Part shown: positions 1-42,943 of the stretch, one piece after another
Layout of the letters: every line of letters begins with the position of its first letter
How positions within the stretch are numbered: the stretch's first letter is position 1
Origin: Psychromonas sp.
GTDB taxonomy: Bacteria > Pseudomonadota > Gammaproteobacteria > Enterobacterales > Psychromonadaceae
Length of the DNA: 42,943 nucleotides
Direction of reading: 5' to 3'
NCBI GenBank assembly: GCA_013619145.1
Contig: JABXKR010000282.1
Span: forward strand, 1 to 42,943
The notes under the pieces: generated by a model
What the model was told of the DNA's origin: nothing
The model's database searches: none
What the model saw: only the letters and a program-made list of their open reading frames with translations
Made by a program: the position numbers and the translations under genes

Positions 1-2
1 GC

Positions 3-1583
3 GCTGAAGAGCAAAAAGCGATATTACAAACAAATCGGAATAAACAGGTGGAAGAGCTGATTTTGCCTGAGGATATTGAAGCTGAGTTATATGCAGATTT
101 ATCGCAGCAATCTGAAGTGCTTGAGGTTGAAGAAAAACGTTTGAATATTTCAGCAAGAGATGTTGATGCCGCTGTCTTTTTTGCCTCTTTAATCAATGAT
201 TCTGCGTACAGTGTTGCCATTCACCCTGATGTGCAAGGTGAGATCACGCTTTCATTAAAACAGGTGACATTAGCTGAAGCGTTACGTGTTATTGAAGATA
301 TGTTTGGTTATGAAATTAAATTAAAAGGGCGTGTTTACCATATTTACCCATCAGGCATGCGTGTTGCGAGTTTCACCCTTGATTACCTGTTTATGAACCG
401 TATGGGAGGATCGCGAACAAGTGTCTTAGCCGGGCATTTAAGCACACAGGATGAAGACGATGATTCAGATTCAGATTCTGATAGCTCAAGTTCAAGATCA
501 AGTTCAGCTGCCACTAATGATAAAGAATTTACCGGTGAGTTCTCATCAAACAGTTTAGAGGATGGCACTGAAATAGTGACAGTGACCAGCACTAACTACT
601 GGGCTTATTTAGAAACGAAAATAAATAAACTATTAAAAAACAAGGCGGGCCGGGATGTTATTATCAGCCCAATGTCTGGGGTGGTTACTATTCGAGCTTA
701 CCCGGATGAGATTCGCGAAGTACGAGACTTTTTAGAAAAAGAAACCGACAATTTAAATCGCCAGGTTATTTTAGAAATACAGCTTATTGAAGTGACATTA
801 AATGATGAATACCAACAAGGCATAAGTTGGAGTGATGTCGGTGATACGATTAATAGCACCGATCTGCTATTTAACAGTGTACATAAAATAGCTGACAGCC
901 TTATTCAAAATACGATTGGTGGTGGTGGCGCATTAACCATTACCAACGGCTCATTTAGTGCTGTGATTTCGCTGTTAGAAACACAAGGTGATGCGAATGT
1001 TTTATCCAAACCGCGTATAACAGCAATGAACAATCAAAAAGCGGTAATTAAGGTTGGTGGTGATGAGTATTTTGTAACCGATGTTTCAACAACGACGGTA
1101 ACGGGTACGGCAACAACTTCTACCCCGAATGTCGAATTAACACCCTTTTTCTCGGGTATTTCCGTCGATGTGACTCCTAAAATTAATGACGATGACACAG
1201 TTTTACTACATATTCATCCTGCGATTATTGATATCGAAGAGCAGTTAAAAACCATCAGTTTTGGTGCCAGCTCTAGTGGTGATTTGACTATTCCGGTTGC
1301 GAAGAGTGACGTTCGAGAATCAGATACCGTTGTAAAAGCGCAATCAGGGGATGTGATTGTGATTGGTGGTTTAATGAAAACCATTGAAAAAGATCTGATC
1401 TCTAAAACCCCGTTATTGGGTGATATTCCCTGGTTAGGAGAACTGTTTACTAATCGAGCAAAACAGAATTTTAAAACGGAACTGATTATCTTAGTAAAAC
1501 CACAGGTGATAAAACAGAATACTTGGAAACAAGAGATTCAAAAATCATCGGAATTAGTTGAAAAGTGGTACCCATCACAATGA
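3..1583 (+). CDS. mshL: MshL, MSHA pilus secretin (5' end cut by window edge)
   Basis: This is the outer-membrane secretin through which the MSHA type IV pilus is extruded. The frame is open from the first complete codon at base 3, so the GTG at 48 is not a credible start and the N-terminus (signal peptide) lies outside the window. Visible are an N-terminal secretin/TonB short domain (around VTLAEALRVIEDMFGYEIKL), a GspD/N1-like region (SGVVTIRAYPDEIREVRDFL) and the C-terminal secretin domain with VLSKPRITAMNNQ, GDVIVIGGLMK and TPLLGDIPWLGELF. A low-complexity Asp/Ser stretch (bases about 451-510) forms a linker between the first two parts. It is followed by mshM with an ATGA overlap, as in the Vibrio/Shewanella MSHA operon. 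Identity as an MSHA secretin rather than PilQ rests mainly on these neighbours. Confidence 0.93.
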   Translation, partial: AEEQKAILQTNRNKQVEELILPEDIEAELYADLSQQSEVLEVEEKRLNISARDVDAAVFFASLINDSAYSVAIHPDVQGEITLSLKQVTLAEALRVIEDMFGYEIKLKGRVYHIYPSGMRVASFTLDYLFMNRMGGSRTSVLAGHLSTQDEDDDSDSDSDSSSSRSSSAATNDKEFTGEFSSNSLEDGTEIVTVTSTNYWAYLETKINKLLKNKAGRDVIISPMSGVVTIRAYPDEIREVRDFLEKETDNLNRQVILEIQLIEVTLNDEYQQGISWSDVGDTINSTDLLFNSVHKIADSLIQNTIGGGGALTITNGSFSAVISLLETQGDANVLSKPRITAMNNQKAVIKVGGDEYFVTDVSTTTVTGTATTSTPNVELTPFFSGISVDVTPKINDDDTVLLHIHPAIIDIEEQLKTISFGASSSGDLTIPVAKSDVRESDTVVKAQSGDVIVIGGLMKTIEKDLISKTPLLGDIPWLGELFTNRAKQNFKTELIILVKPQVIKQNTWKQEIQKSSELVEKWYPSQ

Positions 1584-2485
1584 TCTATTTAAAACATTTT
1601 GGACTGGAAAAAGCGCCTTTTTCATTAACAGCGGATCCCCGTTTTTATATTGATTTTATTCCCCATAAAGAAGCGCTACAAGTGATCACTACGGCGCTTT
1701 CTTTGGGGGAGGGTATTTTAAAAATAACCGGCGAAGTCGGCACGGGGAAAACTTTGTTATGTAATAAACTGCAACAGGAGATTTCTGAGCAGTACCTGAT
1801 TTGTAATATTGATAACCCTTACCTGACTGCTCATGAGTTGCGTTGTGCATTAGCTGATAAAATAGGTGTGCAAAAAGAAAATTTTGATGATCAGTTTTTA
1901 TTAACAGGTTTGATTAAAACCCGTCTATTAACCCTGCTTGATCAAGGGAAAAAAGTGCTGGTATTAGTTGATGAAGCGCAGGCACTGCCTGACTCTACAT
2001 TAGAAGCATTGCGACTGTTTTCTAATTTAGAAACAGAATCACAAAAGTTATTACAAGTGGTTTTATTTGCTCAACCAGAATTAGATGTGCGTCTTGCTGA
2101 AACAAAACTACGTCAATTACGCCAGCGGATCACCTTTTCTTACCAGTTACGCGCGTTATCGGAAAAAGAGATAGAGCATTATATTACGCAACGTTTAAAG
2201 CAAGCGGGTTATCGGGGGGCATTGTTATTTAACCGCAAAGTGTGTCGTAAAATAAGCCAGGCTAGCCGTGGTATCCCGCGTTTAATTAATGTCTTGTGCC
2301 ACAAAATTCTGATGATAAGTTATGGGCAACAGCATTATCAAATCACCAGTAAACTGGTTCATCAGGCGATCAAAGATACAGAGGATGCTTACCCAGTGCA
2401 AAAACTCAAATATTGGTGGGTGGTATTGTGCTCATTTGTATTGTTAAACGCGGTTTTGTTATTGTGGTGGAAAGGGTTGTTATGA
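1580..2485 (+). CDS. mshM: MshM, ExeA-type AAA ATPase of MSHA biogenesis
   Basis: A 301-residue ATPase of the ExeA/GspA family, thought to help assemble the secretin through peptidoglycan. Walker A is GEVGTGKT at residues 51-58 and Walker B is VLVLVDEAQ ending near residue 134. The start MIYLKHFGLEKAPF is typical of the family. A single hydrophobic segment near the C-terminus (about 275-296, WWVVLCSFVLLNAVLLLWW) would anchor it in the inner membrane. I chose the ATG at 1580 because it overlaps the mshL stop as ATGA; an upstream GTG at 1565 would only add five residues inside mshL. The gene is translationally coupled to mshN at its end by another ATGA. Confidence 0.93.
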   Translation: MIYLKHFGLEKAPFSLTADPRFYIDFIPHKEALQVITTALSLGEGILKITGEVGTGKTLLCNKLQQEISEQYLICNIDNPYLTAHELRCALADKIGVQKENFDDQFLLTGLIKTRLLTLLDQGKKVLVLVDEAQALPDSTLEALRLFSNLETESQKLLQVVLFAQPELDVRLAETKLRQLRQRITFSYQLRALSEKEIEHYITQRLKQAGYRGALLFNRKVCRKISQASRGIPRLINVLCHKILMISYGQQHYQITSKLVHQAIKDTEDAYPVQKLKYWWVVLCSFVLLNAVLLLWWKGLL

Positions 2486-3588
2486 GTATTATCAATAAAA
2501 TGCATCAAGACTTTCAGCAAGTACAACAAGAACAACCGATTTTAGCTTATATGCCGGAAAAGAAAGGTAAACAAAAGGCTCTTCTTTTGCTGCTAATCGC
2601 ATTACTACTAGCTTCATCTTTAGGGCTTTCTTACCTTATTTTTACCCAGGAGCAAGCAGCCAAAGAAACTGAAATTCAAGTGATTAAATCGGGTGTTAGC
2701 CTAGTTTCTCCGGCAAAGGCGGCAACTACTGGTTTATTAGAAGAGTCTAGCGTAGAAACCGTTACAGCCCAGCCAGTTCAACAGAAAATATCTGCAACTA
2801 ATGAACTCAAAACTGTGAAAGCGCAGGTTAAAGCTAAAAAACAGAAAAAAACAAGCTCTAATCAGGATAACGTGAAGGCAGCAGCAGTCGCACCTAAAGC
2901 GGTTTCTGGAAAAACAGTTTCAGCAAAGAAAACCTCTTCAAAAACGTCCTCTTCAGTAAAAAATCAGGATAATGGAAAGAAACATTTAGAGATTAAAACA
3001 GCGCAATTAAGCAAAGCACAACTTGCACAAATTCATCTTAAAGAGGCGGATAAAGCACAGGCTAAAGGTGGTTTTGAGTTGGCCGCAAAAAAAAGGCTGC
3101 AAGCACTCACTTTATTACCTAATCTAAATGATCTGCGTAAATCACTGGCACTTTATTATTACGGGCAGGGGGATGTTGATAAAGCTAGCCGTTTATTAAA
3201 AAAAGGGGCATTAGTTTCACCCGATTATCCCGACTTCAATTTAATGTTATCGCGTATAGCATTAAAAGCGGGTGATCAGCAAAAAGCTTATCTCTATCTT
3301 GAGCAACATCCGCCTAAAGTTGAAGGTAATTTAGACTATTACGTCAGTCATGCGGTATTGGCACAAAAATTCAAAAAGTATGAACAATCAGAGCAGTTGT
3401 ATACAAGTTTACTTTCACAACGCCCGAATAATGGGCGCTGGAGAATGTCATTAGCAATTGCACAAGATAAGCAGGAGAAAACAGGTCTTGCGGTTAGCAG
3501 CTATAAAAACGCTTTATTACAAACCGATCTTTCATCAAAAGCAAAAGCTTATATTAATCAACGTCTAACTTATTTAGATCAAAAGTAA
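2482..3588 (+). CDS. mshN: MshN, TPR protein of MSHA biogenesis
   Basis: A 368-residue bitopic inner-membrane protein. It has a short cytoplasmic N-terminus, one transmembrane helix at about residues 34-56 (LLLLLIALLLASSLGLSYLIF), a long Lys/Ser/Ala/Thr-rich periplasmic linker, and C-terminal TPR-like helical repeats (for example ALYYYGQGDVDKASRLLKKG, then further A..L/Y-rich units). MshN is required for MSHA pilus formation and is thought to bridge the inner-membrane complex and the secretin. The ATG at 2482 overlaps the mshM stop (ATGA), which decides the start over an in-frame GTG at 2413. The linker is low in complexity and is the least reliable part for homology. Confidence 0.9.
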   Translation: MSIINKMHQDFQQVQQEQPILAYMPEKKGKQKALLLLLIALLLASSLGLSYLIFTQEQAAKETEIQVIKSGVSLVSPAKAATTGLLEESSVETVTAQPVQQKISATNELKTVKAQVKAKKQKKTSSNQDNVKAAAVAPKAVSGKTVSAKKTSSKTSSSVKNQDNGKKHLEIKTAQLSKAQLAQIHLKEADKAQAKGGFELAAKKRLQALTLLPNLNDLRKSLALYYYGQGDVDKASRLLKKGALVSPDYPDFNLMLSRIALKAGDQQKAYLYLEQHPPKVEGNLDYYVSHAVLAQKFKKYEQSEQLYTSLLSQRPNNGRWRMSLAIAQDKQEKTGLAVSSYKNALLQTDLSSKAKAYINQRLTYLDQK

Positions 3589-3596
3589 GGAATGCT

Positions 3597-5441
3597 ATGA
3601 AACCGCAATTAAAAAAGCGATTAGGTGATTTACTGGTTGAAGAGCAGTTGATCAGCGAAGCTCAATTAGCCAATGCATTAAAAGAGCAGCGTCAGTTAGG
3701 TCTTAAATTAGGCGCAACTCTGATTCATTTAGGTTATATCAGTGAAGAGCAGATCTTAACTTTCTTATCTCGGCAGTTAGATATAAAAATTGTAGATCTG
3801 CTGAAAGTTAAAATTGACCATAATGCGGTGCAGTTAATTCCGGAAGTGCATGCGCGCCGTCTGCGTGCGTTAGCGATTCATGATAACGGTGAAATAATTA
3901 CCTTAGTTGTTTCCGATCCTGCAGATTTACACAGCTTAGACGTTTTAGGTAGATTATTAAATGGTCGCCCCTTTGAGCTGATGATTGCGCGAGAAGATCA
4001 ATTAATTGAGTCGTTTGATCGTGTATACCGCCGCACTAAAGAGATTGCCTCATTTGCCTTTAAATTAAGTGAAGAGCATGGTGAGAGCTCCGCATTTGAT
4101 GCAGGCGCAAGCTTAGATATCGGTGGTGAAGGTTCTGATGCAACCGTTGCTAAACTGATCCAGTCGCTGTTTGAAGATGCGGTTCAGGTCGGGGCTTCGG
4201 ATATTCATATTGAACCCGATGAAAATGTGTTACGCATAAGGCAGCGTGTTGACGGTGTTTTACAAGAAACGTTACTACCTGAAAGCGGTATCGCAAGCGC
4301 ATTGGTATTACGTCTTAAATTAATGGCGAAATTAGATATTTCTGAAAAACGTATACCACAAGACGGGCGCTTTAATATCAAAATTAAAGGGCGCAGTATT
4401 GATATCCGTGTTTCTACCATGCCGATTCAAGAAGGTGAATCTATGGTAATGCGTTTACTGGATCAATCAGCAGGTGTTTTATCTTTTCAAGAGATAGGTC
4501 TTCCAGCTCATTTGCAAGAACGCTTAGAGTTACAGCTTAAGCGTCCGAATGGCATGATTCTTGTGACTGGTCCAACAGGTAGTGGTAAAACGACCACCTT
4601 ATATACATCACTGAGCACCTTGAACTTACCGGGCAAAAAAATAATTACTGTAGAAGATCCCGTTGAGTACCGATTAGCACGTGTTAATCAAGTGCAGGTT
4701 AATAGTAAGATTGGTTTAGACTTTTCGACGGTATTACGTTCAGCGCTTCGTCAAGATCCCGATATTTTATTAGTGGGGGAGATGCGTGATAATGAAACTA
4801 TGGAAATTGGTATACGTGGCGCATTAACGGGGCATTTAGTACTTTCAACACTACATACTAATGATGCCATCAGCAGTACCTTGCGCTTATTAGATATGGG
4901 CGCACCTGGATATCTGGTCGGCAGTGCGTTACGTGCGGTGATTGCACAACGTTTAGTGCGCCGTTTATGTGAAAATTGTAAAACTAGTGCACCTGCTGGA
5001 CTTGAACAACAAGTTTTACTTGAGCAATTAAGTGATGAAAACCTGCAGCACACCCACTTTCATTCGGCACTTGGTTGCCAGCGTTGCCAATTTACAGGTT
5101 ATCGTGGTCGTATCGGGGTGTTTGAGTTATTGGAAATCGATGAACAGATGGTATCGGCATTACGCTTAGATGATACCGATGGTTTCGCTATTGCAGCTAA
5201 AAAATCAAGGTATTTTAAACCACTTGCATTAGCTGCGCTGGAGTATGCAAAGCAGGGGATTACCTCATTAGAAGAGGTCTTTAAATTAGTAGATCGTTTT
5301 GAAAAAGTAAAGAAACACCATGATGAAATTGAACTGCAACTCTCAAAAACAGAAGACTCAAGCGATTCAGGCTTAACACTTGCACCTCTTGATGAGCAGA
5401 AAAGTAAAGCGCATTCCTCGCCATTAGGTTTTGTTGAATAA
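3597..5441 (+). CDS. mshE: MshE, MSHA pilus extension ATPase with c-di-GMP-binding N-domain
   Basis: A 614-residue GspE/PilB-type hexameric ATPase that powers pilus extension. The N-terminus holds two MshEN-type repeats (RLGDLLVEEQLISEAQLANA from residue 8 and LGATLIHLGYISEEQILTFL from residue 38). This module is known in Vibrio MshE to bind cyclic di-GMP, so pilus output is likely set by that second messenger. Walker A (GPTGSGKTTT) is near residues 325-334 and Walker B (DILLVGEMRD) near 389-398. A metal-binding Cys tetrad (CENC and CQRC) follows. About 40 residues of acidic/Ser-rich tail extend past the usual end. The ribosome site AAGGA precedes ATG 3597, and the stop overlaps mshG (TAATG). 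Confidence 0.94.
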   Translation: MKPQLKKRLGDLLVEEQLISEAQLANALKEQRQLGLKLGATLIHLGYISEEQILTFLSRQLDIKIVDLLKVKIDHNAVQLIPEVHARRLRALAIHDNGEIITLVVSDPADLHSLDVLGRLLNGRPFELMIAREDQLIESFDRVYRRTKEIASFAFKLSEEHGESSAFDAGASLDIGGEGSDATVAKLIQSLFEDAVQVGASDIHIEPDENVLRIRQRVDGVLQETLLPESGIASALVLRLKLMAKLDISEKRIPQDGRFNIKIKGRSIDIRVSTMPIQEGESMVMRLLDQSAGVLSFQEIGLPAHLQERLELQLKRPNGMILVTGPTGSGKTTTLYTSLSTLNLPGKKIITVEDPVEYRLARVNQVQVNSKIGLDFSTVLRSALRQDPDILLVGEMRDNETMEIGIRGALTGHLVLSTLHTNDAISSTLRLLDMGAPGYLVGSALRAVIAQRLVRRLCENCKTSAPAGLEQQVLLEQLSDENLQHTHFHSALGCQRCQFTGYRGRIGVFELLEIDEQMVSALRLDDTDGFAIAAKKSRYFKPLALAALEYAKQGITSLEEVFKLVDRFEKVKKHHDEIELQLSKTEDSSDSGLTLAPLDEQKSKAHSSPLGFVE

Positions 5442-6661
5442 TGCCATTATTTAAGTACATAGGACGCGATAACCAAGGTAATACCGTTAAAGGTGAGCTT
5501 GAGGCGATCTCAAAAGATTTAGCTGTTGATCTGGTAATGAGGAAAGGAGTTTTGCCGATAGAGGTAAAAGAAAAAATAGCTGGCGGGCAAGCGATTGATC
5601 TTTCCAGCATATTTGCTTCACATATCAAACTCCCTGATTTAATTGTATTTACGCGTCAAATATACTCATTAACAAAAGCGGGTATTCCCATTTTACGAGC
5701 TTTAAATGGCCTTGCAGATTCAACACACTCGAAGTTGCTGAGTGACGCTTTATACGATGTATTGGAGCGCATGCACAATGGTTATTCCCTTTCAGCCGCT
5801 ATGAGCTCTCATCCCCGTGTTTTTTCTCAATTGTATGTGTCGCTGATACAAGTGGGAGAAAATACCGGTCAATTAGATCGAATCTTTCTGCAGTTATCTG
5901 AATACCTGGAGCTGGAAGTGGAAACGCGTAAACGGGTTAAAAGTGCAATGCGTTATCCGAGTTTTGTTTTAATGGCATTGGCTGTGGCAATGGTTATTTT
6001 GAATATTTATGTTATTCCAACTTTTGCCAATATGTTTGCAAAATTTCACGCGGAACTGCCTTGGACCACTCAGGTACTTCTGGCTACATCGTCCTTTTTT
6101 GTGAATTACTGGTCTTATATCTTGGCGGCTTTAATTGTAACTTTTGTTTCTATTAAAATTTGGCTTGGCTCGGAGAAAGGCGCTTATTGGTGGGATAAAT
6201 GGAAGTTACGTATTCCCATTATCGGCAGTGTTATTGAACGCTCTTTATTAGCGCGTTTTTCGCGTAGTTTTGCGATGATGTTAAGTGCCGGGGTACCCTT
6301 GAATAATGCCTTATATTTGGTCGCCTATGCGGTAGATAATAATTTTTTACAAGAAAAAATGTTAGCCATGCGGGCAGGCATTGAATCGGGAGAAACGCTA
6401 CTAAAAACAGCCACCTCAGCGGCTTTGTTTACCCCTTTGGTTTTACAGATGATTGCTGTAGGTGAAGAAACAGGTCAAGTTGATGAGTTACTTAATGAAT
6501 CAGCTGATTTTTATGAACGGGAAGTGGATTACGAGTTGAAAAATATGACTGCTAAAATCGAGCCGATATTAATCTCAATTGTTGCTGGGATGGTATTGAT
6601 TTTAGCGCTCGGTATTTTCACGCCGATGTGGGATATGATGGGCGCAATGAAAGGCCGTTAG
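5441..6661 (+). CDS. mshG: MshG, inner-membrane platform protein of the MSHA pilus
   Basis: A 406-residue GspF/PilC-family polytopic protein on which MshE acts. It shows the two duplicated cytoplasmic GspF domains (FTRQIYSLTKAGIPILRALN near residue 68 and FARFSRSFAMMLSAGVPLNN-like sequence near 270) and three membrane helices, the last being ILISIVAGMVLILALGIFTP near the C-terminus. The sequence VGENTGQLDRI and its partner VGEETGQVDELL are the family signatures. Its ATG shares a base with the mshE stop. In known MSHA loci the pilin-side genes (mshF/B/A/C/D and others) follow; here nothing coding follows on this strand before the REP-like repeats and the convergent lipA. Confidence 0.93.
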   Translation: MPLFKYIGRDNQGNTVKGELEAISKDLAVDLVMRKGVLPIEVKEKIAGGQAIDLSSIFASHIKLPDLIVFTRQIYSLTKAGIPILRALNGLADSTHSKLLSDALYDVLERMHNGYSLSAAMSSHPRVFSQLYVSLIQVGENTGQLDRIFLQLSEYLELEVETRKRVKSAMRYPSFVLMALAVAMVILNIYVIPTFANMFAKFHAELPWTTQVLLATSSFFVNYWSYILAALIVTFVSIKIWLGSEKGAYWWDKWKLRIPIIGSVIERSLLARFSRSFAMMLSAGVPLNNALYLVAYAVDNNFLQEKMLAMRAGIESGETLLKTATSAALFTPLVLQMIAVGEETGQVDELLNESADFYEREVDYELKNMTAKIEPILISIVAGMVLILALGIFTPMWDMMGAMKGR

Positions 6662-6708
6662 TTTTTATTTGTTATGTGCGAATCAGCGAGTCTAGAGTGG
6701 TTACTTCG

Positions 6709-6737
6709 TTACCACGCAGAGCGTGGGAACGAGGAAA
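6709..6737 (+). repeat. REP-like palindromic repeat, copy 1
   Basis: A 29-bp sequence with the hairpin core CCACGC-AGA-GCGTGG followed by GAACGAGG. It is identical to the copy at 6792-6820 and in the same orientation. The core resembles REP (repetitive extragenic palindrome) sequences widespread in gammaproteobacteria and mobilised by RAYT transposases elsewhere in the genome. Confidence 0.8.
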
Positions 6738-6791
6738 AGTTAAACCAACCGCTTCAAGCGAAAGCTTAAAATAATCCGCGCGGTATTTACA

Positions 6792-6820
6792 TTACCACGC
6801 AGAGCGTGGGAACGAGGAAA
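6792..6820 (+). repeat. REP-like palindromic repeat, copy 2
   Basis: Exact second copy of the 29-bp REP-like sequence at 6709-6737, 83 bases downstream start to start, same orientation. The 54 bases between the copies include a further imperfect inverted sequence (CCGCTTCAAGCG). The pair sits in the 270-base non-coding gap between the convergent mshG and lipA; nothing coding is seen there. Confidence 0.8.
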
Positions 6821-6883
6821 TGAGCGTTAGATAGAATTTATGTTTTCAAGGATGCAGCTGTGCTTAGCTACACTGATTGATAT

Positions 6884-6913
6884 AAAAAGACCGCAATTTA
6901 TGCGGTCTTTTTT
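6884..6913. terminator. Bidirectional terminator between mshG and lipA
   Basis: Stem AAAAGACCGCA / TGCGGTCTTTT with a short ATTT loop, flanked by A and T runs. It can therefore end transcription of the msh operon from the left and of lipA from the right. Confidence 0.85.
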
Positions 6914-6931
6914 ATTTTACTGAGATGGGAT

Positions 6932-7900
6932 TTATTTAACTTCTTCACCCGATGCTTGTAAGTCAGCATGGTATGAAGAGCGGACAAAAGGACCACAGGC
7001 AGCATGGTCAAAACCGATCGCCTTGGCTTTTTTACCAAGTTCATCAAACTCTGCTGGTGGCACGTAACGCTCAACGGCTAAGTGATGCGGGCTTGGTTGT
7101 AAGTATTGTCCTAAGGTGAGCATAGTGACGCCATGATTGCCTAAATCTTGAATGACTTGTTCAATCTCATCGTTCGTTTCACCTAACCCCATCATTAAAC
7201 CTGATTTGGTCGGAATTTCCGGGTGCTGTTCTTTGAATTTTTTAAGCAGTTGTAGCGACCATTTGTAATCGGCTCCTGGACGCACTTGTTTGTATAGATG
7301 CGGTGCAGTTTCTAAATTGTGGTTAAACACATCAGGCAGGTCATTTTCAAAACAAGCTAATGCTTTATCCATACGTCCTTTAAAATCAGGTACTAAAATT
7401 TCAATTTTTATCGCAGGGTTTAACAGGCGGATTTCACGAATACAGTCGGCAAAATGCTGTGCACCACCATCACGCAGATCATCTCTGTCAACTGAAGTGA
7501 TCACTACATATTTAAGCTGCATATCTTTGATTGTTTCAGCCAATTTTTTCGGTTCGTTTGCATCAGGAGCAAGCGGTTTTCCATGACCAACATCGCAGAA
7601 AGGGCATCGGCGAGTACAAATGTCACCTAAAATCATAAAGGTTGCGGTGCCGTGATTAAAACACTCATTAAGATTCGGACAGGATGCCTCTTCACATACT
7701 GAATGAAGTTTGTTTTTACGCAGGGCCGCTTTAATTTCATTAACCCGTGAATTATCTGCTTTAAGCTTGATTTTCATCCACGATGGTTTTTTTAAAACCT
7801 TACTTTTATCTGATGGGATCACTTTAATTGGAATATGAGAAAGTTTATCGGCATCACGCAGTTTTTCACCTGCGGTTAATTGACTTGGTTTATTGCTCAT
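6932..7900 (-). CDS. lipA: LipA, lipoyl synthase
   Basis: A 322-residue radical-SAM enzyme that inserts two sulfur atoms into octanoyl groups on lipoyl domains. The auxiliary cluster ligands are Cys69, Cys74 and Cys80 ([12 protein letters not shown]) and the radical-SAM ligands Cys95, Cys99 and Cys102 (CTRRCPFC). The conserved C-terminal RSSYHAD, whose Ser coordinates the auxiliary cluster, is present. Length matches the family. The start codon lies 11 bases inside the end of lipB, so the two are translationally coupled, and the gene ends shortly before the bidirectional terminator at 6884-6913. Identification is secure. Confidence 0.98.
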
Positions 7901-8543
7901 GAAAAAAACTCTCTATCTGTGAATAATTTAGTTGTTTGTTCAGTTTTTCAATTAATAACGGTGCTAATTGCTTTACTGAAAGTCCGATCCCTTCATTCTT
8001 GCATTGTGTCATTTCCAGCCCCGCATAACCACAAGGATTAATTTGTAAAAAAGGAGATAAATCCATATCAACATTTAAAGCCAGGCCATGAAAAGAGCAT
8101 CCTTTACGAATTTTTAGTCCTAATGAGGCGATTTTTTTACCATTGACATAAACGCCCGGCGCCTCCTGTTTAGCAAGGGCGCTCACTTTATAATCTGCTA
8201 ATAAGTTGATAATACTCTGTTCAATAATGGAAACTAACGTGCGCACATTAAAATCTTTACGGCGGATATCAATTAACAGATAAGCAATTAACTGCCCGGG
8301 CGCGTGATAGGTGATTTGTCCACCTCGATCGCTTTTTACGATAGGAATATTTGTTTGTTGTAACAGATGTTCCGCTTTACCAGCACTGCCTTGTGTAAAA
8401 ACAGCCGGGTGTTCAACCAACCAGATTTCATCCACCGAACTTTCGTCACGTTGCTGTGTGAAATCACTCATTTTTTGCCACGTTTCTAAATAGGGTTGTA
8501 AACCTAAGTAACGTACATGAAGCTGTTTATCAATAGCGGTCAT
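7890..8543 (-). CDS. lipB: LipB, octanoyltransferase
   Basis: A 217-residue enzyme that transfers octanoate from acyl carrier protein to lipoyl domains, supplying the substrate of LipA. The catalytic cysteine is in the [12 protein letters not shown] motif and the catalytic lysine in [19 protein letters not shown]. The [12 protein letters not shown] motif that shapes the active site is intact. It lies between ybeD (16-base gap upstream) and lipA (overlapping), the usual enterobacterial/vibrio order. Confidence 0.97.
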
Positions 8544-8559
8544 CTAATTTATCTACTAA

Positions 8560-8829
8560 TCAAAGAATATAACGAACCAGCTCAAGATCATTTAATTCGG
8601 TGTAAATTGTTTCAATATGCTCTTTACTGGTGACGGTTACGGGAATGCTTAATGAATGATAAGTTCCTTTTGAGCTAGGTTTTATCTTTGGTGCATAATC
8701 GCCCGGTGCATGTCTTTGAATAACAGCGATTACATCCTGCACCATTTGGGGGTCGGCAATGCCCATCACTTTAAATGCAAAAGTGCATGGGAACTCTAAA
8801 AGCTCGTCAAATTTGGTATTTAATGCCAT
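8560..8829 (-). CDS. ybeD: YbeD, UPF0250/DUF493 family protein
   Basis: An 89-residue small protein with an ACT-like ferredoxin fold in known homologues; its function is not established, but it is conserved next to lipB. Typical family sequence is [13 protein letters not shown] near the start and a final [13 protein letters not shown] start it at the ATG at 8829, which has GGAG six bases upstream, rather than at a TTG four codons further up that overlaps that ribosome site. It is the first gene of the ybeD-lipB-lipA unit. Confidence 0.93.
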
Positions 8830-8866
8830 CTGAAACTCCAAGGGTTAGTAATGAAGGCTAAATGAA

Positions 8867-8890
8867 AAAGTGAGGCAAAAGCCTCACTTT
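8867..8890. terminator. Terminator between dacA and ybeD
   Basis: Perfect ten-base stem AAAGTGAGGC / GCCTCACTTT with an AAAA loop; on the minus strand it is followed by a T run. It would end dacA transcription, separating it from ybeD-lipB-lipA. Confidence 0.88.
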
Positions 8891-8923
8891 ATTACTTGTG
8901 GTATTTATTATATGGGGATTGAA

Positions 8924-10081
8924 TTAAGCAAACCAACCGATAAATAATAATTTGATGTAATCAATCAAACGACTGAATAAACCGCCTTCCTCGACCGTTT
9001 CTAAAGCGATTAAGTCATAAGTGGCAATCGACTCATCATTAATGATGTAATGTACTTCACCAACTTTATCGCCTTTTTTAATTGGCGCGCGCAACTCATC
9101 TTCGATAATGAAATCTGCTTTTAAATTTTTAGCCTGCCCGCGAGGTAGTGTAATCGGCGTATTTACCGCAACACCTAAGCGGATCATCTCTTGAGAGCCC
9201 ATCCAGATGCGCTCATTAGCAAGTTGATCGCCGGCGTTGTATGGGGTAATAGTTTCAAAAAAGCGGAAACCCCAGTTAAGTAATTTTTTACTTTCAACTT
9301 TACGCGACGTTTCAGATTTTGTGCCCATCACTACACTGATTAAGCGCATGCCATCTTTTGTTGCCGACGAGACAAGGCTGTAACCTGCCGCATCGGTATG
9401 ACCTGTTTTTATTCCATCTACATTTAAGCTTTTATCCCATAATAGGCCGTTACGGTTATATTGAACAATACCGTTGTATTTAAATGATTTTTCACTGTAA
9501 ACACGGTATTCATCAGGCACATCTGAAATTAATGCCTTTGCTAAAATTGCCATATCTTGCGCTGTGGTGTAATGCTCGTTTGAGTGTAAACCGTGGCTAT
9601 TAACAAAATGAGTATTATTCATGCCTAGCTGTAGGGCCCATGAGTTCATCAAATCAGCAAACGCATCTTCACTGCCGGCAATATGCTCAGCCATTGCAAC
9701 ACAGGCATCATTACCTGATTGCACGATAATGCCGCGGTTAAGATCTTCAACCGTTACCTCTTTACCCACTTCGATAAACATCTTAGAAGAGTCAGGGAAG
9801 TTTTTTGACCATGCTTTCTCTGAGATTGTCACTTTGTCGGTCAGGTTTAAATTACCCGATTTGATCTCTTGGCCAATGATGTAACTGGTCATCATCTTAG
9901 TTAAGCTCGCAGGTGCCAAGGTTTTTTCACTATTATTTTCTGCAAGCACTTTTCCTGAATCAAAGTCTATTAACAAGTAACCTTTTGCTGCAATTGCGGG
10001 AGCATTGGGGATAACACGCGGAGTCGCAATAACATTAAAACTTAGAACGAAAGTGATAAGCAGTAGGCTTATTTTTTTCAT
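8924..10081 (-). CDS. dacA: DacA, D-alanyl-D-alanine carboxypeptidase (PBP5/6 type)
   Basis: A 385-residue low-molecular-weight penicillin-binding protein that trims pentapeptide side chains in the periplasm. It has a signal peptide (MKKISLLLITFVLSFNVIA), the serine-lysine motif SLTK at residues 59-62, SGN at 122-124 and KTG at 225-227. The C-terminus LFSRLIDYIKLLFIGWF is the expected amphipathic membrane anchor. The ATG at 10081 was chosen because the signal peptide begins there and an AAAGG sits eight bases upstream; extending to 10123 would add fourteen non-signal residues. Confidence 0.96.
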   Translation of the reverse strand: MKKISLLLITFVLSFNVIATPRVIPNAPAIAAKGYLLIDFDSGKVLAENNSEKTLAPASLTKMMTSYIIGQEIKSGNLNLTDKVTISEKAWSKNFPDSSKMFIEVGKEVTVEDLNRGIIVQSGNDACVAMAEHIAGSEDAFADLMNSWALQLGMNNTHFVNSHGLHSNEHYTTAQDMAILAKALISDVPDEYRVYSEKSFKYNGIVQYNRNGLLWDKSLNVDGIKTGHTDAAGYSLVSSATKDGMRLISVVMGTKSETSRKVESKKLLNWGFRFFETITPYNAGDQLANERIWMGSQEMIRLGVAVNTPITLPRGQAKNLKADFIIEDELRAPIKKGDKVGEVHYIINDESIATYDLIALETVEEGGLFSRLIDYIKLLFIGWFA

Positions 10082-10101
10082 GGAGTTTACCTTTGAGTTG
10101 T

Positions 10102-10124
10102 TATACCCAAGTGGTTTGGGCATA
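10102..10124. repeat. Short palindrome in the dacA leader
   Basis: TATACCCAA and TTGGGCATA form a nine-base imperfect stem with a five-base loop just upstream of dacA. The TATACCCAA arm also opens the inverted repeat at 13116-13184, suggesting both belong to one intergenic palindrome family. The 432-base gap 10082-10513 otherwise holds only the glnK regulatory elements; no gene is seen in it. Confidence 0.5.
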
Positions 10125-10315
10125 TATGATAAAAATTGTTATGCACTATAGCAGATGCCCTATTGTTTTCTAGGGGAGCTAAAGAATTTATCAACTTAAA
10201 TTGCTCTGTAAAGCGAATAACAATTAATTTAAGGGGGCAGTCATAGCCGCTTTATAAAAGTTCTATCTGTTTTCAAATTGATGGTTTGTTTCGGTGCATA
10301 AGCCGGGTAAGTTTT

Positions 10316-10330
10316 GCACTGATATGGTGC
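10316..10330 (+). promoter_or_regulatory. NtrC (GlnG) binding site upstream of glnK
   Basis: GCACTGATATGGTGC fits the NtrC operator pattern GCAC-N7-GTGC and is very close to the strong sites of enteric glnA. Its centre is about 96 bases upstream of the start predicted from the sigma54 element at 10393-10408, a normal enhancer distance. A possible half site (CGGTGCA) lies about 25 bases further upstream. Confidence 0.78.
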
Positions 10331-10392
10331 GTTGGGCGGTCTGTATTCTTAGTGTTTTATGTAACTCTTTGTATGTTAAGGGTTTAATTTTA

Positions 10393-10408
10393 TGGCATGG
10401 TAATTGTA
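10393..10408 (+). promoter_or_regulatory. Sigma54 promoter of glnK-amtB
   Basis: TGGCAT-GGTAA-TTGTA matches the -24/-12 consensus TGGCAY-N5-TTGCW with one deviation (GT for GC at -12) and exact spacing. Transcription should begin near 10419. With the NtrC palindrome upstream, it predicts induction under nitrogen limitation. Confidence 0.75.
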
Positions 10409-10495
10409 ATTATATGGGTAAGTACAGAGATTAGTGCCATCAAGCAGGTATTAGTTTTGTTTTATCGGCATAGAGAATATTTGATTTTATTTTAA

Positions 10496-10852
<357 letters not shown>

Positions 10853-10883
10853 TTTGGTTTAATGTTTGTAAAAGGGAATTATT

Positions 10884-12104
10884 ATGGAAAACACAGTAAT
10901 AGAACTTAGATTTGCGCTCGATACCTTTTATTTCTTAATATCAGGTGTCTTAGTTATGTGGATGGCAGCAGGATTTGCCATGTTAGAAGCGGGTTTAGTT
11001 CGCTCTAAAAATACTACTGAAATTTTAACCAAGAATGTGGTGCTATATGCGATTGCCTGTACCATGTTTTTATTAGTTGGTTATAACATTATGTACGTTG
11101 ATAATAGCGCCGGCGGATGGTTACCTTCATTAGGTGGATTAATTGGCAGTCAAGCTGAAGGTGCGGATCACTCATTAGAGTCTGATTTTTTCTTCCAAGT
11201 GGTTTTCGTGGCAACAGCAATGTCAATTGTATCTGGTGCAGTTGCTGAGCGTATGAAACTTTGGGCATTTTTAATTTTTTCTGTGTTTTTAACCGGGTTC
11301 ATCTATCCACTAGAAGGTTACTGGACTTGGGGCGGTGGTTTCCTTAGTGAAGCTGGTTTTAGTGACTTTGCAGGCTCTGGTATCGTTCATATGGCAGGCG
11401 CAGCAGCTGCACTGTCTGCGGTAATGTTACTTGGTGCACGTAGAGGTAAATACGGTAAAGATGGTTCAGTTCACCCTATTCCGGGTTCAAATATGCCGCT
11501 GGCAACATTAGGTACATTTATTTTATGGATGGGCTGGTTTGGCTTTAACGGTGGTTCGCAATTACTTCTTTCAGATGCTGAAAATGCGACGGCTGTAGGT
11601 CTTATCTTTGTCAATACCAATGCGGCGGCTGCAACAGGTGCGATTGCTGCATTAATAGTAAGCAAGCTGAAATGGGGTAAAGCGGATTTAACTATGATTT
11701 TAAATGGTGCATTAGCGGGCTTAGTGGCAATCACAGCTGATCCTCTATCTCCTACTCCACTGTTTGCAGCCGCTATTGGCGCAGTTGCAGGCGTGATTGT
11801 CGTTTACAGCATTATTACTTTTGATAAATTAAAACTGGATGATCCTGTGGGCGCATTATCAGTACATGGCGTTTGTGGTCTGTTTGGTTTACTGGTTGTT
11901 CCTCTTAGTAATGACGGCGCGTCTTTCGCTAGCCAGCTATATGGTGCAGCAGTTATCTTTGGTTTTGTATTTGCCGCTTCATGGATCGTTTGGGCTGTTA
12001 TTAAAGCAACAATGGGAATTCGAGTTACTGCCGAAGAAGAAGAAACAGGTATGGACTTACATGACTGTGGCTTAGAAGCTTACCCTGAGTTTACTGCTTC
12101 TTAA
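10884..12104 (+). CDS. amtB: AmtB, ammonium transporter
   Basis: A 406-residue Amt/Rh family channel with about eleven membrane helices. The twin histidines of the conduction pore are His169 (GSGIVHMAGA) and His328 (GALSVHGVCG), and the structural Asp161 is present. Unlike the E. coli protein there is no obvious cleaved signal peptide; the N-terminus runs directly into the first helix. The cytoplasmic C-terminal region that docks GlnK is present. It is cotranscribed with glnK and closed by the terminator at 12156-12192. Confidence 0.97.
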   Translation: MENTVIELRFALDTFYFLISGVLVMWMAAGFAMLEAGLVRSKNTTEILTKNVVLYAIACTMFLLVGYNIMYVDNSAGGWLPSLGGLIGSQAEGADHSLESDFFFQVVFVATAMSIVSGAVAERMKLWAFLIFSVFLTGFIYPLEGYWTWGGGFLSEAGFSDFAGSGIVHMAGAAAALSAVMLLGARRGKYGKDGSVHPIPGSNMPLATLGTFILWMGWFGFNGGSQLLLSDAENATAVGLIFVNTNAAAATGAIAALIVSKLKWGKADLTMILNGALAGLVAITADPLSPTPLFAAAIGAVAGVIVVYSIITFDKLKLDDPVGALSVHGVCGLFGLLVVPLSNDGASFASQLYGAAVIFGFVFAASWIVWAVIKATMGIRVTAEEEETGMDLHDCGLEAYPEFTAS

Positions 12105-12155
12105 GTTTACTGATTAAAACTTACCTTATTAAAAAGAGACTAAATTAAGTATTTG

Positions 12156-12192
12156 AGCCCCTGACTTATTACTAATTCAGGGGCTTTTTTTG
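12156..12192 (+). terminator. Terminator of glnK-amtB
   Basis: Nine-base perfect stem AGCCCCTGA / TCAGGGGCT with a twelve-base loop, then a run of T residues. Confidence 0.9.
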
Positions 12193-12195
12193 TGC

Positions 12196-12230
12196 GTAAT
12201 TATTCAGGTCGTCGCCACTTAAGTTTATTT
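12196..12230 (+). repeat. Fragment of the 119-bp dispersed repeat (copy A)
   Basis: These 35 bases match the left end of the repeat at 42825-42943 with three differences, starting just after the amtB terminator. The remaining body of the element is absent or unrecognisable. The following bases 12231-12310 hold small inverted repeats, including CAAATATG / CATATTTG at 12280-12302, and no gene. Confidence 0.7.
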
Positions 12231-12319
12231 ATGAAGTACATCCGTGCACTTCATTGCTACGCAACTGGCTAAAGCCATTCAAATATGTTCCATACATATT
12301 TGTCAGTGTTGAAAAAAGC

Positions 12320-12457
12320 CATCAAAATGGCGTTGCAGGAAAGGAGGAAAACAATGAACAGGTCAACTTCCTGGTTGATAATGGTTGTTGTAATATTCAG
12401 GGATACTATTATGGAAAACCAATGCCAGCTGAAGAAATGACCCATTATCTAAAATAA
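12320..12457 (+). pseudogene. Remnant of an EAL-domain (c-di-GMP phosphodiesterase) gene
   Basis: The frame ending at 12457 encodes ENNEQVNFLVDNGCCNIQGY followed by YYGKPMPAEE. This is the recognisable last part of an EAL domain, where xEQxxFLxxxGCxxxQGYxxxKPMP is the family pattern. The conserved (V)AEGVE just before it is degraded to VAGKEE, and the rest of the roughly 240-residue domain is missing. A 67-residue ORF from 12254 can be read through it but its first part has no domain character. I take it as a decayed tail of a once larger gene, lying beside a broken repeat element; it is unlikely to make a functional enzyme. Confidence 0.7.
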
Positions 12458-12519
12458 CAGTACATTTCTATGGTCATTAACATATAATTATCAAACTCAA
12501 ACTGTAAGGAAACTAGGTA

Positions 12520-13092
12520 ATGTCATTTAAATTTAATGCGTTAAGTCTGTCAGCTCTCGCTTTTTTAGCAGGGTGTTCGGGTACCCCGGAGGAAGAAACT
12601 TCTGTTGGTGCGATTCCAAGCTGGATTTTAAATCCACAAGTTGAAGATGGTATTGCTGTTTCCGAGTGTGTTTTATTCTCTGGTAATATGTCGATAGATA
12701 GGCAACAAGCAGTTGCCAATGCGCGTACATCGCTTGCGCAGCGAATTGCAACACGTGTTAGTGCAATGGATAAAAGCTATCGAGATAAAGTTGAGGTAGC
12801 TTCTGGCGTAGAATCCGGTTCAACGTTTTCAAGTGTTTCTAAGCAAGTTACGCAACAAACGTTAACGGGTACTAACCCGATGAAAACAGATATCGTTAAA
12901 ATCGCAGAGAAAGATAACCTATGTGTTTTAGTTGTTGTTGGTCAGGAATCAACTAAAGATATCTTTGAAAACTTGGTGAATGAAGCGAAGCGACCAATGT
13001 CGGCACAACAAAAAGATGTTTTATACGCAGAGTTTAAAGCGCATCGTGCAGAAGAGCAGTTGGATGCGGAATTAGAAAAATTCCAACAGTAA
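12520..13092 (+). CDS. LPP20-family lipoprotein (FlgP-like), putative
   Basis: A 190-residue predicted outer-membrane lipoprotein. It has a signal sequence ending in the lipobox LAGC (Cys19 would be lipidated), then an LPP20-like domain with PSWILNP, AVANARTSLAQRIATRV and a hydrophobic CVLVVVGQE strand. A charged C-terminal helix rich in Glu/Gln/Ala ends the protein. LPP20-family proteins include Vibrio and Campylobacter FlgP, which is needed for sheathed or high-torque flagella. Its place directly before the flagellar cluster suggests, but does not show, a motility role. A ribosome site (AAGGA) lies about ten bases upstream of the ATG. A terminator at 13190-13219 separates it from fliE. Confidence 0.75.
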   Translation: MSFKFNALSLSALAFLAGCSGTPEEETSVGAIPSWILNPQVEDGIAVSECVLFSGNMSIDRQQAVANARTSLAQRIATRVSAMDKSYRDKVEVASGVESGSTFSSVSKQVTQQTLTGTNPMKTDIVKIAEKDNLCVLVVVGQESTKDIFENLVNEAKRPMSAQQKDVLYAEFKAHRAEEQLDAELEKFQQ

Positions 13093-13115
13093 AAAAACTA
13101 TTTATTTGCACCACT

Positions 13116-13184
13116 TATACCCAAACTACCTCAAGATGCTCTGAATCTGAATCTGAATCTGAATCTTGAAGTGGGTTGGCTATA
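13116..13184. repeat. Palindromic intergenic repeat with CTGAAT microrepeat loop
   Basis: The 22 bases at 13116-13137 and the 22 at 13163-13184 are imperfect inverted copies (TATACCCAAAC... against ...GGGTTGGCTATA), bracketing four exact tandem CTGAAT hexamers at 13141-13164. It looks like a small non-coding palindromic element between the lipoprotein gene and its terminator. Confidence 0.65.
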
Positions 13185-13189
13185 TTGAG

Positions 13190-13219
13190 AAGGGCGCTGA
13201 TTTATTGGCGCCCTTTTTT
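13190..13219 (+). terminator. Terminator upstream of fliE
   Basis: Stem AAGGGCGC / GCGCCCTT with a ten-base loop and a following T6 run. It isolates the flagellar operon from the lipoprotein gene; the fliE promoter starts two bases later. Confidence 0.88.
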
Positions 13220-13220
13220 A

Positions 13221-13236
13221 TGGCATAAATATTGCT
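13221..13236 (+). promoter_or_regulatory. Sigma54 promoter of the fliE operon
   Basis: TGGCAT-AAATA-TTGCT is a full match to TGGCAY-N5-TTGCW. Transcription is expected near 13248, about 25 bases before the fliE ATG. In polar flagellar systems such promoters are driven by FlrC/FleR-type activators; none is encoded in this window. Confidence 0.85.
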
Positions 13237-13272
13237 TTTATGTACCTATGTGTCAATAAATGGATAAAAATT

Positions 13273-13599
13273 ATGAACCTTAATACTTCTGCTTTATTTA
13301 ATGATTTACAAATGCAAGGTCTGAAAAGTAAAGGCTTGGATAGTGAACTTTCTAGTCAATCTGTGAGCCCGTCACAGACAGATTTTTCAAAAATGTTGAA
13401 GCAAGCGATAGATAATGTAAATGGTCTGCAGCAAAACACCTCAGAATTACGGAATCGTTTTGAAATGGGTGATAAAGAGGTTAGTTTGGGTGAAGTCATG
13501 ATAGCATCGAACAAATCAAGTTTAGCATTTGACGCAACAGTGCAAATACGAAATAAAATGGTCGAAGCATATAAAGAAGTAATGAGCATGCCTGTTTAG
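13273..13599 (+). CDS. fliE: FliE, flagellar MS ring-rod junction protein
   Basis: A 108-residue export substrate that joins the MS ring to the rod and opens the secretion gate. The C-terminal part (MIASNKSSLAFDATVQIRNK, then MVEAYKEVMSMPV) is the FliE signature. I start at the ATG at 13273 (MNLNTSALFND), which gives the usual length and lies downstream of the predicted transcription start near 13248; the earlier in-frame codon at 13240 would precede the transcript. It is first in a fliEFGHIJ operon. Confidence 0.95.
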   Translation: MNLNTSALFNDLQMQGLKSKGLDSELSSQSVSPSQTDFSKMLKQAIDNVNGLQQNTSELRNRFEMGDKEVSLGEVMIASNKSSLAFDATVQIRNKMVEAYKEVMSMPV

Positions 13600-13629
13600 G
13601 CGCTTTAGCGAAGATAAAAGGGAAGAACA

Positions 13630-15342
13630 GTGGCCGAGTTAGATAACAATGCAGATATGTTAATTGAAAACAGCAACTTTGATAGCGATGAGTCACTTGC
13701 GCACCCAGAAAAAGGCGCGTTAGCTTCATTCTTTTCAAATGTTGATGTGTTACGTCAAATTAGCATGATTATCGGTTTGTTAATTGTGCTGGCAATTGTT
13801 GTGATTATTTGGTCGTGGGGAAAAGAAGCGGACTATCGCCCCCTTGGTAGTTACCAAACAGATGAGTTAATCAGCACTCTTGATTTCCTTGATAAACAAC
13901 AAATTCAATACAAACTTGAAGGCGATTCTATTCTCGTTATTTCCGATCAGTATCAAAAAATAAAACTGCTGATGACACGCGCAGGTTTAGTGAGTGATGA
14001 TAGTGATAATGGCGATGATATTTTATTACAAGATATGGGCTTTGGTGTTAGTCAGCGCGTGGAAAAAGAGCGCTTAAAATTAAGCCGTGAACGTCAGTTG
14101 GCATTGGCTATTAAAGAGATGAAAAACATCACCAATGCACAAGTCTTATTAGCTATCCCCAAAGAGAGTGTATTTGCCCGAAAAGAGCGTAAAGCCAGTG
14201 CAACCGTTGTTGTGACCACCGCTCGTTCTTACGCACTTTCACCACAAGAGGTGGACTCAATTGTTGATATTGTCGCATCTGCGGTACAAGGCTTATCACC
14301 AAATAGTGTGACGGTTAGTGATCAGCGTGGACGTTTATTACATTCAGGTAGTAAAAGCGGCCTTTCAGCACAATCAAGTAAAGAGTTTGCCTTAGAACGC
14401 GAGCGAGAAGAGGAATATAAAGCAAAAATTGATGCGATTTTAATCCCTGTTTTAGGACTTGCAAATTATGCCTCTGAAGTTGATTTGGCGATGGACTTTA
14501 CCGTTGTTGAAGAAACCAAAAAAACCTTTAATCCAGCAAACCAAACAGTTCGTAGTGAGATGCTGGTTGAAACTAAATCATCTAGTTCTGTGGTTGGCTC
14601 TGTACCTGGGGCATTAACCAACCAACCACCCGCGAACTCTTCCATTCCGGAGGAGTTGCGTGATAGCAAAGAATTCTCTGATGCTTCAGATGGAACTTCT
14701 CATAACGAATCAACACGAAATTATGAAGTGGATAGTACGGTTACCTATATCAAACATAAAGTAGGTAAAGTGGAGCGTTTGGCTGTCTCTGTTGCTTTAG
14801 ATTATATCGCTGCAACAAACGCAGCCGGTGAGGTTTCATACGCCCCTCGAGCAGAAGAAGAAGTTGCTAATATTCGCCGTTTATTGCTTGGTGGTTTAGG
14901 TATTAACACTGAGCGTGGTGATCTCTTAGAAATTGCCTCTGTAAGCTTTAACCGCCCGGATTTAGCTGCTGTAGCTGAAGAGGAGTTTTGGAAAACAGAA
15001 ATCTTCCAAAGTTATGTCCGCTTTGGTGGTAGTATGCTGGTTATTTTATTAACGCTACTGTTAATTGTTCGCCCAATAATGAAAAAACTACTTTACCCTG
15101 AAGCCATCGAGCAAGTTGATGAATATGATTTAGGTGGTGCAATCGGTGCAATGGCTGGAGATAATCTAGAACTGTTAAACGATGAAGATGATGGTGTTGA
15201 GTTCGGTATTAGCAACGGACAGATTAAATTACCTGATTTACATAAAGATGAAGATTTACTTAAAGCCGTGCGTGCATTAGTTGCCAATGAACCAGGTTTA
15301 TCTGCACAAGTAATTAAAGAGTGGTTAGCCGCCGATGAATGA
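13630..15342 (+). CDS. fliF: FliF, flagellar MS-ring protein
   Basis: A 570-residue inner-membrane ring protein. It has an N-terminal transmembrane helix at about residues 41-60 (QISMIIGLLIVLAIVVIIW), periplasmic YscJ-like ring-building domains (including PLGSYQTDELISTLDFLD and AQVLLAIPKESVFARKERK), a flexible Ser/Asn-rich insert around residues 310-360, a second helix (SMLVILLTLLLIVRPIM) and the C-terminal FliG-binding tail LVANEPGLSAQVIKEWL. It starts with GTG, preceded by a GGGAAG ribosome site. Its end overlaps fliG by eight bases. Confidence 0.97.
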   Translation: MAELDNNADMLIENSNFDSDESLAHPEKGALASFFSNVDVLRQISMIIGLLIVLAIVVIIWSWGKEADYRPLGSYQTDELISTLDFLDKQQIQYKLEGDSILVISDQYQKIKLLMTRAGLVSDDSDNGDDILLQDMGFGVSQRVEKERLKLSRERQLALAIKEMKNITNAQVLLAIPKESVFARKERKASATVVVTTARSYALSPQEVDSIVDIVASAVQGLSPNSVTVSDQRGRLLHSGSKSGLSAQSSKEFALEREREEEYKAKIDAILIPVLGLANYASEVDLAMDFTVVEETKKTFNPANQTVRSEMLVETKSSSSVVGSVPGALTNQPPANSSIPEELRDSKEFSDASDGTSHNESTRNYEVDSTVTYIKHKVGKVERLAVSVALDYIAATNAAGEVSYAPRAEEEVANIRRLLLGGLGINTERGDLLEIASVSFNRPDLAAVAEEEFWKTEIFQSYVRFGGSMLVILLTLLLIVRPIMKKLLYPEAIEQVDEYDLGGAIGAMAGDNLELLNDEDDGVEFGISNGQIKLPDLHKDEDLLKAVRALVANEPGLSAQVIKEWLAADE

Positions 15343-16402
15343 TAAAAAGAAAGAAACTAAAGAAACTAAAGAAACTAAAGCAGTCGCTACGGCTGGGTTT
15401 AATATTGAAAAATTAAGTGGTGTCGAAAAATCAGCCCTGTTGATGCTGAGTTTAACACCAGCAGATGCAGCACAAATATTTCGTAATTTAGAGCCTAAAC
15501 AGGTGCAAAAGTTGGGGATGGAGATGGCCGCTCTCGCAGACTCCTCTCAAGAGCGCGTATCAAGTGTGCATCGTGCATTTATCGAAGATATTCAAAAATA
15601 CAGTAATATCGGTTTAGATAGTGAAGACTTTGTTAGAGCATCATTAATTGAAGCGCTAGGTGAAGATAAAGCGGGCAATTTAGTTGACCAAATAATTCTT
15701 GGTAGTGGTTCAAAAGGTCTTGATTCATTAAAGTGGATGGATGCACGACAAGTAGCATCAATTATTCAAAATGAGCATCCGCAAATTCAAACCATTGTTT
15801 TATCATATTTAGATCCTGAGCAATCAGCTGAAATATTGACTCAATTCCCGGAAAAAAATCGCCTTGATCTTATGATGCGTATTGCTGATTTAGAAGAGGT
15901 ACAACCAGCCGCATTGCAAGAATTAAACGAGATTATGGAGAAACAGTTTGCCGGTCAAGCGGGTGCACAAGCTGCGAAAATGGGGGGCACTAAAGCTGCA
16001 GCTGATATTATGAACTATTTAGATACAGGTATCGAAGGTCCGTTAATGGACTCTTTACGTGAAACTGATGAAGATATGAGTCAGCAAATTCAAGATCTTA
16101 TGTTTGTCTTTGACAATCTTATTGATCTTGATGATCGTGGCACGCAAGTATTATTGCGTGAAGTACCTGGAGAGCAGTTACAACGGGCAATAAAAGGTGC
16201 GGATGATCAGCTTAAAGAGAAAATCTTTAAGAATATGTCGAAACGTGCTGCCGAAATGTTGCAGGATGATCTAGAAGCAATGGGGCCGATTCGTATCAGT
16301 GAAGTGGAAGCTGCTCAGAAAGAGATCCTTACCATTGCGCGTCGTTTATCCGATGCCGGTGAGATTATGTTAGGCGGCGGTGGTGGTGATGAATTCTTAT
16401 AA
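15335..16402 (+). CDS. fliG: FliG, flagellar motor switch protein
   Basis: A 355-residue C-ring protein that couples the rotor to the stators. N-, middle and C-terminal armadillo-like domains are recognisable (EKSALLMLSLTPADAAQIF; the EHPQIQTIVLSYL helix; and the torque helix LDDRGTQVLLREVPGEQL, with conserved charged residues). It ends in a Gly-rich ...GGGGGDEFL tail. The N-terminus has an unusual KETKETKETK stretch from three exact 9-bp units at 15350-15376. The last 66 coding bases and the following spacer are repeated three more times downstream (see 16337-16638). Confidence 0.97.
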   Translation: MNDKKKETKETKETKAVATAGFNIEKLSGVEKSALLMLSLTPADAAQIFRNLEPKQVQKLGMEMAALADSSQERVSSVHRAFIEDIQKYSNIGLDSEDFVRASLIEALGEDKAGNLVDQIILGSGSKGLDSLKWMDARQVASIIQNEHPQIQTIVLSYLDPEQSAEILTQFPEKNRLDLMMRIADLEEVQPAALQELNEIMEKQFAGQAGAQAAKMGGTKAAADIMNYLDTGIEGPLMDSLRETDEDMSQQIQDLMFVFDNLIDLDDRGTQVLLREVPGEQLQRAIKGADDQLKEKIFKNMSKRAAEMLQDDLEAMGPIRISEVEAAQKEILTIARRLSDAGEIMLGGGGGDEFL

Positions 16403-16638
16403 AGAATAAGATCCTGCTAATAATTCAGCGCGTCGTTTATCCGATGCCGGTGAGATTATGTTAGGTGGCGGTGGTGGTGATGAATTCTTATAAAGAATGC
16501 GAACCTGCTAATAATTCAGCGCGCCGTTTATCCGATGCCGGTGATGAATTCTTATAAAGAATACGATCCTGCTAATAATTCAGCGCGCCGTTTATCCGAT
16601 ACCGGTGAAATCATGTTAGGCGGTGAGTTTTTATAAAG
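16337..16638 (+). repeat. Tandem duplication of the fliG 3' end, four copies
   Basis: Copy 1 (16337-16427, 91 bp) contains the last 21 codons and stop of fliG plus 25 bases. Copy 2 (16428-16518, 91 bp) is nearly identical. Copy 3 (16519-16582, 64 bp) has lost 27 bases. Copy 4 (from 16583) is divergent and fades into the fliH leader. Every copy keeps a TTATAA or equivalent stop region, and all extra copies lie after the true fliG stop, so FliG itself is unaffected. Confidence 0.92.
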
Positions 16639-16666
16639 CTCAAACCCGTAAAAGGATAGTCTGTAG

Positions 16667-17587
16667 ATGATAGATAACGAAAATGAGTTTGAAAATTGGA
16701 TTTTACCTGAACTTGATGATTCAGAAACAAACGAAACCGAAGAAACAACGTTATTTGGCAAACCAGCCACTTGGTATAATAGTGAGCATGCGATAAAGGA
16801 AGATGAGCCCGTTGAAGAGGCGCCTCAACCTTTAACACTTGATGATATTGAAGCGATCCGTCAATCGGCTTACGAAGATGGTTTTACAGAGGGCAAAGAG
16901 GCTGGATTTACACAAGGACTTGATGAAGGTAAAACAGAAGGTTTAAAGGACGGTCTTCAACAAGGGCTCGAACAAGGTATTAAAGATGGATTAACCGAAG
17001 GGCAGGTGCAGATAGATAAACAGGTCACTGAGTGGCAATCATTAATAGAACGATTACATCGCCCCCTTGAAAAATTGGATGACAATGTTGAATACCAGCT
17101 TATTCATTTAGCAACCAGCCTTGCAGAACAAATTACACGTTGTGAAGTACAAAGTAATCCGCAAATTATTTTACAAGCCTTAAAGCAAGCTGTCGAAGCA
17201 TTGCCGGTTTCAGAGCAAACATTAAGAATTTTATTACATCCGGATGATCTTAAATTTGTGCAACATGCTTATTCTGAAGAGGTTTGTTTAAAACGCGGTT
17301 GGGACTTGCAAGCTGAGCCTGTTTTAGCGCGAGGTGATTGCCAAATTCACACGCAAACATCGAGTGTTGATTACGCCTTTTCCACCCGTATTGAGCAAGT
17401 CTTGAAACACTTTTTTAAAGAAAATCATCAGCGACTTCCTGAAAAAAATGATGATTCAAATTTGCTCAATGAACATCCTATTGAAAATAAGCAAGTTTCA
17501 ACTGAAGCGGAACAATCCGCTCAAGCGTCATCTGCAGCAGAAATGACTGTTGAACAAGATGCAAGTGAAACAGTAAGCTCAAATTAA
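16667..17587 (+). CDS. fliH: FliH, flagellar export ATPase regulator/stator
   Basis: A 306-residue protein that holds FliI at the export gate and C ring. It has an acidic N-terminus, then a run of glycine repeats (GFTEGKEAGFTQGLDEGKTE, then GLKDGLQQGLEQGIKDGL) typical of FliH GxxxG helices at about residues 70-110, and a C-terminal FliH/VATPase-E-like domain (HLATSLAEQITRCEVQSNPQ and further). The tail is long and rich in Ser, Ala and Glu. A ribosome site AAAGGA lies about 12 bases upstream, and the leader contains the decayed fliG repeat copies. Confidence 0.93.
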   Translation: MIDNENEFENWILPELDDSETNETEETTLFGKPATWYNSEHAIKEDEPVEEAPQPLTLDDIEAIRQSAYEDGFTEGKEAGFTQGLDEGKTEGLKDGLQQGLEQGIKDGLTEGQVQIDKQVTEWQSLIERLHRPLEKLDDNVEYQLIHLATSLAEQITRCEVQSNPQIILQALKQAVEALPVSEQTLRILLHPDDLKFVQHAYSEEVCLKRGWDLQAEPVLARGDCQIHTQTSSVDYAFSTRIEQVLKHFFKENHQRLPEKNDDSNLLNEHPIENKQVSTEAEQSAQASSAAEMTVEQDASETVSSN

Positions 17588-17597
17588 GAAGTCATAA

Positions 17598-18929
17598 ATG
17601 AATAAATTTGCGCAGCGTATTGCACAATATCAAACCGGAGAGTCGGTCACCCACCCTACCGTATCAGGAAAGCTTATTCGCGTGGTTGGTTTGACGTTAG
17701 AAGCAATCGGTTGTACCGCTGCCGTTGGCAGTTTGTGCCACGTTGAAACAAATGATGGTTTTATTGATGCCGAGGTAGTTGGTTTTTCTGGTGAACGTCT
17801 GTTTTTAATGCCCAGTGAGCGTTTAACCGGGGTTGTGCCTGGCGCAAAAGTGATACCGCAAACGCACACCCAGGGTATTCCTGTCGGTATGGAACTCTTA
17901 GGGCGGGTGCTAGACGGTCTTGGTCAACCTCTTGATGGCAAGGGCGAAATTATTACCGCGCAAACCAGTCAGTATAATAATCCGCGGATAAACCCGTTAA
18001 ACCGTAAAGCGATTAAAGATCCTCTTGATGTCGGTATCAAAGCAATCAATGCCTTGCTTACCGTAGGGCAGGGGCAGCGAATGGGACTTTTTGCAGGATC
18101 CGGTGTAGGTAAGAGTGTGTTATTAGGCATGATGACACGAGGTACCAATGCGGATGTGGTGGTCGTTGGTTTAATCGGGGAGCGTGGTCGAGAAGTTAAA
18201 GAATTTATCGAAGAGATACTCGGTCCCGAGGGACGTAAACGTTCCGTGGTGATTGCCGCCCCAGCAGATGCTTCACCGTTAATGCGTTTAAAAGGGTGTG
18301 AAACATCACTCACTATTGCCGAGTATTTTCGTGATCAAGGATTAAATGTTTTATTGTTAATGGATTCATTAACCCGTTTTGCGCAAGCACAACGTGAAAT
18401 AGCATTAGCGATTGGTGAACCACCTGCAACCAAGGGCTACCCACCTTCAGTCTTTGCTAAGCTGCCGGCGCTAGTTGAACGCGCAGGTAATGGTAATGAA
18501 AATCAAGGCTCTATCAGTGCCTTCTTTACAGTATTAACAGAGGGGGATGATCTGCAAGATCCGATTGCAGATGCCTCAAGGGCGATCCTTGATGGGCATA
18601 TTGTTTTATCGCGGGAGCTTGCTGATTCTGGGCATTTTCCTGCCATTGATGTCGGTAAATCGATTAGTCGTGTAATGCCAATGGTTACCTCTGATGAACA
18701 CCAAACCCTTGCTCGAGTATTAAAACAAGCTTATTCCTTATATCAAGAAAATAAAGAGTTAATTACTATTGGCGCATATGCTAGAGGCAGCGATCCACGC
18801 ATCGATAAAGCGATTGTCATTAAACCAAGGTTGGATCACTTCTTGCAACAAGGTATGAAAGACGTTATTAGCTATAACGATTGTTTGACGCAGCTTGCGA
18901 CATTGACGCAGGAGTTTGTAAATAGCTAA
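17598..18929 (+). CDS. fliI: FliI, flagellum-specific export ATPase
   Basis: A 443-residue ATPase of the F1-beta/type III secretion family that energises export of flagellar subunits. Walker A is GSGVGKS at residues 167-173; the family signature region [20 protein letters not shown] carries Walker B, and the catalytic glutamate lies in [13 protein letters not shown]. Length is standard. It lies ten bases after fliH and 22 bases before fliJ. Confidence 0.98.
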
Positions 18930-18951
18930 GCCCTAAATAAAGGAATTAATA

Positions 18952-19398
18952 ATGGCAAGAGATGCATTACAACTTGTTTATGAACAGCGAGAAAAACAAG
19001 TAGAACAAGCATTACGTGCCTACCAAAAAGCACAACAGGTTTTGTTTGAACAGCGCAGTCAACTGCAAAATCTCCATCAGTATCGTCGCCAATATATCTC
19101 CCAGTTAACTGAAAAAGGCTCACAGGGTTTATCGATTTCAGAGCTTGGTAAATATCAGCAGTTTATTGTGCAAATTGATCAAGGGATTACTAAACAGCAA
19201 CAAGGTTTGGTGAAGTTTGAATATGATGTTCATGCCCACAAAAAGTTGTGGATGGAAAGTCAAGTGGGCTGCAAAGCAATGGCAATGCTACTTGAGAAAA
19301 AAGCCTTACAAAAAGCGAAAATTGCAGATCGTAAAGAGCAACAACTACTCGATGAGTTTGCCACCTTTCAATATTTTCAAAAAAGATCCTCGATCTAA
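18952..19398 (+). CDS. fliJ: FliJ, flagellar export chaperone/ATPase stalk
   Basis: A 148-residue Gln/Lys-rich, almost entirely alpha-helical coiled-coil protein (for example EQALRAYQKAQQVLFEQRSQ). This is typical of FliJ, the gamma-like stalk in the FliI ring. Sequence conservation in this family is low, so position after fliI carries much of the weight. The ribosome site AAGGA lies upstream of the ATG. It is the last gene before a 189-base gap containing a sigma54 promoter. Confidence 0.9.
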   Translation: MARDALQLVYEQREKQVEQALRAYQKAQQVLFEQRSQLQNLHQYRRQYISQLTEKGSQGLSISELGKYQQFIVQIDQGITKQQQGLVKFEYDVHAHKKLWMESQVGCKAMAMLLEKKALQKAKIADRKEQQLLDEFATFQYFQKRSSI

Positions 19399-19415
19399 CC
19401 TCTGAGTGATAGATC

Positions 19416-19431
19416 TGGTCTGTAAATTGCT
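19416..19431 (+). promoter_or_regulatory. Sigma54 promoter upstream of fliK
   Basis: TGGTCT-GTAAA-TTGCT keeps the invariant GG and GC with correct 12-base phasing, deviating from consensus only at non-critical positions. It would start the fliK operon near 19442, in line with class III flagellar promoters in polar flagellates. Confidence 0.65.
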
Positions 19432-19587
19432 TTCTTATATGGAAAACTATGAAAAGTTATAAAAACCCAATTTATGAGTTAATAATAAATTAGCTAAGCG
19501 GTTTTAAATTGAAAAAGAGGCATAAATGTCCTTTTTTATTCACTTGCTATTAAACGGCAATCGATTTTGTTTATAGAGAGCTATTGT

Positions 19588-21237
19588 ATGATGCAATCAA
19601 TATTATTAACCAGCCCAGCCAAATCGCAGGCAAATGAACGTTTGTCTGATACCTCTACAGTTGACGGTGAAGTTAAAAGTGATGAGTTGTTAAAAGAGGA
19701 AGGGCTACGTTTCTCTGATTTACTTGGTTCCGTGTTAGCTGGCAAAGGAAAAGAATGTAAAGATGCAGTCGCTGAGGAAGATTTAGCGGCAGAAGCTGAG
19801 ATTGACAGTGATCTTTTGCTTGATAGCTTAAGTGATGAAGTTGACAGTGAAGTTTTACCTGAAGAGCTGGATGTTAAATCAGCGGATTCTCAGCAAGACA
19901 GAGCAGAACAAACATTTGAAAATGAATTGTTAGTTGAACAGATTAAAAGTGTTGAAACTACTGAAAGTGTTGCAAGTGTTGCAAGTGTTGCAAGTGCTGA
20001 AAGTACTGAAAGTGTTGCAAGTTCTGCAACTGCAGTAAGTGCTGCAAGTGTTGAAAGTGTTGAAAGTGCTGCAAGTGCTGCAAGTACTGCAAGTACTGCA
20101 AGTACTGCAAGTACTGCAAGTGCAGCAAGTGCAGCAAGTGCAGCAAGTGCAGCAAGTGCTGCAAGTGCTGCAAGTGCTGCAAGTGCTGCAAGTGCTGCAA
20201 GTGCTGCAAGTGCAGCAAGTACTGAAAGTGTTGAAAGTGCCGCAAGTGAACAGCCTTATTCAGATCCGATTCTGATGGGAAAAGCATTAACTGTGAATAC
20301 CATGGATAAAGGCTATCTGTCAGAAGTTGAAGAGCTTAACGAGCAGTCTAACTCGAAGGAAGCTGAGAAGGATCAAGCTAACCCGCCAATTCTTGCGCAG
20401 ATAGAAGCTGCGCTAAAAATTGATACGCAGGTGACAGAGTCACAAAAAGTGGTAAAAGTAGCTAGTGAAAACCCCGAGTTATCCATACAGATAAAAAAAG
20501 GACAAGAAAAAGATTCAATCAATCTTAGTAAATCCTCACTCGCACCTGAAAGTACGAGTTTAAAAGCAAGTGAAACTGAAAAAACTTTAGTGAATGAATC
20601 TTTACAAGCAGAAAAACTCCAACCAGTAATGGACAAACTTGAACAAGTTTCATTTACAAATAAAAGTGAAGTAGAGCGCTCCCCGTTAACAGCTCCAATT
20701 GATAGCAGTGCGCTACGTTCAACAAATGTGAATGCCTCTAATCTAGACAAATTGATTAATCAAAATTTACAAAGTGCGACACAATCGTCGCTACTGCAGC
20801 AACCGTTAAATCTACAGGAAAAGCATGCTTCTGCCTTATTGGGTGAACGTATTCTGATGATGATTGGGCAAGGTAAACAAGAGGTGCTGATTCGCTTAGA
20901 TCCTGCTGAACTTGGCTCAATGCATATTAAATTACAAGTGCAGCAAGATCAGGTACAGTTAGCTATTCAAACACAAGTCGGGCAAAGCCGCGATATTATC
21001 GAGCAGAATTTACCAAGATTACGAGAGCAACTTGCGCAGCAGGGCGTTAGCTTAGGAGAAACGAGTGTTGAGCAACAAAGTCAGCAACAAAATAAAAATA
21101 ATCAAGGAAGAGATGAACTGCAACATAGGAGTGGCATGTTAGCGAATGATAGCTCGTTGCAAGTAATGGACGATAAAAGCGAGTGGATAGCCGCTAAAAT
21201 ACCGCTTCCAGCTCAAGGAATTGATTATTATGCATAA
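19588..21237 (+). CDS. fliK: FliK, flagellar hook-length control protein, with Ala/Ser repeat tract
   Basis: A 549-residue secreted ruler that measures hook length and switches export specificity through FlhB. The C-terminal Flg_hook domain is clear (GERILMMIGQGKQEVLIRLD, PAELGSMHIKLQVQQDQVQL, then the helix ending LREQLAQQGVSLGETSVEQQ). The N-terminal half is poorly conserved and acidic, and contains a 99-residue Ser-Ala-Ala/Ser-Val-Glu type tract from 33 tandem 9-bp units (19951-20247). Start chosen at ATG 19588, with GAGAG seven bases upstream; an in-frame TTG at 19567 is less likely. Confidence 0.93.
   Translation: MMQSILLTSPAKSQANERLSDTSTVDGEVKSDELLKEEGLRFSDLLGSVLAGKGKECKDAVAEEDLAAEAEIDSDLLLDSLSDEVDSEVLPEELDVKSADSQQDRAEQTFENELLVEQIKSVETTESVASVASVASAESTESVASSATAVSAASVESVESAASAASTASTASTASTASAASAASAASAASAASAASAASAASAASAASAASTESVESAASEQPYSDPILMGKALTVNTMDKGYLSEVEELNEQSNSKEAEKDQANPPILAQIEAALKIDTQVTESQKVVKVASENPELSIQIKKGQEKDSINLSKSSLAPESTSLKASETEKTLVNESLQAEKLQPVMDKLEQVSFTNKSEVERSPLTAPIDSSALRSTNVNASNLDKLINQNLQSATQSSLLQQPLNLQEKHASALLGERILMMIGQGKQEVLIRLDPAELGSMHIKLQVQQDQVQLAIQTQVGQSRDIIEQNLPRLREQLAQQGVSLGETSVEQQSQQQNKNNQGRDELQHRSGMLANDSSLQVMDDKSEWIAAKIPLPAQGIDYYA
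19951..20247 (+). repeat. 33-unit 9-bp minisatellite inside fliK
   Basis: Continuous units of consensus GCTGCAAGT with variants GTTGAAAGT, ACTGCAAGT and GCAGCAAGT. They are most uniform from 20122 to 20211, where units are almost identical. The period is a multiple of three, so gain or loss of units keeps the fliK frame. Long ORFs on both strands here are by-products of the repeat. Confidence 0.97.
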
Positions 21238-21316
21238 AGCTTTTTAATTGTTACTGAATTCGTAGAAAAGATGCATTAAAATCAGCGCTAATATTTTAAT
21301 AATAACGTAACTACTC

Positions 21317-21343
21317 AGCACCTCAATAATTTAAGGTGTTTTT
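21317..21343 (+). terminator. Possible weak terminator after fliK
   Basis: A short hairpin CACCT / AGGTG with a ten-base AT loop followed by five T residues. The stem is only five base pairs, so efficiency is doubtful. Confidence 0.4.
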
Positions 21344-21360
21344 ATCAAATAAGACTGTAA

Positions 21361-21479
21361 ATGCTCAGGGCTAAGCCATTTATGCTAAGTTCAAGGCAAA
21401 AAAGCGCAGTTTAGTCGTTTAAATGAGCATTTTTCAACGCGGAAATAAGCTTAAATGGCAACGACCTGGGTAATTACAT
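21361..21479 (-). repeat. 119-bp MITE-like dispersed repeat, copy B
   Basis: This segment equals the reverse complement of 42825-42943 with only about five differences in 119 bases. Its ends (CTCAGGGCTAAGCC on one side; the complement of CTCAGGTCGTCGCC on the other) form an imperfect terminal inverted repeat. It encodes no protein. It lies between fliK and fliL, ending about 21 bases before the fliL start. Confidence 0.85.
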
Positions 21480-21499
21480 AATAACAAGGACGAAATAGC

Positions 21500-22030
21500 A
21501 TGGCTGAAGAAGAAAATGAAGAGCTTTCGTTAGAAGATCAAGATAGCGCGCAAGGTGGAAGCAAAAAAAAGCTTATTATCATTATTGCAGCTGCTGTTTT
21601 GTTATTAGCTGCTGCAGTTGCCAGTTACTTTTTATTTTTTAGCGCTGAAAACGAGGCTGTAGCAGAGCAGACTGAGGAACAGGCTCCTGCGGATGATGCA
21701 AGCAATAATGTTACTGCAACTTATGTTGCGATGCCCCGTCCTTTTGTTTTTAATGTGCAGGATGGCAAGCGTGACCGCTTAGTGCAGATCAAGGTGCAAC
21801 TGATGGTGCGTGGTAGTAAAAACGCAGAGTTAGCTAAAAAACATATTCCTTTATTAGAGGGAACATTAGTACGTGTATTTGGTGCTGCGACCGTTGAGCA
21901 ATTACGTAGTCCGGCAGGTAAAGGACAACTTAGGATTTATTCATTAGAGGCGTTAAATGAAGCGACTTCTAGGGTTGAAAATAAAGCGTTAATTCATTCC
22001 GTACTGTTTACCGGCTTTGTTTTACAGTAG
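21500..22030 (+). CDS. fliL: FliL, flagellar basal body-associated protein
   Basis: A 176-residue single-pass inner-membrane protein that surrounds and supports the stator units. It has an acidic cytoplasmic N-terminus, one helix at about residues 24-48 (KLIIIIAAAVLLLAAAVASY), then the periplasmic stomatin-like FliL domain (PFVFNVQDGKRDRLVQIKVQ and following). The end VLFTGFVLQ is a typical FliL terminus. An AAGGA ribosome site precedes the ATG. The last 87 bases are part of the first unit of a tandem triplication that runs into fliM. Confidence 0.95.
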   Translation: MAEEENEELSLEDQDSAQGGSKKKLIIIIAAAVLLLAAAVASYFLFFSAENEAVAEQTEEQAPADDASNNVTATYVAMPRPFVFNVQDGKRDRLVQIKVQLMVRGSKNAELAKKHIPLLEGTLVRVFGAATVEQLRSPAGKGQLRIYSLEALNEATSRVENKALIHSVLFTGFVLQ

Positions 22031-22360
22031 TTGTTTTATAAGAACTGAATTTTTCATGGCAGATCTATTATAGCAAAAGGGATTCGCAGCACTTAATGAA
22101 GTAAACGTAATATTAGAAAACAACGCATTAATTTATACCGTATAATTTGCCGGCTCTGTTTTACCGGCGTTGTTTTATCTGAGTAGGATTTCTGATGGCG
22201 GCTCTGTTATTGTTAAATGAATTAGAAGCGCTTAATGAAGTAACCGCAATATTAGAAAACAAAGCATTAATTTATGCCGTATTATTTGCCGGCTTTGTTT
22301 TACAGTTGTTGTTTTACAAGAATAGGATTTTTCATGGCAGATCTATTATCCCAAGACGAA
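21944..22360 (+). repeat. 139-bp tandem triplication of the fliL-fliM junction
   Basis: Three units start at 21944, 22083 and 22222, each carrying a fliL tail, spacer, ribosome-site region and fliM start. The three ATG positions 22056, 22195 and 22334 are exactly 139 bases apart. Unit 1 holds the true fliL end; its fliM start is stopped after five codons (TAG). Unit 2 has stops in the fliL tail. Unit 3 leads to the real fliM, and its fliL-like stop TAG has become TTG. The units are clearly diverged, so the event is not brand new. This accounts for the 303-base gap 22031-22333. Confidence 0.93.
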
Positions 22361-22365
22361 ATTGA
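22195..22365 (+). CDS. Small chimeric ORF (fliM start fused to fliL tail), doubtful gene
   Basis: A 56-codon ORF created by the triplication. It starts at the unit-2 copy of the fliM ATG, with a retained AGGA-like site, and reads MAALLLLNELEALNEV, then the unit-3 fliL tail (ENKALIYAVLFAGFVLQ). Because the fliL stop is lost it continues into the real fliM start region in another frame, ending at 22365. It would be a small membrane-leaning peptide. There is no sign of selection; it may be translated by accident or couple to fliM. Confidence 0.25.
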   Translation: MAALLLLNELEALNEVTAILENKALIYAVLFAGFVLQLLFYKNRIFHGRSIIPRRN

Positions 22366-23362
22366 TGCACTCTTACATGGTGTTGATGATGTTGAAGAGG
22401 ATGTCGTTGAAAGTGAAGGAGATGGTGATGAATCCCTTGTCCATTTCGACTTTTCATCGCAAGACCGTATTGTTCGAGGTCGAATGCCAACACTTGAGTT
22501 GGTTAATGAACGCTTTGCCCGTCATTTAAGAATTAGCTTATTTAATATGTTGCGCCATACCGCAGAAGTCTCCATTAACGGGGTACAAATGCTTAAATTT
22601 GGCGAATATTTACATACGCTTTTTGTTCCAACGAGTTTAAATATGGTACGTTTCCGTCCATTAAAAGGGACTGCGTTAGTGACCATGGAAGCGCGTTTGG
22701 TTTTTATTTTAGTAGAGAATTTTTTTGGTGGTGATGGCCGTTATCATGCCAAGATAGAAGGACGTGAGTTTACACCGACTGAACGCCGTATTATCCAAAT
22801 GCTGTTGAAAATAGTTTTTGAAGATTACCATGATGCATGGGCACCAGTAATGGATGCTGAATTTGAATATTTGGATTCAGAAGTAAACCCGGCAATGGCA
22901 AATATTGTCAGCCCAACGGAAGTAATTGTTGTAAATTCCTTTCATATCGAGCTTGATGGCGGTGGGGGTGATTTCCATATCGCAATGCCTTATTCAATGT
23001 TAGAGCCGATTCGTGAATTGCTTGATGCGGGGGTGCAAAGTGATAAAGAAGATACCGATCAGCGCTGGAGCCAGGCATTACAAGATGAAATTATGGATGT
23101 CTCGGTTGATTTTACCGCTAAGTTATTGGAAAAAGAGATACCGTTGCGTGAAATGATGGGATTAAAAGCTGGTGATATTATCCCAGTTGATCTTCCTGAA
23201 ACAATGCTTGTGTCTGTTGAAGGTTTGCCGACATTCAGGGCTAATTTAGGTCAAGCAAATGAAAATTTAGCTTTGAAAATTACTGAACGAATCGCCCGAC
23301 CCGAGATGCAGACCAGTAAGCTGCAATTAGATAATATAAAAGACAGTCCGGATCATAATTAA
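22334..23362 (+). CDS. fliM: FliM, flagellar motor switch protein
   Basis: A 342-residue C-ring protein. The N-terminal CheY-P binding peptide is LLSQDEIDALLHG (residues 4-16), followed by the CheC-like middle domain (including PTLELVNERFARHLRISLFN) and a C-terminal SpoA domain (PLREMMGLKAGDIIPVDLPE). I use the ATG at 22334, which has TAGGA six bases upstream and gives the canonical MADLLSQ start. The ATGs at 22056 and 22195 are duplicated copies that cannot be read into this frame. Confidence 0.96.
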   Translation: MADLLSQDEIDALLHGVDDVEEDVVESEGDGDESLVHFDFSSQDRIVRGRMPTLELVNERFARHLRISLFNMLRHTAEVSINGVQMLKFGEYLHTLFVPTSLNMVRFRPLKGTALVTMEARLVFILVENFFGGDGRYHAKIEGREFTPTERRIIQMLLKIVFEDYHDAWAPVMDAEFEYLDSEVNPAMANIVSPTEVIVVNSFHIELDGGGGDFHIAMPYSMLEPIRELLDAGVQSDKEDTDQRWSQALQDEIMDVSVDFTAKLLEKEIPLREMMGLKAGDIIPVDLPETMLVSVEGLPTFRANLGQANENLALKITERIARPEMQTSKLQLDNIKDSPDHN

Positions 23363-23412
23363 TAACGACTGCTTTAAAATAAAATTAAAAAAAGTACAAA
23401 TAGGAAAAAGAT

Positions 23413-23811
23413 ATGAGTAATGAACAAGATATGGCTGATGAGTGGGCTGCTGCACTTGAGGAGTCTGGTGATGCGGGCAATGTTGATAATATTAATAATA
23501 TCGAACTTGATGAACTTAAGGATACAGCTCCGCCGCTGAGCCAAGAGGAGCATGCCCGATTAGATAGTATTCTAGATATCCCTGTGACTATTTCCATGGA
23601 AGTTGGGCGTAGCAAAATCAATATTCGTAATTTACTGCAATTGAACCAGGGCTCTGTTGTTGAGCTTGATCGTGTGGCAGGAGAACCGCTAGATGTACTT
23701 GTTAATGGAACCCTAATCGCGCATGGAGAGGTGGTGGTGGTAAATGACAAGTTCGGTATTCGATTAACAGATGTTATTAGCCAGACTGAACGGATTAAAA
23801 AGCTTAAATGA
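23413..23811 (+). CDS. fliN: FliN, flagellar motor switch protein
   Basis: A 132-residue C-ring component. It has an acidic N-terminal region and a C-terminal SpoA domain with ILDIPVTISMEVGRSKINIR, LNQGSVVELDRVAGEPLDVL and the final FGIRLTDVISQTERI. An AGGA site precedes the ATG. The stop overlaps the fliO start (ATGATG). Confidence 0.97.
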   Translation: MSNEQDMADEWAAALEESGDAGNVDNINNIELDELKDTAPPLSQEEHARLDSILDIPVTISMEVGRSKINIRNLLQLNQGSVVELDRVAGEPLDVLVNGTLIAHGEVVVVNDKFGIRLTDVISQTERIKKLK

Positions 23812-24221
23812 TGCGTTTTTTTATTGCTTTATGTGCTTTTTTTCCTCTCAGTGTTGTTGCTCTAGAAGAAAGCGCCAGTCATCCCGGTTTAGCAATAGGC
23901 AGTATGCTTGCATCATTGTTATTGGTGCTTGCTTGTATTTTTATTTTTGCCTATTTATTGAAAAAAACCAATTTATTAAAAAATGGCAAGGGAAGATCGC
24001 TTATTAAAGTTATTGCGACGCAGCCATTAACCAGTAAAGGTCGGGTGCAGATGATCGAAATTAATGGTCAGCAATATTTGTTAGGGGTAACAGAACAAAA
24101 TATTACCCTGCTCGATAAATTAGATACACCATTAACAGCGAAAGAAGATCTCAAAAGTGCAGTGACGACAACTCCTTTCTCAACTTTATTATCTAAAATA
24201 AGCAATAAAAACGATGCATAA
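23808..24221 (+). CDS. fliO: FliO, flagellar export apparatus assembly protein
   Basis: A 137-residue bitopic membrane protein with a signal-like N-terminus ([17 protein letters not shown]), a second hydrophobic helix ([20 protein letters not shown]) and a cytoplasmic FliO domain ([39 protein letters not shown]). FliO helps assemble the FliP ring. Either ATG at 23808 or 23811 could be used; both overlap the fliN stop. It overlaps fliP by eight bases. Confidence 0.92.
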
Positions 24222-24957
24222 AATATTTCTGCTAGCAGGCCTAATGCTACTGTTTGTTTCTCCACAGTTGTTTGCTGAATCAGGTGCCTTATCAGCTGTC
24301 ACGGTAACAACCAATGCCGGTGGTGATCAGGAATACAGTGTGACCTTACAAGTTTTAGCGTTTATGACCGCGCTAAGTTTCTTGCCTGCCATGCTGATTT
24401 TAATGACCTCTTTTACGCGTATTGTGGTGGTTATGTCGATTTTGCGACAAGCGATGGGTCTGCAACAGACACCCTCTAATCAAGTGATTAATGGCATAGC
24501 GCTGTTTTTAACCTTTTTTATTATGGCCCCAGTATTTGATCGCATTAATGAAACCGCGCTGCAGCCCTATTTAAATGAAGAGATGACCATAACGCAGGCA
24601 CTTGAAAAAGGCAAAAAGCCGATGATGGAATTTATGTTGGCACAAACGCGTTTAAAAGATTTAGAAACATTTCTTGAAATTGCCGATGTACAGGTAAATA
24701 CACCTGAAGAGGTACCAATTACGGTACTTATTCCGGCATTTGTAACCAGTGAATTAAAAACCGCCTTTCAAATCGGTTTTATGCTGTTTATTCCATTCTT
24801 AATTATTGATTTAGTGGTTGCCAGTATTCTGATGGCGATGGGTATGATGATGTTATCGCCTATGATTGTTTCGTTACCTTTTAAACTGATGTTATTTGTA
24901 CTGGTTGATGGCTGGAATTTGATCATGGGTAGCTTAGCTAATAGCTTTGGCCTGTAG
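24214..24957 (+). CDS. fliP: FliP, flagellar export gate protein
   Basis: A 247-residue export-gate protein with a cleavable signal peptide ([20 protein letters not shown]) and four membrane helices. Family signatures are [20 protein letters not shown] and [20 protein letters not shown], followed by [20 protein letters not shown]. It assembles with FliQ and FliR into the export channel. fliQ follows nine bases later, after a GGGAGG ribosome site. Confidence 0.97.
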
Positions 24958-24966
24958 GGAGGATAT

Positions 24967-25236
24967 ATGGAACCCGAAGTTTTTGTAAATATATTCCGGC
25001 AAGCGCTTTGGCTTGTACTTATATTGGTTTCTGCGGTGATAGTGCCAAGTTTACTGATTGGTTTGGTGGTTGCAGTTTTTCAAGCTGCGACCTCTATTAA
25101 TGAGCAAACACTAAGCTTTTTACCGCGATTAATCATGACCTTAACATCATTAGCATTTGGCGCTCATTGGGGAATGGGGAAATTGATGGAGTTTTTCACC
25201 GCAATGGTTGAGCAGATCCCGCAAGTGGTTGGTTGA
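24967..25236 (+). CDS. fliQ: FliQ, flagellar export gate protein
   Basis: An 89-residue protein with two membrane helices; AVFQAATSINEQTLSFLPRL is the conserved FliQ turn. Ribosome site GGGAGG is six bases before the ATG. The stop overlaps the fliR ATG (TGATG). Confidence 0.97.
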   Translation: MEPEVFVNIFRQALWLVLILVSAVIVPSLLIGLVVAVFQAATSINEQTLSFLPRLIMTLTSLAFGAHWGMGKLMEFFTAMVEQIPQVVG

Positions 25237-26027
25237 TGGCTTTTTCTGCGGAATTTTTGCTCGACTGGTTAGCGACTTATTTATGGGCTTTTTGCCGTAT
25301 TGCAGCCATGTTAATGGTAATGGTTGCAATAGGCTCCAGGACTACGCCGACACGAATTCGCCTTTTTTATGCCCTTACGATAACCCTTGCGGTATTACCT
25401 GTTATTCCCCCTGCTCCAGCTGACATTGAACTGTTTTCATTTGCCAGTGCTTTTGTTATTTTACAGCAAATATTAATCGGCATTGCGATTGGCACTATCT
25501 CTGTTTTTGTTGTACAAACTTTCGTTGTTGCCGGGCAAGTTATCGCGATGCAAACCAGTTTAGGCTTTGCATCAATGGCGGACCCGATGAACGGTCAATC
25601 ATCACCTGTTGTGGGGCAGTTTTATGTATTGTTAGTAACACTTCTTTTTTTAGGTTTCGATGGGCATCTGTTAATGATTGAGATGATTGTCAGAAGTTTT
25701 GATACTTTGCCTGTTTCAATGGAAGGGCTATTAGCGACCGATTATGAAAAACTTGCCGGTTGGTTCTCTTTAATGTTTAGTGCTGCGCTAGCATTTTCCA
25801 TCGCCTCAATGGTGGCGATGTTATTGGTTAATTTATCCTTTGGCATTATGACCAAAGCCGCACCACAATTAAATATATTCAGTCTGGGTTTTTCAATTAG
25901 CATGGTTTTTGGCCTGTTTGTTTTATGGGCAACCATGGTAAATGTACCGATTCATTTTGAAAATCAATGGTTACGTGGTATTAACTTGATGTGTGAATTG
26001 CTTAATAATGTCTGTGAGAAGCCGTAA
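25236..26027 (+). CDS. fliR: FliR, flagellar export gate protein
   Basis: A 263-residue polytopic protein completing the FliPQR channel. Typical sequence includes GSRTTPTRIRLFYALTITLA, GQVIAMQTSLGFASMADPMN and FGIMTKAAPQLNIFSLGFSI. I use ATG 25236, overlapping the fliQ stop, rather than the TTG one codon earlier. flhB follows after 52 bases. Confidence 0.96.
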   Translation: MAFSAEFLLDWLATYLWAFCRIAAMLMVMVAIGSRTTPTRIRLFYALTITLAVLPVIPPAPADIELFSFASAFVILQQILIGIAIGTISVFVVQTFVVAGQVIAMQTSLGFASMADPMNGQSSPVVGQFYVLLVTLLFLGFDGHLLMIEMIVRSFDTLPVSMEGLLATDYEKLAGWFSLMFSAALAFSIASMVAMLLVNLSFGIMTKAAPQLNIFSLGFSISMVFGLFVLWATMVNVPIHFENQWLRGINLMCELLNNVCEKP

Positions 26028-26079
26028 TGATTAAGTTTTCAACTTTTAACTTCAATATCTAACTGCAGGAGCGTAATTC

Positions 26080-27219
26080 ATGGCTGAAAATGAAAATGGA
26101 ACAGACCGCTCCGAAGAAGCCACCCCTGAACGGGTTCGAAAATCCAAGGAGAAGGGACAGGTTGCCCGCTCTAAAGAGTTAGCAACCGCTTCTGTACTGA
26201 TCTCCGCCGCTTTTGCATTCCTATTTTTTGGCGATCGTTTAGCTTACGAACTGTCTGTGATGATGAAACGTGCATTTACCTTCGAGCGCGCTGCGCTTTT
26301 TGCTCCCGAGCAGATGTGGTTACACCTCTCTGGCAGCTTTACGGGCCTTGCAGTACCTATGTTTACAATCCTGCTTATGCTCTTTGTTGTCTCTATTTTA
26401 GGCAGCTCCCTATTAGGTGGTATGTTATTTAGTACCAAAGCGATGATGCCCAAATGGAGCCGTATGAGCCCTGCAGCAGGATTAAAGCGTATGTTAGGGC
26501 TGCAGGCTTGGGTTGAATTATTAAAATCTATATTAAAAGTATTAGTTGTTGTGGGCATGGTGTGGTGGATATTGGGAGTCACTTTTGACCATATTTTACA
26601 GCTTTCGGTCACGCCTTTACCGGGGAGTGTCTTTGAAGCATTAGATATGATCTCTTGGATGTTTACAGCTTTATGTTGCTCGCTGTTATTAATTGTTGCG
26701 GTTGATGTGCCGTATCAAATTTATAAACACACCGAGGAGCTAAAAATGACTAAGCAGGAGGTTAAAGATGAATTTAGGAACTCCGAGGGTAAACCAGAAG
26801 TAAAACAAAGAATTAGACAGCTGCAGTATGAAGCATCACAGCGCAAGATGATGGGGGATGTGCCTGATGCCGATGTTATTGTTACTAATCCTACACACTA
26901 CTCTGTCGCGTTAAAATATGAACAAAATGGTGATCGAGCGCCTTATGTTGTCGCGAAAGGTGTAGATTTTATGGCACTTAAAATTAGAGAGGTTGGACGT
27001 GAAAATGAAGTGCCTGTGATGCAATCACCTCCACTATGCCGTGCTATTTACCATACCACTGAAATTAATGCTGAAGTACCTGAAGAGTTGTTTGTTGCGA
27101 TAGCACAAGTACTGGCATACATTTATCAACTAGAGCAATTTAGAAAAGGGCAGTCAGGGCGACCGAAAGCACTGCCGGATGATTTGCAAATCCCAGAAGA
27201 TTTTCAATATAACGATTGA
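26080..27219 (+). CDS. flhB: FlhB, flagellar export specificity switch protein
   Basis: A 379-residue protein with four membrane helices and a cytoplasmic domain that cleaves itself at Asn270-Pro271 in the intact NPTH motif (VIVTNPTHYSVALKY). FliK triggers its switch from hook to filament substrates. The N-terminus (EEATPERVRKSKEKGQVARS) is canonical. A GGAG ribosome site lies upstream of ATG 26080. A 148-base AT-rich gap without a convincing promoter separates it from flhA. Confidence 0.97.
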   Translation: MAENENGTDRSEEATPERVRKSKEKGQVARSKELATASVLISAAFAFLFFGDRLAYELSVMMKRAFTFERAALFAPEQMWLHLSGSFTGLAVPMFTILLMLFVVSILGSSLLGGMLFSTKAMMPKWSRMSPAAGLKRMLGLQAWVELLKSILKVLVVVGMVWWILGVTFDHILQLSVTPLPGSVFEALDMISWMFTALCCSLLLIVAVDVPYQIYKHTEELKMTKQEVKDEFRNSEGKPEVKQRIRQLQYEASQRKMMGDVPDADVIVTNPTHYSVALKYEQNGDRAPYVVAKGVDFMALKIREVGRENEVPVMQSPPLCRAIYHTTEINAEVPEELFVAIAQVLAYIYQLEQFRKGQSGRPKALPDDLQIPEDFQYND

Positions 27220-27367
27220 TTTCTGATCCTTGTCTGTTATTTAATTAGAAGTTGTTCAAGTTATTGTAAATAATTCACTATACAGCCAGTATGATTTCGA
27301 CATGATTTTGCTATTTATGGCATCATTCACTCTCACAAAAACAATTCAATAATTGTAGGTTACTAAC

Positions 27368-29464
27368 ATCAATACAGTATTCAGTTTATTATGGGCAAAC
27401 AGATCAAAACTAACAACAGGGCTTGGCACGCCTATTATAGTTTTGGCCGCGTTAGGCATGGTTATTTTACCTATGCCAACTTTGCTATTGGATATGTTAT
27501 TTACTTTCAATATTGCCCTTGCTTTAGTTGTTTTACTTGTATCAATCTATACCAAGCGCCCATTAGATTTTGCCGCTTTTCCGACCGTTTTATTGATTGC
27601 AACTTTATTACGTCTTGCGCTAAATGTTGCTTCTACACGTATTGTTTTATTAGAAGGTCATCAAGGTGGTGCGGCCGCAGGACAGGTTATTGAAGCCTTT
27701 GGCTCGGTGGTTATCGGTGGCAACTTGGCAGTTGGTTTAATTGTTTTCCTTATTTTAATGATTATTAACTTTGTGGTTGTCACCAAAGGTGCGGGGCGAA
27801 TCGCTGAGGTAAGTGCGCGTTTTACCTTGGATGCCATGCCGGGTAAACAGATGGCGATAGATGCTGATCTGAATGCGGGACTGATCGATCAAGATCAAGC
27901 GCGAACACGCCGCGAGGAAGTGACCATGGAAGCCGATTTTTATGGCTCTATGGATGGTGCAAGTAAATTCGTAAAAGGTGATGCGGTTGCCGGTATTATG
28001 ATTTTATTCATTAATATCATCGGTGGTCTTATTATCGGTATGGTGCAGTATGATTTACCATTTGCACAAGCTGCTGAAATTTATACTATCTTGACTATCG
28101 GTGATGGCCTGGTTGCACAAATCCCTTCGTTACTATTGTCCATTGCGGCTGCCATTACGGTTACTCGTGAAAATACAGAAGCCGATATGGGCGGGCGCAT
28201 GCTCGGTCAAATGTTTGACGATCCGAAAGCCTTGATGATCACTGCAGGCCTTTTATTGATAATGGGCATTGTCCCCGGCATGCCTCATCTTGCATTTTTG
28301 ACGCTTGGTGGTATTGCTGCTGGTGGTGCATATTGGCAGTTTAATCGCGCCAAAGAACAAGCCTCAACGGAAATACAAGAACAGGAAAGTGCTGCTAGTA
28401 GCGTTGGCGAGCAAGCAGAGGTTAAAGAGCTAGGTTGGGATGATGTGCGCAGCGTTGATACGATAGGCTTAGAAGTTGGTTATCGCTTGATTCCATTGGT
28501 AGATAAAAGCCAGGGAGGGCAGCTTTTAGATCGTATTAAAGGGGTGCGTAAAAAACTGTCGCAAGAGATGGGTTTTTTGATTCCACCTGTACATATTCGA
28601 GACAACTTAGATTTATCGCCAAATAATTATAATATTTCATTGATGGGCGTAAGTTGCGGCTTTGCCGATATTTACCATGATAAAGATATGGCTATCAATC
28701 CGGGGCAGGTATTTGGTCCTATTGATGGTGTCACGGGTATTGATCCTGCTTTTGGTTTGGAAGCTGTTTGGATTGATGAAGCGCAACGCGAACAAGCGCA
28801 GGCTCTGGGTTATACCGTTGTTGATACTGCAACGGTTGTTGCAACCCATTTAAGTCAGATTTTAAGTAATAATGCGGCACAATTGCTGGGGCATGAAGAA
28901 GCACAGAATTTATTGGATTTATTAGCGAAAAAACACCCTAAACTGGTGGAAGGTTTGGTGCCTGAAATATTATCATTGAGCACTGTTGTTAAAGTATTAC
29001 AATGTTTATTGAATGAAAATGTCGCCATCAGGGATATTCGCACCATTGTACAAACATTGGTAGATTATGGACCTCGTAGCCAAGATGCAGAGGTCTTAAC
29101 TGCCGCTTGTCGAATTTCATTAAAACGCATGATCGTCCAAGAGATAATTGGTAATGAACCTGAGTTGCCCGTCATTACGTTGTCAACCGAGTTGGAACAG
29201 ATATTGCATCAGTCTATGCAGGCGGGTGGAAATGAAGGTGCAGGTATTGAACCCGGGCTTGCTGAAAGAATTCAAAACTCATTGGTTGAGGCATCACAGC
29301 AGCAAGAGTTGCTTGGACAGCCTTCTGTATTATTAACATCGGGTGTCTTACGCGGTACGTTAGCTAAATTCGTAAAACATACGATTCCGAGTCTGCATGT
29401 ACTTTCATATCAGGAAATACCTGATGATAAACAGATAAAAATAATTAGCTCAATAGGGCAGTAA
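27368..29464 (+). CDS. flhA: FlhA, flagellar export gate protein, apparently starting at ATC
   Basis: A 698-residue protein if begun at ATC 27368, matching the family's usual 690-700. It has about eight membrane helices, the FHIPEP signature around LDAMPGKQMAIDADLNAGLI, and a C-terminal cytoplasmic domain that binds export chaperones. Family-like sequence (LLWANRSKLTTGLGTPIIVL) is in frame upstream of the first NTG codon, a TTG at 27443 that would fall inside the first membrane helix. The frame closes at TAG 27356, and no ATG, GTG or TTG occurs between. An AGGT Shine-Dalgarno-like sequence sits seven bases before the ATC. The ATG at 27391 is out of frame. The assignment is certain; the start is inferred. 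Confidence 0.93.
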   Translation: MNTVFSLLWANRSKLTTGLGTPIIVLAALGMVILPMPTLLLDMLFTFNIALALVVLLVSIYTKRPLDFAAFPTVLLIATLLRLALNVASTRIVLLEGHQGGAAAGQVIEAFGSVVIGGNLAVGLIVFLILMIINFVVVTKGAGRIAEVSARFTLDAMPGKQMAIDADLNAGLIDQDQARTRREEVTMEADFYGSMDGASKFVKGDAVAGIMILFINIIGGLIIGMVQYDLPFAQAAEIYTILTIGDGLVAQIPSLLLSIAAAITVTRENTEADMGGRMLGQMFDDPKALMITAGLLLIMGIVPGMPHLAFLTLGGIAAGGAYWQFNRAKEQASTEIQEQESAASSVGEQAEVKELGWDDVRSVDTIGLEVGYRLIPLVDKSQGGQLLDRIKGVRKKLSQEMGFLIPPVHIRDNLDLSPNNYNISLMGVSCGFADIYHDKDMAINPGQVFGPIDGVTGIDPAFGLEAVWIDEAQREQAQALGYTVVDTATVVATHLSQILSNNAAQLLGHEEAQNLLDLLAKKHPKLVEGLVPEILSLSTVVKVLQCLLNENVAIRDIRTIVQTLVDYGPRSQDAEVLTAACRISLKRMIVQEIIGNEPELPVITLSTELEQILHQSMQAGGNEGAGIEPGLAERIQNSLVEASQQQELLGQPSVLLTSGVLRGTLAKFVKHTIPSLHVLSYQEIPDDKQIKIISSIGQ

Positions 29465-29477
29465 TTGGTTGTAATAA

Positions 29478-30008
29478 ATGAAAATTAAACGTTTTTTTGC
29501 AAAAGATATGCGCACCGCAATGACCGAAGTAAAAGAGGTGTTAGGACCTGATGCGGTTATCATGTCCAATAAAAAAGTGGTCGGCGGTATTGAAATTGTT
29601 GCTGCGGTTGATTATCAGACAGAACAAGCAGAGTTACAAAAAAACAAACCAAAAGAGGATCCGTTTTCATCTTTATTAGATGATAATGTGCAACTTTCTT
29701 CGCAAGCTAATAAAACACAAAAAGCACCTCTAAAATTACAAAAAAGCACTCGTAACGGTGCAAAAGAGAGTGGTGAAGATTTTGCTAAATCATTGAACTC
29801 ATTTTTTGGAAAAGTGAATGCACAGCAGGAAAAAAATAACGCACGTAAACAACCTCAAAAGAGAAATGAGTTAGCCGATTTTTCGTTAACAGAGAGTAAA
29901 CCCGCGGCAGGCTTAAATCAGCCTAAAACGCTTGCGGAACAGCAAAATTGGGCACAAAAAGAGCGAGCACGAAGCACTGCACTTGATGTGGCAGGAGATG
30001 GAGCGTAA
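29478..30008 (+). CDS. flhF: FlhF, N-terminal part (gene split by a frameshift)
   Basis: The first 176 residues of the signal-recognition-like GTPase that sets polar flagellar placement. The B-domain start MKIKRFFAKDMRTAMTEVKE, then VLGPDAVIMSNKKVVGGIEI, is typical, followed by a Lys/Gln/Ser-rich linker. The frame ends at TAA 30006-30008 after about twenty residues with no family character. The NG GTPase domain continues in the +1 frame. Removing one base from the A5 run at 29956-29960 joins the parts into a single 450-residue protein. This may be a real mutation, a sequencing error or programmed frameshifting. Confidence 0.85.
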   Translation: MKIKRFFAKDMRTAMTEVKEVLGPDAVIMSNKKVVGGIEIVAAVDYQTEQAELQKNKPKEDPFSSLLDDNVQLSSQANKTQKAPLKLQKSTRNGAKESGEDFAKSLNSFFGKVNAQQEKNNARKQPQKRNELADFSLTESKPAAGLNQPKTLAEQQNWAQKERARSTALDVAGDGA

Positions 30009-30831
30009 AGAGCCGATTAGAGCAATGGTTATCAAATGGTTAAGCAGTGCTGGTTTTTCCAACGATATAGCAGATCAACTTGCGAGTTATATCCCAGAAG
30101 ACGCTTCAGCTACTGAAATTCAGGATTATATTCAGGCATTATTACAAGATAAGATTTGTATTGGCAAAAATGAAATTTTAGCTCAAGGCGGGGCTATTGC
30201 TCTGTTAGGTCCTACTGGGGTTGGTAAAACGACGACTATTGCTAAACTTGCCGCGCAATTTGCGATGAAATATGGTGCAGATCAAGTTGCACTCATTACA
30301 ACGGATACTTATCGTATTGGCGCACATGAACAGTTAGCAACTTATGGTAAAATTATGGGCTGCAGCGTCCGTGTAGCAAAAGATGCAGATGAACTTTCGG
30401 AGATTTTATATCAGTTTAGAGAAAAACGTCTGGTGCTTATTGATACTGCTGGTATGGGGCAGCGCGATGTCAGGCTCTCAGAGCAATTAGATACACTAAT
30501 GCGTAATAGCCGAGTTAATATTCGCAGCTATTTGGTGATCTCCTCTACAGCGCAACGCAGAGTTATTGAAGAAGCGCTCGAACACTTTAAACGTATTGCA
30601 CTTTCTGGCTGCATATTAACCAAAGTAGATGAAAGTATTGGTTTAGGGGAAGTGCTTAGCGTTACCATGCAGCATGCATTACCAATTAGCTATGTGACAA
30701 CCGGGCAGAGAGTGCCTGAAGATATCGAAATAGCCAAAACTGAAAATTTAATCAGTGGCACATTAGATATGATGAATCAGTTATTTGAACAACAGCAACA
30801 CCAATGGTTTAGTAGCTTTGATAACGAATAA
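29932..30831 (+). CDS. flhF: FlhF, C-terminal GTPase part (in the +1 frame)
   Basis: This frame encodes the FlhF NG domain: LMWQEMERKEPIRAMVIKWL at the N-domain start, P-loop GPTGVGKTTTIAKLAA, DTYRIGAHEQL, LIDTAGMGQRD and the TKVDE guanine-specificity motif. All SRP-GTPase motifs are intact, which argues that the protein is still made or was very recently. A start at TTG 29932 or a later ATG (29986) would yield the GTPase alone without the B-domain, but neither is obviously preceded by a ribosome site. It is followed by flhG after 36 bases. Confidence 0.85.
   Translation: MRNSKIGHKKSEHEALHLMWQEMERKEPIRAMVIKWLSSAGFSNDIADQLASYIPEDASATEIQDYIQALLQDKICIGKNEILAQGGAIALLGPTGVGKTTTIAKLAAQFAMKYGADQVALITTDTYRIGAHEQLATYGKIMGCSVRVAKDADELSEILYQFREKRLVLIDTAGMGQRDVRLSEQLDTLMRNSRVNIRSYLVISSTAQRRVIEEALEHFKRIALSGCILTKVDESIGLGEVLSVTMQHALPISYVTTGQRVPEDIEIAKTENLISGTLDMMNQLFEQQQHQWFSSFDNE
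29956..29960 (+). other. Probable flhF frameshift position (A5 homopolymer)
   Basis: Reading four A residues instead of five fuses AEQQNWAQK in the first frame to SEHEALHLMWQEMERKEP in the second without a gap. Any single-base indel up to the stop at 30006 could also restore the frame, so the position is a best guess. Confidence 0.55.
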
Positions 30832-30867
30832 GCTTTATTGGGTATATTGAATTAACAATTTAAGATA

Positions 30868-31749
30868 ATGAGTAATATAATGATTTCAGATCAAGCAAGC
30901 GGCTTAAGAAGAATGAAAAACAACCAAGTGAAAGTAGTTGCTATCACAGGTGGTAAAGGTGGTGTTGGTAAAACTAACGTTACTTTGAATATGGCAGTTT
31001 CGCTTGCACAAAGAGGCAAGCGTGTTTTAGTGCTTGACGCCGATTTAGGACTTGCAAATGTCGATGTATTATTAGGTATTCGTGTGACCAAAAACCTGTC
31101 TCATGTTTTATCTGGTGAATGCACTTTAGATGAGGTGATTGTGACTGGCCCTGAAGGAGTGATGATTGTTCCTGCAACCTCTGGTACTCAGTCTATGGTT
31201 GAGTTAACTGATGTAGAACATGCCGGCTTGATTCAAGCATTTAGCTCCTTGCAAACACCGATTGACATGTTATTAATTGATACTGCTGCAGGCATCTCTA
31301 ATATGGTTGTTAGTTTTGCACAAGCTGCGCAAGATGTGGTAATGGTTGTTTGTGATGAGCCTACATCAATTACCGATGCCTATGCGTTGATTAAAATATT
31401 AAGTAAACAAAACGGTGTTTACCGTTTTAAAATTGTCGCCAATATGGTGCGTAGTCTCCGTGAAGGGCAAGACTTGTTTACTAAACTTACACGTGTAACC
31501 GATCGCTTTTTAGATGCCTCATTAGAGCTGGTTGCATGTATTCCATTTGATGGTAATGTGCGTCAAGCCGTTCGCAAACAAAAGGTTGTTGTGCAGGCGT
31601 TCCCGAAAACGCCGGCTTCTCTTGCATTCAAAGCGTTGGCAAATCGGGCCTGTGATTGGCCTATTCCACATCAACCTGGCGGACACCTTGAATTCTTTAT
31701 TGAGAAATTGTTGCTTAATAATGTTGATGAAATGAGAGAGCTTCTATAA
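30868..31749 (+). CDS. flhG: FlhG (FleN), MinD-like ATPase controlling flagellar number
   Basis: A 293-residue ParA/MinD-family ATPase that works with FlhF to limit polar flagella to the proper number. The deviant Walker A is GGKGGVGKTNVTLN (residues 28-41), followed by VLVLDADLGLANVDVLLGI and LLIDTAAGISNMVVSF. An N-terminal peptide SDQASGLRRM matches the FlhG region that stimulates FlhF GTPase activity. Start ATG 30868 or the in-frame ATG 30880 are both possible. fliA starts immediately after its stop. Confidence 0.96.
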   Translation: MSNIMISDQASGLRRMKNNQVKVVAITGGKGGVGKTNVTLNMAVSLAQRGKRVLVLDADLGLANVDVLLGIRVTKNLSHVLSGECTLDEVIVTGPEGVMIVPATSGTQSMVELTDVEHAGLIQAFSSLQTPIDMLLIDTAAGISNMVVSFAQAAQDVVMVVCDEPTSITDAYALIKILSKQNGVYRFKIVANMVRSLREGQDLFTKLTRVTDRFLDASLELVACIPFDGNVRQAVRKQKVVVQAFPKTPASLAFKALANRACDWPIPHQPGGHLEFFIEKLLLNNVDEMRELL

Positions 31750-32454
31750 GTGATAAAAGCGCAAGGCTATTACAACAATACTTCTGATTTAATTGAGCGT
31801 CACGCTGAATTAGTGAAAAAAATAGCCTACCATCTAATGGCTAGACTGCCTGCAAGCGTGCTTGTGGATGATCTGGTGCAATCTGGCATGATTGGTTTAT
31901 TAGAAGCAGCAAGAAACTTTGACGGTAGTAAAGGTGCCAGTTTTGAAACATTTGCCGGGATCCGTATACGTGGTGCAATGTTAGATGAGATGCGCAGAGG
32001 CGACTGGGTGCCTCGTTCTGTACATAAAAATAGTCGTAATATTGCCAGTGCAATTGCAGATGTGGAAAAACGCACCGGACGAGATGCTAAAGAGGCAGAA
32101 GTTGCAAAGCAGCTAAACGTTTCATTGCTTGAATACCAACAAATGTTACGTGATGTAAATTGCGCAAAACTAGTGGCGTATGAAGATCTGGCCGGTTCAG
32201 AAGAGGGGCTGACTGGAGTATCTGAAAATAATGACAGCACTTTTAACGAAGTGAGTGAAAATGAGTTTTCAAGTAAACTGGTAGCGATGATTAAACAGTT
32301 ACCGGAGCGTGAGGCATTGGTACTGTCATTATATTATGATGAAGAATTAAATTTAAAAGAGATTGGTTTGGTGCTTGATGTCAGTGAGTCTAGAGTTAGT
32401 CAAATTCATAGTCAGGCACTGCATCGCTTAAAGGCGAAAGCGCAAGCAGCATAG
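31750..32454 (+). CDS. fliA: FliA, sigma28 factor for late flagellar genes
   Basis: A 234-residue sigma factor. Regions 2 (VDDLVQSGMIGLLEAARNFD, FETFAGIRIRGAMLDEMRRG), 3 (VEKRTGRDAKEAEVAKQLN) and 4 (LPEREALVLSLYYDEELNLK, then a DVSESRVSQIHSQAL helix-turn-helix) are all present. It starts at GTG 31750 directly after the flhG TAA, so it is translationally coupled. It directs flagellin, motor and some chemotaxis genes. A 155-base gap follows before cheY. Confidence 0.96.
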   Translation: MIKAQGYYNNTSDLIERHAELVKKIAYHLMARLPASVLVDDLVQSGMIGLLEAARNFDGSKGASFETFAGIRIRGAMLDEMRRGDWVPRSVHKNSRNIASAIADVEKRTGRDAKEAEVAKQLNVSLLEYQQMLRDVNCAKLVAYEDLAGSEEGLTGVSENNDSTFNEVSENEFSSKLVAMIKQLPEREALVLSLYYDEELNLKEIGLVLDVSESRVSQIHSQALHRLKAKAQAA

Positions 32455-32547
32455 ATTCTAAGCAATATTGGTGGTTTGATAAGAGATGAGTCACAGTTGC
32501 ACCAAGAAGCTTAGAAATCGAAGGTTATTATTGTGTATTTTATTTAT

Positions 32548-32574
32548 ATTTACTTATATTTATTTTAAGTAAAT
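32548..32574. repeat. Perfect inverted repeat upstream of cheY
   Basis: ATTTACTTA (32548-32556) and TAAGTAAAT (32566-32574) are perfect nine-base complements about 36 bases before the cheY start; TTTACTTA occurs once more at about 32591-32598. It could be an operator or a weak AU hairpin. No function is assigned and no sigma54 or sigma28 promoter is evident nearby. Confidence 0.4.
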
Positions 32575-32609
32575 AAATTGAAAGATAAGTTTTTACTTAG
32601 GGGAATGTT

Positions 32610-32993
32610 TTGGATAGAAAAATGAAAGTTTTGATTGTTGATGATTTTTCAACAATGAGAAGAATAATCAAGAATTTGTTACGAGATCTTGGTTTTACAA
32701 ACACGTTTGAAGCCGATGATGGTAATACTGCTTTGCCAATGCTTAAAGAGGGTGATTTTGAGTTTGTGGTAACAGACTGGAATATGCCAATTATGCAGGG
32801 CATTGATCTTTTAAAAGAGATCCGCAAAGATCCTAAATTAAAACATTTACCTGTTTTGATGGTAACAGCTGAAGCAAAACGTGAACAGATTATTGAAGCT
32901 GCTCAAGCTGGTGTAAATGGTTATATTGTAAAACCCTTTACTGCGGGCACATTAAAAGAAAAGCTAGATAAAGTTTTTGAACGATTAGGTTAA
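32610..32993 (+). CDS. cheY: CheY, chemotaxis response regulator
   Basis: A 127-residue single receiver domain that binds FliM/FliN to change rotation. The phospho-acceptor is Asp56 (VVTDWNMP), the acidic pocket Asp11/Asp12, the switch residue Thr86 and the conserved Lys108 (VKPF). I use the TTG at 32610 because AGGGG lies seven bases upstream and [12 protein letters not shown] fits the usual length; the ATG four codons later has no suitably spaced site. Confidence 0.97.
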
Positions 32994-33005
32994 AAGGAGT
33001 TGAGA

Positions 33006-33761
33006 ATGGCAAATGAATTAATGCCGTTACTCTCACTCTCACAAGCAAAAGCACTAGTCGCTCATTTAGAAGCGCAAGATATAAGTGCCGCAAATGAAAT
33101 TGTAGAGAGTGCCAGTATAGCAACTGTAAATGAAGATGTTGTTTTTGATAAAGTTGGTGAATTAACACGTGAATTACATGATGCATTATTGAGCTTTCAA
33201 AATGATACTCGATTACTTGATATGGCAGGACAGGATATTCCCGATGCCAAAGATCGCCTAAATTATGTAATTGAAATGACAGATAAAGCTGCTAATAAAA
33301 CCATGGATGCAGTTGATACTTGCTTGCCCATTGCCGATAAACTTATTGACAGTCTTGAGGCGGTGATGCCGAATTGGCAAGGGTTAATGAAAAGAGAATT
33401 AGCGCTTGGTGACTTTAAGATTCTCTGCCATCAAGTTGACGCTATGATTAAAGATTCAACAAATAGTGCATTAACTTTAAGAACTTCCCTTACTGATATT
33501 TTAATGGCACAGGATTTTCAAGATTTAACAGGGCAAATGATTCGACGTGTTATCGAATTAGTGCAAGAAATCGAATTAAAACTTGTTGGGATTTTGACCG
33601 TATGTCACGTGGGTGAAAACGAGTCAGATATTGACGAGTATGAAAATAACAGCAAGAAAGATATTGAAGCAGAAGGTCCAATTATCAACGCAGAACAGCG
33701 TGATGATGTTGTAAATGGGCAGGATGATGTTGATGATTTGCTTTCTAGTTTAGGATTTTAA
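33006..33761 (+). CDS. cheZ: CheZ, CheY-P phosphatase
   Basis: A 251-residue helical protein. LDMAGQDIPDAKDRLNYVIE and the catalytic segment MAQDFQDLTGQMIRRVIELV (with the conserved Asp/Gln) are the CheZ signature, and the C-terminus DDVDDLLSSLGF is the CheY-binding peptide. The ATG at 33006 has AGGAG six bases upstream; an in-frame TTG two codons earlier is rejected. It follows cheY by twelve bases. Confidence 0.96.
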   Translation: MANELMPLLSLSQAKALVAHLEAQDISAANEIVESASIATVNEDVVFDKVGELTRELHDALLSFQNDTRLLDMAGQDIPDAKDRLNYVIEMTDKAANKTMDAVDTCLPIADKLIDSLEAVMPNWQGLMKRELALGDFKILCHQVDAMIKDSTNSALTLRTSLTDILMAQDFQDLTGQMIRRVIELVQEIELKLVGILTVCHVGENESDIDEYENNSKKDIEAEGPIINAEQRDDVVNGQDDVDDLLSSLGF

Positions 33762-33772
33762 GGAAACGGGAA

Positions 33773-35977
33773 ATGACATTTGAAGTAGATGAAGAGATCC
33801 TGCAAGACTTTTTAGTTGAAGCAGGAGAAATTATAGAATTATTATCAGAGCAGCTGGTTGATTTGGAAAATAATCCAAATGACACTGAATTACTCAATGC
33901 CATTTTCCGTGGTTTCCATACTGTAAAAGGTGGGGCTGGATTTTTATCTTTAACTGAATTGGTTGAAACTTGTCACGGTGCTGAAAATGTATTTGACTGT
34001 TTGCGTCAAAATAATCGCAGTGTTGATGCTGCACTTATGGATACTATTTTAGCTGCATTAGATGTTATTAACGAACAGTTTGAAGCAGTAAAGTCAGGAG
34101 ATGCCGTTAATGCCGCACCTGCCGAAATTCTTAAGCAGCTACATAAATTAAGTAAACCGGCATCGGAAGATGAAATTGATGAGATTAACGTTCCAGCAGC
34201 AGAAGCTGCAGTAGAACCCGTAGCAGAGCCTGTTGTTGAATCTGAGACTGTAGAAACTGCCAATGAGTCTGAAAGTAGCGTTGATGATATTACCGAAGCT
34301 GAATTTGACGCATTATTAGATGAATTGCATGGGAAATCTGGTTCTACAGTAACTGCTCCTGCCGCAACACCCGAAAATGCGGATATCAGTGAAGATGAAT
34401 TTGAATCATTACTGGATGAATTACATGGTGTAGGTAAGCACTCAATGGTACCGGCTGGTGAAGTTGAAACAGAAACTGTCAGTGCAGGTAATGATATTAA
34501 TGATGATGAGTTTGAATCATTACTTGATGAGTTGCACGGTAAAGGGGCTCATGGAGGCACTCCGGTTTCTGCTGCAGAAACTGCGGTTGTAGCTAACGGC
34601 AGTGATGAAATAACAGATGATGAATTTGAATCATTACTTGACGAATTACATGGTGCAGGCAAAAGTATCCAGACTGGTACTGAAGATAGACCTGCGCTAA
34701 AAACTCCGCCACCACCTGAAGTGAAACCACAACCTGTAGCAGCACCCGTCTCTACACCTGCTCCTGCTCCTGCCTCTAAAGCTCCAGTTGCGAAAAAAGC
34801 AGCTGTAGCTAAAGCTGAGCCTACAGTACGTGTTGATACCGCTATTCTTGATGAAATAATGAATATGGTCGGTGAATTAGTATTAGTGCGTAACCGTTTG
34901 GTAAGCCTTGAAGCGACCTCGGAAGATGAAGAAATCTCGCGCGCCGTTGCTAATCTTGATATTGTAACTGGTGATTTGCAGGGCTCTGTAATGAAAACGC
35001 GGATGCAGCCAATCAAAAAAGTATTTGGTAAATTCCCACGTGTTGTACGTGATTTAGCTCGCTCCTTAGGTAAAGATATTCGCCTTGAACTGGTCGGTGA
35101 AGAAACTGATTTAGATAAAAACTTGGTAGAAGCGCTAGCAGATCCTCTTGTGCATTTAGTGCGAAATTCGGTTGATCATGGTATTGAAATGCCAAACATC
35201 CGTATGCAGTCGGGAAAAGAGAAACAAGGTCGTGTTTTACTGTCAGCGTCACAGGAAGGTGACCATATTCTTCTGGTCATCGAAGATGATGGTGCTGGTA
35301 TGGATGCCAATAAATTAAAACAGATTGCAATGGACAAAGGCATCTTAGATAAAGATGGCGCTGAGCGTATGTCAGACAAAGAAGCGTATTCGCTTATCTT
35401 TGCCCCTGGCTTTTCAACTAAAGTTGAAATTTCTGATATTTCTGGTCGCGGTGTTGGAATGGATGTGGTCAAAACAGGGATCACCAAATTAAATGGCTCG
35501 ATCTCAATTGACTCTGCAATCGGTAAAGGTACTCGATTAGAGATTAAAGTACCGCTAACGCTGGCAATTCTACCAACGTTAATGATTGTGGTTGCGCAGC
35601 AAACCTTTGCATTACCTTTGACCAATGTAAATGAAATTTTCCATTTAGACTTAGCTAAAACAAATGTTGTTAACGGTCAGCTGACCATTGTGATACGTGA
35701 ACGTGCAATTCCACTCTTTTATCTTCGTGACTGGTTAGCGCCAAATGCTGAACCAATTGAAAAAAGTAAAGGCGTGGGGCATGTTGTGATTGTACAGTTA
35801 GGCGTTCAGCAGATTGCTTTTGTTGTCGATGCTTTACTTGGTCAGGAAGAAGTGGTTATCAAAGCGTTAGATAAACTGTTATCTGGTACGCCTGGTATGG
35901 CTGGGGCTACAATCACCAGTGATGGTGGTATTGCTCTGATTCTTGATTTACCAAGCTTATTGAAACATTACGCATAA
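33773..35977 (+). CDS. cheA: CheA, chemotaxis histidine kinase
   Basis: A 734-residue cytoplasmic kinase. P1 carries the phospho-histidine His49 ([14 protein letters not shown]). The region between P1 and P3 is not a normal compact P2 but an acidic linker with four copies of a (D/E)xxEFxxLLDELHG motif (residues about 171-294). After a Pro/Ala-rich hinge come the P3 dimerisation helices ([20 protein letters not shown]), the P4 ATPase with N box [13 protein letters not shown]1 EDDGAGMD and G2 [10 protein letters not shown], and the P5 CheW-like domain. Ribosome site AAGGA precedes the ATG. Confidence 0.97.
34283..34654 (+). repeat. Four-fold peptide repeat in the CheA linker
   Basis: Coding repeat. 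Four motifs of the form I-x-x-x-E-F-(E/D)-(S/A)-L-L-D-E-L-H-G begin at about residues 172, 205, 242 and 280, separated by roughly 18-23 variable residues rich in Gly, Ala, Val and Thr. The motif cores also resemble each other in DNA (GAATTTGAATCATTA). Confidence 0.9.
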
Positions 35978-35996
35978 TAATAAAATAGGATTTTGC

Positions 35997-37184
35997 ATGG
36001 CGGTAAAAGTATTAGTTGTTGATGATTCAAGTTTTTTTCGTCGTCGAGTAAGTGAAATCATTAACAAATCACCTGCGTTAGAAGTGATTGCAACAGCGAA
36101 TAATGGCTTAGAAGCCGTAGAAATGGTTGCTAAATTTAAACCTGATGTTGTCACCATGGATATTGAAATGCCGGTTATGGATGGCATTACTGCGGTGAAA
36201 AAGATAATGGCAACTAATCCAGTGCCTATTCTGATGTTTTCTTCGCTAACCCATCAGGGTGCAAGTGCGACATTAGATGCGCTAGAAGCAGGTGCCGCTG
36301 ATTTTTTACCGAAAAAATTTGAAGATATTGCCCGTGATAAAGAGGAAGCAATCTCGTTATTGCAACAGCGAATTAAAGCGATAGCAAATCGCCGGGTACC
36401 TCGCGTTTTGACAACAACTGCGCCAGTAAAAGCAGAAACAGCTCCTACCAGAGCCCAAGCTAGCCCTGCATTATCTGCTTTAAAAAAATTAAACAGAAGC
36501 AGTGATGCAAGAGTTACTACACCTGTAACCAAACCTGTTGCTAACAAAGTTATGAGCAATGGTGCCCCGTTAGCCGCAACCAAGAAACATTTCAAAGCTT
36601 CTGGTAAGTCATATGATATCTTAGCAATAGGCACATCAACGGGTGGTCCTGTTGCTCTGCAGACTGTTTTGTCAGCGTTGCCTGCTAACTTTAAATTGCC
36701 GATATTACTGATTCAGCACATGCCTGGTACGTTTACTAAAGCGTTTGCTGACCGTTTAAATGGTATTTGTAAAATTAAAGTAAAAGAAGCAAGTGACGGG
36801 GATGTATTACAGCCAGGTTGCGCATACTTAGCGCCAGGTGGCAAACAGATGTTAGTAGATGGCCGAGCTGGGCATGGCAAAATTCGTATTCATGAAGGAA
36901 GCGAAAAACTCAATTACAAACCAAGTGTTGATATTACCTTTGCGTCATTATCAAAACTTTATGCTAATAAAGTGCTTGCTGTTGTTTTAACTGGTATGGG
37001 GGCTGATGGTCGGGATGGCGCGCGCATGTTAAAAGAGAAAGGCTCGGTTATATGGGCGCAAGATGAGGCAAGTTGTGTGGTTTACGGTATGCCTCAAGCG
37101 GTTGTTAAAGCGGGTATTGCGACAGAATCGTTAGCATTAGATCAAGTTGCTAAGCGTATTAAAGTAGAACTGAAACATGAATAA
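35997..37184 (+). CDS. cheB: CheB, chemoreceptor methylesterase/glutamine deamidase
   Basis: A 395-residue response regulator-enzyme. The receiver domain has Asp9/Asp10 and phospho-acceptor Asp55 ([13 protein letters not shown]). A long Ala/Thr/Lys-rich linker (about 135-205) leads to the catalytic domain with Ser214 (GTSTGGP), His241 (IQHMPG) and Asp337 ([11 protein letters not shown]). It starts after a TAGGA ribosome site and overlaps motC by eight bases. No cheR is present in the window. Confidence 0.97.
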
Positions 37185-37929
37185 GCTTGGTTTTTTAGGC
37201 TTTTTTATTATTATATCGAGTTTGTTATTTGCACAAAGTTATCATGGTTCGTCAATAAAAGGCTTGTTTGATTTACCCGCTTTTTTAATCGTATTTGGCG
37301 GGACATTTGGAGCTGTTTTAGTACAAACTTCGAGTAAGCAGTTCCTGCATGCATTAACTCTTATCCCGCAAATATTTACTAGCCCACCCCTTTCACTTAG
37401 TGAACAGTCCAGAAAAATTCAAGATTGGTCATATAAATCACGACAACACGGGTTATTAAGTTTAGAGAAAGAAAGTGATGACGAACTTGATCCCTTTACT
37501 CAAAAAGGGTTGGCAATGTTAGTTGATGGTTGTGATCAATTAGCGTTGCAGGATATCTTACAACAAGATATAGACTTGGCTAGTGAGCATCATGAACGCA
37601 GTGCACAGATTTTTGAATCAATGGGCGGATACAGCCCTACAATTGGTATTATTGGTGCCGTTTTAGGCTTGATTCAGGCGATGGGCTATTTAGATCAACC
37701 CGATAAATTAGGTGAAGGTATTGCTGTTGCATTTGTAGCGACTATTTACGGTGTTGGTTTCGCTAATTTTATTTATTTACCCGTAGCGAATAAAATCCGA
37801 TTATATTATCAATATGTGGCTCTGTATAAAGAGATGACCTTAATCGGCCTGATTGCCATTGCTCATGGTGATAATGGGTTGTTACTTGATCGCCGGTTAA
37901 GCGGTTATATTGATAGAGCATCTTATTAA
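37177..37929 (+). CDS. motC: MotC, MotA-family flagellar stator protein
   Basis: A 250-residue MotA/TolQ/ExbB-family protein with four membrane helices. Two are at the N-terminus ([39 protein letters not shown]). The other two follow a cytoplasmic loop and show [20 protein letters not shown] and [20 protein letters not shown], the channel-forming region. Position after cheB and before a MotB-like gene matches motC-motD of Pseudomonas. I infer a second stator set alongside a PomAB-type set elsewhere. It overlaps cheB and touches motD. Confidence 0.92.
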
Positions 37930-38873
37930 TGCGTGTTAGGCCACGCTCCCGCCTGCAAATGCACTCTGGCAATGATCTTAACCGCTGGACAGTTTCCTTT
38001 GCCGATTTTATGACTTTAATGTTCGCTGTTTTTGTTGTGTTATATGCGGTCTCATCGAGTAAGGAAGAAAAATATAAAGAGGTAATGTTAAGTATTCAAA
38101 ATGCCAGCAAACTACTTAATCAATCGGTTTTCAGCTCTTATCGAGAAGGTATATTAAGCAAAGATAGCAATAGTATAATCGAGGATGCCGGGCCTGCAAT
38201 GCTCTCTGAAGGAATGATTAACCAAGCAAACGATGAACTTTCAGATGTTGATACATTAAAGGCAGGTTGGGAGCTGAGTCAATTAAAACTCGAACTAGAA
38301 GCGTTATTCTTATCTGAGTTAGATAATGATTTGGTTAAGTTAGATCTCGATGGTGACTGGTTGACGATTGAAATGGGCGGGAAGTTACTGTTTGCGGGCG
38401 GAAGCCATACCCTCTTAATTTCTGCTACAGAGCAAATTGCTAAATTAGCGGGCGTATTAAAGCCTGTAAATAATATGCTAAGAATACGTGGTTATACTGA
38501 TCAAAAAACAATCTCTAATGAAATTTACCGTTCTAATTGGGAACTTTCTGGTGCAAGAGCGTTTAGTGTTTTACATTTGCTAAATAAGTTTGGTATTGCC
38601 GGGCAGAGAATGGTAGTGGAAGCCTATGGTGAATATTACCCTGTTATCGACCAAAATGGCGATGTAGACAATTTAAAGAGCAGACGTGTTGTTATTGCTA
38701 TCTCTAAGTATGCTTTAGTAGAGAGTGCACTCGCTAATGAGATAAAAAATACATTAGATAAAAACAAAAAAAACAGTCCTCAACCATCAGCTTTAGCAAA
38801 GCCAGATAGTGAAGAGATGCATGAACTGCATTTACCGAATAATCGATTAATTATTACTACAAGGCAGGAATAA
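37929..38873 (+). CDS. motD: MotD, MotB-family flagellar stator protein
   Basis: A 314-residue single-pass membrane protein. WTVSFADFMTLMFAVFVVLY contains the conserved ion-binding Asp of MotB-type stators. The C-terminal OmpA-like peptidoglycan-binding domain is present (LLFAGGSHTLLISATEQIAK, RIRGYTDQKTI, NWELSGARAFSVL, and SRRVVIAIS at its end). Its ATG shares a base with the motC stop. Whether it uses protons or sodium cannot be read reliably. Confidence 0.92.
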   Translation: MRVRPRSRLQMHSGNDLNRWTVSFADFMTLMFAVFVVLYAVSSSKEEKYKEVMLSIQNASKLLNQSVFSSYREGILSKDSNSIIEDAGPAMLSEGMINQANDELSDVDTLKAGWELSQLKLELEALFLSELDNDLVKLDLDGDWLTIEMGGKLLFAGGSHTLLISATEQIAKLAGVLKPVNNMLRIRGYTDQKTISNEIYRSNWELSGARAFSVLHLLNKFGIAGQRMVVEAYGEYYPVIDQNGDVDNLKSRRVVIAISKYALVESALANEIKNTLDKNKKNSPQPSALAKPDSEEMHELHLPNNRLIITTRQE

Positions 38874-38875
38874 AG

Positions 38876-39649
38876 TTGTTAGTTTGGACAGTGGCAAATC
38901 AAAAAGGAGGCGTAGGTAAAACAACAACAGTTATTTCATTGGCTGGTTTGCTTGCTGAGCGTGGTTTTCGGGTTTTATTGATTGATACCGATCCGCAGTC
39001 ATCACTAACCAGTTACCTGCAATATGATTCCGATCAGCTTCCTGTTAGTTTGTATGATCTATTTGTGGAACCTGCACAAACTAAAGCTGAGTTAGCGCAA
39101 GTTATTTTACCGACTGAAATCACTAATATTTCATTAATACCAGCCTCAATGGCACTGGCAACATTAGATCGCGTGTTGGGTGACAAAGAAGGTATGGGGC
39201 TATTTATGAAAAAGCAGCTAACATTAGTAGAAGATGATTTCGATTTTGTTTTAATTGACTGTCCACCTGTATTAGGGGTGATGATGGTCAATGCTTTAGC
39301 TGCTTGTGAAAGAATATTGGTACCAGTACAAACCGAGTATTTAGCATCCAAAGGATTAGAACGGATGATAAAAACGCTCGAAATCATGCAAAAGCCTCGC
39401 GTTGGAAATTTTGATTATTGTATTATTCCTACAATGTATGATAAACGAACTCGCGCATCATTAAATACGCTTGACGCATTAAAAAATAGCTATGCAAATA
39501 AAGTTTGGAATGGTGTAATCCCTGTCGATACAAAGTTTAGAGACGCAAGTTTAGATCATTTACCCGTTTCTATTTATTCACGACATTGTCGAGGCACATT
39601 TGCTTATGAAACATTACTTAATTACCTGTTACAAATTGAGCCGTACTAA
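38876..39649 (+). CDS. parC: ParC, ParA-like ATPase localising chemotaxis arrays
   Basis: A 257-residue ParA/Soj-family ATPase with the deviant Walker A VANQKGGVGKTTT at residues 6-18, then LLIDTDPQSSLTSYL and FVLIDCPPVLG. In Vibrio the protein encoded here (ParC) recruits chemotaxis clusters to the cell pole. The close links to parP and cheW show it is the chemotaxis type, not a chromosome partition ParA; no parB or parS is present. Translation starts at TTG 38876, with AGGA about eight bases upstream. Confidence 0.93.
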   Translation: MLVWTVANQKGGVGKTTTVISLAGLLAERGFRVLLIDTDPQSSLTSYLQYDSDQLPVSLYDLFVEPAQTKAELAQVILPTEITNISLIPASMALATLDRVLGDKEGMGLFMKKQLTLVEDDFDFVLIDCPPVLGVMMVNALAACERILVPVQTEYLASKGLERMIKTLEIMQKPRVGNFDYCIIPTMYDKRTRASLNTLDALKNSYANKVWNGVIPVDTKFRDASLDHLPVSIYSRHCRGTFAYETLLNYLLQIEPY

Positions 39650-40351
39650 ATGAAAAATCATAATGACCAAGCAATTGAAAGTTATTTTACTTCCATGTTA
39701 AGCGAACAATTACCTGAAGATACTGTTACTGAAACACTCGTCGATGATGTCCAAGAGCAATTAGAAAGTTTACAACCAGCTGTCTCTATTTTACCTGAAA
39801 CGCTTGTTTTTTCTGAACAAGAAGAAGCGATTGATGTTGCTGCAGCACCCCAATTATCAGAAACGGAAGCAGTTGCTACGCAAAAACAGGATGTATGGAA
39901 AAACTTAGACGTTGGCAATGAATTTCAGGTGTTGTTTTTTGAGTTGGCGGGGTTAACTTTTGCGGTGCCATTAACTGATTTAGGCGGCATTCATCATTTA
40001 GACTCATCACTTAATTCACTACTCGGTAAGCCTGATTGGTTTTCAGGTGTTATGGCGAAGGGTGAATCACTTTATAATATTGTTGATACTGCCAAATGGA
40101 TAAACACAGGCGCGTCTTCTGAATCGTTAAATTACACCCATTATATTTTACTTGGCGCAACAGAGTGGGGGCTTTCTTGTGAAAAACTTCTGGGCACTGA
40201 AACGTTAACAACTGAACAAATAAAATGGCGGAAAGTACAAGGTAAAAGGCCATGGCTCGCTGGCATGGTTAAAGAAAAAATGTGCGCTTTGATCCATGCT
40301 GAAGAATTAGTTAAGCTGTTGAATAGCGGAATGAATATTCATGGCCATTAA
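39650..40351 (+). CDS. parP: ParP, CheW-like coupling protein linking ParC to CheA arrays
   Basis: A 233-residue protein. About 85 N-terminal residues are acidic and Pro/Glu-rich (the ParC-interacting region in Vibrio ParP). A degenerate CheW domain follows (FQVLFFELAGLTFAVPLTDL, LLGKPDWFSGVMAKGESLYN, ending VKEKMCALIHAEELVKLLNS), which in ParP serves as the array integration (AIF) domain. Its ATG follows the parC stop directly. The N-terminal function is inferred from family and position. Confidence 0.88.
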   Translation: MKNHNDQAIESYFTSMLSEQLPEDTVTETLVDDVQEQLESLQPAVSILPETLVFSEQEEAIDVAAAPQLSETEAVATQKQDVWKNLDVGNEFQVLFFELAGLTFAVPLTDLGGIHHLDSSLNSLLGKPDWFSGVMAKGESLYNIVDTAKWINTGASSESLNYTHYILLGATEWGLSCEKLLGTETLTTEQIKWRKVQGKRPWLAGMVKEKMCALIHAEELVKLLNSGMNIHGH

Positions 40352-40419
40352 GCACTGGAAAAATTAAAATTAACAACTAAGATAAACTCATTAACTCACC
40401 AAATTGAACAGAGAATATT

Positions 40420-40908
40420 ATGAATAGAGAAGGCAATAAATCAGATAACTCTTCAGATGATGAAGTATTCCAACGAGTTACTTTTCAATTAGAAAATGAA
40501 ACTTACGGTATTAATGTAATGCAGGTTCAAGAGATTTTACGTTACAGTGAAATTGCAGCGGTACCCGGCGCACCTGATTATGTATTAGGGATTATCAATT
40601 TACGTGGTAATGTTGTAACCGTTATTGATACTCGCTCTCGATTTGGTTTAATGCCAGCTGAAATTACCGATAATAGCCGCATTGTTATTATTGAAGCTGA
40701 AAAACAGGTCATTGGTATTTTAGTTGATAGTGTCGCTGAAGTTGTTTACTTGAAAAAATCAGAAATAGAAGACGCACCGCATGTCGGCACTGAGGAAAGC
40801 TCTCAGTTTATTCAAGGCGTTACCAACCGAGGTGATGGTTTACTTATTTTAGTTGATTTAAATAAGTTACTCAGTGATGAAGAGTGGGATGAATTAAGTC
40901 TTTTATAA
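40420..40908 (+). CDS. cheW: CheW, chemotaxis coupling protein
   Basis: A 162-residue adaptor joining chemoreceptors to CheA. Signatures are QLENETYGINVMQVQEILRY, PDYVLGIINLRGNVVTVIDT and IIEAEKQVIGILVDSVAEVV. It is followed at once by the DUF2802 gene. Confidence 0.97.
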   Translation: MNREGNKSDNSSDDEVFQRVTFQLENETYGINVMQVQEILRYSEIAAVPGAPDYVLGIINLRGNVVTVIDTRSRFGLMPAEITDNSRIVIIEAEKQVIGILVDSVAEVVYLKKSEIEDAPHVGTEESSQFIQGVTNRGDGLLILVDLNKLLSDEEWDELSLL

Positions 40909-40920
40909 ATAGAGTCATAA

Positions 40921-41313
40921 ATGTATTCACAATATATCCCTTGGCTAGCCTTAGTGTTAGCCTTTGTTTTTTTTATTATTAGTTACTTGTTAATAAATAA
41001 ACTGACGAAGAAAACTGATGCGTTGCAGCTGCTTGTTAAATCATTGCTTGCGAGCAATGAATCGTTTAAAAAACAATTTGGCGAAATCCACTCCGGCAGT
41101 GTTGGGATGGGAAAAAAAATTCAGCAGTTAGATGCAGTTGTAAAAAAAACGCAGGAAAATCAGTTAAATCTTGTTGCGCAAGCACCTGAGAATAGACTTT
41201 ATACTCGAGCGACTAAAATGGTTGAGTTAGGGGCGTCGATTGAAGAGTTAATGAATGAATGTGAGCTACCAAGAGCTGAAGCTGAATTACTGCTTAACCT
41301 GCATAAAAAATAG
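40921..41313 (+). CDS. DUF2802 family membrane protein
   Basis: A 130-residue protein with one N-terminal membrane helix (YIPWLALVLAFVFFIISYLL), a coiled-coil middle and a conserved C-terminal segment (TRATKMVELGASIEELMNEC, ELPRAEAELLLNLHK) typical of DUF2802. The C-terminal part resembles a small helix-turn-helix. It is conserved after cheW in polar flagellates, but I know of no established function. It lies twelve bases after cheW and ends the chemotaxis run. Confidence 0.85.
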   Translation: MYSQYIPWLALVLAFVFFIISYLLINKLTKKTDALQLLVKSLLASNESFKKQFGEIHSGSVGMGKKIQQLDAVVKKTQENQLNLVAQAPENRLYTRATKMVELGASIEELMNECELPRAEAELLLNLHKK

Positions 41314-41363
41314 TTTTATTCCCAATCTTACTTCATGTTTAATTCCTTACTAAATATAAGTGT

Positions 41364-41404
41364 AAGCGTTTGTTTTATTGGCTGGTTTTATAGAATAAAC
41401 GCTT
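41364..41404. repeat. Stem-loop between the chemotaxis operon and ccmA
   Basis: AAGCGTTT (41364-41371) and AAACGCTT (41397-41404) are perfect inverted copies around an AT-rich 25-base loop, without a clear T run after the 3' arm. It may be a leaky end for the che transcript. The 209-base gap also holds a weak sigma70-like pair (TTGAAC, then TTATCT) before ccmA and no gene. Confidence 0.4.
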
Positions 41405-41522
41405 GCTCATATTAACGATTGAACTTTATGACTTAGCATTATTATCTGTGCTAGGATCCAAAGCACACATAAATTCTCTTAATTCTAGGCGATTGTTCCA
41501 TTTTAACTGTTAGGTTGTATTC

Positions 41523-42158
41523 ATGCTTCACTGCAAAAAACTAACTTGCGTCCGCGAGGAACGAATCTTATTTAAAGATCTAAGCTTTACAGTTAATTCT
41601 GGTGAGATAGTCCAAGTTGAAGGACCCAATGGGGTAGGTAAAACATCTCTTTTTCGTTTGCTTGTTGGATTATCGACAGCTTATGCCGGAGAGATTTTTT
41701 GGCAGGGGCAAGTTATATCTTCCGATCGAGAATCCTTTTATCAGCAACTTTTATATCTCGGTCATAAAACTGGTATCAAACCAGAATTAACCGCATTAGA
41801 AAACCTGCAGTTTTTTCAACAAATGCATACAACTCATTCAGAGGTTAATTTATGGGATGTTTTAGCTAAAGTTGGACTAGCAGGTTATGAAGATATTACC
41901 ACCTCGCAACTTTCGGCAGGGCAACAGCGGCGTGTTGCATTGGCTCGATTATGGCTCAATGATTGTCCATTATGGATACTTGATGAGCCCTTTACCGCCA
42001 TCGATAAATCAGGTGTCGCCGTTTTAGAGGAGCTTTTTATTAAACACGCTCAAAATGGCGGCATTGTTCTGCTGACCACACATCAAGATTTAAGTATCGA
42101 TTCAAGCTTGCATTCGAAAATAAGGTTGACCAAAGCAACTGGTGATTTATATGTTTAA
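41523..42158 (+). CDS. ccmA: CcmA, haem exporter ATP-binding protein
   Basis: A 211-residue ABC ATPase of the CcmABCD complex, which releases holo-CcmE in cytochrome c maturation. Walker A GPNGVGKT is at about residues 34-41, the ABC signature is LSAGQQRR, and Walker B is LWILDEPFTAID; the switch histidine is in LLTTHQD. The gene overlaps ccmB by eight bases. Polar flagellar-chemotaxis clusters followed by ccm genes are common in vibrios and relatives. Confidence 0.96.
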   Translation: MLHCKKLTCVREERILFKDLSFTVNSGEIVQVEGPNGVGKTSLFRLLVGLSTAYAGEIFWQGQVISSDRESFYQQLLYLGHKTGIKPELTALENLQFFQQMHTTHSEVNLWDVLAKVGLAGYEDITTSQLSAGQQRRVALARLWLNDCPLWILDEPFTAIDKSGVAVLEELFIKHAQNGGIVLLTTHQDLSIDSSLHSKIRLTKATGDLYV

Positions 42159-42819
42159 TGCTTTTGCTCAGGTTGTCAGTAAAGAATTGAAAGGCGCTTT
42201 TCGTCGCCAAAGTGATATCTTAAATCCAATCTGGTTCTTTATGATAGTCGTAACGCTTTTTCCTTTAGGTATCGGAACCGATCCTGCATTATTAAAACGC
42301 ATTGCCCCGGGTATTATTTGGGTGGCAGCTTTATTGGCCGCTCTTTTATCTTTTGAGCGCTTGTTTAAAGATGATTTTATCGATGGCACGCTTGAGCAGT
42401 TAATGCTTACTCCATATCCGCTTGCTTGGTTGGCCTGTGCCAAGGTATTTGCTCACTGGTTACTTACTGGCTTGCCTATTTTATTGGTATCACCACTGTT
42501 AGCGACATTTTTATCACTTGATATGAATACTTATTTTGCGTTATTTTTAACACTTTTAATCGGAACACCGATTTTGAGCTTATTGGGCGCGATTGGTGTC
42601 GCTTTAACTGTTGGTTTACGTAAAGGCGGGATCTTATTAAGCTTAATCATGCTACCTTTGAGCATCCCGATTTTGATTTTTTCAACGATGGCGATTGATG
42701 CGGCAGCTTTTGGTCAATCATATTTAGGCTTATTAGCACTTTTAGGTGCGATGTTAGTTGCTGCAATCACCTTGGCGCCTTTTGCTATTGCCGCTTCATT
42801 GAGGGTTAGTGTCAGTTAA
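42151..42819 (+). CDS. ccmB: CcmB, haem exporter membrane subunit
   Basis: A 222-residue polytopic protein with six membrane helices. FKDDFIDGTLEQLMLTPYPL is the CcmB signature, and the N-terminus ELKGAFRRQSDILNPIWFFM is typical. I use ATG 42151 inside the ccmA end rather than a GTG three codons earlier. ccmC would be expected next, but the sequence directly after the stop is the dispersed repeat, running to the window edge. Confidence 0.96.
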   Translation: MFNAFAQVVSKELKGAFRRQSDILNPIWFFMIVVTLFPLGIGTDPALLKRIAPGIIWVAALLAALLSFERLFKDDFIDGTLEQLMLTPYPLAWLACAKVFAHWLLTGLPILLVSPLLATFLSLDMNTYFALFLTLLIGTPILSLLGAIGVALTVGLRKGGILLSLIMLPLSIPILIFSTMAIDAAAFGQSYLGLLALLGAMLVAAITLAPFAIAASLRVSVS

Positions 42820-42824
42820 AATTT

Positions 42825-42943
42825 ATGTAATTACTCAGGTCGTCGCCATTTAAGCTTATTTCCGCGTTGAAAAATGCTCATTTAAACGACTAAACTGCGC
42901 TTTTTCGCCTTGAACTCAGCATAAATGGCTTAGCCCTGAGTAT
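42825..42943 (+). repeat. 119-bp MITE-like dispersed repeat, copy C
   Basis: Begins six bases after the ccmB stop and reaches the window edge. It is the inverted, about 96 per cent identical counterpart of 21361-21479. Its left end TTACTCAGGTCGTCGCC and the complement of its right end ATACTCAGGGCTAAGCC form an imperfect terminal inverted repeat. It has no coding capacity. Confidence 0.85.

Follow-up and report, generated by a model that had tools for sequence, protein, structure and literature searches.

A 9-bp repeat array in the FliK ruler of a Psychromonas strain, probably one of several in-frame expansions in the genus

The flagellar hook-length control gene (fliK) of a Psychromonas sp. 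strain contains 33 in-frame 9-bp units that probably represent a net insertion by tandem duplication in the ruler region of FliK, lengthening the hook, and that would count among several expansions by in-frame repeats through which this ruler has changed between Psychromonas species. The array lies in a window of 42,943 nucleotides (the whole stretch of DNA analyzed). We envisage that the array grew by local tandem duplication, whether by slippage or by unequal recombination, in the N-terminal ruler region, where length is tolerated; in other respects this FliK is ordinary. Such growth would have added 99 residues to a protein of ~450 aa with its conserved N-terminus and switch domain left untouched and, if the Salmonella ruler rule applies, would make the hook ~20 nm longer than in the array-free state.

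The array and its host gene

The gene, its neighbors and the segments of FliK discussed below are located in the window as follows.

18952..19398, + strand: fliJ, the 5′ neighbor of fliK
19588..21237, + strand: fliK (flagellar hook-length control protein, 549 aa), with adjacent ATG codons at 19588 and 19591
19684..19737, + strand: conserved N-terminal segment, residues 33–50 around the invariant F42, with a helix at 32–50 in the predicted model
19948..20244, + strand: 33 in-frame 9-bp units (ANT-NNN-GNA), 99 residues (121–219) of FliK, predicted to be disordered
20845..21093, + strand: Flg_hook (PF02120), the C-terminal export-switch core with the RLDPAELG motif
21500..22030, + strand: fliL, the 3′ neighbor of fliK

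The host gene is fliK, as the initial annotation had called it. PF02120 matches residues 420–502 (E 3.5e-22; 78.5 bits against a cut-off of 29.8), the solved FliK chain PDB 2rrl matches residues 392–505 (E 6.8e-10), and within the flagellar cluster the gene sits between fliJ and fliL, as expected for FliK. PRK10118, the NCBI equivalog model for FliK, scores 43.7 bits, below its cut-off of 396; we nevertheless retain the identity on the strength of the Flg_hook domain and the position between fliJ and fliL, because PRK10118 models the full length of the protein, whose N-part is strongly diverged here. The variable region is flanked by conserved blocks, namely the N-terminal stretch that contains F42, a motif around residues 272–286 and the C-terminal domain; hardly any conservation is found between the conserved ends. 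The segment at residues 33–50 is likely part of the export-signal region, a reading for which a study of early-subunit export signals provided background (PMC8983047). The array (residues 121–219) follows the N-terminal export region and precedes the switch domain (PF02120 at 420–502), the placement likewise proposed at the outset. The predicted structural model is weak overall (mean pLDDT 46.1) and fairly confident only in the C-terminal core.

The array is regular in its frame and degenerate in its units. Tandem Repeats Finder (TRF) reports it at 19961–20248 of the window (period 9, 32.0 copies, 87% matches, zero indels, score 366). Chance origin was rejected, since 300 codon-shuffled versions of fliK scored at most 60 in TRF. 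The 33 in-frame units that the initial annotation described are real, and its interval of 19951–20247 is one codon off; its Ala/Ser/Val/Glu list omits Thr, which is common as well (9 residues, counted by eye). All 33 units are identical at positions 1, 3, 7 and 9; taken whole, they fall into 11 variants, the most deviant being the second (TTE) and the tenth (TAV). The longest exact repeat inside the array is 53 bp, at an offset of 9 (a perfect stretch of ~62 bp), and the array should therefore be resolvable by ordinary short reads; the source genome is a draft of 336 contigs, 85.6% complete. In the searched part of that genome the unit occurs nowhere else, and all 19 three-unit matches with up to three mismatches lie inside the array. 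Mean pLDDT per ten-residue block is 32–39 across the array, and the predicted model gives a disordered coil in place of the helix that we had considered. An antisense ORF at 19958–20287 (109 aa) was rejected as a gene and attributed to the repeat as a by-product. A second small in-frame minisatellite is present in the cluster, a 9-bp AAAGAAACT repeated 3.4 times at 15350–15380, encoding KET units in the N-terminus of fliG.

The order and codon usage of the units bear the marks of duplication. Identical units are adjacent 15 times, compared with 3.9 times in shuffled order (0/20,000 shuffles reach 15), and synonymous variants of the SAA unit are also clustered (P = 0.018). Serine within the array is encoded by AGT in 31 of 32 cases, and the remainder of fliK uses all six serine codons. 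Identical units lying side by side, together with the AGT bias, thus point to duplication at the DNA level, not to selection on residues. As single-stranded DNA the array folds better than its shuffles (z = −2.68; 2/200 shuffles as good), and this folding could possibly aid slippage.

Length comparison favors reading the array as a net insertion in FliK. Without it, the window's FliK would be 450 aa long. The six FliKs that score closest to it measure 452–473 aa and have no repeat at TRF score 60 (P. antarctica, P. ossibalaenae, P. aquimarina, Urea-02u-13, P. hadalis and the genome G007). The next closest FliK, that of P. marina, is longer (610 aa) yet repeat-free.

FliK length and repeats in Psychromonas and beyond

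FliK varies in length almost entirely through its N-part. Our comparison set comprised 20 genomes, namely that of the window and 19 of 23 congeners (one genome per species in the collections searched; G001, G003 and G021 had no match and G005 a weak one). For 2B2-76 (704 aa) and P. antarctica (469 aa) we used the conserved start, not the longer ORFs (758 and 480 aa). Across this set the shortest FliK has 446 aa and the longest 800 aa; the C-part measures 138–145 aa in 20/20 (CV 0.012), and the N-part 307–661 aa (CV 0.245). The nearest relative is P. antarctica, whose FliK is 64% identical over residues 263–549 and whose nucleotide identity to the window is 83.8% over fliI, fliP, flhA and fliM.

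Tandem repeats are frequent in fliK of these species, and their units mostly differ in period and sequence. At a TRF score of at least 60 they occur in 10/20 genomes. In nine of these the repeat lies in the N-part (periods of 9, 15, 24, 30, 42/84, 75, 84, 126 and 129 bp); one genome has a C-tail repeat with a period of 21 bp. All of the periods are multiples of three. The 24-bp repeat of RZ5 is present in the whole-region scan and absent from the gene-only scan. At the same threshold, repeats were found in 8/289 instances of 15 other flagellar genes, half of them in fliH (P = 3e-9, Fisher's test, which ignores shared ancestry and gene length). In four congeners fliH carries a 24-bp (eight-codon) repeat (L041 6185–6250, L042 14020–14066, L045 13871–13931 and L048 14750–14837).

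Comparisons of close pairs suggest that repeats account for FliK length differences only in part. SP041 and 2B2-76 share 93.9% nucleotide identity over fliI, fliP, flhA and fliM, and their FliKs are 497 and 704 aa long; the 207-aa gap consists mostly of a 43-aa unit present once in SP041 and five times in 2B2-76, the fifth copy being more diverged. P. arctica (528 aa) and SA13A (800 aa) differ greatly in FliK length at 93.4% identity, and no array accounts for the difference. P. aquimarina and P. ossibalaenae, both repeat-free, differ by 2 aa at 92.1% identity. The contribution of repeats is only partial because SA13A and P. marina have long FliKs with zero repeats at TRF score 60.

Inheritance of one repeat across the genus was rejected, since the closest FliKs lack the array and the other repeats mostly differ in unit and place. 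The repeats of B3M02 and 14N.309, with units of 126 and 84 bp, have the motif FTFDN in common and possibly one origin, so independent origins may number fewer than nine. Judged from these sequences, Psychromonas appears to have changed its FliK ruler several times via simple duplications. The pattern is one of change between species through several kinds of repeat, rather than a conserved switch.

Repeat growth in this genus is neither confined to fliK nor general to linkers. TolA is an envelope protein that is not known to act as a ruler, and ZipA is a protein with a long linker. Tandem repeats are present in tolA in 18/23 Psychromonas genomes (loci L105–L127; periods 15–117 bp; a second tolA match in G023 is left out of the count), the window's own genome having none, and in zipA in 0/23. 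Thus fliK is not unique, yet linkers are not uniformly repeat-prone. The idea that fliK is the sole repeat-prone gene was rejected, tolA repeats being the more frequent.

Repeats in fliK are also found outside the genus. Within the same order they occur in 3/10 loci (L022, L026 and L031, with scores of 102, 63 and 80), 6/10 loci being cut at the 5′ end. Across the class they are weak and occur in 2/30 loci (scores 65 and 86; 4/30 cut at the 5′ end), a biased set because, of 184 genomes searched, 100 gave a match and the set consists of the 30 that scored highest, one of these 30 from the same order. On these sequences, the view of fliK repeats as a Psychromonas specialty is weakened. In E. coli, 5,136/5,426 genomes have a fliK match. 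In a sample of 60 taken at even steps through the match ranking, fliK is a single piece of 1,128 bp with 96–100% identity in 59, the remaining one being a fragment, and fliK of E. coli K-12 is repeat-free. The contrast in length with Psychromonas is only suggestive, because E. coli strains are closer to one another than are the Psychromonas pairs.

Hook length and alternative explanations

Published work on Salmonella offers a scale for what the array might do. FliK variants of 363–785 aa give hooks of 42–135 nm, each inserted residue adding 0.2 nm (PMC6126814). Hook length also changes when FliKN gains or loses residues or when the linker is shortened by deletion, and insertions into FliKN lengthen the hook (PMC6972891, PMC6126814). 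Wild-type hooks measure 52.7 ± 4.5 nm (PMC6972891). The relation between FliK length and hook length that the initial annotation invoked agrees with this slope. At the Salmonella slope the array would be expected to be worth ~20 nm of hook and one unit ~0.6 nm, so a gain or loss of one unit would hardly show against a scatter of 4.5 nm. The slope was measured on alpha-helical inserts from YscP, the needle ruler of the Yersinia injectisome, and the array is predicted to be coil; the slope may thus differ here. For YscP, helical content matters, according to the title of a work cited in PMC3469391.

Salmonella also suggests what such changes might cost. Swimming speed in liquid is maximal over FliK lengths of 363–480 aa, and mutants with hooks of non-wild-type length are impaired in soft-agar spreading (PMC6126814). 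Small changes in copy number may therefore matter little and large ones may carry a cost, and the poor spreading of these mutants would speak against free tolerance of long rulers. From flhF and an adjacent MinD-like gene we infer that the strain has a polar flagellum, whose response to hook length may differ from that in Salmonella; in PMC6126814 it is anticipated that flicking by bacteria with polar flagella would change with hook length.

Neutral growth of a spacer is the alternative that we take most seriously, as a minority possibility of some substance: the array would be slippage debris in a disordered linker, and the hook would be affected slightly if at all because the coil is compacted, stretched or bypassed. 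The predicted disorder of the array would suit this account, as do the same repeat habit in tolA of the genus and the scant conservation between the ends of FliK. The absence of repeats from zipA, for all its long linker, argues against it. So do the altered hook lengths of Salmonella with insertions or deletions in FliKN or deletions in the linker (PMC6972891, PMC6126814). The initial annotation had gone further in the opposite direction and proposed a contingency-like locus, a hypermutable array selected for generating heritable hook-length variants within the population. The perfect stretch of ~62 bp within its 33 units, the folding of its single strand beyond that of shuffles (z = −2.68) and the contraction of 15-bp repeats in E. 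coli tolA at 6.9e-5 (PMC3477136) lend this idea some credit. We nonetheless find it very unlikely, given that the 33 units are degenerate, with 11 variants, that the array is missing from the closest relative and that a single unit would be worth just ~0.6 nm. Phase-variable contingency loci switch on and off by frame or promoter. They resemble the window's fliK in having simple intragenic repeats, whereas its 9-bp unit keeps all whole-unit changes in frame, so that a change in copy number does not switch expression on or off, and in this respect the array differs from such loci.

Least probable of all, in our estimation, is that the array reflects relaxed selection or an artifact, either decay that accompanies loss of motility in this strain or misassembly. 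The genome is indeed an incomplete draft, tandem duplications are also found at the fliG–fliH and fliL–fliM junctions, and flhF (29478–30831 of the window) is split over two frames: it forms two overlapping ORFs with a change of frame and ~30–40 residues missing at the join by comparison with P. antarctica and P. aquimarina. This break may be a real lesion or an assembly error and, if real, could entail abnormal placement or formation of the flagellum; the strain's flagellation is uncertain because flhF is frame-broken in the assembly. Against decay or misassembly, the array stays in frame across 297 bp with the C domain intact, its longest exact internal repeat is just 53 bp, the genome has one hook-protein match and three flagellin-family matches, and repeats occur in the same region in other Psychromonas genomes.

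An extension of the preferred reading, tandem duplication that lengthens the ruler, is that the Psychromonas ruler evolves by repeat growth and loss under selection, making hook length an evolvable, continuously tuned trait that shifts the flick threshold between species and perhaps populations. We consider this unlikely. If true, N-parts of 307–661 aa would, at 0.2 nm per residue, correspond to hooks differing by ~70 nm, and the buckling (flick) threshold of a polar flagellum would change accordingly. Hook length is otherwise regarded as a tightly optimized constant; the Psychromonas ruler appears to have been changed repeatedly. Sister pairs of the SP041/2B2-76 type would offer a native-protein test of the ruler model in nature and of the tuning of swimming by hook length.

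Known repeat systems and neighboring duplications

Natural ruler variation driven by repeats is not new in kind, YscP being the precedent (PMC3469391). YscP contains repeat motifs of 14, 25 and 46 aa and measures 452 and 538 aa in two strains, needle length is linear with YscP size, and repeat number varies within Y. enterocolitica. YscP and the window's FliK are alike as type III rulers sized by in-frame repeats; they differ in that YscP serves an injectisome, has longer repeat units and has demonstrated variation within a species, whereas the FliK repeats were compared between species. The engineered Salmonella variants involve the same protein as that of the window, with the difference that they were made in the laboratory with alpha-helical pieces of YscP, while the window's FliK has natural Ala/Ser-rich repeats predicted to be disordered. 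E. coli tolA likewise has in-frame repeats, whose copy number shifts the phenotype by degrees; unlike the window's fliK, its units are 15 bp long and their instability has been measured (PMC3477136). Our literature searches on FliK repeats gave no report among the matches listed, and the portions of PMC2846917 and PMC6913195 available contain nothing on them. What seems new here is a flagellar ruler lengthened by natural repeats, seemingly more than once in a genus.

Other duplications lie close by in the flagellar cluster. Three diverged copies with a spacing of 139 bp (68% and 78% identity to the first) run from the 3′ end of fliL to the 5′ region of fliM (window 21943–22371); P. antarctica has none at this junction at TRF score 60. 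Tandem copies with spacings of 91 bp and 64 bp cover the 3′ end of fliG and the fliG–fliH spacer (window 16337–16623), and P. ossibalaenae has an 88-bp tandem repeat adjoining the start of fliH (L034 13313–13517).
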